Positions 1-64,000 of a DNA stretch of 64,000 nt are shown here, piece after piece (position 1 is the first letter of the stretch; every line of letters starts with the position of its first letter). The stretch is from NCBI GenBank assembly GCA_016188965.1, contig JACPGT010000010.1, positions 1 to 64,000 on the forward strand, written 5' to 3'. Origin of the DNA: Microcaldota archaeon. GTDB lineage: Archaea > Micrarchaeota > Micrarchaeia > Norongarragalinales > Norongarragalinaceae. The translations under genes were made by a program, and so were the position numbers. Below the pieces are notes generated by a model. The model was not told where the DNA came from. It was given only the letters and a program-made list of their open reading frames with translations, and ran no database searches.

Positions 1-449
1 TCGGTGGGTGAGGCTTGCGAAAAAAGTTCGGCAAGCAGGCTGATTTTCTGGTCCTGGCTGCCAACGCCTTCCGTCGTGGCCAATTTGTACAAGTTGTCGT
101 ACACTTTTTCAATGCTCAAGCTTCCGCCACCCAGGCTTTTCTGGGACTTGGATGTCAGCACGGATTCGGCTACTTGGCCCAAGTCGCCCGTCTTGCGGTA
201 AGCCGCCTGGATTTGCTTGAGCGTCTTGCCGGAAACGGTGGCCAAGGCCTGCTCGCACAGGCGCTCACCGATGCCTAATTGGATGCCGCGATGTTCCGGC
301 ACCAGGATGCCTTGCAATAGGTATACGATGTGCCGGATTTTGTCGGGCGGCACGGTTTTGAAAAAGGCTGCCAAGTCGTCGGCCATCTGCAACCGTTTGG
401 TGGTGGACTCCAATTTCTCGTACACGTCGGCCATGCGGGCAAATTCCAT
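1..449 (-). CDS. lig: ATP-dependent DNA ligase, N-terminal part (gene runs off the left edge)
   Basis: Reverse-strand frame with no stop in the window, not in the ORF track: MEFARMADVYEKLESTTKRLQMADDLAAFFKTVPPDKIRHIVYLLQGILVPEHRGIQLGIGERLCEQALATVSG...; typical N-terminus of archaeal ATP-dependent DNA ligase. Confidence 0.8.
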   Translation of the reverse strand, partial: MEFARMADVYEKLESTTKRLQMADDLAAFFKTVPPDKIRHIVYLLQGILVPEHRGIQLGIGERLCEQALATVSGKTLKQIQAAYRKTGDLGQVAESVLTSKSQKSLGGGSLSIEKVYDNLYKLATTEGVGSQDQKISLLAELFSQASPT

Positions 450-524
450 GATTACCACTAGTGTCTGGACGAATTAAAGGGAAATGGCCGTGGGGGTAAA
501 GGGCCACAAACCGACGGTTGGGGC

Positions 525-1273
525 TTATTTTTGGCAGTTTTCCAACACGTCACAAACCGGTTGGTGCAAGGCGCCGTTTGTGGCGACCGAAAGGCCGTTT
601 TTGCGTCCCGGCAGTTTGGATACCTTTCCGCCGGCTTCTTCGATGCACGCCGTCGGCGCGGCCACGTCCCAAATGTGGGCGTAGCCTTCCACAAACACGT
701 CGGCAAGCCCGGTTGCGACCGCAAAATAGCCGTACAAGTCCGCATAGCCGCGTTGCTGGTGCACGCGTTGGGACAATCGGTCTACGCCCCGGCGGTACCC
801 TTCCCGCCCCGAATGCACGATTTCCACGTTCAAGTAGGCGCGTTCCAGCGAATCCGTCTTGGAAACTCGGCATTTCTTGCCATTCCAAAACAACCCTTCC
901 CGCGTACCGCCCAGACCCGCTCACCCAACATGGGCAACGACATGACGCCCGCTTGCAGGATGCCATCGCGTTCAAAGGCCAGAAGGGGTCCGCAAAAGGG
1001 AAATCCGCGGATGAAGTTGTGCGTGCCATCCAGCGGGTCGATGATCCAGCGGTGGGTCTGTCCGCCCGTGGCGCCGGATTCTTCGGCCAGGAACCCGTAT
1101 TCCGGAAAATGGCCGCGCAAGACGGTCATGATGGCTTTTTCGGCGTTCTGGTCTGCGGTCGTGACTTTGGAGCCATCCGGCTTGATTTTTACGCCAAACG
1201 GTTTTCGGAAGTATTTCCGGATTACCGCATCCGCGGCGTCAGCCGCTTCCAGCAATGCATCCCATTCCTGCAT
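525..1273 (-). pseudogene. Inositol monophosphatase/FBPase family protein, interrupted by an apparent 1-nt frameshift near 887-890
   Basis: MQEWDALLEAADAADAVIRKYFRK...DPLDGTHNFIRGFPFC... in one frame continues as ...GKGCFWNGKKCRVSKTDSLERAYLNVE...HIWDVAAPTACIEEAGGKV... in another frame; IMPase motifs in both halves. Confidence 0.8.
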
Positions 1274-1327
1274 ACGGGAAGTGAGGACGCCGAAACAATA
1301 AATACGTCCGGCTTCCTGCATTGGCCT

Positions 1328-2227
1328 ATGCGTTCCGGACTCTTGCCCTTCTTTCTTGCCCTCGTCGCGGCGACCGCTCTTTCGGCTTTGTCCACCACGG
1401 CCGAGTTCAACGCCTCGCTTTCCACCGTGGACCAATTGGTCCGAGTCCAGGCCGATTTCGATTTTCCTCCCTTGCTGCCGGGCGCCGAATACGCCAAGGC
1501 CGTTTCGGTCCGCTGGGCCCTGCCGGCCGAAAGCCTGCGCGACCTGAAGACCGACGTGGTTCGCGTGCATGTCGTGGCGTACGCACAAGAGCCCACGTGG
1601 GTGTCCTTCCAGGCTGGCGGCAAGACGTACCGCGCGTATTCCTTCGTTTTGGAATGCCGTGCCGTTTCGGGCATCTGTTCGAACGGGTCGGTGCTGGAGC
1701 ACTCATTCCAAGCCGTCCTGCGCGTGCCATCCAACGCCTCGACGGGCCACTCCGAACGCCTGTTCGTGCAAGCCTCGCTGTCCGAGAACTATCCGTCCAT
1801 CGCGGTCGGGCAAAGCGGCGCCGATTTTGCCGCGGGCGTGCAGGATTTCTTCCAGTCGCTTCCGTGGGACCAGGCCGCCCAGACCGTGCAGCGCATCGTC
1901 GTGCCAGTGGAGCCGACGACGACTCCCGTGCCGCTCGATGCGTCCGATTCGTCGAACGCCACTCTCGCGCTTTCGGCCACGGATGACGTCCGTACCGGCT
2001 CGGCGTACGTGCCGGCCGATTCGTCGACTCCGCCGCAGCAGGGCGTGTGGCATGCGCCGGCCTTGCTGCCGGACGGCCGCGAGAACATAAGCCCGGTTTC
2101 AGGTTTGGTGGTCACGAAGGACGACGCCGTGTTCACCGGCGGCGTGGTCGTCATGATCCTTTTGGCCATCCTCTTCTACAAGCGCTTCTTCGGCGCGCAG
2201 CGCGCCAGCGGCCTTTTGGAAGTGTAG
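1328..2227 (+). CDS. Secreted, C-terminally membrane-anchored protein of unknown function
   Basis: N-terminal signal peptide (MRSGLLPFFLALVAATALSALS), C-terminal TM (GGVVVMILLAILFYKRFFG). Confidence 0.6.
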   Translation: MRSGLLPFFLALVAATALSALSTTAEFNASLSTVDQLVRVQADFDFPPLLPGAEYAKAVSVRWALPAESLRDLKTDVVRVHVVAYAQEPTWVSFQAGGKTYRAYSFVLECRAVSGICSNGSVLEHSFQAVLRVPSNASTGHSERLFVQASLSENYPSIAVGQSGADFAAGVQDFFQSLPWDQAAQTVQRIVVPVEPTTTPVPLDASDSSNATLALSATDDVRTGSAYVPADSSTPPQQGVWHAPALLPDGRENISPVSGLVVTKDDAVFTGGVVVMILLAILFYKRFFGAQRASGLLEV

Positions 2228-2275
2228 TCGCTCGTTTCATGGCCATTTTTAAGTCTGGGCTTTTGTTAATCTGTG

Positions 2276-4138
2276 ATGGCATCGCCTGCTTTTTTTCGGC
2301 CCAAACCTATTCCGTTGAACGAAGTGAAGTTTTCCGCCCGGCCGTTGGGCGGTTGGACGCTGCCGGCATTCATTCCAAACCCCCGGCAGGTCAAGCTGTT
2401 CAAGCCCCGCCAGGTCAACTTCCGGACGCTGGAACGGGCGTTTCGTTCGTGGCGAATTCCTGACTCCACGCTCGCCGGAGGCCCGCGGAAGGACGCGCTC
2501 AAGAAGCAGGAAGAGGAGTTGGGGACGCTTTGGGAGGCGTTCCGTTTCATGCGGTATGTCCACGGCTACCATGTCCGTGCCGACGGAACCGTGCTTCCCA
2601 CGCAACTCCGCAAGGTCAAGCGGTTCGGGTTCTTACCGACCCAGTATGAAGAACATCCGTTCAACGCAGCTTTGTACGCCGCGCAGTCCGGCTGCGACTT
2701 GCGGACCGTCATCGCCGCCATGTTGCATGACTGCGTGGAGGACCGGCAGGTCCGTGTCGAGGAAATCCGGGACCGTTTCGGGTCCGACATTGCCACGATG
2801 GTGTCCAAGCTTTCAACGCCGCGGCTGGTCACGGCCGACACTCCGGACGCCCAGCTGGAACGGGTGAAAATCAACGTCGATGGGAAGGAACTGTTCAAGG
2901 AAATCCATGTCGTTTATCCCGAGTCTCGTTACTATCACGAGGAAGTCATCAAGAAACAGGAGAAGAATCTCTTCCAAGACCGGTTGAACCGGGAAGCCAT
3001 CATCCAATTCCAAGCTAACCGCATCTATGGCCCTGCCGAAGGTGATTTCACTGCCCAGGATTTCAACACCATCCTGGTCAAGCAATTCGAAGGCCTCCAC
3101 AACCTTCAGACCATGGAGTACCTGCCGGCGGACGCCTTGCTCAAGCGGGTATCCAAGAGCGTCAGCTATGCCATGTTTTCATTCGACCGCCTCAACCCGG
3201 CGTTCATGCGCTCCGTCCCTCGAAGAGTCAAGGACGTGCTGCTTCGCCTGGATCCTCATTTTAAGGCTCACTTTCCACAGCCCGGGGGTGTTCATCATTG
3301 GTACGCGCGGCTGGGCCCCCGCCGCTGGTTGAACCGGCGACGGCTACTGGCGATTCCCGCCGCAACCGATGACCGGGTCAACGTGCACGAGGTGGCCGAT
3401 CCCGCGCAGGAACGCCTCACGTTGCATCACACGTTCGAGGTGGGCTTTCCTTTTTCGATGGTCGGCGGCGGCCAAGCGGTGTCCGAAGGCCTGTACGCCG
3501 AATTGAAGCGCCAGTTTTCCGCGCATTTCGGCGACGTGGTCAGAATCGAAAAAACCTCCAGCCTCCTGCCCCCGGGTTTGGCCATTTTCCATTTCTTCAA
3601 GGTCGACCTCAGCCGGCTACAGACGCCGAAGGATGGAAATCATTTCAACCGTTATCTTAAACCGGCCTTGGCGCAGACTTTGGCACGGTTCCATATCGAT
3701 CCTTTAATGGACCTTGGCGCCTCCAAGCGGGACCGGATGCTGCGGCCGCTGTTGAACAACGCGTACTACGCCCAGTTTCCCGGCAATTCCCACCACGTCG
3801 CGCTTTTCCTGCCGCACGTGCATTACGGCGGTCCTGCTGCCCGGGATGAAATCGGCCGGATCATCGGGGAATTTCAGCAAACCCAACCGGGCAACTTGTT
3901 GAACGTCGCGGCCGATGCGGCCCATCCATGCGCAACGTTCCACTCGTTTGAGTTGAACTTCAAACCCGGACGCAAGGCTGACCGCGTCAACAACAGCCTT
4001 AAGGACCTCGTGGCTTTTCTGGATCAGGAACGCGACCGCTTCGCCGTTTCAAGACGCGGGTCCATCTCAACTCGCGCAGGCTATGCCGTGCGTTGGATGG
4101 CTGACCAGGTGAAGAAAAAACTCGGGCGCGGACGTTGA
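2276..4138 (+). CDS. HD-domain protein resembling the (p)ppGpp hydrolase domain of SpoT/MESH1, with a long uncharacterised C-terminal region
   Basis: EEHPFNAALYAAQSGCDLRTVIAAMLHDCVEDRQVRVEEIRDRFGSDIATMVSKL ... ILVKQFEGLHNLQTMEYLP matches the SpoT HD pattern (HP..VA..., ALLHDxxED, FG..VA.LV, LHN.RT...LP). Confidence 0.65.
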   Translation: MASPAFFRPKPIPLNEVKFSARPLGGWTLPAFIPNPRQVKLFKPRQVNFRTLERAFRSWRIPDSTLAGGPRKDALKKQEEELGTLWEAFRFMRYVHGYHVRADGTVLPTQLRKVKRFGFLPTQYEEHPFNAALYAAQSGCDLRTVIAAMLHDCVEDRQVRVEEIRDRFGSDIATMVSKLSTPRLVTADTPDAQLERVKINVDGKELFKEIHVVYPESRYYHEEVIKKQEKNLFQDRLNREAIIQFQANRIYGPAEGDFTAQDFNTILVKQFEGLHNLQTMEYLPADALLKRVSKSVSYAMFSFDRLNPAFMRSVPRRVKDVLLRLDPHFKAHFPQPGGVHHWYARLGPRRWLNRRRLLAIPAATDDRVNVHEVADPAQERLTLHHTFEVGFPFSMVGGGQAVSEGLYAELKRQFSAHFGDVVRIEKTSSLLPPGLAIFHFFKVDLSRLQTPKDGNHFNRYLKPALAQTLARFHIDPLMDLGASKRDRMLRPLLNNAYYAQFPGNSHHVALFLPHVHYGGPAARDEIGRIIGEFQQTQPGNLLNVAADAAHPCATFHSFELNFKPGRKADRVNNSLKDLVAFLDQERDRFAVSRRGSISTRAGYAVRWMADQVKKKLGRGR

Positions 4139-4238
4139 CGTTGCCGGTAGCGAACGCATCGTAGCCCATCTGGTCGCATACGGTTCGGCCGCCGACTGCC
4201 TTCTTGGTTTATTAATTCGCGCGGGCTTTTTCCCACTC

Positions 4239-5108
4239 ATGGAAATCGAGCGCAACCGCTGGGGTTTTCCCGTCGTGAAACCCTCGCGGAAACCCGTTTC
4301 CGAAAACCGCCGTTTCGCCCTCAAGACCGGGACGCTTCGGTGGCGCGACTTTTTCGACGCCTTGAAGGTGCACCGGCTGATGTGGCCGGATTCCCACTTG
4401 GTCATGGACTGGAAGATCCTGCTCAAGCAGATGCTCTTCAACCGGAAGTTCCAGAAAGGCCTTTGGGTCTACGACCGCGAAAAACGCACGCGGACCCTGG
4501 TCGGCCTGGTCAGCACGGCGCGCTTCCAAATGGACGCCTCCAAGGTCGATCCGACCACGCTGCACGTGCGGCCGGATGAGACGGTTCCGACGGATTACCG
4601 CGAATACGCCCATTCGACCCGCGGCAATGCGTTGGGCTGTTTCATCATTTCCAACTTGTCGAAGAAAATCGTGCAGGACCGCTTCGGCCGCCATGCGGAT
4701 CAGGTGAACGGGCTTTTGCGGGGGGCGGCCAAGCGGCTGATCCGATCCGTCAACAAGCAAGCCGCCCGCACGAACGAAATCGACCTGATCACGGCCGTCA
4801 GCACTCCTGCAGAAATCGAAAAAGTGATGGGCATCACACCCGGCGAGCCGGCTTCGGTCGAGCAGACCGCCCGATACGTTGCGAATCACGACTGTCCCGT
4901 ACTGGTCCGGTTTCACGGGAAAAACGGCGCCGAACTGTTGAAAGTCATTTCGCCCCTTGATGGCTTCAGGGGCCGTCCGCGTTCGGAAAAACTCAAAGGC
5001 GGCGGCGTCATCGGACTGATGGTGTACCCGTTCCGAAAAGGCGCTGATTTGATTGTTCGTCGGCCCAAAGATTTGCCGCAAGCCAGCCGCTTGTCGAAAG
5101 CCGCTTGA
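4239..5108 (+). CDS. Hypothetical protein
   Basis: Intact 289-aa ORF, intergenic to two confident genes; no family recognised with confidence. Confidence 0.55.
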   Translation: MEIERNRWGFPVVKPSRKPVSENRRFALKTGTLRWRDFFDALKVHRLMWPDSHLVMDWKILLKQMLFNRKFQKGLWVYDREKRTRTLVGLVSTARFQMDASKVDPTTLHVRPDETVPTDYREYAHSTRGNALGCFIISNLSKKIVQDRFGRHADQVNGLLRGAAKRLIRSVNKQAARTNEIDLITAVSTPAEIEKVMGITPGEPASVEQTARYVANHDCPVLVRFHGKNGAELLKVISPLDGFRGRPRSEKLKGGGVIGLMVYPFRKGADLIVRRPKDLPQASRLSKAA

Positions 5109-5141
5109 AATTCGCCGGTAGCGGTTGCAATCGAACGGAGC

Positions 5142-5621
5142 CTACTGGATGCCCGCGTCGTCCTTTCCCAATTTGTCGGCCTTCTGCTTGAGGTAATCGT
5201 CGACCTTCTTTCGTAAGGCGGCGTCGCTTATCGAGAGGATTCTGACGGCAAGCAGCGCGGCGTTCTCCGCCCCCAGGACCGTGCCGTGGGCGACGCCGGG
5301 TGGCATGCGGATGGACGACCAGATGTCCTTCAGCTCATCCCCCGGCGGGCAGGTGACGACGGGCCAGTGCGTGGCCCCCGCCAGCATGCCGGACAGGGCG
5401 TTGGAGAGGCCGGCGACGCCGATGAACACGATGGGGTCCTTGGACTTGTTCGCCTCTTCGGCCATCTTCAAGACGGATTGGGGCGTGCGGTGGGCCGACG
5501 CGATGCGGTACTGCACGCTGACGCCAAAAGCTTCCGCGGCTGAACCGATTTTTTGGCAGAATTCCAAGTCGCTTTTCGATCCCATCGCGATGATGATTTT
5601 CCCGGCCATGGCCATTTTCAC
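5142..5621 (-). CDS. purE: PurE, AIR carboxylase-like (class II-like features)
   Basis: IIIAMGSKSDLEFCQKI...SAHRTPQSVL...GLSNALSGMLAGATHWPVVTCPPGDELKDIWSSIRMPPGVAHGTVL. Confidence 0.9.
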   Translation of the reverse strand: MKMAMAGKIIIAMGSKSDLEFCQKIGSAAEAFGVSVQYRIASAHRTPQSVLKMAEEANKSKDPIVFIGVAGLSNALSGMLAGATHWPVVTCPPGDELKDIWSSIRMPPGVAHGTVLGAENAALLAVRILSISDAALRKKVDDYLKQKADKLGKDDAGIQ

Positions 5622-5647
5622 CTTTTCCGTTCCGTCCTACTCGCGTT

Positions 5648-6586
5648 TCATCGGAATTTCTGTCCCGTAAGCTGTTCGAACAATTCGACGTACACCTGGC
5701 TGGTCTGCTGCACCAGTTCCGGCGGCAGCGCCGGAATGTCCGGCTCGTGTGTTCCGGCTTTTCTTGCGGCGTATAATGCTTCATGGTAGCCCGTTTCGCG
5801 GTAGTGCTGCCGCACGAATTCTTTGCTTTTTTCCACGTGCCGGCCGGCGTCGAACTCATCGAGGTCCCAAAAGCGGTCTTCGTCGGCCGTTCCGAACGTG
5901 TCCACCACCATCAACTGCCGGTCTTCGTCGAAGGCGAATTCTTTCTTTCCGTCCACGTGCACCAGGCCCCGGTTGCGGACTTCGCGGTTGATGTGTGAAT
6001 CAATCTTCAACGCGGCTTCTTTCAAATCATCCCATTCCCGCACGCTCATGCCCGCCATTTTCATGGCTTCGTCTTTCTGCAAGGGCCTGTCCGTTTTTTC
6101 CAGTTTCGTGGTGACTTCAAAGAACGGCTCGGGAAGCGCTTCGGCTTTTTGCACGGCGTGGCCCTTTGGGAAGCCGAGTTGCGGAGCGGTGATCTGTCCT
6201 TCCAGGATGCGGTCGTACAGCGAGCCGTACGCGTAGTATCGGACGATGACTTCCAACGGAATCAGGTAGTTGCGTGTGTTGGAATTGATTTTCGAGTAAT
6301 CGTGGATGACTTGGACGCGTTTGACGTGCATTTTGTTGGGCGCCGTTTGTTTGAGAAAATGCGTCTTGATGCCGGCTTTTTGGCAGACGCCGAACCAGTG
6401 CGCGGACGTGCGGCAGAGCGTCTCTCCTTTGAAAGGTATGTCAGAGGGGATAATCTTATCAAAGACGGAGACGCGGTCGGAAAACTCGAATTCAAGCGTT
6501 TTCTCGTCGACGGCGTAGACGTTCTTGACTTTGCCTTTGTGGATGAAGTCCATCGGTTTTGCTCCGTGGGCATGCGTTCCGCTCAT
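5648..6586 (-). CDS. purC: Phosphoribosylaminoimidazole-succinocarboxamide synthase
   Basis: KGKVKNVYAVDEKTLEFEFSDRVSVFDKIIPSDIPFKGETL...LIPLEVIVRYYAYGSLYDR... Confidence 0.93.
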   Translation of the reverse strand: MSGTHAHGAKPMDFIHKGKVKNVYAVDEKTLEFEFSDRVSVFDKIIPSDIPFKGETLCRTSAHWFGVCQKAGIKTHFLKQTAPNKMHVKRVQVIHDYSKINSNTRNYLIPLEVIVRYYAYGSLYDRILEGQITAPQLGFPKGHAVQKAEALPEPFFEVTTKLEKTDRPLQKDEAMKMAGMSVREWDDLKEAALKIDSHINREVRNRGLVHVDGKKEFAFDEDRQLMVVDTFGTADEDRFWDLDEFDAGRHVEKSKEFVRQHYRETGYHEALYAARKAGTHEPDIPALPPELVQQTSQVYVELFEQLTGQKFR

Positions 6587-7887
6587 GGCGTGGCACCTCG
6601 CAGCAGGATCTGTTCACGGCCCGGACCGACGGACACGCTCAAGACCGGCAGGCCGCTTTTCTTCTCGATGAACTCCACGTACTTGCGCGCGTTCTTCGGC
6701 AGGGCGTCAAAGCCGCGGGCCTTGCTGTCGTGGCATGCGTCATCCCAATCTGCTTCGCCGAAGCCGTCCAGGGTTTCAAAGACCGGTACTGCTTTTTCCA
6801 CTTGCTCGCGCTGCGTCGGGAAGTATGTGATTCGTTTGCTTCCGACTTGGTATGCCGTACAGACTTTGAGCTCGTTGATTCCGGCCAAGACGTCCAATTT
6901 AGTGATGTGCATCCCGTCGTAGCCGTTGAGCCGGTTGCCCAGTTCCAGCGCCGTAAGGTCCAGCCATCCGACGCGCCGTGGCCGTCCCGTCGTGGTGCCG
7001 TACTCGTTGCCTCGCTTGCGCAGGCGTTCACCCAACGCGTCGGTCAACTCGGTGGGAAACGGTCCTTCGCCCACGCGTGTGGCGTAGGCCTTGACCACGG
7101 CTTCCACGCGAGTGATGAGGCGCGGGTTGATGCCGGCCGATGCCGCGGCGTTGGCCGCGATGGGCTGGGACGACGTGACGTACGGATAGGTTCCGAAGTT
7201 ATTGTCCAGCAGCGTGGCCTGCGCGCCTTCGAACAGCACGTTCTTGTCCCGCTGCAGCGCCTCGTCGATCTCGATGGAGGCGTCGCACAAATAGGGCTTG
7301 AAATGCTCGCCCAGCGTGCAGTACTGCTTGAAGGTCGCTTCAAGCGACGGCAGTTTGGTCACGCCGAATATTTCCTTGAGCGTCCGCGCATGGATGGGGT
7401 AGTATCGTTCCAACGCGGTCATCAACAGGTGGGGGTTGACCAGGTCTTCAAATCGGACGCCGAAGCGGGCGGCCTTGGATTCGTAGACCGGTCCGATGCC
7501 GCGTCCGGTGGTGCCGATTTTGTGCGTGCCGCTCTCTCGCGCCGCGTCCCAATAGGTATGCCAAGGCATGATGATGTGCGCGCGGAAGTCCACGCCCAAG
7601 ACGTCGGGCCCGACCGGCAGGCGGTGGCCGCTGAAGAAGTCGATTTCTTCCTTCAACACGCGGGGGTCGACCACTACGCCGGATGCGATGAGGCTGCGCT
7701 TGCCGCGGATGACGCCCGATGGGAGTAAATGCATCTTGTACGTGGTGTCGCCGACTTGCACGGTGTGGCCGGCGTTGTTGCCGCCTTGGTAACGGACGAC
7801 CAGGTCGAAGCGGTCGCAGAAGTAGTCGACCAATTTGCCTTTGCCTTCGTCGCCCCATTGGGCGCCGAGGATAACCGTGCTGGGCAT
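6583..7887 (-). CDS. purA: Adenylosuccinate synthetase
   Basis: ILGAQWGDEGKGKLVDYF...RYQGGNNAGHTV...GTTGRGIGPVYESKAAR... Confidence 0.97.
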   Translation of the reverse strand: MPSTVILGAQWGDEGKGKLVDYFCDRFDLVVRYQGGNNAGHTVQVGDTTYKMHLLPSGVIRGKRSLIASGVVVDPRVLKEEIDFFSGHRLPVGPDVLGVDFRAHIIMPWHTYWDAARESGTHKIGTTGRGIGPVYESKAARFGVRFEDLVNPHLLMTALERYYPIHARTLKEIFGVTKLPSLEATFKQYCTLGEHFKPYLCDASIEIDEALQRDKNVLFEGAQATLLDNNFGTYPYVTSSQPIAANAAASAGINPRLITRVEAVVKAYATRVGEGPFPTELTDALGERLRKRGNEYGTTTGRPRRVGWLDLTALELGNRLNGYDGMHITKLDVLAGINELKVCTAYQVGSKRITYFPTQREQVEKAVPVFETLDGFGEADWDDACHDSKARGFDALPKNARKYVEFIEKKSGLPVLSVSVGPGREQILLRGATP

Positions 7888-7916
7888 GTTTTTCCAAACG
7901 ACTCCATTTTGTGAAT

Positions 7917-9365
7917 CTAGAACGCGGATGCGCCTTGCGTTTCCTTGTACGCCTTGAGCTTGGTCTTGAGTTTCTTCGAAAATGCGGCGGCCTTGCGGCC
8001 GGCGAGGCCCGTGTGCGCCGACACGTCGTGGCCTTTGACTTCCTTGAGCAGCGGGTTGGGTTTTCCTTGCAGCACGTCGTTCCAGGCCGCCATCGACTTT
8101 TCCCGCAGTTTTTCGTGCGCGTCCTGGCGCGAGTGGCCTTTTTGGACCAATGCCATCAGCAGCACTTCCGTCAGTGCAAAAGGACCGTGCTGTTCGAGGT
8201 GTTTCTGCACGACGGCTTCGTTGACGACCAGGCCGTCGGCCACTTTGTACGCCAAAAGCAGCATTTCGTCCAATGCCAGGAACGATTGGGCCATCCAGAC
8301 GCGGCGGTTGGCCGAGTCATCCAGCGTCCGCTCCAAACCGTTGTTGGCCGCGTTCTCCCATGCAATCTGTGGTCCCGCGGCGACGAGGCGCGCTAGGCTG
8401 CAGATGCGTTCGCAGCTGATGGGGTTGCGTTTGAACGGCATGGCGGACGAGCCGACTTGTTTGGTTTTGAACGGTTCGGACACTTCGTGCTGCATTTGGA
8501 GTAGCCGGATGTCCAGCGCCATTTTGTGCAGCGATTCGGCTACTCCGGCCAGCACGGATGCCAATTCGTAATCTTGCTTGCGGCTGTACGTCTGCGTGGC
8601 AACATCGAAAGCCGTCAGTCCTAGTTTCTTGAGGAAGTCGGATTCCAGCTTTTCCACGGCCGCGCCATCGCCGTCCATGATGGCCAGGTAGCTTGCCGCG
8701 GTTCCGGTGGCGCCTTTGAGGCCTTTGGCCCACAGGTCGCCTTGGATCCATTCCAGCGTCTCGAGGTCCTCCAGGACGTCTTGCGCATAGACGGCGAATC
8801 GGTATCCCAGCGTGCTGGGTTCGGCGGATTGCAGGTGCGTGTATGCCATGCACGGCGTGTCCTTGTATTTGGCGACGAGGCGCTCCAGCGCGAATAACAG
8901 CGAAGCCGTGCGCTGGGTCAGCAGTTTCAAAGCGTCCATTTGGTGCAGCACGTCGGCATTGTCCTCGATGTCCATGGACGTGGCGCCCCAGTGCAGTTTG
9001 CCGCCGCCGACCTTGCATTGGGACGAAAAGACGCGCAGTTCAGCGACCAAGTCATGACGGATTTCTTTTTCAATTTCGAGGCTTTTTTCCACATCAACGT
9101 CGGCAACGTGTTTTTCAATGTCGTCCAGTTCAGCCTTGTTGATTTTCCCCGCTTTGTGCTGGGCGAATGCCAATGCGGCCCAGACCCGGCGCCAAGTGAG
9201 CCTTCGGTGGTGTTCGGAGAAAATCGACCGCATGGGTTGCGACGCGTAGCGCCAAGTGAACGGGGATAAGTAGTCGTCAAACCCGTAGGATGCCACTTCT
9301 GAGTCCCACCGTATGAGATGAATGCCGACCGGCTTATTAAAGGCTTTATTGCACCGGGCGTGCAT
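7917..9365 (-). CDS. purB: Adenylosuccinate lyase
   Basis: GATSMDIEDNAD..., GSSAMPFKRNPISCERICSLAR signature. Confidence 0.95.
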   Translation of the reverse strand: MHARCNKAFNKPVGIHLIRWDSEVASYGFDDYLSPFTWRYASQPMRSIFSEHHRRLTWRRVWAALAFAQHKAGKINKAELDDIEKHVADVDVEKSLEIEKEIRHDLVAELRVFSSQCKVGGGKLHWGATSMDIEDNADVLHQMDALKLLTQRTASLLFALERLVAKYKDTPCMAYTHLQSAEPSTLGYRFAVYAQDVLEDLETLEWIQGDLWAKGLKGATGTAASYLAIMDGDGAAVEKLESDFLKKLGLTAFDVATQTYSRKQDYELASVLAGVAESLHKMALDIRLLQMQHEVSEPFKTKQVGSSAMPFKRNPISCERICSLARLVAAGPQIAWENAANNGLERTLDDSANRRVWMAQSFLALDEMLLLAYKVADGLVVNEAVVQKHLEQHGPFALTEVLLMALVQKGHSRQDAHEKLREKSMAAWNDVLQGKPNPLLKEVKGHDVSAHTGLAGRKAAAFSKKLKTKLKAYKETQGASAF

Positions 9366-9386
9366 CGGCTTTTGTTGTATGGTTGC

Positions 9387-10079
9387 TTATTCTCTTTTGC
9401 CGGCGGACCGTGGTTTGACCACGATTCGTTTGATGGAAATTTCGCGGTCCTCGTGGTGTCCGATGGCCTTGTAGCCCTGTTTTTTCAGGAACCTCTGGCC
9501 ATCCTGTTCGTCTGCTTCCAGTTGCGCTACGCGGTGAGTAGCCGTGCCATGAAAATCGGATACGGCCCTGGTTTCATGTTCATCGTAAAGCCGGCTGCCC
9601 AATTTTTTCTGTCGGTACCCGGGAAGGATGTAGCCGTGGCCTCCGAATAGTACCCGTTGCGATATTTCCTTCGGCGCTACTTCAGCCAGGTCCGATTCCG
9701 CTTGCCGAATCAGCGCGACCATTTTTTCGGGGATTATTCCCTTCCGATACGAATGGACGTATCCGATGACGTTCCCGTCGGAAAACAAGAGGTGCACTAT
9801 TCCTTCCCCGCGCTGCATGTCGCTTTGGAGCGTTTCCTCCCGACTTCGGAAACGCTGCACCACTTTTTTCAGCAATGCAGCGTTGTTTTCCATGTTTTCC
9901 GATCGTTCTTTGGCGTTTTGCTTTTCGTCCGCTTGGCGGGGCCCATAGGGCTGAACGATGGCTTCACGCAGTTCGTTCAAGTGGGCTTGCAAAATCTCGT
10001 GGAGAGCCCTACGGTGGTCGGCATTATCGTGGTCAACTTGGACGATTTTCGTTTTCATGGATTGGTAGTCACGTTCCAT
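9387..10079 (-). CDS. GNAT-like acetyltransferase
   Basis: GYILPGYRQKKLGSRLYDEHE ... FLKKQGYKAIGHHEDREISIKRI; GNAT-like A motif and C-terminus. Confidence 0.55.
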   Translation of the reverse strand: MERDYQSMKTKIVQVDHDNADHRRALHEILQAHLNELREAIVQPYGPRQADEKQNAKERSENMENNAALLKKVVQRFRSREETLQSDMQRGEGIVHLLFSDGNVIGYVHSYRKGIIPEKMVALIRQAESDLAEVAPKEISQRVLFGGHGYILPGYRQKKLGSRLYDEHETRAVSDFHGTATHRVAQLEADEQDGQRFLKKQGYKAIGHHEDREISIKRIVVKPRSAGKRE

Positions 10080-10101
10080 TCTTTATATTGTGATCTCCGC
10101 C

Positions 10102-10836
10102 CTACACTGCGTTTTCAGCGTCAACACCGTGGGGGCTGGGCTTGCCGTCGAAATACAGCGCGCCCGTCTTGTCTTCTTCGAAACGTTTCTCGGCCAGCCA
10201 CTGTAGCGTCTTTGGGAAGATGACCCAGTCGCCTTGTTCCTTCAGCCGGTTCTGATGCTCGGCGGCGGCTTTTTGCACTTGCGCGTCATCCTTGGGGTCG
10301 AACCCTTTCGGCAGACGGACGGGCATTGGCGCGGAGCGTACCAGCAGACGGCCGCCGTCCACCGTTTCTTCCACCAGATGCGTGGTCGAACGCAGGAATT
10401 TCTCGCCGGCCAGGATGGCAGCGCGAACCGCGTGCTTGCCGACGAAGGCGCGATGCCCGGCTTCATCCAGCAAGCTCAAGTCCGCGGGGTGCACGTTGAC
10501 GCCCAGGAATGCCTTGACCAGCACGGGTGATGCGATGCTCATGTACCCGCAGTACGCCACAACGTCCGGCTGGTAGGGTTGCAGCAACTTGACCGTTTCG
10601 CGGTCGAACTCGCCGCGCACGCTCAAGTCCGTTTTTTTCAAGCGTTTCTGGCGGTAGAACGCGTTGATGTCGTTTTGCTCGTAATCGATTCCGTATTGCT
10701 TTGCGATGGAGCGGGCGTTGCTTTGCGGGTTGTCCGTGAGGATGCAGACGACTTGGTACGCCTTGCCGTTCGCAGCGTCTTCGAGAATCTGGGTGAGGTT
10801 CGAACCGGAACCGGACATCAAAGCCGCCACGCGCAT
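10102..10836 (-). CDS. purN: Phosphoribosylglycinamide formyltransferase (PurN-like)
   Basis: MRVAALMSGSGSNLTQILE...NVHPADLSLLDEAGHRAFVGKHAVRAAILAGEKFLRSTTHLVEETVDGGRLL. Confidence 0.85.
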   Translation of the reverse strand: MRVAALMSGSGSNLTQILEDAANGKAYQVVCILTDNPQSNARSIAKQYGIDYEQNDINAFYRQKRLKKTDLSVRGEFDRETVKLLQPYQPDVVAYCGYMSIASPVLVKAFLGVNVHPADLSLLDEAGHRAFVGKHAVRAAILAGEKFLRSTTHLVEETVDGGRLLVRSAPMPVRLPKGFDPKDDAQVQKAAAEHQNRLKEQGDWVIFPKTLQWLAEKRFEEDKTGALYFDGKPSPHGVDAENAV

Positions 10837-10926
10837 GGGCGTCGCTCCACGAAAAAGCGAATGCCGCTTCGGTAGGCGCGCCGGTAGCATAGACCATATA
10901 TGGCTTTGCCGGTATTAATCCGTTAT

Positions 10927-11661
10927 ATGCCCGCCCAATTGCTCAACGGAAAGGAACTGGCCCAGAAAATCCGCACTAGGCTTGCCGAAGACGCGGCCAT
11001 TTTGGCCGAGACGAAGGGCCGCCCGCCCGGCTTGGCCGCCGTGTTAGTCGGCGAAGATCCGGCCAGCCAACTGTACGTGTCCAGGAAGCACCAGGCCTGC
11101 CAGGAGGCCGGATTCCACTCCGAACTCGTCCAACTGTCCGCCTCCATCTCACAGGACGAATTGCTCCGGAAAGTGCGCGATTTGAACCGGGCCGCTCACG
11201 TTGACGGCATTCTGGTGCAACTGCCATTGCCCAAGGGTCTGGATGAGCAGGCCGTGTTGGAGGCCGTACTACCGGAAAAGGACGTTGACGGTTTCCATCC
11301 GCTCAACCAAGGCCGCCTGATGCTGGGGCTGGATGGGTTCGTACCCGCTACGCCCACGACGGTCACCGTTTGCCACTCCAAAACGAAAAACCTCGAGAAG
11401 ATCACGACGCAGGCCGACGTCTTAGTCGCGGCCGTGGGAAAAGCCGGCCTCATCAGCGCGGACCACGTCAAGGACGGCGCCGTCGTGGTCGACGTGGGCA
11501 CCAGCCGCGTAGGCGGCAAGCTCAAAGGCGACGTGGATTTTGACGCCGTGAAGGAAAAAGCCTCTTGGATCACGCCCGTTCCCGGCGGCGTGGGTCCCAT
11601 GACCATCGCCATGCTTCTGGAAAACACGTTCGAATCCTACCAGAAACGCAACGGCGTTTAA
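10927..11661 (+). CDS. folD: FolD-like methylenetetrahydrofolate dehydrogenase/cyclohydrolase lacking the internal GRSxxVGxP segment
   Basis: LNGKELAQKIRTRL...LYVSRKHQAC...ILVQLPLPKG...EKDVDGFHPLNQGRL...TVTVCHSKTKNL...VDVGTSRVGGKLKGDVDF...ITPVPGGVGPMTIAMLLENT; only 244 aa. Confidence 0.9.
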   Translation: MPAQLLNGKELAQKIRTRLAEDAAILAETKGRPPGLAAVLVGEDPASQLYVSRKHQACQEAGFHSELVQLSASISQDELLRKVRDLNRAAHVDGILVQLPLPKGLDEQAVLEAVLPEKDVDGFHPLNQGRLMLGLDGFVPATPTTVTVCHSKTKNLEKITTQADVLVAAVGKAGLISADHVKDGAVVVDVGTSRVGGKLKGDVDFDAVKEKASWITPVPGGVGPMTIAMLLENTFESYQKRNGV

Positions 11662-11714
11662 GCGACTCAAAGCATCGATTTTTTAATGGACTCCTCATTT
11701 GGTTGTTGCATCGC

Positions 11715-12506
11715 ATGACTTTCCTGGTTTTCACGGTGGACGTCGACCGCGACGCGGCTTGGCCCCAGAACGGCTCGGGCGCAGCGGGCACCCGCAACCG
11801 TTCCGCGCCGTCCTTCGAATCTTCCCGCAAAGGATTTTTTTCCTTGCTTGAGACCGTCAACGATTTGGGCATTCCGACGACGTTCTTCTTCGAAGCCGCT
11901 ACCGCGCTGGAGTTGGAACCGGTTTCCCTGACCGGTCACGAAGTCGCATGCCACGGCTTGGACCACGAGGACTTCACCGGCAAGCACACCGAGAAGCCGT
12001 TCACCCGCGTCGAGAGACGCACCACGCTGCAGAACGCAGTCACCTTGCTTGAAAACCGCTTCAAAGTCGAGATCGACGGCTTCCGGGCGCCCTATTTAGG
12101 CTGGGATTTGGACTTGCTGATGGCCATTGCCGAAACCGGTTTTTCCTACGATTCTTCCGTCGTCGCCGGCCATTTGAAGAACCCGCCTCTTCCTGAATTG
12201 TATTTGCCCGAATGGAAGGATGCCGCCGGCCAGAAGATGTCCGGATACTTATGGCCCCTCATGGAAGGCAAACGCGCCGTCTCGGAATACGTCGACGCAG
12301 TTTCGAAATCCGTCGTCGCCGGCGAGCCGTACATCGTTCTGGCCACGCATTCCTGGCACACGCATTGCTCGGTCGAGCGGGGCGAACTGCCGGAAGCCGA
12401 GGCCCGTTTTAACGTCCAACGCGTTCGCCAACTGCTGGAAGCGGTCAAAGGCATTCCGAATCTCGAATTCAAACTGGCGCGCGACGTGGTCCTGCAAAAG
12501 CTTTAA
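11715..12506 (+). CDS. Polysaccharide deacetylase (NodB-fold) family protein
   Basis: VFTVDVDRD..., EVACHGLDHEDF, GFRAPYLGWDLDLL, VLATHSWHT. Confidence 0.8.
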   Translation: MTFLVFTVDVDRDAAWPQNGSGAAGTRNRSAPSFESSRKGFFSLLETVNDLGIPTTFFFEAATALELEPVSLTGHEVACHGLDHEDFTGKHTEKPFTRVERRTTLQNAVTLLENRFKVEIDGFRAPYLGWDLDLLMAIAETGFSYDSSVVAGHLKNPPLPELYLPEWKDAAGQKMSGYLWPLMEGKRAVSEYVDAVSKSVVAGEPYIVLATHSWHTHCSVERGELPEAEARFNVQRVRQLLEAVKGIPNLEFKLARDVVLQKL

Positions 12507-12564
12507 GGGCCTATGTCGGCACTAACGCCCTAACCAACTTTTTTCGCAACCGGGTGCATCCGCA

Positions 12565-14118
12565 GTGATTGGAAAAGCAGTCGACGTCAAACGGGCATTG
12601 GTCAGCGTCCATGACAAGACCGGAATCGTGCCGTTCTGTCAACGCCTCCAGAAACTCGGCATCCAGATTTTCTCCACCGGCGGCACCTCTAAACTCCTCA
12701 AGGAAAACGGCGTTTTTGTGACCGACGTGTCCGACTACACGGGCTTTCCGGAAATGATGGGCGGACGCGTCAAGACGCTGCACCCGAAAGTCCACGGCGG
12801 CATTTTGTACCGCCGCGACCAACCCGACGACCGCGACGACGTGTCCAAGAACGGCATTTCCGGCTTCGACCTGGTCGTGGTCAACCTTTACCCTTTCCAG
12901 CAGACCGTTGCCCGTAAAGGAGTTAGCTTGGCCGAAGTCGTGGAGAACATCGACATCGGAGGTCCGGCCATGCTGCGCTCCGCGGCCAAGAACTACGAGT
13001 ACGTCGGCGTGCTGGCCGACCCGGCGGACTACGACGACGTGGCGATGGAACTACAGGCCACTTGCGGCCGTTTGTCGTATGAACGGCGAGAAAAACTTAT
13101 GCTCAAGGCCTTCGAACGTACGGCCGCGTATGATGCGGCCATTTCCGACTACTTCCAGAACCTGCAAGGCCACGCTTTCCCGCAATCGCTTACCCGCCAA
13201 TTGAGCAAGGTCTCCGATTTGCGTTATGGCGAGAACCCCCACCAGAAAGCCTCGTTGTATTCCTGGAAACCCGGCATCGCCCAAAGCAGGATCCTCGCCG
13301 GAAAGGAAATGTCGTACAACAACTGGCTGGACGCCTACTCGGCTTTCCAAATCGCCCGCGAGTTCGACCCTTCCCTTCCCGTGGCCGTCATCGTCAAGCA
13401 CAACAACCCCTGCGGTGGCGCGCTTGACGCCCAGCAGCACGTCGCCTTGCAAAAGGCTTTGAAGACGGATGCCGCGTCCGCTTTCGGCGGCGTCTACGCG
13501 TTCAACACGCCGGTCACCGTCGAATCCGCCCGCGTATTGGCGGACTGGTTCGTCGAAGTCATCATCGCCAACGGCTATGAGCCCGGCGCCGTCGAAATCC
13601 TCTCTGAAAAGAAGAACCGCCGGTTATTGGATGCGTCCGCCGTGTGGAACGAACCGGCCGGTATGGACATACGCAAAATCGGCGGCTCCGTGCTCGTCCA
13701 GGAATCCGACTCCTTGCTCTACCACGACTTGAAGACCGTGACGCAACGCAAGCCCACGGACGCCGAAAAACAAGATTTGGACTTCGCGTGGAAGTTCTGC
13801 AAGCACGCCAAATCCAACGCCATCGTCTTTGCTAAAGACCACCACGTCGTCGGCATCGGAGCGGGGCAATCCAGCCGCATCGACTCCGTCCGCATCGCCG
13901 TCCAAAAAGCCCGCGCTGCCGGACTCTCACTGGAAGGCGCCGTCATGGCGTCCGATGCGTTCTTCCCGTTTCCCGACGGCGTCACGGAGGCCGCCAAAGC
14001 CGGCATCAAGGCTGTCATGCACCCCGGTGGCTCCCTGAAAGACGCCGACGTGACTGCCGAGGCGGACAAACTCGGCTTGGCCATGCTGTTCACGGGCATG
14101 CGGCACTTTAGGCACTAA
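12565..14118 (+). CDS. purH: Bifunctional AICAR transformylase/IMP cyclohydrolase
   Basis: ALVSVHDKTGIVPFCQRLQKLGIQIFSTGGTSKLL...GRVKTLHPKVHGGILYRR...RYGENPHQKASLY...HNNPCGGAL...AGQSSRIDSVRIA. Confidence 0.96.
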   Translation: MIGKAVDVKRALVSVHDKTGIVPFCQRLQKLGIQIFSTGGTSKLLKENGVFVTDVSDYTGFPEMMGGRVKTLHPKVHGGILYRRDQPDDRDDVSKNGISGFDLVVVNLYPFQQTVARKGVSLAEVVENIDIGGPAMLRSAAKNYEYVGVLADPADYDDVAMELQATCGRLSYERREKLMLKAFERTAAYDAAISDYFQNLQGHAFPQSLTRQLSKVSDLRYGENPHQKASLYSWKPGIAQSRILAGKEMSYNNWLDAYSAFQIAREFDPSLPVAVIVKHNNPCGGALDAQQHVALQKALKTDAASAFGGVYAFNTPVTVESARVLADWFVEVIIANGYEPGAVEILSEKKNRRLLDASAVWNEPAGMDIRKIGGSVLVQESDSLLYHDLKTVTQRKPTDAEKQDLDFAWKFCKHAKSNAIVFAKDHHVVGIGAGQSSRIDSVRIAVQKARAAGLSLEGAVMASDAFFPFPDGVTEAAKAGIKAVMHPGGSLKDADVTAEADKLGLAMLFTGMRHFRH

Positions 14119-14163
14119 ATCTCTTTTCCAAAGGATAAAGAATCATCCGGTGCTGATGGGGAT

Positions 14164-14511
14164 ATGGAGCCGAGTTTTCAGAAAGGCACGATTCGACAAG
14201 CGGTCCGCGAAATGGAATTTCTCCAAGAGCCCCTCGTTCTTTACCACGATCTTCCAGCCAACCTAAAGAAAAGGCCCCCCGGGGCTGAAATTCGGTTGGT
14301 CCATCTTCAGGTAAAACACCCCGTATTTCCGGAGGGAAATGTGCCGGTACTTGCGCTGGAGATGAAAGGCAAGGGGGTCAAAAAAGGCCTGACGGTAATT
14401 GGAATGCCGCACTATGATGATCCCAACGGGGTCGCAATGAAGAAAATGGCTCACTATCGTTTTACGCCAGAGTTTGCTCGACAGATCCAAGAACTCCTGG
14501 TCCGTCACTAG
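14164..14511 (+). CDS. Small hypothetical protein
   Basis: Intact 115-aa ORF between purH and purF on the same strand. Confidence 0.45.
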   Translation: MEPSFQKGTIRQAVREMEFLQEPLVLYHDLPANLKKRPPGAEIRLVHLQVKHPVFPEGNVPVLALEMKGKGVKKGLTVIGMPHYDDPNGVAMKKMAHYRFTPEFARQIQELLVRH

Positions 14512-14641
14512 CCCTTTTAAGCCTTGGGCGTCTAATACAGCGTAGGCAGGGGTAACGGAAGCCGCTTTGAGGCCCGCGACGTTCATTTTGAAGTCCAGAC
14601 GTCGTCGGCGGATTAGCCGCTTCCGGAGGGGAAAGCGAACC

Positions 14642-16060
14642 GTGTGCGGCATCATCGGCATCATGGGCCAGCAGAACGTCTCGTTCGACGTGTATAGAGG
14701 CCTCTTGGCCTTGCAGCACCGCGGACAGGACTCCGCGGGAATCGCGTGTTTTGATAAAGTCCGCATCAACCTCAAGAAAGGCGTGGGCCTGGTTTCCGAA
14801 GTCTTTTCCGACGCGAATTTGGCGCTTCTGAAGGGCCGCGCGGCCATCGGCCACGTCCGGTATGCCACGGCCGGCTCGACGCCCAAACTGGACAGCCAGC
14901 CGTTCGTCGTCGACATCCCGCACGCCATCGCGTTCGCCCACAACGGCAACGCCATCAATTATTTGGACTGGCAGAGCGCGTATTCCGACCGCACCGAATC
15001 CTGCTGCGACACCGAAGTTTTGCTGCATTTGTTTTCCGAGAAGCTCAATGGCGAGAAGCACCTGACGGTCGAGAAAGTGTTCGACGCAGTGCAGGCGTTC
15101 ATGAAAGAAGTCATCGGCTCGTACGCCATCGTCGCACTGGTGGAGAACCTGGGCATTTTGGCGTTCCGTGACCCGCATGCCAACCGGCCGCTGGTGTTAG
15201 GCCGCCGCGGCTCCGACGTGGCCTTTGCTTCCGAATCCGTGGCTTTCGACGCCATGGGCTTCGACTTGGTCCGTGATTTGAAAGCCGGCGAAGCCATGTT
15301 CATCGAATATTCGGGCGTTGTCCACGAAAAAATCCTCTTGCCGAAAGCGCCGCGGCATTGCATGTTCGAATGGGTCTATTTTGCTCGGCCTGATTCGCAA
15401 TTGGAAGGAAAAAGCGTGTACGAAGTCCGCATCGCTTTGGGCAAGGAATTGGGCAAGGCCATGAAGAACCAGAAACCCGATGTGGTCGTGCCCGTTCCGG
15501 ACACGTCCCGCCCCGCCGCATTGGGCCTGGCTGAACAGATCCAGGTGCCCATGCAGGAAGGGCTTATCAAGAACCGCTACATCGGCCGCACGTTCATCAT
15601 GCCAACGCAGGAAAGCCGGGAGCGGGCGATGAACGTCAAACTCAACACCGTCACGCCCGTGGTCAAGGACAAGGACGTCTTGCTGGTGGATGATTCCATC
15701 GTGCGCGGCACAACGGCCCGTAAAATCGTGGGCGTGGTCAAGAAGGAAGCCAAAAGCGTGCACCTGGCGTCGACTTGTCCGCCCATCCAGTACCCCTGTT
15801 TTTACGGCATCGATTTTCCCATCCAGTCCGAACTCGTCGCGTACCAGGAAAAGGACGTCGAAGGCATCCGCAAGAAGCTCGCCGCGGACGGTTTGACTTA
15901 CCAGTCACTGGAAGGACTTCGAAAAGCCATCGGAGTGTCCGGCTTGTGCACGGCGTGCCTCGACGGGGATTATCCGACGAGCATTCCGGAGGCCTTGCGC
16001 AACAAGCTGGAGTCCGCCCGCACGTCCGAGCGCAAGAAGGTGCAGCAGGAATATGCCTAG
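14642..16060 (+). CDS. purF: Amidophosphoribosyltransferase (GTG start)
   Basis: V-CGIIGIMGQQNVSFDVYRGLLALQHRGQDSAGIA...; PRPP loop VLLVDDSIVRGTTARKIV. Confidence 0.96.
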   Translation: MCGIIGIMGQQNVSFDVYRGLLALQHRGQDSAGIACFDKVRINLKKGVGLVSEVFSDANLALLKGRAAIGHVRYATAGSTPKLDSQPFVVDIPHAIAFAHNGNAINYLDWQSAYSDRTESCCDTEVLLHLFSEKLNGEKHLTVEKVFDAVQAFMKEVIGSYAIVALVENLGILAFRDPHANRPLVLGRRGSDVAFASESVAFDAMGFDLVRDLKAGEAMFIEYSGVVHEKILLPKAPRHCMFEWVYFARPDSQLEGKSVYEVRIALGKELGKAMKNQKPDVVVPVPDTSRPAALGLAEQIQVPMQEGLIKNRYIGRTFIMPTQESRERAMNVKLNTVTPVVKDKDVLLVDDSIVRGTTARKIVGVVKKEAKSVHLASTCPPIQYPCFYGIDFPIQSELVAYQEKDVEGIRKKLAADGLTYQSLEGLRKAIGVSGLCTACLDGDYPTSIPEALRNKLESARTSERKKVQQEYA

Positions 16061-17411
16061 GGCCGTCTTGGTCGCCGCCATCGGACGCGGCCACGCTTTG
16101 GCGAAGAAATTCCATCAAAGCGGAGTCGAACTTCACTCCCTGATGCCGTTTCATAATCCCGGCATCGCGGCCTGTTCCACTTCCTTTCAAATCGGCAACA
16201 TCAACGACCCGGCGGCCGTCGCCGCCTTTGCCGAGAAGATTGATCCGGATTACGTCTTCGTGGCCGGTGACGATCCCATTGCGGCCGGAGCCGCGGATGC
16301 CGTCATCGAGAAAGGCTTCGACGCCATCGCGCCGCTCAAATCCGTTGCGCGCCTCGAATCGGACAAGGTTTTCGCGCGGCAGTTCATGCAAGAATACGTG
16401 CCGGACGGCACGCCCGTTTTCCAGACGTTTACGGATGCGGACGAGGCGCAACAGTATATCGACTCGGTTCCGTTCGACGTAGTCGTCAAGCCTTCCGGCC
16501 TTACCGGTGGAAAAGGCGTCAAGGTGCAAGGCGTCCAGCTCAAGGACAAAGCCGAAGCCAAGGCCTATGCCGCCGAATCGCTGCGCACGTATGCCGGCGG
16601 CGTCGTGGTTGAGGAAAAGCTCGACGGTGAGGAATTCTCGCTGCATGCTTTCGTCGACGGCGAACACTTCGCCACCATGCCTCTGGTCCAGGATCACAAA
16701 ACGGCGTTCGACGGCGACACGGGTCCCATGACTGGCGGCATGGGTACGTTCACCGAGCCGGATGGCCGGTTGCCGTTCGTCTCGGAATCCGACTACCAGA
16801 CGGCGTTGTCCATCGTCCAGCGCACCATCGATGGCGTCAAGGAAAAGACCGGTTTGAAGTACAAAGGCATCCTCTATGCCCAATTCATGCTGACGGCCAA
16901 AGGTCCGATGCTCATCGAGTACAACGTGCGCTTCGGCGATCCTGAAGCGATGAACCTTCTTCCCCTGTTAAAGACGAACTTCCACGACGTATGCTCCGCC
17001 ATCGTGGATGAGGAACTGGAAGGCTTCAAGGTCGAGTTCGAACCCCGCGCATCCATCTGCAAATACGTCGTGCCGACCGGATACCCGGAACGCAAGGAGC
17101 AGTTCGCTTTTTCCATCGACGAATCCAAGTTGGGCGACGTGGACCTGTATTATTCCGGCGTGGAAAAGAAGCCGGACGGCACGCTGTGGACTACGGGTTC
17201 GCGCGGCTTCGGATTGGTTTCGACCGACGTAGCGCTGCAAGGCGCGTACGACAAGGCTGAATCCGTCATTGCCGGCTTGGGTTTGAAGGGCTTCCGGTAT
17301 CGGAAGGACATCGGCTCGGAAGAATCCATCCGCCGCAAAGTCGAACGCATGCAGCGCATCCGCCTGGGCAATGCCGCTGTCCGCAAGGAGCAAGTCGCCC
17401 AGAACCCGTAG
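16053..17411 (+). CDS. purD: Phosphoribosylamine-glycine ligase
   Basis: ATP-grasp: VVKPSGLTGGKGVKV..., MTGGMGTF, LIEYNVRFGDPEAMNLLPLL; overlaps the purF end. Confidence 0.93.
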   Translation: MPRAVLVAAIGRGHALAKKFHQSGVELHSLMPFHNPGIAACSTSFQIGNINDPAAVAAFAEKIDPDYVFVAGDDPIAAGAADAVIEKGFDAIAPLKSVARLESDKVFARQFMQEYVPDGTPVFQTFTDADEAQQYIDSVPFDVVVKPSGLTGGKGVKVQGVQLKDKAEAKAYAAESLRTYAGGVVVEEKLDGEEFSLHAFVDGEHFATMPLVQDHKTAFDGDTGPMTGGMGTFTEPDGRLPFVSESDYQTALSIVQRTIDGVKEKTGLKYKGILYAQFMLTAKGPMLIEYNVRFGDPEAMNLLPLLKTNFHDVCSAIVDEELEGFKVEFEPRASICKYVVPTGYPERKEQFAFSIDESKLGDVDLYYSGVEKKPDGTLWTTGSRGFGLVSTDVALQGAYDKAESVIAGLGLKGFRYRKDIGSEESIRRKVERMQRIRLGNAAVRKEQVAQNP

Positions 17412-17630
17412 CTTTTTTTCGTCTATCCGGCGATCTTGCCGCTCCAGCTCTCTTTCATGCCTCTGCGCATCTTCGGCTGTGTGCGGTCGCCGGTTCCCTA
17501 CGTCTGCGGTCCTTCGTGCGTCCACCGGTCCAATCGTTATTTTTTCTACATATTTGTTAATTTAATAAGGGATATTAATTCGGGTCGCAATCATCCTCAC
17601 TGGCTTCAAACCAGGGCAGGGGTGGCGGGT

Positions 17631-18086
17631 ATGTTGGAACTTCGGTACAAGACCAAGAGTCCCAGTGAGACGGTCGATTTGGCGGAAGCGATGGGCAAGC
17701 CGGTGATTGCCAAGGACGGACAGCGCATCGGCTCGATCGCGTCGTTCCACGCCGACCCGCGCACGCTGGTCGTCGAAGGCATTCGCGTGAACCGCGGCAT
17801 TTTCGAGCCGCTGGAATACATCGGCCGCGAATACGTCTATTCGGTGTCCGCCCGCGGAGTGGTTCTGGAAGTCGCTCCGGTGACGGAAATTGTCGGCATG
17901 CGTGTGTACGACGCGCGGGGCAAGTTCGTAGGCGAAGTCAGCGAAATCGAGCGGCGCAACAACACGAATGAGTTGGTCAACATCGAGGTGGACCGCGGCC
18001 TGTTCAAGCGCTCCATCCTGCTGCCCCGCGACACCATCAAGGACGTAGGCAAAGGAGTGCTTTTGAACGTGGCCGTTCGCGGTTGA
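17631..18086 (+). CDS. PRC-barrel domain protein (two PRC-like units)
   Basis: MGKPVIAKDGQRIGSIASFHADPRTLVVEGIRVNRG... and VVGMRVYDARGKFVGEVSEIE... pattern. Confidence 0.65.
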   Translation: MLELRYKTKSPSETVDLAEAMGKPVIAKDGQRIGSIASFHADPRTLVVEGIRVNRGIFEPLEYIGREYVYSVSARGVVLEVAPVTEIVGMRVYDARGKFVGEVSEIERRNNTNELVNIEVDRGLFKRSILLPRDTIKDVGKGVLLNVAVRG

Positions 18087-18143
18087 GCGACGTTTGAAAT
18101 GTATGCACGTACGATCGCTGCTTTCAGACGTAACGGGCGAATT

Positions 18144-18182
18144 ATTTTTCCCTTTTTCTTTTTTTCGAAAGATCTTTTTTTC
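18144..18182 (+). terminator. T-rich archaeal-type terminator region between convergent genes
   Basis: Series of T-tracts (tttttccctttttctttttttcgaaagatctttttttc) downstream of the PRC-barrel gene. Confidence 0.4.
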
Positions 18183-18187
18183 GGTTC

Positions 18188-18628
18188 CTATGCTTTTGAA
18201 AAATATTCTTTCATCGGCTCCCAGTAGCTCTCGTGCCACCCGGGCCCGTATTGCGCTTCCTGGCCGGCGGGAATCTTGGAGTGCGTCATCTTCAACACGG
18301 TTCCCTTTAGGTCCTTCGTGACGGAAAGCTCGATTTTCAAGACGGAGTCTTCCGCGTCGTCCGGAAACTCCGTTGTACGCCACGCCTGCACTATTTTCTT
18401 GCCGGAAACGAGTTCCAGGTTTTTGCCCGTGATGTAGCCGTCCCAAGCGGTGAACGACGCGCCGACTTTGTCTGAGATTTCGGCAGCCGCGCCACCGGTC
18501 ATGTCGGAATGGCCTTTGCTTGAAAGAAAGGAGTCGTAGACTTCTTGCGGCGTCACGCCTGGAAATTCGACGGTTTGCTTAATGGTGGCGGTCTTCATGG
18601 GGTTTACCTCCGTAACGCTTTGGCTCAT
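18188..18628 (-). CDS. SRPBCC/AHSA1-like domain protein
   Basis: KQTVEFPGVTPQEVYDSFLSSKGHSDMTGGAAAEISDKVGASFTAWDGYITGKNLELVSGKKIVQAWR...GWHESYWEPMKEYF. Confidence 0.8.
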   Translation of the reverse strand: MSQSVTEVNPMKTATIKQTVEFPGVTPQEVYDSFLSSKGHSDMTGGAAAEISDKVGASFTAWDGYITGKNLELVSGKKIVQAWRTTEFPDDAEDSVLKIELSVTKDLKGTVLKMTHSKIPAGQEAQYGPGWHESYWEPMKEYFSKA

Positions 18629-19674
18629 GACGCCTGGATGCTGATGCCGGGCTTATCCGTCACCGCGCCGGCCACTTTGGCCTCCAGGTTCATTTTTTTG
18701 GCCTGCGCCAGCACTTTGTCCGGTTCCGACGTCACGATGAGCATGCCGTTGCCCATGTTCCACGTCTTGTAGGCTTCATCCTCGTTGACGGGCCCCATTT
18801 CCATCAGCGTGGTCATGGCCTTGCACGGGGGGTATAAATCAATCAAATCCGCGCCCAGGCCGGATGGCCGAAGCGCGCGGCCCAACTTGCCGTAAATGCC
18901 GCCGCCGGTGATGTGAGCCATGGTGGAAACGGACGCGACGGCTTCGCCGTCGTAGCCGCCGAAAAGCGACGAAGCGAAACGCGTATAGATTTTCGAAGGG
19001 TGCAGCAACTGCTCGGCCAGGCGCTTATACTTCACGTGCCATTCGCCGCCGCCCTGATGCTCCAGGATCCTGCGGGCCAACGTTAAGCCGTTGGAACGGA
19101 AGCCGTCTTCCTTCAACGCGATAATGGATTGGCCGGGCTTGACTTTCGAACCATCCAGCAAGCGGTCTTTGCGGGCCAGCCAGATGCACGAAGCGGCCCA
19201 ATTCAGCCGGAACGCGCCGAATCCGCCGACTTTTTTGCCCAACTCCGCGATTTCCCCGTTGATGACCGACACATTAGCCATCTTGGCCGCCCTTTCCAAG
19301 CCGTGTGCCAATTGAGCCATGGGCTTCGGATCGATGCGGCTGACGTCCAGCACGTCGCCCACGGCGACCGGTTCGGCGCCGCGGATGACGGCGTCGTCGC
19401 ACACCATGGCCAATAAGTCAAAGCCGAGCGTGTCGAATTTCTTGAGACGTTCCGCGATTTCCGACTTGGTGCCCACGCCGTCCAAGTTGTGACCCATCAC
19501 GGTGTCTTTGAGGTTGGACACGTCGATGAATCGCAATGCCGAGAAGTCGTCAAAAGTGCTTTGGACTCGGCCAGCGCCTTTGCGGAACTGCCACGTGGTC
19601 TTGGAGGCCTTGTAGAACGCGTCGGAGGCGGCGTCGCCCGCTTTGACGTTGACGCCGGCTTTCTGATAATCCAT
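18625..19674 (-). CDS. purM: Phosphoribosylformylglycinamidine cyclo-ligase
   Basis: GHNLDGVGTKSEIAERL...DLLAMVCDDAVIRGAEP...HITGGGIYGKLGRAL; start overlaps neighbouring gene's end. Confidence 0.88.
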   Translation of the reverse strand: MDYQKAGVNVKAGDAASDAFYKASKTTWQFRKGAGRVQSTFDDFSALRFIDVSNLKDTVMGHNLDGVGTKSEIAERLKKFDTLGFDLLAMVCDDAVIRGAEPVAVGDVLDVSRIDPKPMAQLAHGLERAAKMANVSVINGEIAELGKKVGGFGAFRLNWAASCIWLARKDRLLDGSKVKPGQSIIALKEDGFRSNGLTLARRILEHQGGGEWHVKYKRLAEQLLHPSKIYTRFASSLFGGYDGEAVASVSTMAHITGGGIYGKLGRALRPSGLGADLIDLYPPCKAMTTLMEMGPVNEDEAYKTWNMGNGMLIVTSEPDKVLAQAKKMNLEAKVAGAVTDKPGISIQAS

Positions 19675-19792
19675 GACTAGTACACCCGGTATTGTATTGG
19701 ATGGCTACTAAAAAAGGGCTTCGCAAATCAAAGGATTTTTTCCCATCGGATTGGAGACGGTAATTATTCAGGCTCGTTCCTTTTATCTTGGG

Positions 19793-22700
19793 TTATTTGC
19801 ATTTCTTTCCGGAATCCATTTGTCCGGAGCAGCAAAAAGGCGCGTCCTTAGCCTCGCGCAGCTCGGTACCTTTCGAAGCACATACCCGCCTCGTGTCTTT
19901 TGCTTCAAGGGCAAAGTAACGGTTATAGGGAGAAGGATAGGGGCTCATATCCGGCTTTATGCCCATTCTGTAGCGCTCTAGCCAAGTCGTTTCCAACGCA
20001 GAATCCCAGAATGCTTCGTGCCATGCTTCGACGCATTTCCCGTTGTGGTTCCACTCTTCCGCCGGCTTGCCGTCGGTCCCGGCTCCACCGCACCATTTTC
20101 CGCCGGGGTTCCAGACGCAGCAGTTGTCGTGGCGGATGCTTCCAGCCGAAGTATAGCATATCCTTTCGCCGTTTTCTTCAGCGAAACAACCTATTCGGCG
20201 GTCGGTTTTCGTTTCTCCAGGTCCTTGGAAGTCTTTACCTTTTGATCCTTTGCAGCCCGGCCCGATGGCGCCGAAGCACTCTTCAATTTTTCCATCTCCA
20301 TTGAGTATCGTCGGTTCAACTTGGTTTGAGTAAATCTTGAGTTGGAATGTGTTGTCCGGCCTTTCCAAGGTGATTGTGGATTCGACGCCGAAATCCGGCT
20401 GGATCCCCCAGCGGACGTTGTAAAGATAGACGTGTTCGTCGTCGATGATCCGGAAATCGACCGGATTGCCGTCGATTGAAAGCTTGCGCAACGTCCGATA
20501 CTCGCCTCCGATGATGGTGACCGGCTTTCCGATTTGGTCGTTGTCGGCTTGGATTTTGGATAGATATGGATACGCCGGCGGCTTGGGTGTCGGTTCCGGT
20601 TCGCGGAAGAAAGGTTCGATGCCTTCGTTTCGGAAATAAGACTGTTTTTGGTTCAACAAGTAAGCTTCGAATTCCTCGACGGGTTTTTGATAGAATTGTT
20701 TGTGGTAGTAGCTCCAGTCGCGCATGCCCCGGATGAACGGCTTCGCGGTCGTGTCTTGGACGATGTAGTTGTACGCGGCATCATACTTGAACCACGACTT
20801 GGGTTTGTAGCTTTCCAAGTCGGGTCCGAACGTCTTGAGCAGGGTTTGCCTGACGATGCGGATGTCGTACTCCTGCATGAATTCACCGATTCCCGTATCC
20901 TTAAGGAACGAGTCCCAATTGTCCTTGATCCATTTTTCCATCTCTAAAGCAGTGCTTCCGCCTTTGCCCGAGCGGAATGCGGCCAAGGCATATTGGAAAG
21001 GCACGCCGTCTTCGCGCGTGGCGAATTCCTTCAAGCCAGGATAATCCGACCTGCCGAAAGCCCAGCCCATGGCCCGGCCGACCAGGCGCTTTTCCTGTTC
21101 GGGGGATGGTTTCGTCTTTACGGTGCGGTCCTGATTCATGTCAAGCACGCACTCCTCGTACGGGTACAGCATCCGGTCGATTCTCTTCAATATTGTGGTA
21201 CAGCCGGATTCGAACAGGCCGTAATCGCCTTCGGCCCCTTCGAACTTAAGCACGGGCGTTTTTCGAGTGTCGATGTCGGCGACGCATCGGTCCGCTTGCG
21301 GCCCGCAACGGATGGCGTCACTGTCCCGCGAGACGACCGTGCCCAGCCGCGGCTTGACTACGGTCAGCTTGTTGTAGATGGCCTTGTAGAACGTCAAGGT
21401 CACGGCCCTGTCCGCGTCCATCGTCAGTTTGCAACTGGCCGCGCCCAGGCAGCTTCCGGAAAATCCTTCCCACACGAAGCCGGCGTTGGTCCTCACGGAC
21501 AAATCTAGCCAGCTCCCGTGCTTGAAATCGTAAGTGCAGTTGGTGGTGCATTCGTGCAGGGGGATGAGTGAGCCGGGCTCGTAGCTGCTGACGAACAGGG
21601 AGCCGCCGACCACCGACGGTATAATTATGCTCAGTCTCTTGCGGCTGGGCGGCCCCTTGAAAACTGCGCGCACGCTCTTGGAGTCGTCCATGGTTACGGA
21701 GCATTGGGGTTGCTGGCCGGTGCAGGCGCCTTCCCAACGGTCAAACGTGGATCCTGCGGCGCTGTTCGCGGTAAGAACAGCTCGGGACTCGAACGGGTAA
21801 TGTCCGGCGCAGTTGTAGACTATCCGGCCGCTGCTGCCGCAGAAAATACGGGTGTCGCCTGAGTGCACCCATCCGTCGCCCTCGATGCCTACGCTCAACA
21901 CCTTGTTTTCCGGCGCGAAAACAGCCCGGACTGTTGTTGACGAGACGAAAAGCGCCGAGCCTTCAATTGTGGCCGTGCATTCCGTCCCTTCCGTGTTGAT
22001 GCAGCTGCCGCCCCAGCCGACGAATTTCCAGCCTGCTGCAGGCGACGCCGTCAGCTGGACATCGCTGAAGCGGGCGTATTTTTCCTCGCAATATCCGTTG
22101 CATTGTATTTTGCCATCCGAAGACTTCACCATGCCCTTGCCGGTGACTTGGACTACGAGGGGATAATTGCCGTCCGCAGGCGGCTTTGGGGCCGACGTGG
22201 GACGGGGGATGTAGGGCGGCGGCGTTGGAACCGCGCCTTCGCCCGGGGACGGGCTTGGGGTCACGCTTTCGCGTACGGGTGTTGGAGCTTCGGTCAGGCC
22301 GAACGACGCGGTGAGCTTTTTCGGTCGGTCAAGGGCGATTTCGCACACCTGGCCGTTGCAGTCGCCGGCCCACTTTTCGAATTGCGAGCCCGGCCGGGGC
22401 ATGACCTGGAAAGCGAACGAGGTGTTGAACGGGTACTTGAACGCGCATATCTTGTCGCTGGAGCCGCACAGCTCCTGGGAACGGCCTGAAGGCCAAACGT
22501 AGATGGCGCCGCTGCCGGGGCCTGATTTGGTTATTGCCAGCTCGAATTCGGGCAAGGGCGTTGGGGCGGCAGTTGCTTTCGGGGTTGGCGCAGCGGTGGG
22601 CGCCGCCGAAGGAAGCAAGGTGGCGCCGGGCGTAGGCATGATTGACGGGGAGGCAGGCAGCGTAGGCGAGGGTCTTGCTGTGGCGGTTGCAGTTGGTGAA

Positions 22701-23257
22701 GAACTAAGCGAAAAGATGGCGGTTGCGGATTGGGCCGAATCCATATTCACCGTACAGGTTGCTTTGGTGCCGGAACAAGCGCCTGACCATCCATCGAAGC
22801 GCGACCCTGCGTTGGCAGAGGCCGTGAGCGTAACTTTACTTCCTGCTGGGAATTTGGCCGAATCATAAGGCGCAATCTGGCCGATGGTGATGCCAAAAGG
22901 ATCCGAGGACACTGTGCCGGAACCGTCCCCTGCTTTGTAAACAGTAAGCCCGTATTCGGACGAGGTCTGGCCGGCAAAGGTGGCCGTGACTATTTTCGGC
23001 CCGTCCAGCGTCACGGTGCACGTCGTTTGGGTGCCGCTGCAGGCGCCGGACCAGGTTTGGAACGGGCCGCCTTGCGCCGTCGCCGTGAGCGTGATGGCCG
23101 TGCCTGCGTCGTAGGTTTCCATGCAGGCTGCGCCACACAGTATCCCGGACGGACTGGAGGACACGTATCCGCTGCCTTGCGTGATGACCGTGAGGGAGTA
23201 TCCGGCAAAGACGAGTGGGGAAAACGCGAGGAGGAACAACAGAATGCCGTGCCGCAC
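19793..23257 (-). CDS. Secreted protein with tandem InlB-type (WSGACSGT...) repeats, Pro/Thr/Ala-rich linkers and a Cys-rich C-terminal domain
   Basis: Signal peptide VRHGILLFLLAFSPLVFAG; repeated units like GSRFDGWSGACSGTKATCTVNMDSAQSATAIF; linkers PTATATARPSPTLPASPSIMPTPGA. Probable GTG start. Confidence 0.7.
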   Translation of the reverse strand: MRHGILLFLLAFSPLVFAGYSLTVITQGSGYVSSSPSGILCGAACMETYDAGTAITLTATAQGGPFQTWSGACSGTQTTCTVTLDGPKIVTATFAGQTSSEYGLTVYKAGDGSGTVSSDPFGITIGQIAPYDSAKFPAGSKVTLTASANAGSRFDGWSGACSGTKATCTVNMDSAQSATAIFSLSSSPTATATARPSPTLPASPSIMPTPGATLLPSAAPTAAPTPKATAAPTPLPEFELAITKSGPGSGAIYVWPSGRSQELCGSSDKICAFKYPFNTSFAFQVMPRPGSQFEKWAGDCNGQVCEIALDRPKKLTASFGLTEAPTPVRESVTPSPSPGEGAVPTPPPYIPRPTSAPKPPADGNYPLVVQVTGKGMVKSSDGKIQCNGYCEEKYARFSDVQLTASPAAGWKFVGWGGSCINTEGTECTATIEGSALFVSSTTVRAVFAPENKVLSVGIEGDGWVHSGDTRIFCGSSGRIVYNCAGHYPFESRAVLTANSAAGSTFDRWEGACTGQQPQCSVTMDDSKSVRAVFKGPPSRKRLSIIIPSVVGGSLFVSSYEPGSLIPLHECTTNCTYDFKHGSWLDLSVRTNAGFVWEGFSGSCLGAASCKLTMDADRAVTLTFYKAIYNKLTVVKPRLGTVVSRDSDAIRCGPQADRCVADIDTRKTPVLKFEGAEGDYGLFESGCTTILKRIDRMLYPYEECVLDMNQDRTVKTKPSPEQEKRLVGRAMGWAFGRSDYPGLKEFATREDGVPFQYALAAFRSGKGGSTALEMEKWIKDNWDSFLKDTGIGEFMQEYDIRIVRQTLLKTFGPDLESYKPKSWFKYDAAYNYIVQDTTAKPFIRGMRDWSYYHKQFYQKPVEEFEAYLLNQKQSYFRNEGIEPFFREPEPTPKPPAYPYLSKIQADNDQIGKPVTIIGGEYRTLRKLSIDGNPVDFRIIDDEHVYLYNVRWGIQPDFGVESTITLERPDNTFQLKIYSNQVEPTILNGDGKIEECFGAIGPGCKGSKGKDFQGPGETKTDRRIGCFAEENGERICYTSAGSIRHDNCCVWNPGGKWCGGAGTDGKPAEEWNHNGKCVEAWHEAFWDSALETTWLERYRMGIKPDMSPYPSPYNRYFALEAKDTRRVCASKGTELREAKDAPFCCSGQMDSGKKCK

Positions 23258-23271
23258 GTCGTATGCCCTCG

Positions 23272-24303
23272 TTAGCCGCCGTAAGTCTGGCCGAACTTCA
23301 TCTGGATCTGTCCAGGGCTCGAGACGATGGGCGGCCCCACGCGGTAAATGACCCACATGAAGTCGACCCGCGATTCTGATTCTTCGATGGGCCCGTCGTT
23401 GGTCTCGCCGTTCCACCCGTTCAGCACGAGTTTGCGCGTAGGGCCGTAGGACGGAACCCCCCACTTCTGCCAGTCGGACTCCTCGATGGCTTGGATGCTC
23501 CACGTGCCGGTCGAAGTGCTGAAAGTCCACGTCTGGTCGGCCCGGATTTCAAGCAACGTGGTGGCAGGGGTGTCCAGGTAATTCCAGGCGCCGGCATCGT
23601 AGTAGATCGCTTGGGAATAGACGCGCCATTTGCGGACGATTTGCGGAGCCATGGACGATTCGGCAGCGGGTGTCTGGGTGCCGGGGGTCGTTTTCAGTTT
23701 GAAGGATGCAGTCATGGCTTCGGCAGCGCGTCTGTATTCGTCGAACGTGGAGGATAACGCCGTATAGGTTACGATGATGGCGTGTCCGCTTTGCACGGAA
23801 ATGGTCTGCGCGTATTGGATTTTGCCTTCGGTGGATTGTTCGGAATAGGTGATGGTGCGTGCCGGCTGGCCGGAAAGCGTGGTTGCGGTTGAGTCGATCA
23901 ATTCAAAGCCGGCGGTTTCGACCGACTGCGACAACGCCGCTTCGATGAACGCATTCAGGTCCTGTTCGCTGGGAACGATGAGCACGTTGACGTTTTCCTG
24001 GTAGGTATCGTTTTGGCCGGTCAGTGGCGTTTGGAATATCGTGATGCCTTGCGCTTCGTTGAGTTGCCAATCTTGAGGATATTGGATCGTATACGCTTCG
24101 CCATCATAGGTCTTGTAATCTGAAATGCTCGTACTAGCAGCGGAAGCGCTATCTTGCGTGGTTGCGACGGCTTGCGATGTAATGGTCCCACTTGGAGCGG
24201 CAGTCGGTTGCGTGGGCGCGTTCGTAACGCATCCCGTGATGAGCAAAGCGGAAAAAACAAGCAGGGCAGCAAGTCGGAGTTGTGCGTGCATGGCATCAAG
24301 CAA
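23272..24303 (-). CDS. Predicted lipoprotein with PsbP-like domain
   Basis: Lipobox LLITGC after hydrophobic N-terminus; YTIQYPQDWQLNEAQGITIF. Confidence 0.6.
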   Translation of the reverse strand: MLDAMHAQLRLAALLVFSALLITGCVTNAPTQPTAAPSGTITSQAVATTQDSASAASTSISDYKTYDGEAYTIQYPQDWQLNEAQGITIFQTPLTGQNDTYQENVNVLIVPSEQDLNAFIEAALSQSVETAGFELIDSTATTLSGQPARTITYSEQSTEGKIQYAQTISVQSGHAIIVTYTALSSTFDEYRRAAEAMTASFKLKTTPGTQTPAAESSMAPQIVRKWRVYSQAIYYDAGAWNYLDTPATTLLEIRADQTWTFSTSTGTWSIQAIEESDWQKWGVPSYGPTRKLVLNGWNGETNDGPIEESESRVDFMWVIYRVGPPIVSSPGQIQMKFGQTYGG

Positions 24304-24349
24304 GACGGGCTGATATAAAAACAGTGTCTTTAGGAATCGGAGTTTGTCG

Positions 24350-25231
24350 TCACGTTTTTTCCTTTACGTGTCGGAAGAGGCTGTGAAATACGGCCATGCC
24401 TTGGCCTTCTTTCGGCAGGGGCTGGCCAGCGCGTTGGAGGGCGTCCTTGCGGCGGTGCCAGAGCGGGTGGTTCTCGAACTCAAGAAAGCCTTCCGGGTGC
24501 GGCATCATGCCGAACACGCGGCCCGTGGGATCGCAAATGCCGGCGATGGCCTGCATCGAGCCGTTGGGATTGTCCGGATAGAACTGGGTTGGTGAAGCGC
24601 CGGATCCGGTTTTCTGTGCGTATTGGGCCAGGACTTGGCCGTCTTGGAACAGTCGTACGAGCGCTTCCTCGCCTTTTGCCGGGGAAGCGGTTCCGAAGCG
24701 GTCGTATACGGTGAATCGGCCTTCGCCGTGGCGCACCGGCAGCTCGATTTCGCTCATGCCGTCAAAAGCAGGGCATTTCGAAGGCAGGACCTTGAGTTTG
24801 ACCCAACGCATCTCGAACTTGCGAGACTGGTTGAACGTCAGCGTAGCCGTCTGTTGGCCGTACTTGCCGTCGAAAGCCGGCAGCATGCCGAGCTTGACGA
24901 GGCACTGGAACCCGTTGCACGCGCCGTAGACGATGCCTCCATCCTGGACGAATTGCGCGAGGTGTTCGACAAATGGCTTGCCGGCGATGCGCGTGGCCTG
25001 GATCAAGTCGGCCAGGGCTTTGGCCGAGCCTATGTCGTCGCCGTGCAAAAAGCCACCGGGAAAATGGACGACGTCGGCGTCGAGGGCTTGTTTGCCGGAG
25101 AGCAAGTCGCGCACGTGGACTACTTTCGCATCAAATCCGGCCCGAAGAAAGCCCTGCTGTGCCTCGACTTCGCAATTGAGCCCTTCGCCGGCGAGTACCA
25201 GTGCTTTGGGCGGGTTGGCCATTTGCTTCAC
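24350..25231 (-). CDS. purQ: FGAM synthase glutaminase subunit
   Basis: VYGACNGFQCLVKLGMLP nucleophile-elbow Cys; GMMPHPEGFLEFENHP. Confidence 0.9.
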   Translation of the reverse strand: MKQMANPPKALVLAGEGLNCEVEAQQGFLRAGFDAKVVHVRDLLSGKQALDADVVHFPGGFLHGDDIGSAKALADLIQATRIAGKPFVEHLAQFVQDGGIVYGACNGFQCLVKLGMLPAFDGKYGQQTATLTFNQSRKFEMRWVKLKVLPSKCPAFDGMSEIELPVRHGEGRFTVYDRFGTASPAKGEEALVRLFQDGQVLAQYAQKTGSGASPTQFYPDNPNGSMQAIAGICDPTGRVFGMMPHPEGFLEFENHPLWHRRKDALQRAGQPLPKEGQGMAVFHSLFRHVKEKT

Positions 25232-25335
25232 ATTTTTTTGGCGAATCTTTTTTGTTTGAGGCGGTTGCGTTCTTCATTCTTTTTTTTGGATTTTTTCGAC
25301 TTACTTCTTTTTTGAGTTTTTTTCTGGCCTCTTTT

Positions 25336-28300
25336 TCAAATTTTGATTTCCGGCAAGTCCTGCCGCAACGGTCCGGTGTATGCGTCGGATAATTCTTGAA
25401 GCGTGATGCTTTCGAATTGGCCTTCCAGCGTCTTGAACGTGACGGTGGTGTGCTTGCTGACGGTCCCGACTTGTGCGAACGTCACCTTGCCGTGCAACGT
25501 TTTTTCGAATGCAGCCTGGTTTTCCGGCGCGACCGTCACCAAGAAGCGGTTCTGCGTTTCCGATCCCAGCAGCAGGTCGCTTCGGGCCAAACCGGTTTTC
25601 GGCACTTTCGCAAGCTCGATTTCGGCACCTATTCCCGCGGCCAACGCGCATTCCGTGATGGCCAACGCCAAGCCGCCTTGGCGCACGTAGTACGCGGATG
25701 CGGCCAGCGGCAACGCGTCGGTCACTGCGGAAAATACCTTCTTGCTTTCAGCCGGGTCGACGGCGGGCACGGCTCCGGTTTGGATTCCGAACTGTTCGGC
25801 ATACTGTGAGCCGCCCAGCTCGTTCTTGGTCGTGCCGATGACGTAGATAATGTCGCCGGGTGCCTTGAAGTCGATGCTCCGAGTCTGCGCGTAATCGTTG
25901 ATCTTGGCGACCAACGAGATCAGAAGCGTGGGCGGTACGGAAATGCGGAACGTTTTGCCGTCTTTTTCGTACTTCAAGTCGTTCTTCATGCTGTCCTTTC
26001 CGGACGTGAAGGGGATTCCCAGAGCGACGGCATAGTCGTACATGCCTTGGCAGAGGCGGACGAGCTGGGCCAGTTTGTATTTACCGTCGGGATTCTGCTC
26101 GGAATACACGGAATCCGGGACGCAGAAGTTGTCGCACGCGGTCCAGAATGTGTCGTCTTGTGGAAGCTTGGCGCCCAATGCGATGAGTTTTCCGACCGCT
26201 TCGTTGAACGCGCAGAGCGCGGCCTGCCGGCTGTCAAAATCGCTGTACTTGGGGTATGCGGCTTGCGACATCGCGGCCGCTTCCCTTCCTGGCAGAAACG
26301 TGGGCTTGATGAGCGTCGCCGGCGTGTTGACTTGGCCGGATACGCCGTTGATGGGCGGCAACAGGGTCCCCCCTTTGACGTTGTGGTCCTTCTGCCGGAA
26401 AATCCACTCCTTGCTGCAGACGTCCAGCGACGACACGATGGCCTTGACGGCATCGGGAACGGGGTGTTGTGGAACCGTTTTCTGGGGGAATTGGGCCGGA
26501 CCGCGCCATTCTGCCTGGAGGCGCTTTCGAGGGACTCCCTGGTGCAGGAATTCCAAGTCCAGGTAGGCGATGGGTTTTTGGTTGTAAAAGACCTCAAAGA
26601 AGCCGGAATCGGTGAATTCGCCCAGCACGACGGCTTCCACGCCACGCTCTTTGGCCAGCTGCATGAATTCATCAATGTGGGCCGGAATGACGGCGAGGGT
26701 CATGCGTTCTTGCGCTTCCGACACGAGGATTTCCCACGGTTGCAAGCCATGGTACTTCAACGGGGCAACGCCAATGTCAAAACGCACGCCGTTGGATGTT
26801 CGCGCCATTTCTCCCAGTGATGAGCTCAAGCCCCCGGCGCCGTTGTCGGTGATGCCGCGCAGCCAGCCGTTGTCGCGGCAGACGGCCAGGAAGTCGAACA
26901 TGGTTTTCTGTGTGATGGGGTCTCCGATCTGCACGGCGGTGACGGGCGTGTTCTCGCTTCTTGCAACCGAGGACATGGTGGCGCCGTGGATGCCGTCTTT
27001 GCCGATGCGTCCTCCCACTTGGACGGCCAAGTCTCCGGGCAGCACGTTCTTTTCAGCCGAATCCCGGCCCGCGATTTTCGCTTTCATCAAACCGCCGGTG
27101 CCGCAGTAGACCAGCGGTTTGGCCATGAACCGCTGATCAAAGCATGCTCCGCCGTTGAGCGTCGGAATGCCGCACTTGTTGCCGCCGTCTCGGACGCCGG
27201 CGACCACGCCTTCGTAAATCAGACGGGGATGCATGGTGCGGGGCGGCAGCGGTCCTTCATGATGGGGATCGCCCAGGCAGTAGTAGAACTGGTTGAACCA
27301 CAAGTCAGCTCCGCCCATGCCCACGCCGGCGACGTCCCGGTTGTTGCCCACGATGCCCGTCAGGGCGCCGCCGTAGGGGTCCAACGCGGATGGGGAGTTG
27401 TGCGTCTCCACTTTGAGCGCGAAGTAGTATTCGTCGTTGAACTGGACGACTCCGGCGTTGTCCTTGAATACCGACACCAGCCACGGACAGTGGGGCGAGA
27501 CTTGCTTGGTCGCGCCGGCGATGAACGTGGGAAACAGGCCTTCAATGATTTGCGTCTTTCCGGTTTGGACGTCCTTGTATTCGATGATGGCGTTGAATTC
27601 CTTGTGTTTGCAGTGTTCCGACCACGTCTGGGCGAAGACTTCCAACTCCACGTCGGTCGCTTTTTCGCCCATTCCCCTCTTTTTGCGGGCTTGCATGAAT
27701 TGCGGGTCCTTGTAGTGTTTCTGGATGGCTTTGAGTTCTTCCAGGTTCAACGCCATCTGGCGGTACTTGTTGAGGATTTGCAGTTGCTCGTCGGAATACG
27801 TCGAAAGCGCCACTTCTTCCACAACGGGCTTGTGCGAGTCGGCCACTTTCGGGACGGTGGCGGGGACGCGCTCGCCGTCCTTGAACGCGTCCTTGGTCAG
27901 GACGATGAACTGTTCGATAAGCGGGTTGCCCAGCAACTGTGTGGCGATGTTCTGGCCGTCTTGCGCGGTTAGGTTCCGTCCTTTCTCTGCGCGGAAGAGG
28001 TACTGGGTGGACGAATAGACTGACGCGTCGTCCTTCAAGGCACGTTGGAGCACGGCAGTAGCCACTTGACGGGCCGTCTTGCCGACGGCGTCGGTGACGC
28101 CGGGCCGGAAGCGCTTTTCGATGAGCAGGTCGAAGTGGAACGGGTTTTCGGACACCCAGGCCTTGCGGTAAGCCGCTTTCTCCACGATGGGGTCGCAATA
28201 CGCTTGTTCGGCCAACTGCTTCAATTCGTCTGCCGAGACGTCGAAGTCCAACGAATACACGGACATGGAGTACGCTTCGGTCACCGGCAGGCCCAGCAGG

Positions 28301-28362
28301 TTTTGGATTTTCTTGGCCAAACCGGGCTCTTCGCGCAATCCGACTTCGATTCGATGCACCAT
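25336..28362 (-). CDS. purL: FGAM synthase with N-terminal PurS-like region fused to PurL
   Basis: N-terminal RPGVTDAVGKTARQVAT (PurS-like), then TWSEHCKHKEF, KVETHNSPSALDPYGGALTGIVGNNRDVAGVG, DNGAGGLSSSLGEMA. Confidence 0.93.
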   Translation of the reverse strand: MVHRIEVGLREEPGLAKKIQNLLGLPVTEAYSMSVYSLDFDVSADELKQLAEQAYCDPIVEKAAYRKAWVSENPFHFDLLIEKRFRPGVTDAVGKTARQVATAVLQRALKDDASVYSSTQYLFRAEKGRNLTAQDGQNIATQLLGNPLIEQFIVLTKDAFKDGERVPATVPKVADSHKPVVEEVALSTYSDEQLQILNKYRQMALNLEELKAIQKHYKDPQFMQARKKRGMGEKATDVELEVFAQTWSEHCKHKEFNAIIEYKDVQTGKTQIIEGLFPTFIAGATKQVSPHCPWLVSVFKDNAGVVQFNDEYYFALKVETHNSPSALDPYGGALTGIVGNNRDVAGVGMGGADLWFNQFYYCLGDPHHEGPLPPRTMHPRLIYEGVVAGVRDGGNKCGIPTLNGGACFDQRFMAKPLVYCGTGGLMKAKIAGRDSAEKNVLPGDLAVQVGGRIGKDGIHGATMSSVARSENTPVTAVQIGDPITQKTMFDFLAVCRDNGWLRGITDNGAGGLSSSLGEMARTSNGVRFDIGVAPLKYHGLQPWEILVSEAQERMTLAVIPAHIDEFMQLAKERGVEAVVLGEFTDSGFFEVFYNQKPIAYLDLEFLHQGVPRKRLQAEWRGPAQFPQKTVPQHPVPDAVKAIVSSLDVCSKEWIFRQKDHNVKGGTLLPPINGVSGQVNTPATLIKPTFLPGREAAAMSQAAYPKYSDFDSRQAALCAFNEAVGKLIALGAKLPQDDTFWTACDNFCVPDSVYSEQNPDGKYKLAQLVRLCQGMYDYAVALGIPFTSGKDSMKNDLKYEKDGKTFRISVPPTLLISLVAKINDYAQTRSIDFKAPGDIIYVIGTTKNELGGSQYAEQFGIQTGAVPAVDPAESKKVFSAVTDALPLAASAYYVRQGGLALAITECALAAGIGAEIELAKVPKTGLARSDLLLGSETQNRFLVTVAPENQAAFEKTLHGKVTFAQVGTVSKHTTVTFKTLEGQFESITLQELSDAYTGPLRQDLPEIKI

Positions 28363-28447
28363 GTAGATTCCTTTTACAAGGCCTTGCCGCAGCAAATGAC
28401 TTCCTTGATGCGGTGAACCGGTGGCGTTTTGGTTCCCGAAGCCAAGC

Positions 28448-28542
28448 TATAGCAAAGCTTGCATGTTTCACGACTATTTGGCAAGCTTTGCTAGATAGCA
28501 AACCAAGACTATTTAGTCGGGTTACTTTCTTGGTTTGCTATA
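28448..28542 (+). repeat. Copy 1 of ~95-bp TATAG...CTATA double-hairpin element
   Basis: TATAGCAAAGCTTGC...GCAAGCTTTGCTA-G-ATAGCAAACCAAG-[ACTATTTAGTCGGGTTACTTT]-CTTGGTTTGCTATA; two 13-bp perfect stems. Confidence 0.8.
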
Positions 28543-28595
28543 TGCCCGGAAATCCATTTAAACAGTTCCTCCGGCTCCGATTTGTGCGTCCGGGT

Positions 28596-29729
28596 TTACG
28601 GCAGGAAGTCCTGCGACTTTATTTTTTCCGGCAGGTACGTCTTGGAGATGTATTGCAGGTTCTTGGACGAGAGGGCCTGGATTTCGGCTTTCAGCTTCTT
28701 TTCCAGGAACAAGTTGATTTCGCGCTGCCATTCCTTGGTCTTGAACCAGTCGTACGCTTTCATTTCCTGCGCACGCTTGATGTCGACCTCTTTGGCCTTG
28801 ATGGTGACCGAGGATAGGTCGTAATGCTCGATGTCCGACGTCGACATGCCTAAAAACTTCATTTCCGGACAGCCCAAGCGTTCCGACTCGTGCGCCAAGG
28901 CCATCGAGCCGTACTTCATCGTGCTGTAGATGTACCACCCGTACGGGTCCGAGTCGGTTAGACAATAGATGGGCACCTTCAATTCGGCGCTGATGCGTTG
29001 CAGCAACCGGCGGGCGCCGCGGGCGGCCTGTCCCGCAGTGGTCATCAGCAGGCACTTGTTCTTCTTCCAGTAATCGTCCTCGTTCAGACGGTCGAAGATG
29101 GCGTTCTTTTCGGCCACCAGCACGTACTCGATTTCCGAATCCACGAATTCGATCTGTTCCACGATGCTTGGCACGGCCCATCCGCCGGAGCCCATGCGTT
29201 CCAAGTCGATGGTGTCTACTTTGTCCCGCACGCGGTCCTTGACTTTGAGCGTTCCGGCCATGCGGCCTTTGGGTTCCGCACGCAAGTGCAAGCGTTCACG
29301 GAACGTTTCGAGCGACACTTCCAAGTCGACGATGGCGCCGTCGGACTCCTTTTGTTCGTCAATCGTGTCTTCCTTCGTGCCGGCGATGGTGTGTTTCTTG
29401 GCGTAGTACAGGTCACGAAGCGTGGCCGTCAAATTGTTGGCCAACAAGTCTTTCTTGACGTAGGAGGCCACCAGGAGCGTCTGCATGAAGCGGCGGGAGT
29501 GCGCGACGTTGAACAGATAACGTTTGGCGATCTTGTCGCCCAACATGATTTGTTTTGCTTTTTCGTCGTAGAACACGTTGCCCGAGCCGCGGATGGGAAT
29601 GTCCAAGTGGGGGTTCTGCCCGGCCTCGATTTCCTTGACCAGTTCCTGGCCCAACTCGTCGATCTTGATGTCGATCAGCGCGGCTTTTTCCTTTTGTGTC
29701 AAATCTTTTTCGTTTTTCTTGGCGGCCAT
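28596..29729 (-). CDS. top6A: DNA topoisomerase VI subunit A
   Basis: DLYYAKKHTI...; Toprim ...IYCLTDSDPYGWYIYSTMKYGS. Confidence 0.95.
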   Translation of the reverse strand: MAAKKNEKDLTQKEKAALIDIKIDELGQELVKEIEAGQNPHLDIPIRGSGNVFYDEKAKQIMLGDKIAKRYLFNVAHSRRFMQTLLVASYVKKDLLANNLTATLRDLYYAKKHTIAGTKEDTIDEQKESDGAIVDLEVSLETFRERLHLRAEPKGRMAGTLKVKDRVRDKVDTIDLERMGSGGWAVPSIVEQIEFVDSEIEYVLVAEKNAIFDRLNEDDYWKKNKCLLMTTAGQAARGARRLLQRISAELKVPIYCLTDSDPYGWYIYSTMKYGSMALAHESERLGCPEMKFLGMSTSDIEHYDLSSVTIKAKEVDIKRAQEMKAYDWFKTKEWQREINLFLEKKLKAEIQALSSKNLQYISKTYLPEKIKSQDFLP

Positions 29730-29849
29730 GGGGTTTCGTCTCCGGTGTTTTTCGGCGTTCAGATCGTTTCGACGCGTTTTTTTCGGATGTTCTTTTTCCA
29801 GACTGACGCATTGTCAGCATTTTTTTCGGTTGAATTTGCTGTTTTGTGT

Positions 29850-31532
29850 TTATCCTTCGTTCTTGACTTCTTCCTCGAACTGGTCCTCGATTTCTTCCAG
29901 TGCCTTTTCAGCTTCAGGATCTCCCTCTTCTTGGGCTTCCAGTAATGCCGTGCGTTCTTCCGCTATTTTCTTAAGTTTGGGCTCCAGGACCGAGGCCTTG
30001 CGTCCGGTGACGTCTTCCAGCGCTTGGGCGATTTCCTTGATGTACTTGAAGAAGATGAGGCGGCGGCGTTCCTGCTCTTCCGCCTTGGCCAAACCATGCA
30101 GGTATGTCGAGATGTCGCGGGCGGCTTCCATCAAGGCGAAGCGGATTTCAGCCACGATTTCCTCTTCCGCTGAAATGGCCAGCTTGCCGGCGCCGGTGTA
30201 GGGCACGTAGACCGAGACGAAGTTCACCAAAATGGTCACGGGCATGGTCTCAAATTCCTTGAGGTCGTAGCGGTTCAAGTCGAGGCTCTTGAATGCCTCG
30301 GTGATGGCGCAGTTGCCCGCGTCGAACAACAACGGCACGCGGTTGGCAAAACGCGTCAGTTCGCCTTTGCGGGCTTCGCCTACTTGTTGGCCGGATTTTC
30401 CGCCGTACGCGATGGCTACTTCCACGCTGAAAGGAATGCCGCCGCGGAACACGCGGGGCTTGCGTTCGACCACCTTGAGCTTTTCAGGTTCCAGCAGGTT
30501 CTTCAGCGATTTTTCGAGTTGGTCCTCGCCGATGGGAATCAAGGCGTCTGTTTCCGGCGCAATCCACTTGACTTTCTGGAAGTTCTTGACCAATTCCTCG
30601 GCTTCAGCCCATGCCAGTGCCTTGGGCGAGCGTTCCAGATCCACGGCGGGCATCAACGCCTGCAGTTCCTTGACTTTTTCGGCGCTCACGCGGGTAAAAT
30701 CGGATACCAAGAACGAGGAAATCTTGCGGCCCGTAGTGACTTGCGCCATGTCCATCAAGTCGGACGTGGTGATGCCCAACGGGTGGGGCTGGACGTTCTT
30801 GGGCTTCTTGGGAATGTCCTTGCTGGCGCGGGGAAATACCGTGATTTGGTTGTCCGGCTCGACCAGCGTGATCTGGCAGTGGGGGTTGGCCAACGCCGTC
30901 CGACGCAAGTATTCGTACGAGCCGTATTCGGAGCGGTTGTAGCCCACTTCCGCGTATTCGGCCTCCACCCGGAGTCCCTTGAACTTGCCGGCGTATTCCT
31001 TTTCATCCGTGATGGCCGGTTCATTGCTTTTGATGTCGACCGAAACCAGGCACTCGTAAACTTTGCCGTCGCCCAGCCCCGTCTTGACTTTGGTGGGCTT
31101 GCCGGTGGTGATTTGCGCGAAAAGCGTGGCGTAGGCGGCTCCGATGCCTTGCTGTCCCCGTCGTTGGGCGCGTTGAGAGAATTTCGAGCCGGCCAGCAGT
31201 TTGCCGAGCGCCTGGCCGACGTTCTTCTTGGGGATGCCCGTGCCGTTGTCCTCGACGACCAGTTTGTAGTGGTCATCCGGCAGTTGCGCGATTTCCACCC
31301 GGATTTCCGGCAGGATCTTGGCGTCTTCGCACGAGTCCAGGCTGTTCGTGACGAATTCGTGCACCAACGTGGTCAAGCTGCGGATTTTTCCGGAGTATCC
31401 CAGCATCTGGCGGTTCTTCTTGAAGAATTCCGCGACGGAATACTCCTTGAATGATTTTTCCAGCTCTTCGCGCGTCGGCGCCTTTTCCTGCGCCTTCTCG
31501 GTTTTAGTGACTTTTTCGGTTTTCTCGGCCAT
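29850..31532 (-). CDS. top6B: DNA topoisomerase VI subunit B
   Basis: GHKL motifs LVHEFVTNSLDSCEDA, VVEDNGTGIPKKNVGQALGKLLAGSKF, RGQQGIGAAYATLFAQ. Confidence 0.96.
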   Translation of the reverse strand: MAEKTEKVTKTEKAQEKAPTREELEKSFKEYSVAEFFKKNRQMLGYSGKIRSLTTLVHEFVTNSLDSCEDAKILPEIRVEIAQLPDDHYKLVVEDNGTGIPKKNVGQALGKLLAGSKFSQRAQRRGQQGIGAAYATLFAQITTGKPTKVKTGLGDGKVYECLVSVDIKSNEPAITDEKEYAGKFKGLRVEAEYAEVGYNRSEYGSYEYLRRTALANPHCQITLVEPDNQITVFPRASKDIPKKPKNVQPHPLGITTSDLMDMAQVTTGRKISSFLVSDFTRVSAEKVKELQALMPAVDLERSPKALAWAEAEELVKNFQKVKWIAPETDALIPIGEDQLEKSLKNLLEPEKLKVVERKPRVFRGGIPFSVEVAIAYGGKSGQQVGEARKGELTRFANRVPLLFDAGNCAITEAFKSLDLNRYDLKEFETMPVTILVNFVSVYVPYTGAGKLAISAEEEIVAEIRFALMEAARDISTYLHGLAKAEEQERRRLIFFKYIKEIAQALEDVTGRKASVLEPKLKKIAEERTALLEAQEEGDPEAEKALEEIEDQFEEEVKNEG

Positions 31533-31663
31533 GCGTATCAACCTGGAGGGAGGGTGGTTTTTCAATGATTGTTCCGGTTCAAAGATTGCTTGCGAGGTGG
31601 GTTCCCTTTTTTCGTTCAATTGCGGTTTGACTTTTTTTCACGGTTTCGGCGCCGCTGCGGCCC

Positions 31664-32176
31664 CTACATGAATCGTTTCTTACGTTGGTTCTCTTTTTCA
31701 AGGTACGTGTATACGCCGTTGTGCTCGGCGCCTTCCAGTAACCTCAAAACGGCTTCCTTGGCGGACTTGAGGTCGTCAAATTCGCCGAGGATGGCGATGG
31801 AGTCGGCCGTGACGGCCAAAAATGCGCCGGAAAGTTCTTGCAGCTTCTTCTTGGCCGTCCCCTGCGCGCCGATGACGCGGGCCTTGTAGCGAATCATCTT
31901 TTTGTGGTTGCCGCGGAAAGCGGCCTGCAAGTCGATGACGTCCATGAAGTACTGGTCGGAAAACAGCTTGTAGGCCTGTTTAGCCAAGAAGCCGCATCCT
32001 AATGCCTTGAGGACTTGTTCAACAACCCATTCCTGGCCGCCTTCGCCTTCGATGGACACGTCGCGCTCCGCAATGCTCAACTTGACTTGTCCGCGTTGCT
32101 CGACTTCCTTGAGCAGCTTGTTCTCGTTGCGGCTCAACGCGGTGATGGTCTTTTGCGGCAAAGTGATGATGCGCAT
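31664..32176 (-). CDS. KH-domain RNA-binding protein, Dim2/Pno1-like
   Basis: DLQAAFRGNHKKMIRYKARVIGAQGTAKKKLQELSGAFLAVTADSIAILGEFDDLKSAKEAVLRLLEGAEHNGVYTYLEK. Confidence 0.85.
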   Translation of the reverse strand: MRIITLPQKTITALSRNENKLLKEVEQRGQVKLSIAERDVSIEGEGGQEWVVEQVLKALGCGFLAKQAYKLFSDQYFMDVIDLQAAFRGNHKKMIRYKARVIGAQGTAKKKLQELSGAFLAVTADSIAILGEFDDLKSAKEAVLRLLEGAEHNGVYTYLEKENQRKKRFM

Positions 32177-32193
32177 GGTGGGTCTTTGTGATC

Positions 32194-32231
32194 CTCCGGA
32201 GTCTGCCGCATCGTTAATGCGGTTTCCGGAG
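32194..32231 (-). other. Inverted repeat/hairpin 18 nt upstream of the KH-domain gene start
   Basis: CTCCGGA-GTCTG-CCGCAT-CGTTA-ATGCGG-TT-TCCGGAG: outer 7 bp and inner 6 bp. Confidence 0.6.
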
Positions 32232-32267
32232 CGGTGGGTTTTAGTAAATGGTTTGGGTTAAAATACG

Positions 32268-32693
32268 TTATTGTGGATTTGGGCCTTTTTCGACGGCGGT
32301 TTTGACTAGTTTGATGAGCTCTGCCGGCTCGAACGGTTTGTCGATTGCCTGAACGCTGCGGCCACGTTTTTTCTCTTGGTCCATAAGGGTCTCCCGGTCT
32401 TCATTGTGCCCTGCCGTCATCAGGATGAGTGGAACGCGTCGGTGAGGCTCAAATTCGTGATTGTGCATGTGTTCCAGCAAGGCTTCGGCATTGCCGTACG
32501 GATAGGAAATATCGCTTAAGACGACGTGAAATGCCTTTCCTGCATCCAAATGCTGGCGGGCTTCGTTTCCGTCTGCGGCCTCATGGACGTCAAAATCTTT
32601 GGAAAGAAGTATTTTGGTCAACCTTCGGACCGGGCCATCATCTTCAACTAACAGCACCCGCGGTTTACCTGCTTCGCGTTCTCGTTCCATCAT
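32268..32693 (-). CDS. Stand-alone response-regulator receiver domain (start could be upstream at 32741)
   Basis: RVLLVEDDGPVRRLTKILL...VVLSDISYP...LILMTAGHN...AIDKPFEPAELIKLV: DD, D, T, K receiver residues. Confidence 0.85.
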   Translation of the reverse strand: MMEREREAGKPRVLLVEDDGPVRRLTKILLSKDFDVHEAADGNEARQHLDAGKAFHVVLSDISYPYGNAEALLEHMHNHEFEPHRRVPLILMTAGHNEDRETLMDQEKKRGRSVQAIDKPFEPAELIKLVKTAVEKGPNPQ

Positions 32694-32746
32694 GCGGCGG
32701 ATGATGTTCCGAAGTGCTATTAAGCGTTTGCGCCATTGCAAAAGCC

Positions 32747-33658
32747 ATGGATTCCATCCGCGTGCGAGCTCCGGCCACCACGGCCAACATGGGCGCCGGT
32801 TTTGACGTCTGCGGCATGGCCCTGTCCGAACCGTTCGACGAATTCGTCATATCCAAGTCGGACGCGTGGGCCGTGACGAATGAAACGGCTTGCCGGGCGG
32901 CCACCGACGTGGACAAAAGCGTGTTTGCGTTCGTCTGGAAGGCGATGCGCGAAAAATTCGGCTTGCCAGGAAGCCTTTCCATCGTGTGTAGAAAAGGAAT
33001 CAAGCCGTCGGCGGGCATGGGTTCTTCCGCTTCCGAAGCCTCCGCGACGGCGTTTGCCGTGAACGAACTGTTCCAATTGGGCCTGACCCGGGACGAGTTG
33101 GTCTTCTGGGCGGGCTACGGCGAGGCTTTCACGGCGGGCCAGCCGCATTACGACAATGTCGCTCCAGCCGTGCTGGGCGGCGTCACCGTCACTTATTCCA
33201 CCCACCCGCTTAAAGTCAAGCGCCTGGACGCGCCGGATTTGGCTTGCATGTTGGTCATTTCAGAAAAGACCAAGCCGTCAACCGCGTTCGCCCGCAGCGT
33301 ACTGCCCGAATCCGTGCCACGCAAGGACGCGTTAGCGAACCAATTCACCCTCGCCAAGTTGCTAGTGGGGCTATACGGCCGTGACGCGGCATTGGTGGCC
33401 GATTCGTTGGACGACCGCATCGTCGAGCCGGCACGCTCCAAGGCGGATATCCTGCCTCATTTGATTGAATTGAAAGATGTGGCCCGTCAACATGGCTTCG
33501 GTGCGGCGGCATCCGGCGCCGGACCCACGCTGATATGCATGGGTACGGAGAAGTCGGACACGTTGGGCAATGCCGTCACGTCGTTGTACGCCAGTAACGG
33601 CCTCAAGACGCAGTTGGTGTGGACGACGCCGTCCGCGCAAGGGGTGCATGGGGTATGA
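32747..33658 (+). CDS. thrB: Homoserine kinase
   Basis: RVRAPATTANMGAGFDVCGMAL...GIKPSAGMGSSASEASATAFAVNELF; GHMP kinase. Confidence 0.93.
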   Translation: MDSIRVRAPATTANMGAGFDVCGMALSEPFDEFVISKSDAWAVTNETACRAATDVDKSVFAFVWKAMREKFGLPGSLSIVCRKGIKPSAGMGSSASEASATAFAVNELFQLGLTRDELVFWAGYGEAFTAGQPHYDNVAPAVLGGVTVTYSTHPLKVKRLDAPDLACMLVISEKTKPSTAFARSVLPESVPRKDALANQFTLAKLLVGLYGRDAALVADSLDDRIVEPARSKADILPHLIELKDVARQHGFGAAASGAGPTLICMGTEKSDTLGNAVTSLYASNGLKTQLVWTTPSAQGVHGV

Positions 33659-34923
33659 ACGTCGAATTGAAATGCTGCAAGTGCGGCAAGACTTACCCGG
33701 CGGCGGCCACCGAATTCACGTGCGCGTGCGGCCATTTGCTGGAAGTCCAGCTGGATTTGTCGGCCATTGGCGTGTCCAAGGCCGATTTCGAAAAAAGGCC
33801 GGCCGACTTGGGCGTGTGGCGTTTCCGCGAAATGGTGCATCCCTTGGTCGAGCCTTCCAACATCGTCACCCGGGGCGAGGGCAACACGTTCTTGTACCCG
33901 TCGGAACGCGTTTCCGCGTTCGTCGGCACCCGGACGTGGCTCAAGCATGAAGGCGAAAACCCGACGGGTTCGTTCAAGGACCGTGGCATGACTGCCGGTA
34001 TCACCGAAGCCGTCCGTCGAGGCGCCAAGACCGTCATCTGCGCTTCCACCGGCAACACGTCCGCATCATTGGCGTCGTATGCCGCCATTGCCGGGTTGCG
34101 GTGCGTCGTGCTGATGCCGGACGGCAAGATCGCGTTCGGAAAATTGTCGCAAGCCTTGGCATACGGCGCGAAGGCCATCCAGGTCAAGGGCAACTTCGAC
34201 CAGGCGCTGGCCTTGGTTCGCCAACTGGCCGAAGCGAAGAACTATTACGTCTTGAATTCGGTCAATCCGTGGCGGCTGGAAGGCCAGAAGACCATCGTAT
34301 GGGAAATATTGTTCCAGATGGGTTTGGCGGGACAGGACGGGCCGGATTGGATCGTGGTTCCGGCTGGCAACGTCGGCAACGTCAGCGCGTTTGGCAAGGC
34401 CCTCAAGGAATGGTACGAACTGGGCTGGATTGAAAAGTTGCCGCGGTTAGCCGCGGTGCAAGCGGAAGGCGCCAATCCGTTGTATCGTACCTGGAAGGCA
34501 AGCGCCGGCGGCATTCCGGACGCGCTTGAGGCCGTGGAGAATCCGGACACCATCGGTTCGGCCATCCGCATCGGAAAACCCGTCAACTGGGTCAAGTGCC
34601 TCCAGTACCTCAAACTGACCAACGGCGTGGCCGAACAGGTGTCAGACCAACAGATGATGGACGCCAAGGCCGTAGTGGATGCAGCCGGGATCGGTTGCGA
34701 ACCGGCGTCGGCCGCATCCGTAGCAGGAGCCAGGAAACTGTTGGAATCGGGCGTCATATCGCGCGGCGAAAAAGTCGCATGCGTGTTAACGGGACACGTG
34801 TTGAAGGACGCGGACAACACCGTCAACTACCACTTGGGTAAATTGCCATACCCGCCGGCGTTTGCCAATGCCCCCATCCAAGCGGAGGCGTCGTTGGACG
34901 CGCTGGAAGCGGCTTTGAAATAG
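33655..34923 (+). CDS. thrC: Threonine synthase (ATGA overlap with thrB)
   Basis: CCKCGKTY...CACGHLLEV; HEGENPTGSFKDRGMTAGI; PAGNVGNVSAFGKAL. Confidence 0.93.
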   Translation: MNVELKCCKCGKTYPAAATEFTCACGHLLEVQLDLSAIGVSKADFEKRPADLGVWRFREMVHPLVEPSNIVTRGEGNTFLYPSERVSAFVGTRTWLKHEGENPTGSFKDRGMTAGITEAVRRGAKTVICASTGNTSASLASYAAIAGLRCVVLMPDGKIAFGKLSQALAYGAKAIQVKGNFDQALALVRQLAEAKNYYVLNSVNPWRLEGQKTIVWEILFQMGLAGQDGPDWIVVPAGNVGNVSAFGKALKEWYELGWIEKLPRLAAVQAEGANPLYRTWKASAGGIPDALEAVENPDTIGSAIRIGKPVNWVKCLQYLKLTNGVAEQVSDQQMMDAKAVVDAAGIGCEPASAASVAGARKLLESGVISRGEKVACVLTGHVLKDADNTVNYHLGKLPYPPAFANAPIQAEASLDALEAALK

Positions 34924-34933
34924 GGACTGAAAA

Positions 34934-36319
34934 ATGGAAGCTGAAATCGTGACTGAAAATTACGCGCATCTTTCCCACGTCATAACCGAAGCCCGCAAAC
35001 GGCAGGCCGTATGGGACCAGGAATTGGAACGGATGCGGCAGCTTCATTTTTCGACTCTTTGCGTCCACGGTGGCTATACGCCTGCGGAAGCGATTCGCAA
35101 CAACCAGGGATCCGTAGTGGAACCGGTATATTCGTCAACGGCGCAGGCCCATGCTGATTCGGATTGGCTGGAAGCGGCGTTGGCGTACCAGATTCCGGCG
35201 TGGGTCTATTCCCGCATCGCCAACCCGACGGTTGGATACTTGGAAACCGTTTTGTCGCTTTTGGAAGGCTATCGGTTACCTTTCCAGACGGCTGCCTGCT
35301 GCACTTCTTCCGGCATGTCCGCGATTAAAGCCGCGACGGAGCCGTTCGTGGCTGACCGACCGGGTAATAGGCCGAAGAACATCGTGGCCATGGTGCAATG
35401 CTATGGCGGAACGTATCAGCAATTCGACGTCCGTTATGGCCGCGAGCGCGGCATACCGATCCGATGGGTGCATGATGCAACCGATTTGGACGAATGGAAC
35501 CAAAAAATCGATTCAGATACGTGTTTCGTCTTCGGAGAATTTCCCAGCAACCCCGGTCTTGCCGTTTTCGACATACAACGCGTAGCCGAATTGGCCCACG
35601 GCCAAGGCGTGCCGCTCATCGTGGACTCCACCATCGCCACGCCGGCGCTCTGCCGGCCCTTGTCGCATGGCGCCGATATCGTGGTCCAATCCTTGACCAA
35701 AACGATGACGTCCAGCGGACGCGGCATCGGCGGTGCGCTGATCAGCAAAAACGGCATGACCTGCCATGCGGCAACGCCGGAAATGCGGGACAATTATGCC
35801 GGCTGGGTCAAACTTTGGCCCTACCGCGACGCGGGTCCCTCGCTTTCGCCGGAAAGCGCGGCCCACACGTTGGACTCCATCAAGACGCTGCGCATGAAGA
35901 TGGACGTGTTGAGCCAGAACGCGATGCATGTGGCGCAATTCCTTGAAGACCACCCTGCGGTGGAAAGCGTGAATTACTTAGGCTTGTCCAGCCATCCCCA
36001 GCACGCGTTGGCCAAGCGGTATATGCGGCTAGTCGATTCGGAAGAGAACCGGTACGGACATTTGTTGTCGTTCACGGTCAAAGGCGGTGCTAATGCCGCC
36101 CGCAAAGTCCTGGACCGCCTCGAGTTGGTGTTCCGTGCGACCGATTTGGGCCGCATCAAGTCCGTGGCCACGATTCCCTCCATCAGCACGCACCAACAGC
36201 AAGGCGAGCACGCCCGGCTGGCCGCACGGATTCCTGCGGCCCTTGTCCGCCTCTGCGTCGGCGGCGAAGACCCCGAAGATCTCATCGCCGATTTGGACCG
36301 TGCACTTACGACCGTTTGA
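34934..36319 (+). CDS. Cys/Met-metabolism PLP-dependent enzyme (cystathionine gamma-synthase/OAH sulfhydrylase-like)
   Basis: VYSRIANPTVGYLETVLSLLEG...DSTIATPALCRPLSHGADIVVQSLTKTMTSSGRGIGG. Confidence 0.85.
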   Translation: MEAEIVTENYAHLSHVITEARKRQAVWDQELERMRQLHFSTLCVHGGYTPAEAIRNNQGSVVEPVYSSTAQAHADSDWLEAALAYQIPAWVYSRIANPTVGYLETVLSLLEGYRLPFQTAACCTSSGMSAIKAATEPFVADRPGNRPKNIVAMVQCYGGTYQQFDVRYGRERGIPIRWVHDATDLDEWNQKIDSDTCFVFGEFPSNPGLAVFDIQRVAELAHGQGVPLIVDSTIATPALCRPLSHGADIVVQSLTKTMTSSGRGIGGALISKNGMTCHAATPEMRDNYAGWVKLWPYRDAGPSLSPESAAHTLDSIKTLRMKMDVLSQNAMHVAQFLEDHPAVESVNYLGLSSHPQHALAKRYMRLVDSEENRYGHLLSFTVKGGANAARKVLDRLELVFRATDLGRIKSVATIPSISTHQQQGEHARLAARIPAALVRLCVGGEDPEDLIADLDRALTTV

Positions 36320-36346
36320 CTGAAGCCAATTTTTCGGACTGCTTTG

Positions 36347-37228
36347 TCAGCGGTGCAGTCGAAAGGTGCTTGCCGCAAGGACGATGCGGATGACGACGAT
36401 GTGCAACACGCCCACCACGGCCGGAACGGGTCCGAAAAGCGTCGAAATCAGCGTGACGGCAAACGTGTTGTTTTTGTAATAGCAGAACGTCGCATACGTG
36501 ATTTTTTCCTTCTCATTCTTTCCCAGCGCCCAGCCCAAGGCAAAAACCACGAGGGACGCCGCGGCCAAGGCTGCGACGATGGCAGCGGCCTGCAGCGGGT
36601 GTTCGTAGAAGAACGGCGCGCTTTGGGCCGTCACACCCCACACCAAGAGCGTCAAGAGCACAAGGTTCAGCGGTTTTCGGACGCGCTGCAGAGGCGGCGC
36701 CAACGGCGTGTGCTTCAGCACGCCGGCAGCGACGAGGGGCACGCCCACGAGCAACGTCACGTTCAGCAGCAACTTGGCCACGTCAATGGGCACGGCCTGT
36801 CCGGCCAGTAGCAGCGTCAGCGGCGGGATTAGGATCGGCGCCAGGATGGTGCTGAACAAGGTCAGTGACAATGCTTTGGCCTTGTCGCCGTGGTGCAAGT
36901 CGACGACGGCCGGGACGGAGTATCCCGACGGCGCCAGGCCCACGATGACGAACCCGATGAGCAGACCCGGTTCGAACCATTGCGCGATGCTCCACGCCAG
37001 CAGACCGAACACGCCGACCTGGATTCCCAGCAACAGCAAGCCGGTTCGGTCCAACGCGCTTGCGACGCTTTTACGGAATGGCAAGTCCAGAAGACTTAGG
37101 ACCATGATGGAAAACAAAAGCGGGATAGAAAACGGGCTGAACGCGAGGCCGACGCCGGGCAGCGCGATGCCCAAGACGACGGGAAGCAGGAAAAATAACC
37201 ACAAGTGCTGGTCCATCCATCGCGGCAT
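36347..37228 (-). CDS. Bile acid:Na+ symporter (BASS/SBF)-like membrane transporter
   Basis: Multi-TM ORF; LIGFVIVGLAPSGYSVPAVVDLHHGDKAKALSLTLFSTILAPILIPPLT resembles the SBF family core. Confidence 0.6.
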   Translation of the reverse strand: MPRWMDQHLWLFFLLPVVLGIALPGVGLAFSPFSIPLLFSIMVLSLLDLPFRKSVASALDRTGLLLLGIQVGVFGLLAWSIAQWFEPGLLIGFVIVGLAPSGYSVPAVVDLHHGDKAKALSLTLFSTILAPILIPPLTLLLAGQAVPIDVAKLLLNVTLLVGVPLVAAGVLKHTPLAPPLQRVRKPLNLVLLTLLVWGVTAQSAPFFYEHPLQAAAIVAALAAASLVVFALGWALGKNEKEKITYATFCYYKNNTFAVTLISTLFGPVPAVVGVLHIVVIRIVLAASTFRLHR

Positions 37229-37234
37229 GGCCTT

Positions 37235-38073
37235 TCAACTCGTTCTGCGAGGCGTGCGGGCGGCGACCCGGACGGCCGACGCTTGGCTTTCCGTTGGAAT
37301 CAAGCGGCCGGTCAAGGCAACCATTCCGTGGACGACGACGAGGTATGCGACGCCGACCGCGGCGGCAACCGGAGAGAACAGCGTGGTCAGAAGCGTGATC
37401 GAAAGCGTGTAGTTGCGGTGGTAACACACCGTGGCATACGCGATCTTATCCGCACGCTCTCCGCCCAACTTCGAGCCGATGAAGAACATCACCAACGCCA
37501 GGAGCGAGAGGACGGCGGCTACGGATAGCGCCGTCAATGGTTGCTGACGGAAGAACTCGGCACTTTTGGATACCAACGCCCAGCCCAAGACCATCAGAAT
37601 AAGCACGTTCATCGGTTTTTTGTGCGTTCGACCTGCTGGCTTGCCGCGACCATGACGAACAGCGGCAACCACAACGGCGCGGTGACGTTGTTCAATACGG
37701 TCAAGCCGATGCTTTTTTTCACGTCGCCGCCGTACAGGTCCACGATGGCCGGCGCGGAAATGCCGGACGGCGTGGCGGCGAGGATGATGAACCCGATGAA
37801 TAGTTCCTGCGGAAATAAATACGAAGCCAGATACGCCAGCAACCCGAACAAACCGTATTGGACTGCCAGCACCTGGATGCTCCGGGCGTTCAGGCTTTCC
37901 TTGAGGCTATCCAGAACGGGCACATCCAGAAGGCTCAACGTCATGACGGAAAACAGCAAAGGCGCCGCAATCGGCGCGAACCAAGACCCGATTTCCGGAA
38001 GCGCCAAACCCAGCACGACTGGCAAGGCGAACAAAGCCGTCGCATGGCGTTCGATGAAAAACGGCATAGTCAA
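37235..38073 (-). pseudogene. Paralog of the preceding BASS/SBF-like transporter, split into two frames with a missing central segment
   Basis: ORFs 37609-38073 (N-terminal half) and 37235-37672 (C-terminal half) align in order to the intact neighbour, with roughly 34 aa missing at the join. Confidence 0.7.
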
Positions 38074-39125
38074 CCCAGGGCGCCGTTGGCCTTAAGCACT
38101 TCCGCGTGAAGGATGGCGCCGCCGGCCGCGCCCTGGATGGTGTTGTGCGACAAACAGGCGTACTTGATGCGTCGCGGCCCGTCCGAACGCAGGCGGCCCA
38201 CGGTGGTGCTCATGCCTTTTCCGGTCAACACGTCGAGGCGGTGCTGGGGGCGGTTCGGCTCGTCACGGTACACGATGGGCGGTTGAGCCGAAGGAAGCTT
38301 GAGTCCGTGGATGGCGCCCTGAAATTGATCCCACGCCTCGCGGACTTGGCTGACGGACACGTCGGAGTCGAATTCGACGAACACGTTCTCCAAATGGCCT
38401 TCCAGCACTGGAACCCGGTTGCACGACGCGCTCACTTCTATTTTTGCCGTTTCAATGCGGCTTTGCTCGGGATGCAAGCGGCCCAAGATCTTTCCGGTTT
38501 CCCGCTCGATTTTTTCTTCCTCGCCGCCGATGTACGGCACGACGTTGCCCAACGCATCAAGAGACGCCACGCCGGGGTATCCGGCGCCGGAGAGGCCTTG
38601 CAGGGTCGTGACGTGGACGCGCTTGACTCCGAAGGGCAAAAGCGGTTTGAGCGTGAGGGCCAGCGGCGTAGTGCTGCAGTTTGGATCGCACGAGATGAAT
38701 CCACTCCAGCCGCGGGCTTTGCGCTGGGCGGCGATGAGGCCGTCGTGGTCCGGGTTGACTTCCGGAATGATCAGCGGAACGTCGGCATCCATGCGGTGTG
38801 CCGAGGCTTTCGAAATGACGGGAAGCCCAGCGCGGGCGAAGGCTTCCTCTGTGGGCCCGGCCAATTCGTTGGGCAAACAGGAAAACACGACGTCGACTCC
38901 GCCGGCTTTTTCGACCGCTTCCGGGGTGCAGGCCACGACGGTCTTCTGGCCAACAGCGTCAGGCCGGGAAGTGTCCATGAGCCAGTGGGCCGCGTCGGCG
39001 TAGGTCTTGCCCACGGAACGCTCGGATGCCGCCAACACCGTCACCTCGAACCAGGGATGGCCTTGCAACAGCTGGATAAATCGTTGACCAACGAATCCGG
39101 TGGCGCCCAAGATAGTGGTTTTCAT
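38070..39125 (-). CDS. asd: Aspartate-semialdehyde dehydrogenase
   Basis: TILGATGFVGQRFIQLL...FISCDPNCSTTPLALTLKPL...LQGLSGAGYPGV. Confidence 0.94.
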   Translation of the reverse strand: MKTTILGATGFVGQRFIQLLQGHPWFEVTVLAASERSVGKTYADAAHWLMDTSRPDAVGQKTVVACTPEAVEKAGGVDVVFSCLPNELAGPTEEAFARAGLPVISKASAHRMDADVPLIIPEVNPDHDGLIAAQRKARGWSGFISCDPNCSTTPLALTLKPLLPFGVKRVHVTTLQGLSGAGYPGVASLDALGNVVPYIGGEEEKIERETGKILGRLHPEQSRIETAKIEVSASCNRVPVLEGHLENVFVEFDSDVSVSQVREAWDQFQGAIHGLKLPSAQPPIVYRDEPNRPQHRLDVLTGKGMSTTVGRLRSDGPRRIKYACLSHNTIQGAAGGAILHAEVLKANGALG

Positions 39126-39164
39126 GCGGTTCAACCTTCCGTCTTTATTGTCTGCATGGGAGTC

Positions 39165-40520
39165 TCACTCAATGAATTCCGCATGGACGGCCTTTAACGC
39201 TTTGTCCACGTCGCCACGCGCGATGCCCACCGTGATGTTGATTTCCGAAGCGCCTTGCGAGATCATTCGGATGTTGACGCCGGCTTTTGCCAGGCACGAG
39301 AAAAGCTTGCCGGATGTGCCGACATGCCGGCGCATGCCTTCTCCCACCAACCCAAGCACGGCCACGTCCTTCTCGACGGTCGGTGGCGCGATGTGGCCAT
39401 TGACCGATGCCAGGCACGTTTGGAAAAGGGGAAGGTATTTGGCTTCGAAGCACAGCGTCAAGTCGGCTTGCGACGAGGCCATGGCGTCGATGGGCAAATC
39501 ATGCTGGCGTAGCTGTTCGAACAAGGGGTAGGCCGTGCCGGATAGGCTGCCCAAGGCGCCGCCGTTGAGGCTGACGAGGCAGGCGTCCTTCTTGATGGCG
39601 ACGGATTTGGCCACGGCATGGATTTGACGGCCTTCGACGGAAATGACCGTTCCGGGTTTTTCGGGCGTCCGGATATTGCGGATTTCCGCCGGAATGCGTT
39701 TTTCGCGTAGGGGGGCCATGGTCTTGGGGTGCAGGATTTTGGCGCCGAAATAGCCTAATTCTTCGGCTTCGTCGTAGCTCAAGTCGGAAAGCAGGCGGGC
39801 GGACGGCACCACTTTCGGATCGGCGCTCATGAAGCCATCCACGTCCTTCCACACCCAGAGTTTTTCGGCATCCAAGCAATTCGCGACCAAACCGGCGGAG
39901 TAGTCGGATCCTCCGCGCCCCAACGTGGTGACGTGGCCGTCCGCGTTTTGGCCGAAATAGCCGGTGAACACGACGGCTCCGGCCACGGCATCCGGCAGCA
40001 GGTTCTTGCGCAGGTTCTCCCGGCATGCATCCATCATGGGCGCCGCATTGCCGAAGGCGGCGTTGGTCAGCAGGCCGGCCTGGTCCGACATCCAGGCGCG
40101 GCAAAGCATTCCAGAATTCCGGACATGGGCATCCAACACGATGGCGGAAAGCCGCTCGCCGAAGCTGTGGACCAAATCCAGGGTGCGGGGCGTCAGTTCT
40201 TCCAATAGCTGGATGCCGTAAAGAATCTTAGTCAAACGGTTGATTTTCTGCACCAGCGCGGCGGAGGCATCTTTCTGCACGTCGGCCGAAGCGATAGGCT
40301 CAATCAGGGACATGTGGCGTTGAAGCAGTTGCCGTGAGAATTCGTCCACGTGGTTGGCCGAAGAATTCCGGGCCGCGCGGTCCAATTCGTCCGTCACGCC
40401 GTACAAAGCCGATACGACGGCCACTTGCCCGGGCCCGGATTGTGTGAGCCTCTGGGCGGCCCGAAGGTAACCGTCCGCGTCACGCAGGATGCCGCCGCCA
40501 AACTTGTGGATTTGTATCAT
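39165..40520 (-). CDS. lysC: Aspartate kinase
   Basis: IHKFGGGILRDADGYLRAA...FTGYFGQNADGHVTTLGRGGSDYSA...; C-terminal ACT-like repeats. Confidence 0.92.
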   Translation of the reverse strand: MIQIHKFGGGILRDADGYLRAAQRLTQSGPGQVAVVSALYGVTDELDRAARNSSANHVDEFSRQLLQRHMSLIEPIASADVQKDASAALVQKINRLTKILYGIQLLEELTPRTLDLVHSFGERLSAIVLDAHVRNSGMLCRAWMSDQAGLLTNAAFGNAAPMMDACRENLRKNLLPDAVAGAVVFTGYFGQNADGHVTTLGRGGSDYSAGLVANCLDAEKLWVWKDVDGFMSADPKVVPSARLLSDLSYDEAEELGYFGAKILHPKTMAPLREKRIPAEIRNIRTPEKPGTVISVEGRQIHAVAKSVAIKKDACLVSLNGGALGSLSGTAYPLFEQLRQHDLPIDAMASSQADLTLCFEAKYLPLFQTCLASVNGHIAPPTVEKDVAVLGLVGEGMRRHVGTSGKLFSCLAKAGVNIRMISQGASEINITVGIARGDVDKALKAVHAEFIE

Positions 40521-40531
40521 CGTATCGTTGC

Positions 40532-41491
40532 CTACCGTATTCGCTGCAATTCAAGCAGGTCGTTCAAGACCGATGACGCCGTCGGCAAGCCGCCAGCGCC
40601 CCGGCCGGATACCGTGATGGCGTCGGCATTTTTCGTGTGGAAGGACAAGGCGTTCCATGCGTCGCCGATGTTGGCCAACGGATGCGTGTACGGGACTTTC
40701 TGAAGGGAAACGGATACCTGCTGCGCGTCGACCGAAGCAATCAGCTTGTAGCGCTGGCCATCTTTTCGTGCCGTCACCACGTCCTCCAAGGTCACTCCCA
40801 TGATGCCTTCCGGCCGTGTGTCGGCGTATCGGACGTCCTGGTCGAACAAGGCGTTGGCAAGGATCACGGCTTTGGCCATCGCATCCCCGCCTTCCAAGTC
40901 GTTGCGGGCATCGGCTTCCAAGTATCCTTTCTCACGGGCGAACGAGACGGCCGAGTCGAACGACTCGCCTTGTTCCATCAACGTCAGGATGAAGTTGGTC
41001 GAGCCATTGAGAATGCCTTCCACGCGTTGCAACCCGGCGCCGGCCAGACAATGACGCGCCAAGCTGAACACGGGCGTTCCGCCGGCCACCGTGGCCTCGA
41101 AACGCAATTCCGCCTGGTTCTGCTCCGCAAGTTCCTTCATGTTCCGGTACTGGAAAGCCAGCGGGCCTTTGTTAGCGGTCACGACGGATTTGCCGCGCTC
41201 AAAAGCCGTCCGCCAATAGGCTAAGGACGGCTCGGCCGTGGCCAGGTTCGTGGGCGACAAATCGACTAGAACGTCAAAATCGAGGGTTTGGACAGCTTCC
41301 AGCGGATTTTGGATCCGGAATTCAGGCAATGCATCCAGGCGTTTTTGACCCGTCGCGGCGTCTTGGATGGCTTTTAAAGGCACTTCGCTGACCCCGCCTT
41401 TGCTTGAAAAGATCGAGACTTCCGATTGCGGAGGCAGCAGGCTGACCAGCGCGCGGCCGACGGTACCAAAACCCAGGACGAGTAGACGCAT
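40532..41491 (-). CDS. hom: Homoserine dehydrogenase
   Basis: LLVLGFGTVGRALVSLL...VVTANKGPLAFQY...EATVAGGTPVFSL...GILNGSTNFILTLM. Confidence 0.93.
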   Translation of the reverse strand: MRLLVLGFGTVGRALVSLLPPQSEVSIFSSKGGVSEVPLKAIQDAATGQKRLDALPEFRIQNPLEAVQTLDFDVLVDLSPTNLATAEPSLAYWRTAFERGKSVVTANKGPLAFQYRNMKELAEQNQAELRFEATVAGGTPVFSLARHCLAGAGLQRVEGILNGSTNFILTLMEQGESFDSAVSFAREKGYLEADARNDLEGGDAMAKAVILANALFDQDVRYADTRPEGIMGVTLEDVVTARKDGQRYKLIASVDAQQVSVSLQKVPYTHPLANIGDAWNALSFHTKNADAITVSGRGAGGLPTASSVLNDLLELQRIR

Positions 41492-41552
41492 GCAAATCTC
41501 TTTATAGCCCGTGGACTTAACTGGCTTAAAACTATCCGTCGGGTGTTTTTCC

Positions 41553-43409
41553 ATGGTTTTGCGAAAACTTTTCGTCCTGCTTTCTGCCTTCCTTTTGTTG
41601 GGCTGCATCGGCTCGGGGCAAGGCATCGACCCCGTCAACGCCGCCAAGGCCTCCGGCCAGGTCCAGGCGTTCCTCAGCGAACACCCCAACGCCAAGATTG
41701 TCGCCGTCCTACTCGCACCGGAGCAGGTTTCGAACCGCTCCAAAGAGTATCCTGACTGCGGCGGACTGCCTGCGCAATCCATGTACCAAGTCACTTTCGA
41801 TGAGTCCGGAACCAACGCCGTCGCCTTCATCAGCGCAGACAAAGGCCAGGCCGTCTGCGTCGTCGTCAGCGGATCCGGCAAAAGCGCGTCACCTTCGGCC
41901 ACTGCCTCCGCGCCAACCCCCACTGCAGTATCGCCTTCAGCGCAAGCGTCCATCGCGCCCGGAGTGCCTTCCGAAGTGATTTCCGAAACCAAAGCAGAAG
42001 TCTCCGGCGAGCAATTGGTCGAATACCGTAACGAGAAGCAAGGATACCGCGTGCTCAAACCCTCGGCTTGGGACGCGGAAGTCGTCGAAGACTCGTACCT
42101 GCTGGTCAAGGAAAATTCCAACACGGACGCCCTCATCTGGCCCATCAAGCTCTCCGGCGAATACGCCCGCATGAACGGCCTGGACTTGGGCAACTACATC
42201 ATCGGCCTGATCAAGGATAACTATGAAGACTTCAAGGTGGAAAACATCCACGTGGCGAAAGACAAATCCAGCATGGAAGTCATCGCAACCGTGCCGGACC
42301 CCGAAGCGCCGAACGTGATGCTCAAAGTCGTCATGACTACCTTCGTCGGCGCTAACGGAAACGGTTTGCTGGCCGGCTATGAAGCCCCGGTAGGCGCGTT
42401 CGACCAAAAAGAAGCCGTCCTGCGCAAGATCGTGGCGTCGTATGCGCCCATCGTGACGGATGCCACCAAGGCAGCCGTCGGGTCCGCGCCGTCAGGCGGA
42501 AGCGTCTCCGGCGGCACGTCCGTCCAATTGACGCCCTTTGCATCAGGCGACGGCGGGTTTACCTTCAACGCGCCGTCGGGCTGGAAAATCGAGTCCCTGG
42601 GCCAATGCTCAACCAAATCCATGGCAGCGTACGACCCCCAGAACTACATCCGCCGCGTGTTCGCCATCAACACCAACACCATCGCCATGCCCGTACGCGG
42701 CAACACGGCCGAATCGGTTGCAACCGAGGGCCTGCCCGCCTTGACCCGCTACGTCGCGGCCTACGGCTCGGTTTCCAACGTGCAAGTCGTGCCCGGCTCG
42801 CGGCAGCCCTACCCGGCCACGCAGGGATTAGCCGGAATCGTCGACGCAGCAATCTTCGACATCACGTTGACCATCGACGGAAAACCGGCCAAAGGCCAAG
42901 TCGGCACGTACATCTACGATCCGTCCAACGGCGCGCTGGGCGCAGCCTACTTGAGCTTGGCCGGCGCCATCACCGAACCAGAAGCATTTGACGCGCTCAT
43001 CGGCGTGGCCACGCCAACAGACGCTCGCGGCCCGTTGGGCAAATCCGTCGGCAGCTTCCTGATCAGCCAGTCGTACGCCGATGCCTGCAGTGCGTCAAGC
43101 CAGGCCGACATCTCGCGCCGCACCGGCGACATTTCCCGCACCTTGTCGGAAACGTCGGACATCGTGACCGGCGGATACGAGGAACGCAGCCGCGTGAACG
43201 ACCGCATCGCCGAAAAGTGGTCGGACACGACGCTGGGCGTGGACCGCGTGTACAACCCGGACAGCAACGAAGTCTACCAGGTGCCGAACGACTTCTATGC
43301 CAATTACGACATCAACCGGCAGTCGTTCGAACAGCAGAACCTCCAGCAACTCACGCCGGATCAGTGGAATGACTACGCACCGTTGGATGGGCAGTTGAAT
43401 ATCCGGTAG
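41553..43409 (+). CDS. Large predicted lipoprotein with PsbP-like segments
   Basis: MVLRKLFVLLSAFLLLGC lipobox; Pro/Ser/Ala linker; GYRVLKPSAWDAEVVEDSYLLVK and GGFTFNAPSGWKIESLG. Confidence 0.65.
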   Translation: MVLRKLFVLLSAFLLLGCIGSGQGIDPVNAAKASGQVQAFLSEHPNAKIVAVLLAPEQVSNRSKEYPDCGGLPAQSMYQVTFDESGTNAVAFISADKGQAVCVVVSGSGKSASPSATASAPTPTAVSPSAQASIAPGVPSEVISETKAEVSGEQLVEYRNEKQGYRVLKPSAWDAEVVEDSYLLVKENSNTDALIWPIKLSGEYARMNGLDLGNYIIGLIKDNYEDFKVENIHVAKDKSSMEVIATVPDPEAPNVMLKVVMTTFVGANGNGLLAGYEAPVGAFDQKEAVLRKIVASYAPIVTDATKAAVGSAPSGGSVSGGTSVQLTPFASGDGGFTFNAPSGWKIESLGQCSTKSMAAYDPQNYIRRVFAINTNTIAMPVRGNTAESVATEGLPALTRYVAAYGSVSNVQVVPGSRQPYPATQGLAGIVDAAIFDITLTIDGKPAKGQVGTYIYDPSNGALGAAYLSLAGAITEPEAFDALIGVATPTDARGPLGKSVGSFLISQSYADACSASSQADISRRTGDISRTLSETSDIVTGGYEERSRVNDRIAEKWSDTTLGVDRVYNPDSNEVYQVPNDFYANYDINRQSFEQQNLQQLTPDQWNDYAPLDGQLNIR

Positions 43410-43412
43410 GGC

Positions 43413-44243
43413 TTATCTTCCCTTTCGTCCTTTGGCTGGTTGATTTTTTGGACGGGAAAAATCGTCAAAATCAGCCTGTCCGGAATGTATTTGCAGCAGG
43501 CGCTCGTAATCGATAGGATAGTTGAGGTTCCATGTTCGCCAGTGAAGGTATTCTGCTGGGTGTTCATGTTCCGTTGCCTGTTCAAGCACTTGGATTAGGC
43601 CCATTTGCTTGGTTCGGCTAAGCGGAGTATTGATGAAAAAGTCGTACAGGAACTGATGCAATCGGGGTTGCAGCAGAAATGCTTTGACGGAGGGCGAATA
43701 TTGTTCGCCGCCGTCTTGCTGGCGAGCAGCACACACGGGTACGATATGTCCGTTCACTTTTTTCTTTGTAGGTAGTTTTACCGTCTCAGCAAGGAAAACG
43801 GATTTCTTGGTCTGCCGTGATCTTCGTACCAGCGCGGCAATGGCGCCCTCTTGGAAATAATTATCTCCATGGCTGAAAAGGAATGGGTCGTTTCCGATGA
43901 ATCGTTGTACTTCGGGTTTAACAAGATCCCGTCGAAGAAAGTTGCTTCCGCGTTGGTATTCCGTTGCGTCATCCAGGACCATGCAATGATACGTCATTTC
44001 GGGATATTTTCCTCCTTCAATGAACTGGCTGACCTCTTTAGCCTGTTCATGATTCCTCAAGAGGATCATGACTTCCTTGATTCCGGCATCCTTCATCTGC
44101 TGGAGTTGATGGTAAACTACCGGTTTGCCGCCGACTTCAACATGTATTTTCATGATTTTTCCGCGGGTGACCGGCGTCATACGCCCGCCTAGACCCATCG
44201 AACTAATGATGGCTTTTCTCACCGACCCACGCCAAATCGCCAT
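43413..44243 (-). CDS. Sugar-nucleotidyltransferase-like protein with atypical signature loop
   Basis: RKAIISSMGLGGRMTPVTRGKIMKIHVEVGGKPVVYHQLQQMKDAGIKEVMIL...FLFSHGDNYF. Confidence 0.7.
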   Translation of the reverse strand: MAIWRGSVRKAIISSMGLGGRMTPVTRGKIMKIHVEVGGKPVVYHQLQQMKDAGIKEVMILLRNHEQAKEVSQFIEGGKYPEMTYHCMVLDDATEYQRGSNFLRRDLVKPEVQRFIGNDPFLFSHGDNYFQEGAIAALVRRSRQTKKSVFLAETVKLPTKKKVNGHIVPVCAARQQDGGEQYSPSVKAFLLQPRLHQFLYDFFINTPLSRTKQMGLIQVLEQATEHEHPAEYLHWRTWNLNYPIDYERLLQIHSGQADFDDFSRPKNQPAKGRKGR

Positions 44244-44350
44244 GGTTCAATAAAGCCCGTCACCGTATTAATTCTGTTTGGGTGTTTTGGGACGCTGCAA
44301 AACCTTGAAAAACCCGACCCACCCCAAATGATTGCAGACATATCCCTAAT

Positions 44351-44462
44351 GGCGATGGTCGTCTAGCCTGGTTAGGATAGGGGACTGTGGTTTTCCAACG
44401 GCTTAGTGGTCCGTTGGCAAAGCAGACATCCCCTGACGGGGGTTCAAATCCCCCCCTTCGCC
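44351..44462 (+). tRNA. tRNA-His(GTG) with 37-nt intron at position 37/38 (intron 44391-44427)
   Basis: G-1 plus GCGATGG/CCTTCGC acceptor (one T-T mismatch), C73; anticodon stem GGGGA/TCCCC, loop CTGTGG|A; T arm GGGGG-TTCAAAT-CCCCC; intron contains CCAACGG/CCGTTGG hairpin. Confidence 0.85.
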
Positions 44463-44535
44463 CTGACCCGTTTTTCTTTCCCAAAGAAAAACCGGTCGAG
44501 CAAAAAGAAAAGGTTTTAGTTTGCGAATCAAATTT

Positions 44536-44707
44536 GAAGGGGGGTCGAGGCGGGCGGAAGTAGCGATGGTCGATAGACGACCATCGCTTGCAACCGTTCC
44601 GCGCCAAGGACGACGCAAATCCATGAGGGATTTGCGAAGGCCACAATTCCTGTACGGAATTGTGTGCGAACGCTTCCCCTGGGTCGACCGTTCCAACTCC
44701 CCCCTTC
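44536..44707 (+). ncRNA. Candidate structured ncRNA (multi-hairpin, closed by a 9-bp terminal stem)
   Basis: Terminal stem GAAGGGGGG/CCCCCCTTC; inner hairpins AGCGATGGTCG/CGACCATCGCT, CGCAAATCC/GGATTTGCG, CACAATTCC/GGAATTGTG, each with a 5-nt loop; GCGGAA/TTCCGC extends the first arm. Confidence 0.55.
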
Positions 44708-44781
44708 GCCCTGCCTTTTTTTCATGGAAAGAAGCGCTTTTGAGTACGTTTTGGTATTGTTTTACTTGGAGTTGACCGTTT

Positions 44782-45339
44782 ATGACCTTGGAAAAGACCG
44801 TTGACGCGTTGGACAAGAAGTTTTCCGAACAGGAAAAGGCCCAGGATGCGGCCCTCTCCCAGAGCCGTTTGGTCATCCGCGACTGCGCCAAAGCCATCCG
44901 CCACCTACACACGGGCCATGCCGAAGAGGCGCATGTCGTGATAAAGACGCTGGATTCCGATGTCAAGAAGCTACAGAAGGCCGCAGGCGAGGATTTCGCG
45001 CACATCGCGACGTCGGCGTACCAGGAATACGCGGAAATCAAGTGCCTGGTCGCATTGCTGGAAAAGAAAGAACTGCCCACGCCGTCGGACTTGGGAATCG
45101 ACGAGTTGTCGTATTTGGCCGGTTTGGCTGATTGTGTCGGCGAATTGCGGCGGTCGCTGCAACTGGCTTTGAAAGCCGGAAAGAAGAAGGACGCGGAATA
45201 CCTCTTCGAGAAGATGAATTACATTTACGACAATTTGATGGTGCTCAAATACAGTGGCAGCATCGTCGGCCAGTTGAAGCGGAAACAAGATATGATTCGC
45301 AGCCAAGTGGAGTACGCGCGAAGCGAGATGTTGCGCTAA
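44782..45339 (+). CDS. Translin/TRAX family protein
   Basis: DCVGELRRSLQLALKAGKKKDAEYLFEKMNYIYDNLMVLKYSGSIVGQLKRKQDMIRSQVEYARSEML. Confidence 0.85.
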   Translation: MTLEKTVDALDKKFSEQEKAQDAALSQSRLVIRDCAKAIRHLHTGHAEEAHVVIKTLDSDVKKLQKAAGEDFAHIATSAYQEYAEIKCLVALLEKKELPTPSDLGIDELSYLAGLADCVGELRRSLQLALKAGKKKDAEYLFEKMNYIYDNLMVLKYSGSIVGQLKRKQDMIRSQVEYARSEMLR

Positions 45340-45349
45340 ACGGTAGGTA

Positions 45350-45417
45350 TTCCTTTTTCATTTTTGATTTTTTTTTGTTTTCCTTAATTTTTCAACCGTG
45401 CTTTTTCAATTATTTTT
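45350..45417 (+). terminator. T-rich terminator region after the translin gene (convergent with fibrillarin)
   Basis: tattcctttttcatttttgatttttttttgttttcc...ttattttttcttg. Confidence 0.45.
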
Positions 45418-46087
45418 TCTTGACAAAAACCGCAAACATATGGTCCGCCTCGTACGGGTCCAATCGCACTTTTTCGACGAGTTCCAGATGGGCGTGCGGG
45501 TCGGCAAGGATCTTGGCGATGACTTTTTCGTAGATGGAATCCGGGTTGGCCGCCGAGTCGATGGAGCGGGCCTTGATGGCCAACATGGCGTATCCTCCGG
45601 TTTTCAGGCACGCCGTGGCGTTATGGGCCAAAATGTCGTCCTGCTCGCGCGCGGCCACGTCTTCGAACACCACGTCGACTTTCCCCACGTCAGCGGCGTA
45701 TTCCTGCGGTTGGCTCGCGTCGGCCAGGATGGGAAAAATGTTGCCGCGTTTTTCGCAGACGAAAATCAGGTCGCGCAACGCGCGCTTCGATATTTCGACG
45801 CCGAAAATCTCGCCGTCCGGGCCGATGACATCAGATAGGAAGGAACACGTCACGCCTTGCGCCGCGCCCAAGTAGAGGACCTTGGCACCGGTTTTGAACG
45901 GGAACGTCTTGAGGCCTTGGACCATGGCGGCGGATAGCTTGCTGTGTTCCGGAGCCCAGTGGCGGAACTCGCCGTCCGGCAGCCGGAGGATCTTTTCTCC
46001 ATGGACTTTGAATCCGGGCGTGATGCTGCGGGTGTACGGTTGGCCGCGGAGTTTGTAGACGCCTGGGAAAAAGACTTCGCGTTTCAT
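45410..46087 (-). CDS. flpA: Fibrillarin-like rRNA/tRNA 2'-O-methyltransferase
   Basis: EFRHWAPEHSKLSAAMVQGLKTFPFKTGAKVLYLGAAQGVTCSFLSDVIGPDGEIFGVEIS. Confidence 0.95.
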   Translation of the reverse strand: MKREVFFPGVYKLRGQPYTRSITPGFKVHGEKILRLPDGEFRHWAPEHSKLSAAMVQGLKTFPFKTGAKVLYLGAAQGVTCSFLSDVIGPDGEIFGVEISKRALRDLIFVCEKRGNIFPILADASQPQEYAADVGKVDVVFEDVAAREQDDILAHNATACLKTGGYAMLAIKARSIDSAANPDSIYEKVIAKILADPHAHLELVEKVRLDPYEADHMFAVFVKKK

Positions 46088-46113
46088 GGATCTTTTGATG
46101 GCTTTGCGGATTT

Positions 46114-47535
46114 TTAAGGTGATTTTCGGCTCGGGAGTAAAGAGACGGTACCACGGAGGCCGTCAACTCGGATTTTCCGGCCGCTTTGGAGGACCTGGGT
46201 GGCCGAATGTGTGCCTACTACGCAGGGAATGACCAATTCGCGTGCGATGATGGCGGCATGGCATGTCACGCCTCCTTCGTCCGTCACCAAGGCGGCGCAA
46301 CGTCGGATGTAGGGCACGAAGTCCTGGCGGGTCATGGTCGCCACCATCACGTCGCCGGCGCGGATTTTGGGCAAGTCTTGGTTGGTCAGGACGATGCGGA
46401 CGGTTCCGACTGCGGTTCCAGGACTGGCCGAAATTCCACGAAGCAACTTTGCGGCAGCGCCGTGTACTCCTGATTCCGGCAAGCCCGTCGTTAACTGCAG
46501 GCGGGTCGGCGTTTCGAGCATGGAAAAACCGCTCTGGCGGGCTTTGGCGGTTTGCCGCATCCCCGGCCGGGACCCGGAGTCTTTTAAGAGCAGGCTGATT
46601 TCGTTGCAGGTCAGAAGAGAGACGTCGGCGATGGACATTCCGGCACGCCGGGCGATTTCACCGTAGAGGTTGCGCAACGCCAGGTTCATCTTTTGCCGCA
46701 GCGTGTCGCGGTAATCCCGCAGGTACGCCAAGTCGGAAAGCATGCAGATTTGGGCGAGTTCCAGGCCGTTTTTTGGCAAACCGAGTTTGGATATGAGCCG
46801 GGGGAATTTTCGGCGTCTTTGCAAAAAAAGCCGCTGCAACCGGCGTAGTTCATTCTGGGGCTTACGGATGCGGGCCAGTTCTTTTCCAAAGTGCTCGAAG
46901 TCGTACGGTTCGTGGTTGAAGTCGAAGACGGGGATATGCGCGAAGCATCGGGCGTGGTTTTCAAGACGGGTTCGGCGGCGTCGGGCATCCGTTTCCGACG
47001 CGATGCGCAGCAGGCTTTGGCGTTCACGGATGGCGTCGTTGGGTGCCAACGGCGACGAGAATTCTAACAGCAGTTCGTCGGCAAGGTCGGGAATGGCTTT
47101 GCGGAGGGACTCCGCGACGGATTCGGCCAAAGGCTCGTTGATGAGAAAGACGAGCCACATGCGCGTGTAATATTCGTCGGCCATGGCGCTGACGTCGAGA
47201 AATCGTTGATGCAAAGCGGAGTCCGACAAACCGGAAAAATCATCCCGGCAGGCGCATTGGATTCTTCCGCTTTTCTTTTCGAGGAAGCGTTTCGCGTCGC
47301 GGGCGAAGGTCCGCACGAAGGCCTGGTCGGCGAGTTTTTCCCGCATGCCTTTTTCGAACCGGCGCCATTGTGCCGCATCGACGCAGTATTCCGTCTTGCG
47401 ACCGTCAAAATCGATACGGACGTCGTCTATGCCGATGCCGAAGGGTTTGCGCATGCGCCAGAACGCGTGGTTCCACTGCTGGGCGACTTGCACGCCGATG
47501 CGGCGCGTCACGAGCAGGTGCCAGACGTTTGCCAT
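46114..47535 (-). CDS. Protein with C-terminal PEP-utilising enzyme swivelling (phosphohistidine) domain
   Basis: C-terminus ...LRGISASPGTAVGTVRIVLTNQDLPKIRAGDVMVATMTRQDFVPYIRRCAALVTDEGGVTCHAAIIARELVIPCVVGT...VDGLRGTVSLL. Confidence 0.75.
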   Translation of the reverse strand: MANVWHLLVTRRIGVQVAQQWNHAFWRMRKPFGIGIDDVRIDFDGRKTEYCVDAAQWRRFEKGMREKLADQAFVRTFARDAKRFLEKKSGRIQCACRDDFSGLSDSALHQRFLDVSAMADEYYTRMWLVFLINEPLAESVAESLRKAIPDLADELLLEFSSPLAPNDAIRERQSLLRIASETDARRRRTRLENHARCFAHIPVFDFNHEPYDFEHFGKELARIRKPQNELRRLQRLFLQRRRKFPRLISKLGLPKNGLELAQICMLSDLAYLRDYRDTLRQKMNLALRNLYGEIARRAGMSIADVSLLTCNEISLLLKDSGSRPGMRQTAKARQSGFSMLETPTRLQLTTGLPESGVHGAAAKLLRGISASPGTAVGTVRIVLTNQDLPKIRAGDVMVATMTRQDFVPYIRRCAALVTDEGGVTCHAAIIARELVIPCVVGTHSATQVLQSGRKIRVDGLRGTVSLLPSRKSP

Positions 47536-47645
47536 GATTTGTTGCCTAGGGAATCGGCATACAAAAACCGATGCGTCCCTTCGCCGGATCCGCCTGGAAG
47601 CTATTTAAGCCGGCGCATCGTTGTAGGCTTCAGGTTCGAATCATC

Positions 47646-48119
47646 GTGTTGGAATTGTTCGAGACGTTGGGGGAGTTGGGCTTCGTAGTCCAACTGTTGG
47701 TCTTCACCTACAGCCTGTTTTGGCTTTATCTGACATTCCGTGACCTGCCGCTTCTGTTCGGCACGTCCGCGGTCGCCGTGGGCTTTTTGATCTTCATCCA
47801 CGGCGTGTCCGTCACCATCCTGGTGGCAGCGTTCGTCTTTTTGGTCCTGTTCGGCATGCAGATCCAGCAGGTGCTCTGGTTCGGCCTCTTCCCTCTGCTG
47901 GGTTATCACGTCATGGGCGACCGGTTGGGCCGGTCCTACGAGTCGGATCCGCAGGCCATGGAGATGCGCCGATATGACTTGGGCCAGAAACTGGAGCAAG
48001 GCATGGAATTGAGTGCGGAAGAGGCGGATTGGTTGCACAAGCAGCAGGCCCAGTCACAGATGGGAGGCATGGCCTTGCAGCAACAACAGATGATGCAACG
48101 GAATCTGAATATGGGCTGA
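47646..48119 (+). CDS. Membrane protein of unknown function (possible GTG start)
   Basis: Several TM segments then a Gln/Met-rich tail (QQAQSQMGGMALQQQQMMQRNLNMG). Confidence 0.55.
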   Translation: MLELFETLGELGFVVQLLVFTYSLFWLYLTFRDLPLLFGTSAVAVGFLIFIHGVSVTILVAAFVFLVLFGMQIQQVLWFGLFPLLGYHVMGDRLGRSYESDPQAMEMRRYDLGQKLEQGMELSAEEADWLHKQQAQSQMGGMALQQQQMMQRNLNMG

Positions 48120-48144
48120 TGAACGAAACGGCGGTTAATGGGTT

Positions 48145-48462
48145 ATGGGTTTTGAAGACATCGCATTCTGGTTCGACATCGGCAAATGGCTAATCCTGTT
48201 CTTCGTCGGTTGGTGGTGGTACAACTGGGTCCGCGAAAAGCTGGCTTTTTCGCCGTTGTTGACGCTGGTCGTATCCGCGTTGGTCGTCTATTACCTGGTC
48301 ATCGAACATCCCATCATCGGCAGTATGGGCGTCTTTGGCTGGATTCTGCTTACATCAGGTATCCTATTCATGTTGCCGTCGTTCTCGCTGGTCTTCAACA
48401 CGCTGTTTCCACGGCAATTACCTAAATCGGAAACGGATTACACGGGAGGGTACAACCAATGA
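48145..48462 (+). CDS. Small membrane protein
   Basis: 105-aa ORF with three hydrophobic segments; overlaps the next gene by 4 nt. Confidence 0.6.
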   Translation: MGFEDIAFWFDIGKWLILFFVGWWWYNWVREKLAFSPLLTLVVSALVVYYLVIEHPIIGSMGVFGWILLTSGILFMLPSFSLVFNTLFPRQLPKSETDYTGGYNQ

Positions 48463-48872
48463 TCCGCAGGCTCAAGAAGTACACGTCGTTCTACAAGATC
48501 GCGCACAACCAGCGAGTCAAGCTGTACCACCTCAAGTGGCGGCTGTTCATGATGTTGCTGGTCGCGGCAACCATGATCCTTATCTACGAATATCTCCAAG
48601 GCCGCTATCCGTACGGCGTGTACGACGCGATCAAGGGAACCAAGTTCCTGCTGGCGGACCGCGTGTTCGAATGGTTCTCCATCGGGGTCATCTTCGGCGT
48701 CGTGGCGCTTTCGGTCCTGTATGAAGGCGAATTCATCCTCAGCGTACGCCGGCTGGTCAAGCATTTCGAACAGCAGACGTTGTCCATCTTGCACCAGGCA
48801 CGTGCGCGCAAGTCCAGCCGCGTTCCGGCCAAACTTGCTGCGAAGGCTGCCAGTGGGCGCAAGCGCAGCTGA
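48459..48872 (+). CDS. Small membrane protein with basic tail
   Basis: WRLFMMLLVAATMILIYEYL..., WFSIGVIFGVVALSVLY..., C-terminal ARARKSSRVPAKLAAKAASGRKRS. Confidence 0.6.
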   Translation: MIRRLKKYTSFYKIAHNQRVKLYHLKWRLFMMLLVAATMILIYEYLQGRYPYGVYDAIKGTKFLLADRVFEWFSIGVIFGVVALSVLYEGEFILSVRRLVKHFEQQTLSILHQARARKSSRVPAKLAAKAASGRKRS

Positions 48873-48896
48873 AGAAGTAAAAGCGGGGCGGCATGC

Positions 48897-49016
48897 ATGG
48901 CGTCGGGTCTTTTTTCCCGCTTCGTCCACTTGATTGACAAGCAACCGGAGGAATTCTTCTGGCGTCTTTTTCCGTTCTTGCTGGTCATCGTGCTATTCTA
49001 TCTGTTCAATGGCTGA
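48897..49016 (+). CDS. 39-aa membrane microprotein (below ORF-track threshold)
   Basis: ATG GCG TCG... = MASGLFSRFVHLIDKQPEEFFWRLFPFLLVIVLFYLFNG*; same strand, shortly after the previous membrane gene. Confidence 0.45.
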   Translation: MASGLFSRFVHLIDKQPEEFFWRLFPFLLVIVLFYLFNG

Positions 49017-49038
49017 TTGCCGCAGGAATCCGTCAGCG

Positions 49039-50163
49039 TCAACCTCGAAGCATCCGCACGTGGAACAGAGCATCGTCACCGAGGGCGCGAACCTGCGCGT
49101 GTTTGAATCGCTTTTCTTTTCCGGAATAAAGCAGCGCAGCTTGCGGGCCGGACAAAAGAGGCGCCATGACGAACCAGGCCTCGTCCACGAATTCTTGCTC
49201 CAAGAAGGTGGTGGCCGTCTTTCCGCCTCCTTCGACCAGAAGGTTCACGATTCCCCGGCGGCCCAGCTCGTCCAGAAGCCCGTCCAGAGGGACGTGCCCG
49301 CGGGCGTCCGCGTCAGGGGCGGTCCAAACGTCGATTCCGGCTTTGCGCATTTTCTCCCGATTTGTCATAGGGGCGGCGGGCGTGCATGCCAGAAGCAGCG
49401 GGCCGTTGCGGGAAAGCCGCATGCGAGGCATGCGGTCGGCCAACGACAGGCGCGAGTCCAATACGACGCGCAAGGGCTGCAGAGCAGCCGGTTTTTTGTT
49501 GTTGCGGACCGTCAGGCGCGGATCGTCATTGCGGACGGTGTCCTTGCCCACCAGGATGGCGTCGGATTCCTTGCGCAACTGCTGGACGAATCGGAGGGCC
49601 TGCTGGTTGGACAGCCAACGGTGCGCCGACGTAATCCTGCCGTCGAGGCTGGCCGCCATCTTGAGCGTGACGAAAGGGCGGCCAGTGCGGACCCAGTGGA
49701 AGAAGAAGCGGTTCAACTCCTGTGCTTTCGCACGGAGGATGCCTTGCGTCACGGCAATGCCGGCTTTTCGGAGCATCCGGATGCCGCGGCCGTTGACCCG
49801 GGGATTCTTGTCCTTGCAGGCAATGACGGCCCGGGCGATTCCGGCTCCGATGAGTGCCTGCACGCAAGGCGGCGTCTTCTTGTCGCTGTGGCAGCAGGGC
49901 TCAAGGGTGAGGTATGCCGTCGCGCCTTCTGCCTTGTTTCCGGCTTTTTCAAGGGCAATCGCTTCGGCATGGGGTCCGCCGAAGCGTTGGTGCGCGGCCT
50001 GCGCGATGACGCGGCCGCGCTTGACGAGGATGCAACCGACGCGGGGGTTCGGCGCGGTACGCACATGGGCGACGGATTGTGCCAGTTCCAGGGCTTTTTG
50101 CATCCAGGCCTCATCCGTGGCCGTTTGGCGTCGACCCGGTTTCCGGCCTAACCGCGGGGGCAT
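49039..50163 (-). CDS. ribD: Bifunctional RibD (deaminase/reductase)
   Basis: [34 protein letters not shown]...[17 protein letters not shown] (zinc deaminase) plus [13 protein letters not shown]...[16 protein letters not shown] reductase. Confidence 0.94.
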
Positions 50164-51395
50164 AGCGACTCGAACCGTGGCGGCGAGCGGAAGCCCAGGA
50201 CGTGGCGCATCTTGCGCCGCTTGGTCTCCATGTAGGCCGCGTTTTCCGGAGTGATGGGTAGTTCCAGCGCTTCCCGTTGGACGACGTGGATGCCGTATCG
50301 GGTGAGGTCCTTGATTTTTTCCGGGTTGTTCGTCAAAAGGCGGATGCGGGGCGCGCCCAATTGCTTGAGGATCTGCGCCGCCAACCAGTACTCGCGCAAA
50401 TCGGGGGCGAATCCCAATTCGACGTTCGCCTCGACGGTGTCGCGGCCCTTGTCCTGCAAGGCATACGCTTTGATCTTATTCTCCAACCCGATGCCGCGGC
50501 CTTCCTGCCGCAAGTAGACCAGGATTCCAAAGGGCTCCGATGCGATGCGGGACATGGCCTCGTCCAGCTGCGCCTTGCAGTCGCAACGCGTTGAGTGGAA
50601 GACTTCGCCGGTGAGGCATTCGGAGTGCACGCGGACCAGCGGCACGTGGCCGTCCGGTTTTCCGCGGACCAAGGCGACCGTTTCATGCGCGTCACCCGGT
50701 GCGCGGAAGACGTGGATGCGGAATTCGCCCATGGCCGTCGGCAGCCGAGCCGTTGCGGTGTGCGAAATGAGTTTCTGGTGCGTCCGGCGGTAATCCAGTA
50801 CTTGTTCGACCGTGACGGTTTTTAGCCGGTGTTTGCGGCCGTAGGCTTGCAGCTGTCGCTTGTCCGCCATGGTGCCGTCGGGATTCATGATTTCGCAGAT
50901 GACCGCGGCAGGGTGAAGGCCTGCCATCTGCGCCAGGTCGCAACCGGCTTCCGTCTGTCCGATGCGCTCCAGAAGGCCGTTTTCGCGCGCCGAGAGCACG
51001 TGCAAGTGGCCGGGTTGCGCGATGTCCTCGGGTTTGGTCTTCGGATCCAACAATAAGCGGATGGCATCGACGCGATCTTTCGCCGACGTGCCGGATCCGC
51101 CGTTTTTGCTGCTGACGTTGACCGCAAACGGCGTCTGGTAGGCTTCCGTGTTCTGCTGGACCATCATGGGGATGCCCAGGTGCTTTCGGCGGGAATTGCG
51201 GATGGCCAGGCAGACGAAGCCCTTGGCTTCGTTGAGCATGAACGATACCTGTTTTTCGGTGATTTTTTCGGCGGCCACCATCAAGTCACCCTCGCCTTCG
51301 CGGTGTTCATCCAGTAGGATGACCGGCTTGCCTGCGCGCAGGTCCTTGAATATGGCGTGCATCGGGTCGTAAACTCGCGCGGGTTTCATTTTCAT
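50148..51395 (-). CDS. ribBA: RibBA: DHBP synthase / GTP cyclohydrolase II
   Basis: [19 protein letters not shown]...[56 protein letters not shown]...[21 protein letters not shown]. Confidence 0.94.
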
Positions 51396-51413
51396 CGTGC
51401 AATTCTGCCTCGA

Positions 51414-51890
51414 TCATTTTTTGCGGAGTTGTTGGCAGCCGAGCAATACGGCGTCCAGTGCGCCTTGCGCGTATTCCTCCACGCGTTCGTGCGCCTGTTC
51501 CAGCGTCACGCCCGGTCCGATGATGCCGATGCCGACGGGTTTTCCGACTTCCAACGATGTCCGGACCAAAGCGTCGGTGGCACTGCGCACTACGACGTCA
51601 TCGTGCGCCGTCGTTCCTTGTATCACAACGCCCAACACTACGACGCCGTCAATGTCTTTGCGCTGCAATAGTTCCTGGGCCAAAAGGGGCGTCTCAAGGG
51701 CACCGCGGGCGAGCCGTTCCCGGGTGATTTTGGCGTCGAATCGGGCGGCACGCTGCTGGACGAGGGTTTGCATCCGTTCGGTCAAAGCGGAGCGGAATAA
51801 GGCGCGGACGATGCCGATGCGCAGGCCCTTCTTGACGCCGATGGCTTCGATTTGGTTGCCGACTATGTCGGACTCACGAAGAGGACTCAT
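51414..51890 (-). CDS. ribH: 6,7-dimethyl-8-ribityllumazine synthase-like protein
   Basis: GLRIGIVRALFRSALTERM...GALETPLLAQELLQRKDIDGVVVLGVVIQGTTAHDDVV...KPVGIGIIGPGVTLEQAHER. Confidence 0.85.
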   Translation of the reverse strand: MSPLRESDIVGNQIEAIGVKKGLRIGIVRALFRSALTERMQTLVQQRAARFDAKITRERLARGALETPLLAQELLQRKDIDGVVVLGVVIQGTTAHDDVVVRSATDALVRTSLEVGKPVGIGIIGPGVTLEQAHERVEEYAQGALDAVLLGCQQLRKK

Positions 51891-52369
51891 GCCGTCAGTC
51901 CTCCAACGTCCTGGCGTCCTTGGCGGAGTCCTTGGCCTGCGCGTTTTACGAACCAACGGGGATCCAACAGCAGTCGAGCAGCGTTGCGCGCGTGCTTGCG
52001 CGTGCGGTCGTCAAAAAGCAAGGCGAGGTCCTGCGCATCCTGGGCTTCAGTCTCATGGACGAAGACTTCGATGATATGCTTAGAAGTCGCGATTTTGGCC
52101 ATCTGGATGCCCAGGCTTGCCTCGTGGGCGCATTGGCGGTCGATGTCGGCGCTTCCGACCATGCCCAAGGCCAAAGCGATGTCGGCGCCGGCGTCCAACT
52201 GGCGTTTGCACTCGACGGCCAGATCCTTGATGCCGGGAACCGTGACGCGGACGGTGCGGACGTCGAAAGCGGACAGCTCTTTTAACGCGGCGCGACCCAT
52301 GTCGAAGCGCGAAAACGTGGTGTCGACTACCGCGACCAAAGGCCGGCGGGTTTTAGAAAGTCTCGTCAT
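51887..52369 (-). CDS. ribC: Archaeal-type riboflavin synthase
   Basis: VAVVDTTFSRFDMGRAALKEL...RVTVPGIKDLAVECKRQLDAGADIALALGMVGSADIDRQCAHEASLGIQMAKIATSKHIIEVFVHETEAQD. Confidence 0.92.
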   Translation of the reverse strand: MTRLSKTRRPLVAVVDTTFSRFDMGRAALKELSAFDVRTVRVTVPGIKDLAVECKRQLDAGADIALALGMVGSADIDRQCAHEASLGIQMAKIATSKHIIEVFVHETEAQDAQDLALLFDDRTRKHARNAARLLLDPRWFVKRAGQGLRQGRQDVGGLTA

Positions 52370-52445
52370 GCGTGGAACATTAGGGACGTCGACCGTTATT
52401 AAGCCTCACCCAAAATAAAGTAATTACGCGAAAGTGAGTAATAGG

Positions 52446-53057
52446 CTAGTCCAATTGCAGTTCGACCACATCGCCGTCCTTAAGGCGCAGGTGCTTCCGG
52501 AGGAATACAGGGGCCAGGACTTCGACCACGTCCTGCGGGTAGTGCGTCCGATCCGGCACGATGATGGCTCCGGCGGCTTTTTGTCCGATGCGACAAGGAT
52601 AACAGCGGGCACCTCCGTATGTGCGGTTCGTTTCAGTGAATCCGACCAGGGGCCGACCCGGTTTTTGGCGAAGCTGGGCACTGGATGCAAGGCTGGCATT
52701 TTCGCTCAAACGCAGATTCATTGTGCCTGGAAACGGCGTGAACCCCAGCAAGGGCTGGAATTGGCGTTGGTATCCTTTTTTTGACAAATAGTATTTGCCC
52801 TCGCCCACGCCGCGAAAAAGCGTGCCCACGATCCGATTAGAGCCGCTGGAAAGGCCGGAAAAATAGACCCGCCCTGCCGCCGTTGGGGCGTACTCCTTGT
52901 TCTTTGCCACCAATCCGTCTTTACGAAGCTGGCTGAGCCACCGCGAACCGGTCTGCTGGGAGACGTGCAACCGCTGGGCCAAGTCCGCGGAGGAGCGTGC
53001 GGGCTGGCGCAGCAAGTCCAACAAGGCATGCATCCACGTCGGCTTCATCCTACGCAT
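52446..53057 (-). CDS. ribK: HTH + CTP-dependent riboflavin kinase (RbkR-like)
   Basis: N-terminal winged-HTH (SSADLAQRLHVSQQTGSRWLSQLRKDGLV) then GEGKYYLSKKGYQRQFQPLLGFTPFPGTMNLRL...GGARCYPCRI. Confidence 0.92.
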   Translation of the reverse strand: MRRMKPTWMHALLDLLRQPARSSADLAQRLHVSQQTGSRWLSQLRKDGLVAKNKEYAPTAAGRVYFSGLSSGSNRIVGTLFRGVGEGKYYLSKKGYQRQFQPLLGFTPFPGTMNLRLSENASLASSAQLRQKPGRPLVGFTETNRTYGGARCYPCRIGQKAAGAIIVPDRTHYPQDVVEVLAPVFLRKHLRLKDGDVVELQLD

Positions 53058-53118
53058 TATTGAGTAGGTGCTGTTAAACCCGACGGTTCCGGTCCGAAGG
53101 CTGCGCAGGATCGCAGAA

Positions 53119-53406
53119 TCAAAGTCCGACCATGGTGATGATGATGGCTGCGACGATGAACCAGGTGAACCCCTCTCCGACTGCGGAAGGCACCAGTACG
53201 TTGAAGTAGTACAACAATGCCAGGACGAACAAGGGCGCGAAAAGCGGAAACGCGCCCGCCAGGTTCATCAAAAGCTCGAAAGGAATGGAGACGAACATGG
53301 CCGAGCCCCAGACCAAAGGTAGGTCGCTCATCAAGGTATTCGTGGCGAACCCTACGAACATGACGAACGCGATGAGGATCCACGTCATTTCGGTACTGGT
53401 TTGCAT
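53119..53406 (-). CDS. Small membrane protein
   Basis: 95-aa ORF almost entirely of hydrophobic segments; TATA-like tttaaata upstream on the minus strand. Confidence 0.55.
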   Translation of the reverse strand: MQTSTEMTWILIAFVMFVGFATNTLMSDLPLVWGSAMFVSIPFELLMNLAGAFPLFAPLFVLALLYYFNVLVPSAVGEGFTWFIVAAIIITMVGL

Positions 53407-53552
53407 CGTAATCGTTCCTTGGCTTCGGCGCTCCGCCGGGAATGGGCGAAGCGGATGACCTGGGGTAGTTGGGCAACGCCCAGTATTTAAACATTGCCAC
53501 TAAAGAGTAGTAACATATCCTTTAAGAGGTTTTCAGGTTCAAACGCCTTATC

Positions 53553-53861
53553 ATGTCCGAGCTTTGGGATGCCTTCGACTTCATCGCGACGCTAATCGTT
53601 TTCTTCATGTCGTATTCGCGTCTGTTCTACCCGGAAGTCATCAACAACAAAGTCGTCGCCTTGTTGGTGACCATGATCGTCATGTTCGTCTTGGTCATAC
53701 CGTTTCCCATCGTCAAGTGGATCATGTTCGTCGGCCTTTTCAGCTACGGCTTCTTCTGGGGTTTCCGGCCGTGGGAATGGGGCTTCACTGAACAAGAGCC
53801 GGTCGGCGAGCAAGTGGGTGGCTTCGGTCAGCCCTACGTGGCGCACGAACACGACTTATAG
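53553..53861 (+). CDS. Small membrane protein; stop codon lies inside a TATAG...CTATA element
   Basis: 102-aa ORF with three hydrophobic segments ending ...VAHEHDL-TAG. Confidence 0.55.
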   Translation: MSELWDAFDFIATLIVFFMSYSRLFYPEVINNKVVALLVTMIVMFVLVIPFPIVKWIMFVGLFSYGFFWGFRPWEWGFTEQEPVGEQVGGFGQPYVAHEHDL

Positions 53862-53951
53862 TCGACCACGAAAGTAACCCGACTTAAGAGTCGTGGTCGA
53901 CTATCTAGCAAACGGCTCGAAAGTCTCGGCGGACTTTCGAGGTTTGCTATA
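53857..53951 (-). repeat. Copy 2 (inverted relative to copy 1) of ~95-bp TATAG...CTATA element
   Basis: Reverse complement: TATAGCAAACC...GTTTGCTA-G-ATAGTCGACCACG-[ACTCTTAAGTCGGGTTACTTT]-CGTGGTCGACTATA. Confidence 0.8.
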
Positions 53952-54027
53952 TAGCGTCTATCCGGCCATTGTCCCCAGCCGCCCCGTTTTTTTCTTCGTT
54001 GCGGCCGGCCGTTGGCCTGAAAGCGGG

Positions 54028-54037
54028 CTATAAAAAG
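54028..54037 (+). promoter_or_regulatory. TATA-box-like sequence about 30 nt upstream of 54059 ATG
   Basis: gggCTATAAAAAGcc. Confidence 0.5.
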
Positions 54038-54058
54038 CCGGAATCCGTTCCGTAGTGG

Positions 54059-54367
54059 ATGGATTTCACGTTCCTCTTCATCATCATCCTGATGCTGTTG
54101 GCCCTCAAATCCGGCTTGAGCATCATCGCCGTAGGCCTGTTCATCATCCTGCTGTTCACCTCGAAGAACAAGTGGCTGCTCATCGCGACCCTCATCGGCG
54201 GCGGCTTGGTGGCGTTCGTCAGCTACACCGGCGTCAGTTCGGCCCTGGATGACCCCGCCACATTGGCCGTGCTGGGCGGATTGTTTGTCATCCTCCTGCT
54301 GTTGGCCCGCAACGACACGGAGAGTCCGGCTCCGCAAGGCTACTACCCCGGCGGCGCAATGGGCTGA
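54059..54367 (+). CDS. Small membrane protein
   Basis: MDFTFLFIIILMLLALKSGLSIIAVGLFIILLFTSKNKWLLIATLIGGGLVAF... Confidence 0.6.
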   Translation: MDFTFLFIIILMLLALKSGLSIIAVGLFIILLFTSKNKWLLIATLIGGGLVAFVSYTGVSSALDDPATLAVLGGLFVILLLLARNDTESPAPQGYYPGGAMG

Positions 54368-54422
54368 ACTTTTCCCACTACCCGCATTTTTTGCAGTTTG
54401 GGCGGGCATGGTTCCGTCACCG

Positions 54423-54430
54423 TTATAAAG
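54423..54430 (+). promoter_or_regulatory. TATA-box-like sequence about 28 nt upstream of 54452 ATG
   Basis: cgTTATAAAGttcg. Confidence 0.45.
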
Positions 54431-54451
54431 TTCGTTCGAGTCACTATCCGT

Positions 54452-54817
54452 ATGAGCCTACTGATTGTCGCGGCCTTGATGGGCATTGCCTATATCCTGC
54501 TTGAATCCGGCCTTCCGTTCTTCGCGCTCATCGCGTTTCTCGTCGCGATTCTTCATGCGTTGACTACACGAAGTTCCGGCGGCCATGCCGGTGCTGCCGG
54601 CCATGGACCGGCTGCACCCCGCCAGCGGCCCGTCATCGTCACCACGACCGGCGGCGACATCCACAACCCCATGAAGATTGCCGTCAAGCACACGTGGGAT
54701 GGTTCGGACGCGTATTCGGACTTCATGTATTACGTGAGCCATTGCATTGCCTGGCCCTTCCGAGTCATATCCCGCATCATCACGGGCCGTTCCGGAAAAC
54801 TACTCAAGGCGCACTAG
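54452..54817 (+). CDS. Small membrane protein
   Basis: MSLLIVAALMGIAYILLESGLPFFALIAFLVAILHALTT... Confidence 0.6.
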   Translation: MSLLIVAALMGIAYILLESGLPFFALIAFLVAILHALTTRSSGGHAGAAGHGPAAPRQRPVIVTTTGGDIHNPMKIAVKHTWDGSDAYSDFMYYVSHCIAWPFRVISRIITGRSGKLLKAH

Positions 54818-54820
54818 GGC

Positions 54821-55192
54821 ATGAATCTCCTACTGGTTGCAGCATTGGCGGCGGGTGCGTTCATCACCGAGCAAATGGGGTTGACATTTGTCGCCATCCT
54901 GATGCTCATCCTCGCGGTTCTGGTGCTGCTGACGGGTAGCGGTTCGGGTTCAGGGCACGGCGAGAACCCAAATGTAAACATCACCGAGCCGTTCGGACCG
55001 GAAGGACCCATCGTCGTGGAGAACAAGGTGCCGGACGTACCGTACCCGCTATTGCTTAAACTCAAGCACGACTGGCACGATTACCGCCAATTCGAATACT
55101 CGTTTTTCAACTTCGGCTCGTCCATGCACAACGTGGGTAATTTCATCTGGCAGCTTCTTTCGGGCCAACGCCCACCCAAATCCGATCATTAA
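54821..55192 (+). CDS. Small membrane protein, similar N-terminal layout to the preceding gene
   Basis: MNLLLVAALAAGAFITEQMGLTFVAILMLILAVLVLLTGSGSGSGHG... Confidence 0.6.
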   Translation: MNLLLVAALAAGAFITEQMGLTFVAILMLILAVLVLLTGSGSGSGHGENPNVNITEPFGPEGPIVVENKVPDVPYPLLLKLKHDWHDYRQFEYSFFNFGSSMHNVGNFIWQLLSGQRPPKSDH

Positions 55193-55203
55193 GCTGATCC
55201 GTC

Positions 55204-55650
55204 ATGGAACGTAACATCTATGGTGGGCTGCTGGGTTTGGCCGTCTTGGGCCTGCTTTTGAACTTCGAATGGCTCTTCTTGACCTTTTTGCTGCTGACGG
55301 CCGGTTTATTCCTTGCGGAACGATTCAGCGCACCGTCCTACTCGAATTATTCCCGTGCCGGGCCGGTCGAGTATTCAGCAGGGCCTGCGCCGATGCCGCC
55401 GGTCAACCAGCAGCCCATCGTCATCCAATCCGCCACCCAGTCTCCTTCAAGCAACATGATGATGGACATGATCAGCAACTTGGTGCAGGAAAGTGCCACG
55501 TATCACCGACCCAACTCACCTTGGAAGAAGATGACGGGCCAGATGGACAAAATCGGCAGCCGGCTGAAGAAGATGGAGCACACCCTGGACCACTTGGAAA
55601 AGCATGCCAAGCAGGCCGATAAGGACGGCCATGGCGGCGGACACCACTAA
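55204..55650 (+). CDS. Small membrane protein with coiled-coil/His-rich tail
   Basis: MERNIYGGLLGLAVLGLLLNFEWLFLTFLLLTAGLFLAE... then MDKIGSRLKKMEHTLDHLEKHAKQADKDGHGGGHH. Confidence 0.6.
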   Translation: MERNIYGGLLGLAVLGLLLNFEWLFLTFLLLTAGLFLAERFSAPSYSNYSRAGPVEYSAGPAPMPPVNQQPIVIQSATQSPSSNMMMDMISNLVQESATYHRPNSPWKKMTGQMDKIGSRLKKMEHTLDHLEKHAKQADKDGHGGGHH

Positions 55651-55666
55651 GGCTACAGGCATTGCA

Positions 55667-55760
55667 TATAGGAAAGCTTGCATGTTTCACGACTATTGGG
55701 CAAACGTTTCCAGAGACAAACTAGTCTTGATGGGTTATCGTTCTTTCTTGGCTTGCTATA
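55667..55760 (+). repeat. Copy 3 (diverged) of the TATAG...CTATA element
   Basis: TATAGGAAAGCTTGCATGTTTCACGACTATTGGGCAAACGTTTCC...GGGTTATCGTTCTTTCTTGGCTTGCTATA. Confidence 0.75.
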
Positions 55761-55793
55761 AAACCGGCGTAGGGTTTTCGGCCGCGTTCCGCT

Positions 55794-56300
55794 TCACTTC
55801 AGCCGCAACAGCACGTCGCGCTGCGATTGAAGGATCTTCTGGTTGATGTCCTGCAACGCCTTCAACAATGCGATGGTCTGGTCCAATTTCTGCTCGACGC
55901 TATCCAAGTCCCCTAACGAGGTCTTGGACACGGTTTTCATCAGCTCCGTTGCGGACGCGGCCAGATCCTCGGACTGCCTTCCAGCGACGACGTTTTCTTC
56001 CTTCTCGCCGGATTCCGATACGCGAGTGAACGAAAAACCGGGTTTCGAAGACTCGGATTCAGATGAGGAGGAGCGTGCAGGCTCGCTGGCGAACAACTCC
56101 TTCTCTTCGCCAGATTCCTCAACGGACGGAGTGGTCGGCTGGGGTGCAGGCGACGAAGGACTCACGGGCTTCATCCGGTCCACCGCATCGGCAAACACGG
56201 CGTCGGCATCCTCGATGCCCAGCTCCCGCAGGTTGTCCTTTATTTGCTGTTCGCTCATGCCGGAGTTGAGCATCTCGCGGATGATGGATTTAACGTCCAT
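55794..56300 (-). CDS. Hypothetical protein: UBA-like N-terminus, Ser/Glu-rich linker, C-terminal coiled coil
   Basis: IREMLNSGMSEQQIKDNLRELGIEDADAVFADAV ... SVEQKLDQTIALLKALQDINQKILQSQRDVLLRLK. Confidence 0.6.
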   Translation of the reverse strand: MDVKSIIREMLNSGMSEQQIKDNLRELGIEDADAVFADAVDRMKPVSPSSPAPQPTTPSVEESGEEKELFASEPARSSSSESESSKPGFSFTRVSESGEKEENVVAGRQSEDLAASATELMKTVSKTSLGDLDSVEQKLDQTIALLKALQDINQKILQSQRDVLLRLK

Positions 56301-56391
56301 GGATTACAACCAAGTCTCCTTCTTCAAGTCACGGATTCCCGCTTTATTACTCTAATCCCCCACTGGCCGATCCAAGACCATACCTGGCCGC

Positions 56392-57897
56392 TCAAGCCAG
56401 AACCCAGAAGCCGGATAAATGCAGCGCCAGCAAAGCCAAAAAAGCGTAATCCAAGGCAAAGACTGCGTGTTCCATCCGTTCCGGATTCCGGATGAACGCG
56501 ACAGCGGCAGACGAAGCCAAGGCAAAGGCCAGCCCGATGAGCCAAGGAATGCCGGAAAGCCACGTAGCCCACAGCACGGCAGCCAACACCAATGTGGCAC
56601 AGATGCGACGCGCCGCAGATTCAGGAAGCCACGAAGCCAGGGTGAACACGCCGGCTTTGCGGTCGCCTGCCGCATCCTTGAGGTCTTTGAACGGCGCGGC
56701 AAAAAAGATGAATCCGAATACGAGCAGGACCGCTTTGGAAGGCAATTCCGCCGGCACCTGGGCCTGGTCCAGCAATCCGACGCTGAAACCGGCGGCTACG
56801 ACCGCCACCGAAACGGCCGCCAATATGACCGATGCGGGCACCACGTGCCAGCGCAGGCGCAACGGAGGCACGGAATACGCGACGGACAAGGCCAACGCAA
56901 AGACGATCCAAACCCACGCAGGATACCCGACGGCCAGGCCGGCCAAGGCGCTTAAAAGGACCCAACCTGCGACGTCCGCCGTGGGAAACGGCTTAAGCGG
57001 GCGGTCCGTGAAACCGGCTTTCCGGTCAATAACCTGATCTGACCAGTCGTTGACGCGCACGGCGGCTTCGAATGCAAAAACGATGGACGCCAAGAGGGCA
57101 GCCAATGGCAGGAGGACGCCCGGCCAGGCATGCGTCCAGTGAGGCCAGCCTATGGCCGCGCCGAACAAGGCGAGGCCGGCATAATGCAGGAGCCGGACCC
57201 AGCGCAGGCGGCGCTTGGACGGCGCGAGGGACGCTTGCCAAGGAATCAGGACGGCGGCGCAAATCATCAACGCGTAGCTGGAAAGCAGTTCGCGCGTGAA
57301 GAAAGCGTCCGTATATGGATGATCCGTGTACCCCAGTAGGTACGCCGGCCAGATGGCCTGGAAGACGACGAAGCCGTAGACAAGAAGGGCGGAAAAAACC
57401 GACTTGACCTTGGAACGGGTGGCCCAGTACATGAAGCCAGCGGACGCGATTGCCGCCAGAAGTACTTCAACGCGGAGGCCGGGCGAGACGCCGGCGCAAT
57501 CCGCGCACGCGTTGGAAACGGCCGTCCAGAAAGGAGGCGGCGAGAACACGAATTGCAACGCGTAACCCCGGCCGCCCGAGGCGATGAAGTCCCAGATGGG
57601 CGGAATCCAGAGGACGGGGGAAAAAAAAGCCAAGACCTTGGCCACGCTCAAGGCCGCCTTTCCCGAAAGCGACCATAAGATCAGAAAAATGCCGCCAAGG
57701 GCGGATGCGAAGTACACCAGGAACAAGAACAGTGCCGCAGGCGTCTCGATGGTCTTCTGGGACTCCAACGACCACTCCAGGACGATGCGGACCGTCAAGA
57801 CGCACATCAAGACGCCGGCCAACTGCAAGGGACCGGCGGGCATGCGTTCCAACTGCCCGAAGACGGATAGCCAGCGGTCGGAAAACGAATTCGCCAT
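56392..57897 (-). CDS. UbiA-family prenyltransferase with an N-terminal membrane extension
   Basis: VNDWSDQVIDRKAGFTDRPLKPFP and APFKDLKDAAGDRKAGVFTL Asp-rich motifs. Confidence 0.8.
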   Translation of the reverse strand: MANSFSDRWLSVFGQLERMPAGPLQLAGVLMCVLTVRIVLEWSLESQKTIETPAALFLFLVYFASALGGIFLILWSLSGKAALSVAKVLAFFSPVLWIPPIWDFIASGGRGYALQFVFSPPPFWTAVSNACADCAGVSPGLRVEVLLAAIASAGFMYWATRSKVKSVFSALLVYGFVVFQAIWPAYLLGYTDHPYTDAFFTRELLSSYALMICAAVLIPWQASLAPSKRRLRWVRLLHYAGLALFGAAIGWPHWTHAWPGVLLPLAALLASIVFAFEAAVRVNDWSDQVIDRKAGFTDRPLKPFPTADVAGWVLLSALAGLAVGYPAWVWIVFALALSVAYSVPPLRLRWHVVPASVILAAVSVAVVAAGFSVGLLDQAQVPAELPSKAVLLVFGFIFFAAPFKDLKDAAGDRKAGVFTLASWLPESAARRICATLVLAAVLWATWLSGIPWLIGLAFALASSAAVAFIRNPERMEHAVFALDYAFLALLALHLSGFWVLA

Positions 57898-57952
57898 CGA
57901 AAAATCAACTTCAAATCCGTAGCCGCCAAACCCAGGCGGCCGCCACCGTCCG

Positions 57953-60900
57953 TTACCGGGGGCTGACGGACCACAACGTGTTCTTGCACGCATACGCCGT
58001 CGCATCCCCGAAGGACATCTGCTTGGAGTCCGAACACGGGATGCCGGGACTGGTCATGCGGATGATGTTGGATTTCAGCTCGGCCGCGCTGGCCGCCACG
58101 TCGCCGCCAAGGGCGCCAATGCCTTCCAAACCGGCGAATACGCCCCCGCCGCCTTGATCGTTCAAATTGACGAATCCCAGCGTGATGATTTGGACGATGA
58201 ATGCCAGCAGGTTATAGCTTTTCTTCTGGCAGTCACAATCCGAATGGCAGCCGAGGTCCTTGCGCCAAGTGAACGTCTGCTGTCCGGTCGATCGGCCCAG
58301 CGGATCCCAATGCTCCAGCGTCTGGTAGTCATAATGCACCTTGTGGTCGCCCTCGCAGCGATCCGCGAAGGTTCCCGGCTCCAGTTGGGCGAACACTTCG
58401 CCGCCGGGCGAGATGCCGTAGCCGATTCCGTTCTTGATGCCGTAACCCAAGCCGACCAACAACGGCACGCTGGCATCCACGCCGAGGCGTTTGGACGAAG
58501 GCGAGATTTTCAGCACGGAGTTGAAACAGCCGCCGAACTGGGTCGAATAGTCCGGATAGGCCAGTTCGCAGAGCTTGATATTCCAGTTGGGTTTCCGGCA
58601 GACGTCCGAACGGACGCCCAGGTAGTTCTTGACCGGTAGCTCCAAAACGGACGCCGTGGCGGACCAGACCTCATCCGAAGGACCGAAGGAGTTGGAATCG
58701 CGGATTTCATAGATGCCCTGGTTGGGCGCCAACGTGTCGTCGAACGGGTAGTCGCCACCCGGTCCGCAGCCGGCTACGGACACGATCTTGCTCAAGGAAT
58801 CCAAGCCACCGGACTGCAGTTTCGAGCTGACCACGTACGAATGGGCGAAAACGGGTTTGCCCTCTGTCTGGAGGTACGCATCGGGGAACCACGCGGCCGG
58901 CAGGAACGGCCGTCCGCGCGAGAGATGGGCCGTCGCGATGGTCACGGACGTCACCGGGCTTTCGTTGAGCCAGCCGACGAACGTCCGCGTGCTCTGCCCG
59001 GTGGGAATGCTCTTGACGCCGGAAGCGCTGCAGAGGATGGACGGATCGCAGTTGGGCTGGGCGCAATAGTTCTCGCAGCCGGAAAGGCAGAAGTTGGATA
59101 CGGCCAACTGGCCCCGCACACACGTGTAGCTGCCGCCAAACGCCGAGCCACCGCCAAAAGTCGACGGCGTTGCGGGGTCCAGGTCGTTCATCGAATTGAT
59201 TTCCGACGCGATTTCCGGATCGATCATGCCATTGCCGTTGCTGTCGAAAAAGCACCGCGGCGCGTTCGGCAGTATTGGCGCCGTGGCCGGATTGACCACC
59301 AGCGGACACAAACCGTTGCGGCAACGCTGCAAATCCGCCTCCGTGGCGATGGTACGGTACGTCACGACGCCGCCTTGCCGAGCGGGTTGGAAGAAGCGGG
59401 ACTCCTCGACGGCCATGATCTGGCCGGCGGGACATTCAAAATAGCGGTTGAGGGGGCTGCCGCCGAACGCGCCGGAGGTGCGGTGCACGGACAATGCCAA
59501 CGCCTCGCTGGGCTGCCATAGGCCGTCGTGGTTGGAATCGGCCACGCATTTGGGCGTGACCGTCGTGCCGCCCACGAACGTGTCGGCCGCGGAGGCGATG
59601 ACCAGCGGGCACTGGCCGTTGCTCTGGCAACGCGAAACGGATTCGTCCGAAAGCCGGGTCTGCGGGTTCGAAGGCACGTAATACGTATAACTGTTGCTTC
59701 CGGGCGTGAATTCGATAAACGCGTTGAGGGAAGAGACGACCAGTTCACAGGTGCGGCCGGCCAACACGTCGCCGTACCGAATCTTCTGTCCGCTGAGCGC
59801 GTCCAGCGTGATGCCGGTGCCCGGCAGGCCCAATTGGTTGACGTAGTCCTGGACGTTCGCCGGCCACATCGCGCGGGGCGTACAACGCTGGTCGCAGTTG
59901 TACACTTGGGCTCCAGCCTGGTTGGTGCACTGAAGGTACCGGCTGATGTGGGCGTCCGACGTCTCGGTACAGGAGGGGTTGTACGTGTTGTTGCAGAACG
60001 TGCAGGATTGCGTGGTGTACTGAACCTGGACCGTCTGGTTCTGCCAGTCCTCGATCGAATCACGGCAACAGCCGCCCAACGTGTAATAGGAAGAAAGGCA
60101 GGCCGGCGTCTGTTGGCAGTAGCGCACGGCGTTGTTGCTGCGCCAGTACGCCGTGCGTTGGGACAAGACGGGTACGGATGCGCTCAGCCGTTCGGCCACG
60201 TCCGTGCGCAAAAACGCGTTTTCGGAAAGCGATTCGGTCAGCAGCAGCGAAATGGCCTGCGCATACGGCGTGTCAAGGTTGAATGCCTGCCCTTCGGCCG
60301 CCAGAGCCAGGCCATAGCGCGAAACCGCCCGGATGGGACTAGTCGGCGAACCCCATTGGAACACCGGCGTGTTCAAGTCCGAACCGTCGAATGCCTGGAT
60401 GCCGGCGCCCGCCGCCGGATAGATGGCCACCACTTGCGTGCCGGGTCCTTCGAACGAAAGACCGAGGTTGGACGGCTGTTTGAACACCACCGTCCGTTTG
60501 CCCAGCTGCTTGAGGTTCGTCACGGCCCACAACTGGGGATAAAAGAGGGAGGACACTCCGGAGCCGGAACGGTAGAACGTGTAGACGGGCGAGAAGTACA
60601 GGCTGGAGTCGGACTCGTCGTTCAGCACGTGCAGCGTCACGTTGCGCCGAGACGTCTGATCGCCCGTGAACGAGAACTCAAGCGTGACTTGCGAGCGGGC
60701 CAAGCGGTTGCCTTGGACTTTGTACGCCGCCGGGCAAGTAGTCCGCAGTTCAGGGTTGTACCGCAACAGGAATTGCTGGCCGTTGTACAGTGTTTTGCCC
60801 AAATCGCTGCAACCGTATACCTGGCCGTTGGCCTCCAAGTCGCAGATTTCATAGCATTTTTCCGAGCCGTCCGTCATCGAAGTACGAGTCAGGATCTGGC

Positions 60901-63900
60901 CGTAATCCGGCATGGATACGTTCAGCAGGATGCTGTCGGCCGGGAAGATGGGTGAAACGCGGAAAGCCAAGTCGGTACAGCCTTGGCCCAACGTGAACGG
61001 GGGGTTGGATAACGGATCGTAGCGCAATCCGATGAAACCATTGCACGTATCCCAGCCCGGCGGGAACGGATCCGAGCCGTTGAGTGTGAAACCGGCGCCG
61101 CCCAACGCGACGGGACGCCGAAGAGACGTGGACTGGGCCCCCGCATCACGCGTGATGGTGATGTTGACAGTGCCCGTCTTTTCCGGGACGATGAACTGCG
61201 CCACGCCTTGGATGGATTGACCCCGTTCCAGGACGGCCGTCGGCGTCGACGGCTGCAGGTCGTACAGGGAAATACCGGGGTCGGTCAAGGCCCGTACGGA
61301 AATCGAGGCGCCGCTAAGTGCGGTGACGCGGAACGTGGCGTTGAGGAATCCGGCATCGCACTGGCGGGAAATGATTTGCGAAGGCGTGCAGTTGCCCGTG
61401 GACAACGCCTGGAACTGACCGGAGTCGGACAATTGGTTTTCCGGCTGGCCCAAAACGGCCTCCACAATGGCGTTCTGGTCAGCTGTCACGCCGAAGCCGG
61501 AAACGTCGAAGACGGCGGAGTGGACCAAGGGCGCGGAAGTGGCGTTCAAACCGGAAATCACGAGCGAGACGTTGGCCCGGCCCGCTTCCAGCACGCGGCT
61601 TTTGGCCACGCCTTTGAACGAGTATTTCAGCCCTGCGCTTTGCTCGTTGTAATTGGTGCAACGCGTCAGGTTGCCCAAGTCAATGCCGAACGACGCGTTG
61701 AGGACCCCGAACGTGCGGGCTTTGAGGCTGTCCTTCTCGCAGTTCAAACCCGTGCCCAACGGCGAAGGGCCCTTGATGGGCGTCGTGGCGTTGAACACGA
61801 CGATCCGGTTGGCCGGAGCCAGGAAATCCATGCGCGTCTCGTTCCCAGGACGGGAAAAGAACTCGACGTCGTAGAATACGAAGAACGGAATCAGCGCGCG
61901 GCGGTTGACGAGGACCTGGTTCTCGGCCTGGAAGTCTTGGCCTCCAGACTCCGATCCTTGGGCGAACCGCAGGGTGAGGCAGGCCTGGCCGTTGCACGTC
62001 GTGCCCGTGCTCTTGACGGTATAATTACGGTAGTACATGGCGGCAGGACAGCCGGATGGGTGGCTCTGGCCCGGCTGGGTCGACAAAGCCGGGTCGAAGG
62101 GATTGCGGAGGTAATCCGCGCCGCGGACGATGTAACTGCGGTAACCGAACGACAACACTTTCGTACGCGTCCGTGGGTCCAGCGCCATGTCCGGCTCAAG
62201 CGACACGTTGAACACGACGGAGCCGCTGGCCGCGCCGTTGTACCGCGAGTCCACCCAGGCGACGCGGTCGCGGGCAAAGTCGACGGCGGTCGGATAGCAA
62301 CTGTCGCCATAGGATCCCTTGACGTCGAAGCCCTGCGGGTCAAGGCCGGCAATCAAGGCGTCGTCGTTCTGCGTGTCCAGCACGACGCCGGATTGGTCGG
62401 CTTCGTGCGAAAAGACCTGCAGGCGCGCCAAATAAGAGTGGCCCGGCTTGAGCGAGCCTGAAACCGGCCGGTTCTGGGAGGTGAAGAGGCCGTCCCACTG
62501 CACGTACGTGTCAGCCAAGGCGGACGAATTGACCAGGTACAAGGTGACGTTCGAATCCACGCCTTCGTAAAGATAGACCGTGCGCTCCGAGCCGACGTAG
62601 CCATCGGCTGATACGTTGAACGTCACGTCTTCGCCGGAAACCACGGTAAGGCGGCAACCGTTGCCGTCACATTGGCCAACGGTCTTGTTGCCGACGCGCG
62701 AGGCGAACCGGGCCGACGGCACGTACCGGCGGGTGAGCGGGTCGTAACCGTACGCCGTGATGCGGAACGGCGTGCGGGCAATCCGGACATCCAGCGGATT
62801 GATGCCTTGGACCAAAGTGGCGTTGGCTTCGCCGCTTTGCTCATACAACGTGGCCCGCACCTTGACTTGGGCGCCGATGGGCAACTGCGCGAACTGGGCC
62901 AGGCCTTGGTGGTTCGCGGACTGCTGGTCCACCACGGCCCATGAACCGAATTCCGTGCGTTGTTGCAGCACTACGTCGGCATAGGCCGCGCTGGCGTTGG
63001 CCTCATCCGTGACGTTGACCCGCACTTGCGCCTCGTTCTGGCCCGGATTGGGACAGTTTTCCGGCGTGCAAGGCGGACAGCCCGAACCCGTGCAACCGCC
63101 ACCCCCGCCACTGATGGGGGGAAGCACGATGAAGACATCTTGTCCCCCTTGGAAAAGCGCGGAATTATTGGTGATGTAGCCGGGAGCCTGGGCCACGGCA
63201 AAGTAGGACCCGTTTCCGACCGTCAACAGAAGAATGCCGCCGTCATACGTGTAGTCCGTGTAGAGGACTTCCGCGCGATCCGGAACAAAGACAGATACTT
63301 CCGCGCCGTCGATGCCCGTGCCGTTGGGCGCAACGACGTGCACCCGGACGCGGTCCGGCGGTAAAGCACCCGTGTTGTTGCAATCGGCAACGCACGGTCC
63401 GACGTATCCGCCATTTCCGGCGCGCAACGTGACGGTCAGCTTGTTCGTGGCCGGCCGGATGGTCACGCCGGAATCGTTGCCGAAGTAAGGCGAATAGCCG
63501 GGTGCAAAGACGTTGACGTAGACTTGGCGGCCCACCGAAAGCGAAGGAACTAAACCGGAGCCTTGCACCACTTCGGCATCCGCGATGAAGCCATTGGTCT
63601 TGGCGTCGTACACGGATGCACGCGCGTCCAACGGGTTTCCTTGGGTGTCCTTGACCAGGACCAGCAGGCGGCCGGTGGCAGAATCGGAGTCGGCATCATC
63701 GTCGCAACCGTCGCCTTCGCAGAAGTTCCACGTGCCGTTGCCGTCATCTACTGGATAGGTCGGCTCAATCAACACGTCCGGCGTGGGCTTTCCGCCGGGA
63801 TATTCCTGGTTGCCGGGATCCTCGAACTCGGCGGCCAAAGCGGCGCACGTGCTCGCATCCATGCAGGCCAAATCCAGTCGCAGGACGGATTTGACCGAGA

Positions 63901-64000
63901 CATCAACCGACCCGTTGGCAGGCTTGAAACCGTTTTTTTTAGCCCGGACGGTAAGCTTGGCGAGAGGCACGTTGGAAAACATGGCGCGTCCGCGCTTAGC
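57953..64000 (-). CDS. Giant Cys-containing surface-type protein (>2000 aa, N-terminus off the right edge)
   Basis: One open frame to the window edge; no stop upstream of M at 63982 and no signal peptide there. Carboxypeptidase-regulatory-like units (RVHVVAPNGTGIDGAEVSVFVPDRA..., GRLLVLVKDTQGNPLDARASVYDAKT) and many N-x-S/T sites. Confidence 0.75.
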   Translation of the reverse strand, partial: AKRGRAMFSNVPLAKLTVRAKKNGFKPANGSVDVSVKSVLRLDLACMDASTCAALAAEFEDPGNQEYPGGKPTPDVLIEPTYPVDDGNGTWNFCEGDGCDDDADSDSATGRLLVLVKDTQGNPLDARASVYDAKTNGFIADAEVVQGSGLVPSLSVGRQVYVNVFAPGYSPYFGNDSGVTIRPATNKLTVTLRAGNGGYVGPCVADCNNTGALPPDRVRVHVVAPNGTGIDGAEVSVFVPDRAEVLYTDYTYDGGILLLTVGNGSYFAVAQAPGYITNNSALFQGGQDVFIVLPPISGGGGGCTGSGCPPCTPENCPNPGQNEAQVRVNVTDEANASAAYADVVLQQRTEFGSWAVVDQQSANHQGLAQFAQLPIGAQVKVRATLYEQSGEANATLVQGINPLDVRIARTPFRITAYGYDPLTRRYVPSARFASRVGNKTVGQCDGNGCRLTVVSGEDVTFNVSADGYVGSERTVYLYEGVDSNVTLYLVNSSALADTYVQWDGLFTSQNRPVSGSLKPGHSYLARLQVFSHEADQSGVVLDTQNDDALIAGLDPQGFDVKGSYGDSCYPTAVDFARDRVAWVDSRYNGAASGSVVFNVSLEPDMALDPRTRTKVLSFGYRSYIVRGADYLRNPFDPALSTQPGQSHPSGCPAAMYYRNYTVKSTGTTCNGQACLTLRFAQGSESGGQDFQAENQVLVNRRALIPFFVFYDVEFFSRPGNETRMDFLAPANRIVVFNATTPIKGPSPLGTGLNCEKDSLKARTFGVLNASFGIDLGNLTRCTNYNEQSAGLKYSFKGVAKSRVLEAGRANVSLVISGLNATSAPLVHSAVFDVSGFGVTADQNAIVEAVLGQPENQLSDSGQFQALSTGNCTPSQIISRQCDAGFLNATFRVTALSGASISVRALTDPGISLYDLQPSTPTAVLERGQSIQGVAQFIVPEKTGTVNITITRDAGAQSTSLRRPVALGGAGFTLNGSDPFPPGWDTCNGFIGLRYDPLSNPPFTLGQGCTDLAFRVSPIFPADSILLNVSMPDYGQILTRTSMTDGSEKCYEICDLEANGQVYGCSDLGKTLYNGQQFLLRYNPELRTTCPAAYKVQGNRLARSQVTLEFSFTGDQTSRRNVTLHVLNDESDSSLYFSPVYTFYRSGSGVSSLFYPQLWAVTNLKQLGKRTVVFKQPSNLGLSFEGPGTQVVAIYPAAGAGIQAFDGSDLNTPVFQWGSPTSPIRAVSRYGLALAAEGQAFNLDTPYAQAISLLLTESLSENAFLRTDVAERLSASVPVLSQRTAYWRSNNAVRYCQQTPACLSSYYTLGGCCRDSIEDWQNQTVQVQYTTQSCTFCNNTYNPSCTETSDAHISRYLQCTNQAGAQVYNCDQRCTPRAMWPANVQDYVNQLGLPGTGITLDALSGQKIRYGDVLAGRTCELVVSSLNAFIEFTPGSNSYTYYVPSNPQTRLSDESVSRCQSNGQCPLVIASAADTFVGGTTVTPKCVADSNHDGLWQPSEALALSVHRTSGAFGGSPLNRYFECPAGQIMAVEESRFFQPARQGGVVTYRTIATEADLQRCRNGLCPLVVNPATAPILPNAPRCFFDSNGNGMIDPEIASEINSMNDLDPATPSTFGGGSAFGGSYTCVRGQLAVSNFCLSGCENYCAQPNCDPSILCSASGVKSIPTGQSTRTFVGWLNESPVTSVTIATAHLSRGRPFLPAAWFPDAYLQTEGKPVFAHSYVVSSKLQSGGLDSLSKIVSVAGCGPGGDYPFDDTLAPNQGIYEIRDSNSFGPSDEVWSATASVLELPVKNYLGVRSDVCRKPNWNIKLCELAYPDYSTQFGGCFNSVLKISPSSKRLGVDASVPLLVGLGYGIKNGIGYGISPGGEVFAQLEPGTFADRCEGDHKVHYDYQTLEHWDPLGRSTGQQTFTWRKDLGCHSDCDCQKKSYNLLAFIVQIITLGFVNLNDQGGGGVFAGLEGIGALGGDVAASAAELKSNIIRMTSPGIPCSDSKQMSFGDATAYACKNTLWSVSPR

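Follow-up and report, generated by a model that had tools for sequence, protein, structure and literature searches.

The window, by which we mean the whole 64,000-nucleotide stretch of DNA analysed, comes from a Micrarchaeota-type archaeon and contains three loci that start TATAG and end CTATA. The initial annotation had their coordinates, ends, and lengths (95, 95, and 94 bp) exactly right. Copy 1 is flanked by a purL-like gene (25336-28395, minus strand) and the gene for topoisomerase VI A (28596-29729, minus strand). An ORF at 53553-53861 takes its TAG stop codon from copy 2. No other part of the window matches TATAG(88-100 bp)CTATA, and nor does any part of 20 Markov-shuffled windows. Coordinates of the copies, and of related structures, are in Table 1. 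Elsewhere in the window, a 111-nt Rfam match to tRNA (44352-44462) probably contains an intron; ARAGORN, in bacterial mode, reports no tRNA here. Two very long ORFs (57953-63982 and 19793-23530; 2009 and 1245 aa) weakly match carboxypeptidase-regulatory-like and Listeria-Bacteroides repeat models, and possibly encode surface proteins.

Table 1. Positions of the element copies and of associated hairpin structures. Positions without a prefix refer to the window; C denotes a contig, G a genome, and L a locus.
Feature	Position	Strand	Details
Copy 1, full doublet, TA-(91-nt core)-TA	28448..28542	+	covariance-model score 112.9 bits, top match in genome
Copy 1, hairpin H1	28450..28493	+	TAGCAAAGCTTGC / 18-nt loop / GCAAGCTTTGCTA; 13-bp stem
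Copy 1, inter-hairpin spacer (one G)	28494..28494	+	
Copy 1, hairpin H2	28495..28541	+	ATAGCAAACCAAGA / 19-nt loop / TCTTGGTTTGCTAT; 14-bp stem
Copy 2, full doublet	53857..53951	-	empty sites in G003 and G004
Copy 3, decayed relic, convergent genes on both sides	55667..55760	+	52.8 bits; ends intact
Arrays of ~4 small hairpins beside central G	G000 C4:97897-98006, C13:66638-66744, C17:143361-143475		L020, L028, L158
Arrays of ~4 small hairpins beside central G	G000 C1:371476-371537, C15:172-233		L194, L192
63-bp hairpin insert	G003 C7:33194-33256, C7:5943-6005, C8:128016-128078, C12:35254-35316		

Each unit of the element comprises TA, a first hairpin (H1, 43-44 nt), a single G, a second hairpin (H2, 45-47 nt), and a final A. 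The commonest form has 91 nt between two TAs. H2 is an inverted relative of H1, and the stem words AACCAAG and GACCGGC are found in both positions. The loops hold a CGAC/GTCG core; the stems vary. Copies read TATAGCAA, or similar. The outer TA is invariant (69 of 69 distinct copies) and the TATAG and CTATA ends are nearly so, with complementarity lost at inner terminal positions. Folded as single-stranded DNA, copy 1 has a value of -25.5 kcal/mol (z = -9.0). When reverse-complemented, copy 2 has the same loop as copy 1 (ACTCTTAAGTCGGGTTACTTT) and, as previously claimed, the stems differ by four compensated changes. In copy 2, a CC bulge makes the first hairpin quasi-palindromic, and 23 of 27 pairs remain. 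Two hairpins separated by one G had been described at all three loci. This is correct for copies 1 and 2 but not for copy 3, where 13 of 27 stem pairs are kept. Similarly, H2 is indeed a hairpin, but its description as a 13-bp stem with a 21-nt loop omitted the innermost pair; the actual values are 14 bp and 19 nt. Note that, because copy 3 keeps just these 13 pairs, we treat it as a degenerate relic whose 94-bp length provides no evidence of structural constraint.

To count further copies, as the initial annotation had proposed, we built a covariance model (R1) from those in the same genome (G000; 21 contigs totalling 1.37 Mb, completeness 89%). Since the element is nearly self-complementary, R1 scores well on both strands. 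Match lines number 76 in G000 (both strands), 48 in G003, 30 in G004, and 55 in G005. Of these, G003 (JACQQD01) and G004 (JACRGH01) are congeneric Candidatus Micrarchaeota MAGs, and were the only genomes matched in an exact-pattern scan of named genomes. G000 itself has approximately 40 copies: some 33 doublets, five long forms, and two solo hairpins. Solo hairpins flanked by TA are found at C2:15305, C3:481, and, in G003, C9:27417. Each of the three genomes of the genus carries the family, which also occurs in another genus of the same taxonomic family; R1 matches are absent from 7 of the 11 genomes searched at that level. For the order, 9 of 29 genomes have matches (E <= 1e-4). For the phylum, with stricter filters (E <= 1e-5), the figure is 16 of 301, and the distribution is patchy. 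Weaker class-level matches, in G037, G042, G091, and G126, begin TATAGCAAACCACGAAAGTAATGCGACA or similar, and look like a related branch.

In the long forms, which include at least five copies from G000 and several from G003 and G004, an array of small hairpins, approximately 110 bp long, lies beside the central G in either orientation. One long form gives a single-stranded DNA fold with z = -10.1. Pieces of the array hairpins also occur outside the element (L195, L196, and L199). Some H1 loops contain a different 63-bp hairpin insert (AAATGAAAC...GCATCATTT), which can also lie beside the centre. In the left flank of a G005 copy (L067, contig C3, ~1417-1500), the direct repeat TCTTCCTTGAAACAATATATATCAATTAATGAAAC occurs twice.

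Copy 2 is identical to the sequences at C17:111483-111577, C14:31669-31763, and C4:120685-120779. These four copies (on C17, C14, C13, and C4) are at unrelated places; the best flank identity is 0.4 or less. The same is true for a second identical group, of two copies, and further near-identical pairs also have unrelated flanks. Between species, one G000 copy is 97.9% identical to a G003 copy, again with unrelated flanks. For alignable DNA from these genomes, identity is mostly 65-80%. Hence, judging from sequence identity, transfer of the element between species is likely. With its abundance, recent activity, and occurrence in more than one species, the family offers a way to track gene flow and genome change in archaea that are difficult to culture.

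The initial annotation had suggested looking for TA target-site duplication and for empty sites in relatives; both were found. G004 has no element at the copy 2 site; in G003, a different copy lies a few bases downstream. Taking 93 bp (one TA plus the core) from the copy 2 locus leaves GACTTATAGCG. This aligns, without gaps, to GACCTCTAGCG in G003 and GACCTTTGAGT in G004. Likewise, the flanks of the G003 copy at C11:90295 (CCGAA-TA-TATCC) align gap-free to TGGATATATCA in G004, with TA at the junction. Finally, in a tandem arrangement (core-TA-core, C1:245841-246028), a single TA is common to both cores. Given the two empty junctions and the one tandem, we conclude that TA is duplicated on insertion. 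The copy 3 site is also empty in G003 and G004, with a spacer too diverged for the junction to be read, and, at the copy 1 site, G004 carries an additional gene and lacks the element. There is a mild preference for TTAA; T precedes, and A follows, the TA in 59% of half-sites. The REP-like or MITE character raised at the outset is supported, as are a repeat family and the existence of many further copies.

Our stem analysis used own-genome copies as the reference. Among these, double-sided changes are seen at 18 of 27 pairs, and 94.5% of cells are paired. No shuffle attains the observed values, and slid structures drop to 32-44%. The same structure, transferred as it stood to 25 copies from other species (recruited with the own-genome model, and hence independent in sequence but not in how they were chosen), is 94.1% paired. 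Here, 22 of the 27 pairs have double changes and the covariation score is 0.536, compared with 0.166 for shuffled controls and at most 0.139 for slid ones. Constant length and compensatory change had been offered as signs of selection on structure. The compensation stands, being far beyond the controls; for copy 3, the length is no such sign.

Does this constraint act on RNA? In a selected RNA, G-U pairs are expected more often than other mismatches. Across 65 distinct copies, the 1755 stem cells comprise 1643 Watson-Crick pairs, 24 G-T pairs (1.4%), and 88 other mismatches (5.0%). Since G-T is the rarer class, the constraint looks like one on DNA, not RNA, a reading that draws on general knowledge of RNA families. 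Strong covariation, and a mostly intergenic location, would otherwise suit a structured RNA with a host function, acting as a small RNA, terminator, or mRNA-stability element. We consider this highly improbable. Aside from G-T scarcity, the four possible gene-pair arrangements around clear-case copies are about equal (12, 10, 10, and 10; rough figures, obtained with a simple longest-ORF gene caller), close relatives have empty sites, and one copy is within a coding sequence. Furthermore, an Rfam search of the window matched only tRNA, and no family to the element. The sRNA family that the initial annotation had listed among its options is not supported, given the G-T count, the lack of gene-orientation preference, the Rfam result, and the good R1 scores on both strands. 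A small RNA or terminator was rejected because of G-T scarcity, indifference to orientation, and the empty sites.

Our search for a mobilising enzyme covered three Pfam families, in assemblies that are 71-90% complete. In the four richest genomes (G000, G003, G004, and G005), there are no matches to the Y1 transposase (Y1_Tnp) or to IS630 DDE_3. IS630 matches are confined to G014, G021, G024, and G025. For DDE_Tnp_1, G000 has a 224-aa fragment, and G005 and G023 have genes; the surroundings of the loci examined are without family ends. Within the scope of these incomplete assemblies, RAYT/Y1, IS630, and DDE_Tnp_1 partners were each rejected. A viral vector was also rejected: two motif scans of viral contigs gave chance matches only, none of which scored with the model.

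These results bear on two further explanations. The first is an ordinary IS-derived MITE (IS630-like or IS5-like, with a TA target), where the short terminal repeat is recognized and the palindromes are a by-product, perfected by template switching during replication or repair. The TA duplication, and the TATAG and CTATA ends, are typical of such MITEs, and scarce G-T intermediates would also fit. So would loops inverted between similar hairpins (L006 versus L001 type, and L013 versus L010), which suggest interaction between arms. Note that these inversions were seen by eye, and we refer to them only as alignment observations because they did not appear in a more stringent scripted search for loops that are exact reverse complements. 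Conversely, at several of the first 13 positions, complementarity of the terminal repeat is 17-45%, compared with ~94% pairing in the hairpins. Together with the absence of IS630 from the richest genomes, and of ends at the DDE_Tnp_1 loci, this makes the explanation improbable. The second, a REP or REPIN-type element moved by a Y1 transposase (RAYT or IS200-like) acting on single-stranded hairpins, is less credible still. The doublet does consist of two inverted hairpin units, as in a REPIN, solo units exist (L029, L017, and L076), and REP dimers with 1-2 bp spacing are on record (PMC3733652). However, the GTAG/CGTC tag is missing, Y1_Tnp has no match in the four richest genomes, and TA flanks both ends.

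The data show a repeat family with palindrome-preserving variation, TA-flanked insertion, recent spread, and patchy distribution. We favour, with a probability of roughly 0.75, a non-autonomous mobile DNA element: an inverted double hairpin that inserts at TA and would be moved in trans by a putative enzyme. The element, TA-(~91 nt)-TA, consists of two inverted 13-14 bp hairpins one base apart, with no coding capacity. Insertion into a TA dinucleotide leaves TA on either side. The hairpins, as extruded or single-stranded DNA, would be the part relevant to mobility, either recognized by that enzyme or regenerated during copying of the element. Hence, stem sequences would drift only as complementary pairs. 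We infer that the hairpins, and not the short terminal repeat, are what the enzyme recognizes. Copies that no longer move would decay. Copy 3, with intact ends and broken stems, is a single case, better explained by decay once movement has ceased than by selection at the site. Effects on the host would be incidental, with landing mostly intergenic and sometimes harmless within a gene. A bolder version, which we put forward tentatively and think rather unlikely, is a mobile system new to archaea. Here, the enzyme would read paired hairpins instead of a sequence, insertion at TA would generate a 2-bp duplication, and modules could be swapped, inverted, or nested, yielding 2 to ~6 hairpins per element.

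The copy within a coding sequence is in G005 (contig C44; L092:9951-10045). It occupies codons 619-650 of the RNA polymerase B (rpoB) reading frame, in an intein whose Pfam splicing domain is at 462-979 of that frame. The copy directly follows an LLGNLMGDG (LAGLIDADG) motif, and adds 31 residues in-frame with no stop. Related inteins can be aligned through the motif and are without these residues. Rickettsia palindromic elements insert in-frame into coding sequences. The likeness to those elements, which are mentioned in PMC10969869, is limited to this one case, and length here need not be a multiple of three (93 bp is added by 51 of 74 copies).

None of the papers searched was found to describe such elements in Micrarchaeota or in any other DPANN archaea. 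Comparison with systems known elsewhere reveals likenesses and differences in every case; hence, we do not file the element as a member of any. Like prokaryotic MITEs, it is short, non-coding, multi-copy, and dispersed, all of which were tested here, with TA target-site duplication and empty sites in relatives. An autonomous IS with the same ends was not found among the three Pfam families, in incomplete assemblies. Correia repeat enclosed elements of Neisseria also start TATAG, insert at TA, have a 104-108-bp form, and have no mobilising enzyme determined, which we count as a likeness (PMC2649163). However, our copies lack the CR inverted repeat, TATAG[CT]GGATTAA... (PMC2649163), both halves form separate hairpins whose stems covary, and the host domain is unrelated. 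REP/REPIN and GTAG/CGTC repeats share inverted hairpin pairs, solo units, and occasional intragenic copies (PMC3733652). Compared with these, stems here are at the upper limit, the target is TA, and there is neither a GTAG/CGTC tag nor, in the incomplete assemblies, a Y1 transposase. Mitochondrial double-hairpin elements are known from Allomyces and fission yeasts (PMC10085805 and PMC2800124, citing Paquin et al. 2000). They too have two adjacent hairpins, a mostly intergenic location, presence or absence between relatives, identity across species, and no known enzyme. Our element differs in its archaeal chromosomal setting, ~95-bp length, mutually inverted arms, nested hairpin arrays, and duplicated TA; for Allomyces, flanking duplications are reported lacking in PMC2800124. 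The present family is also a test case for how palindromes evolve as pairs, without G-T intermediates, a question that concerns double-hairpin elements generally. In short, the behaviour of the element is that of a MITE, and its architecture is like that of the mitochondrial double-hairpin elements.
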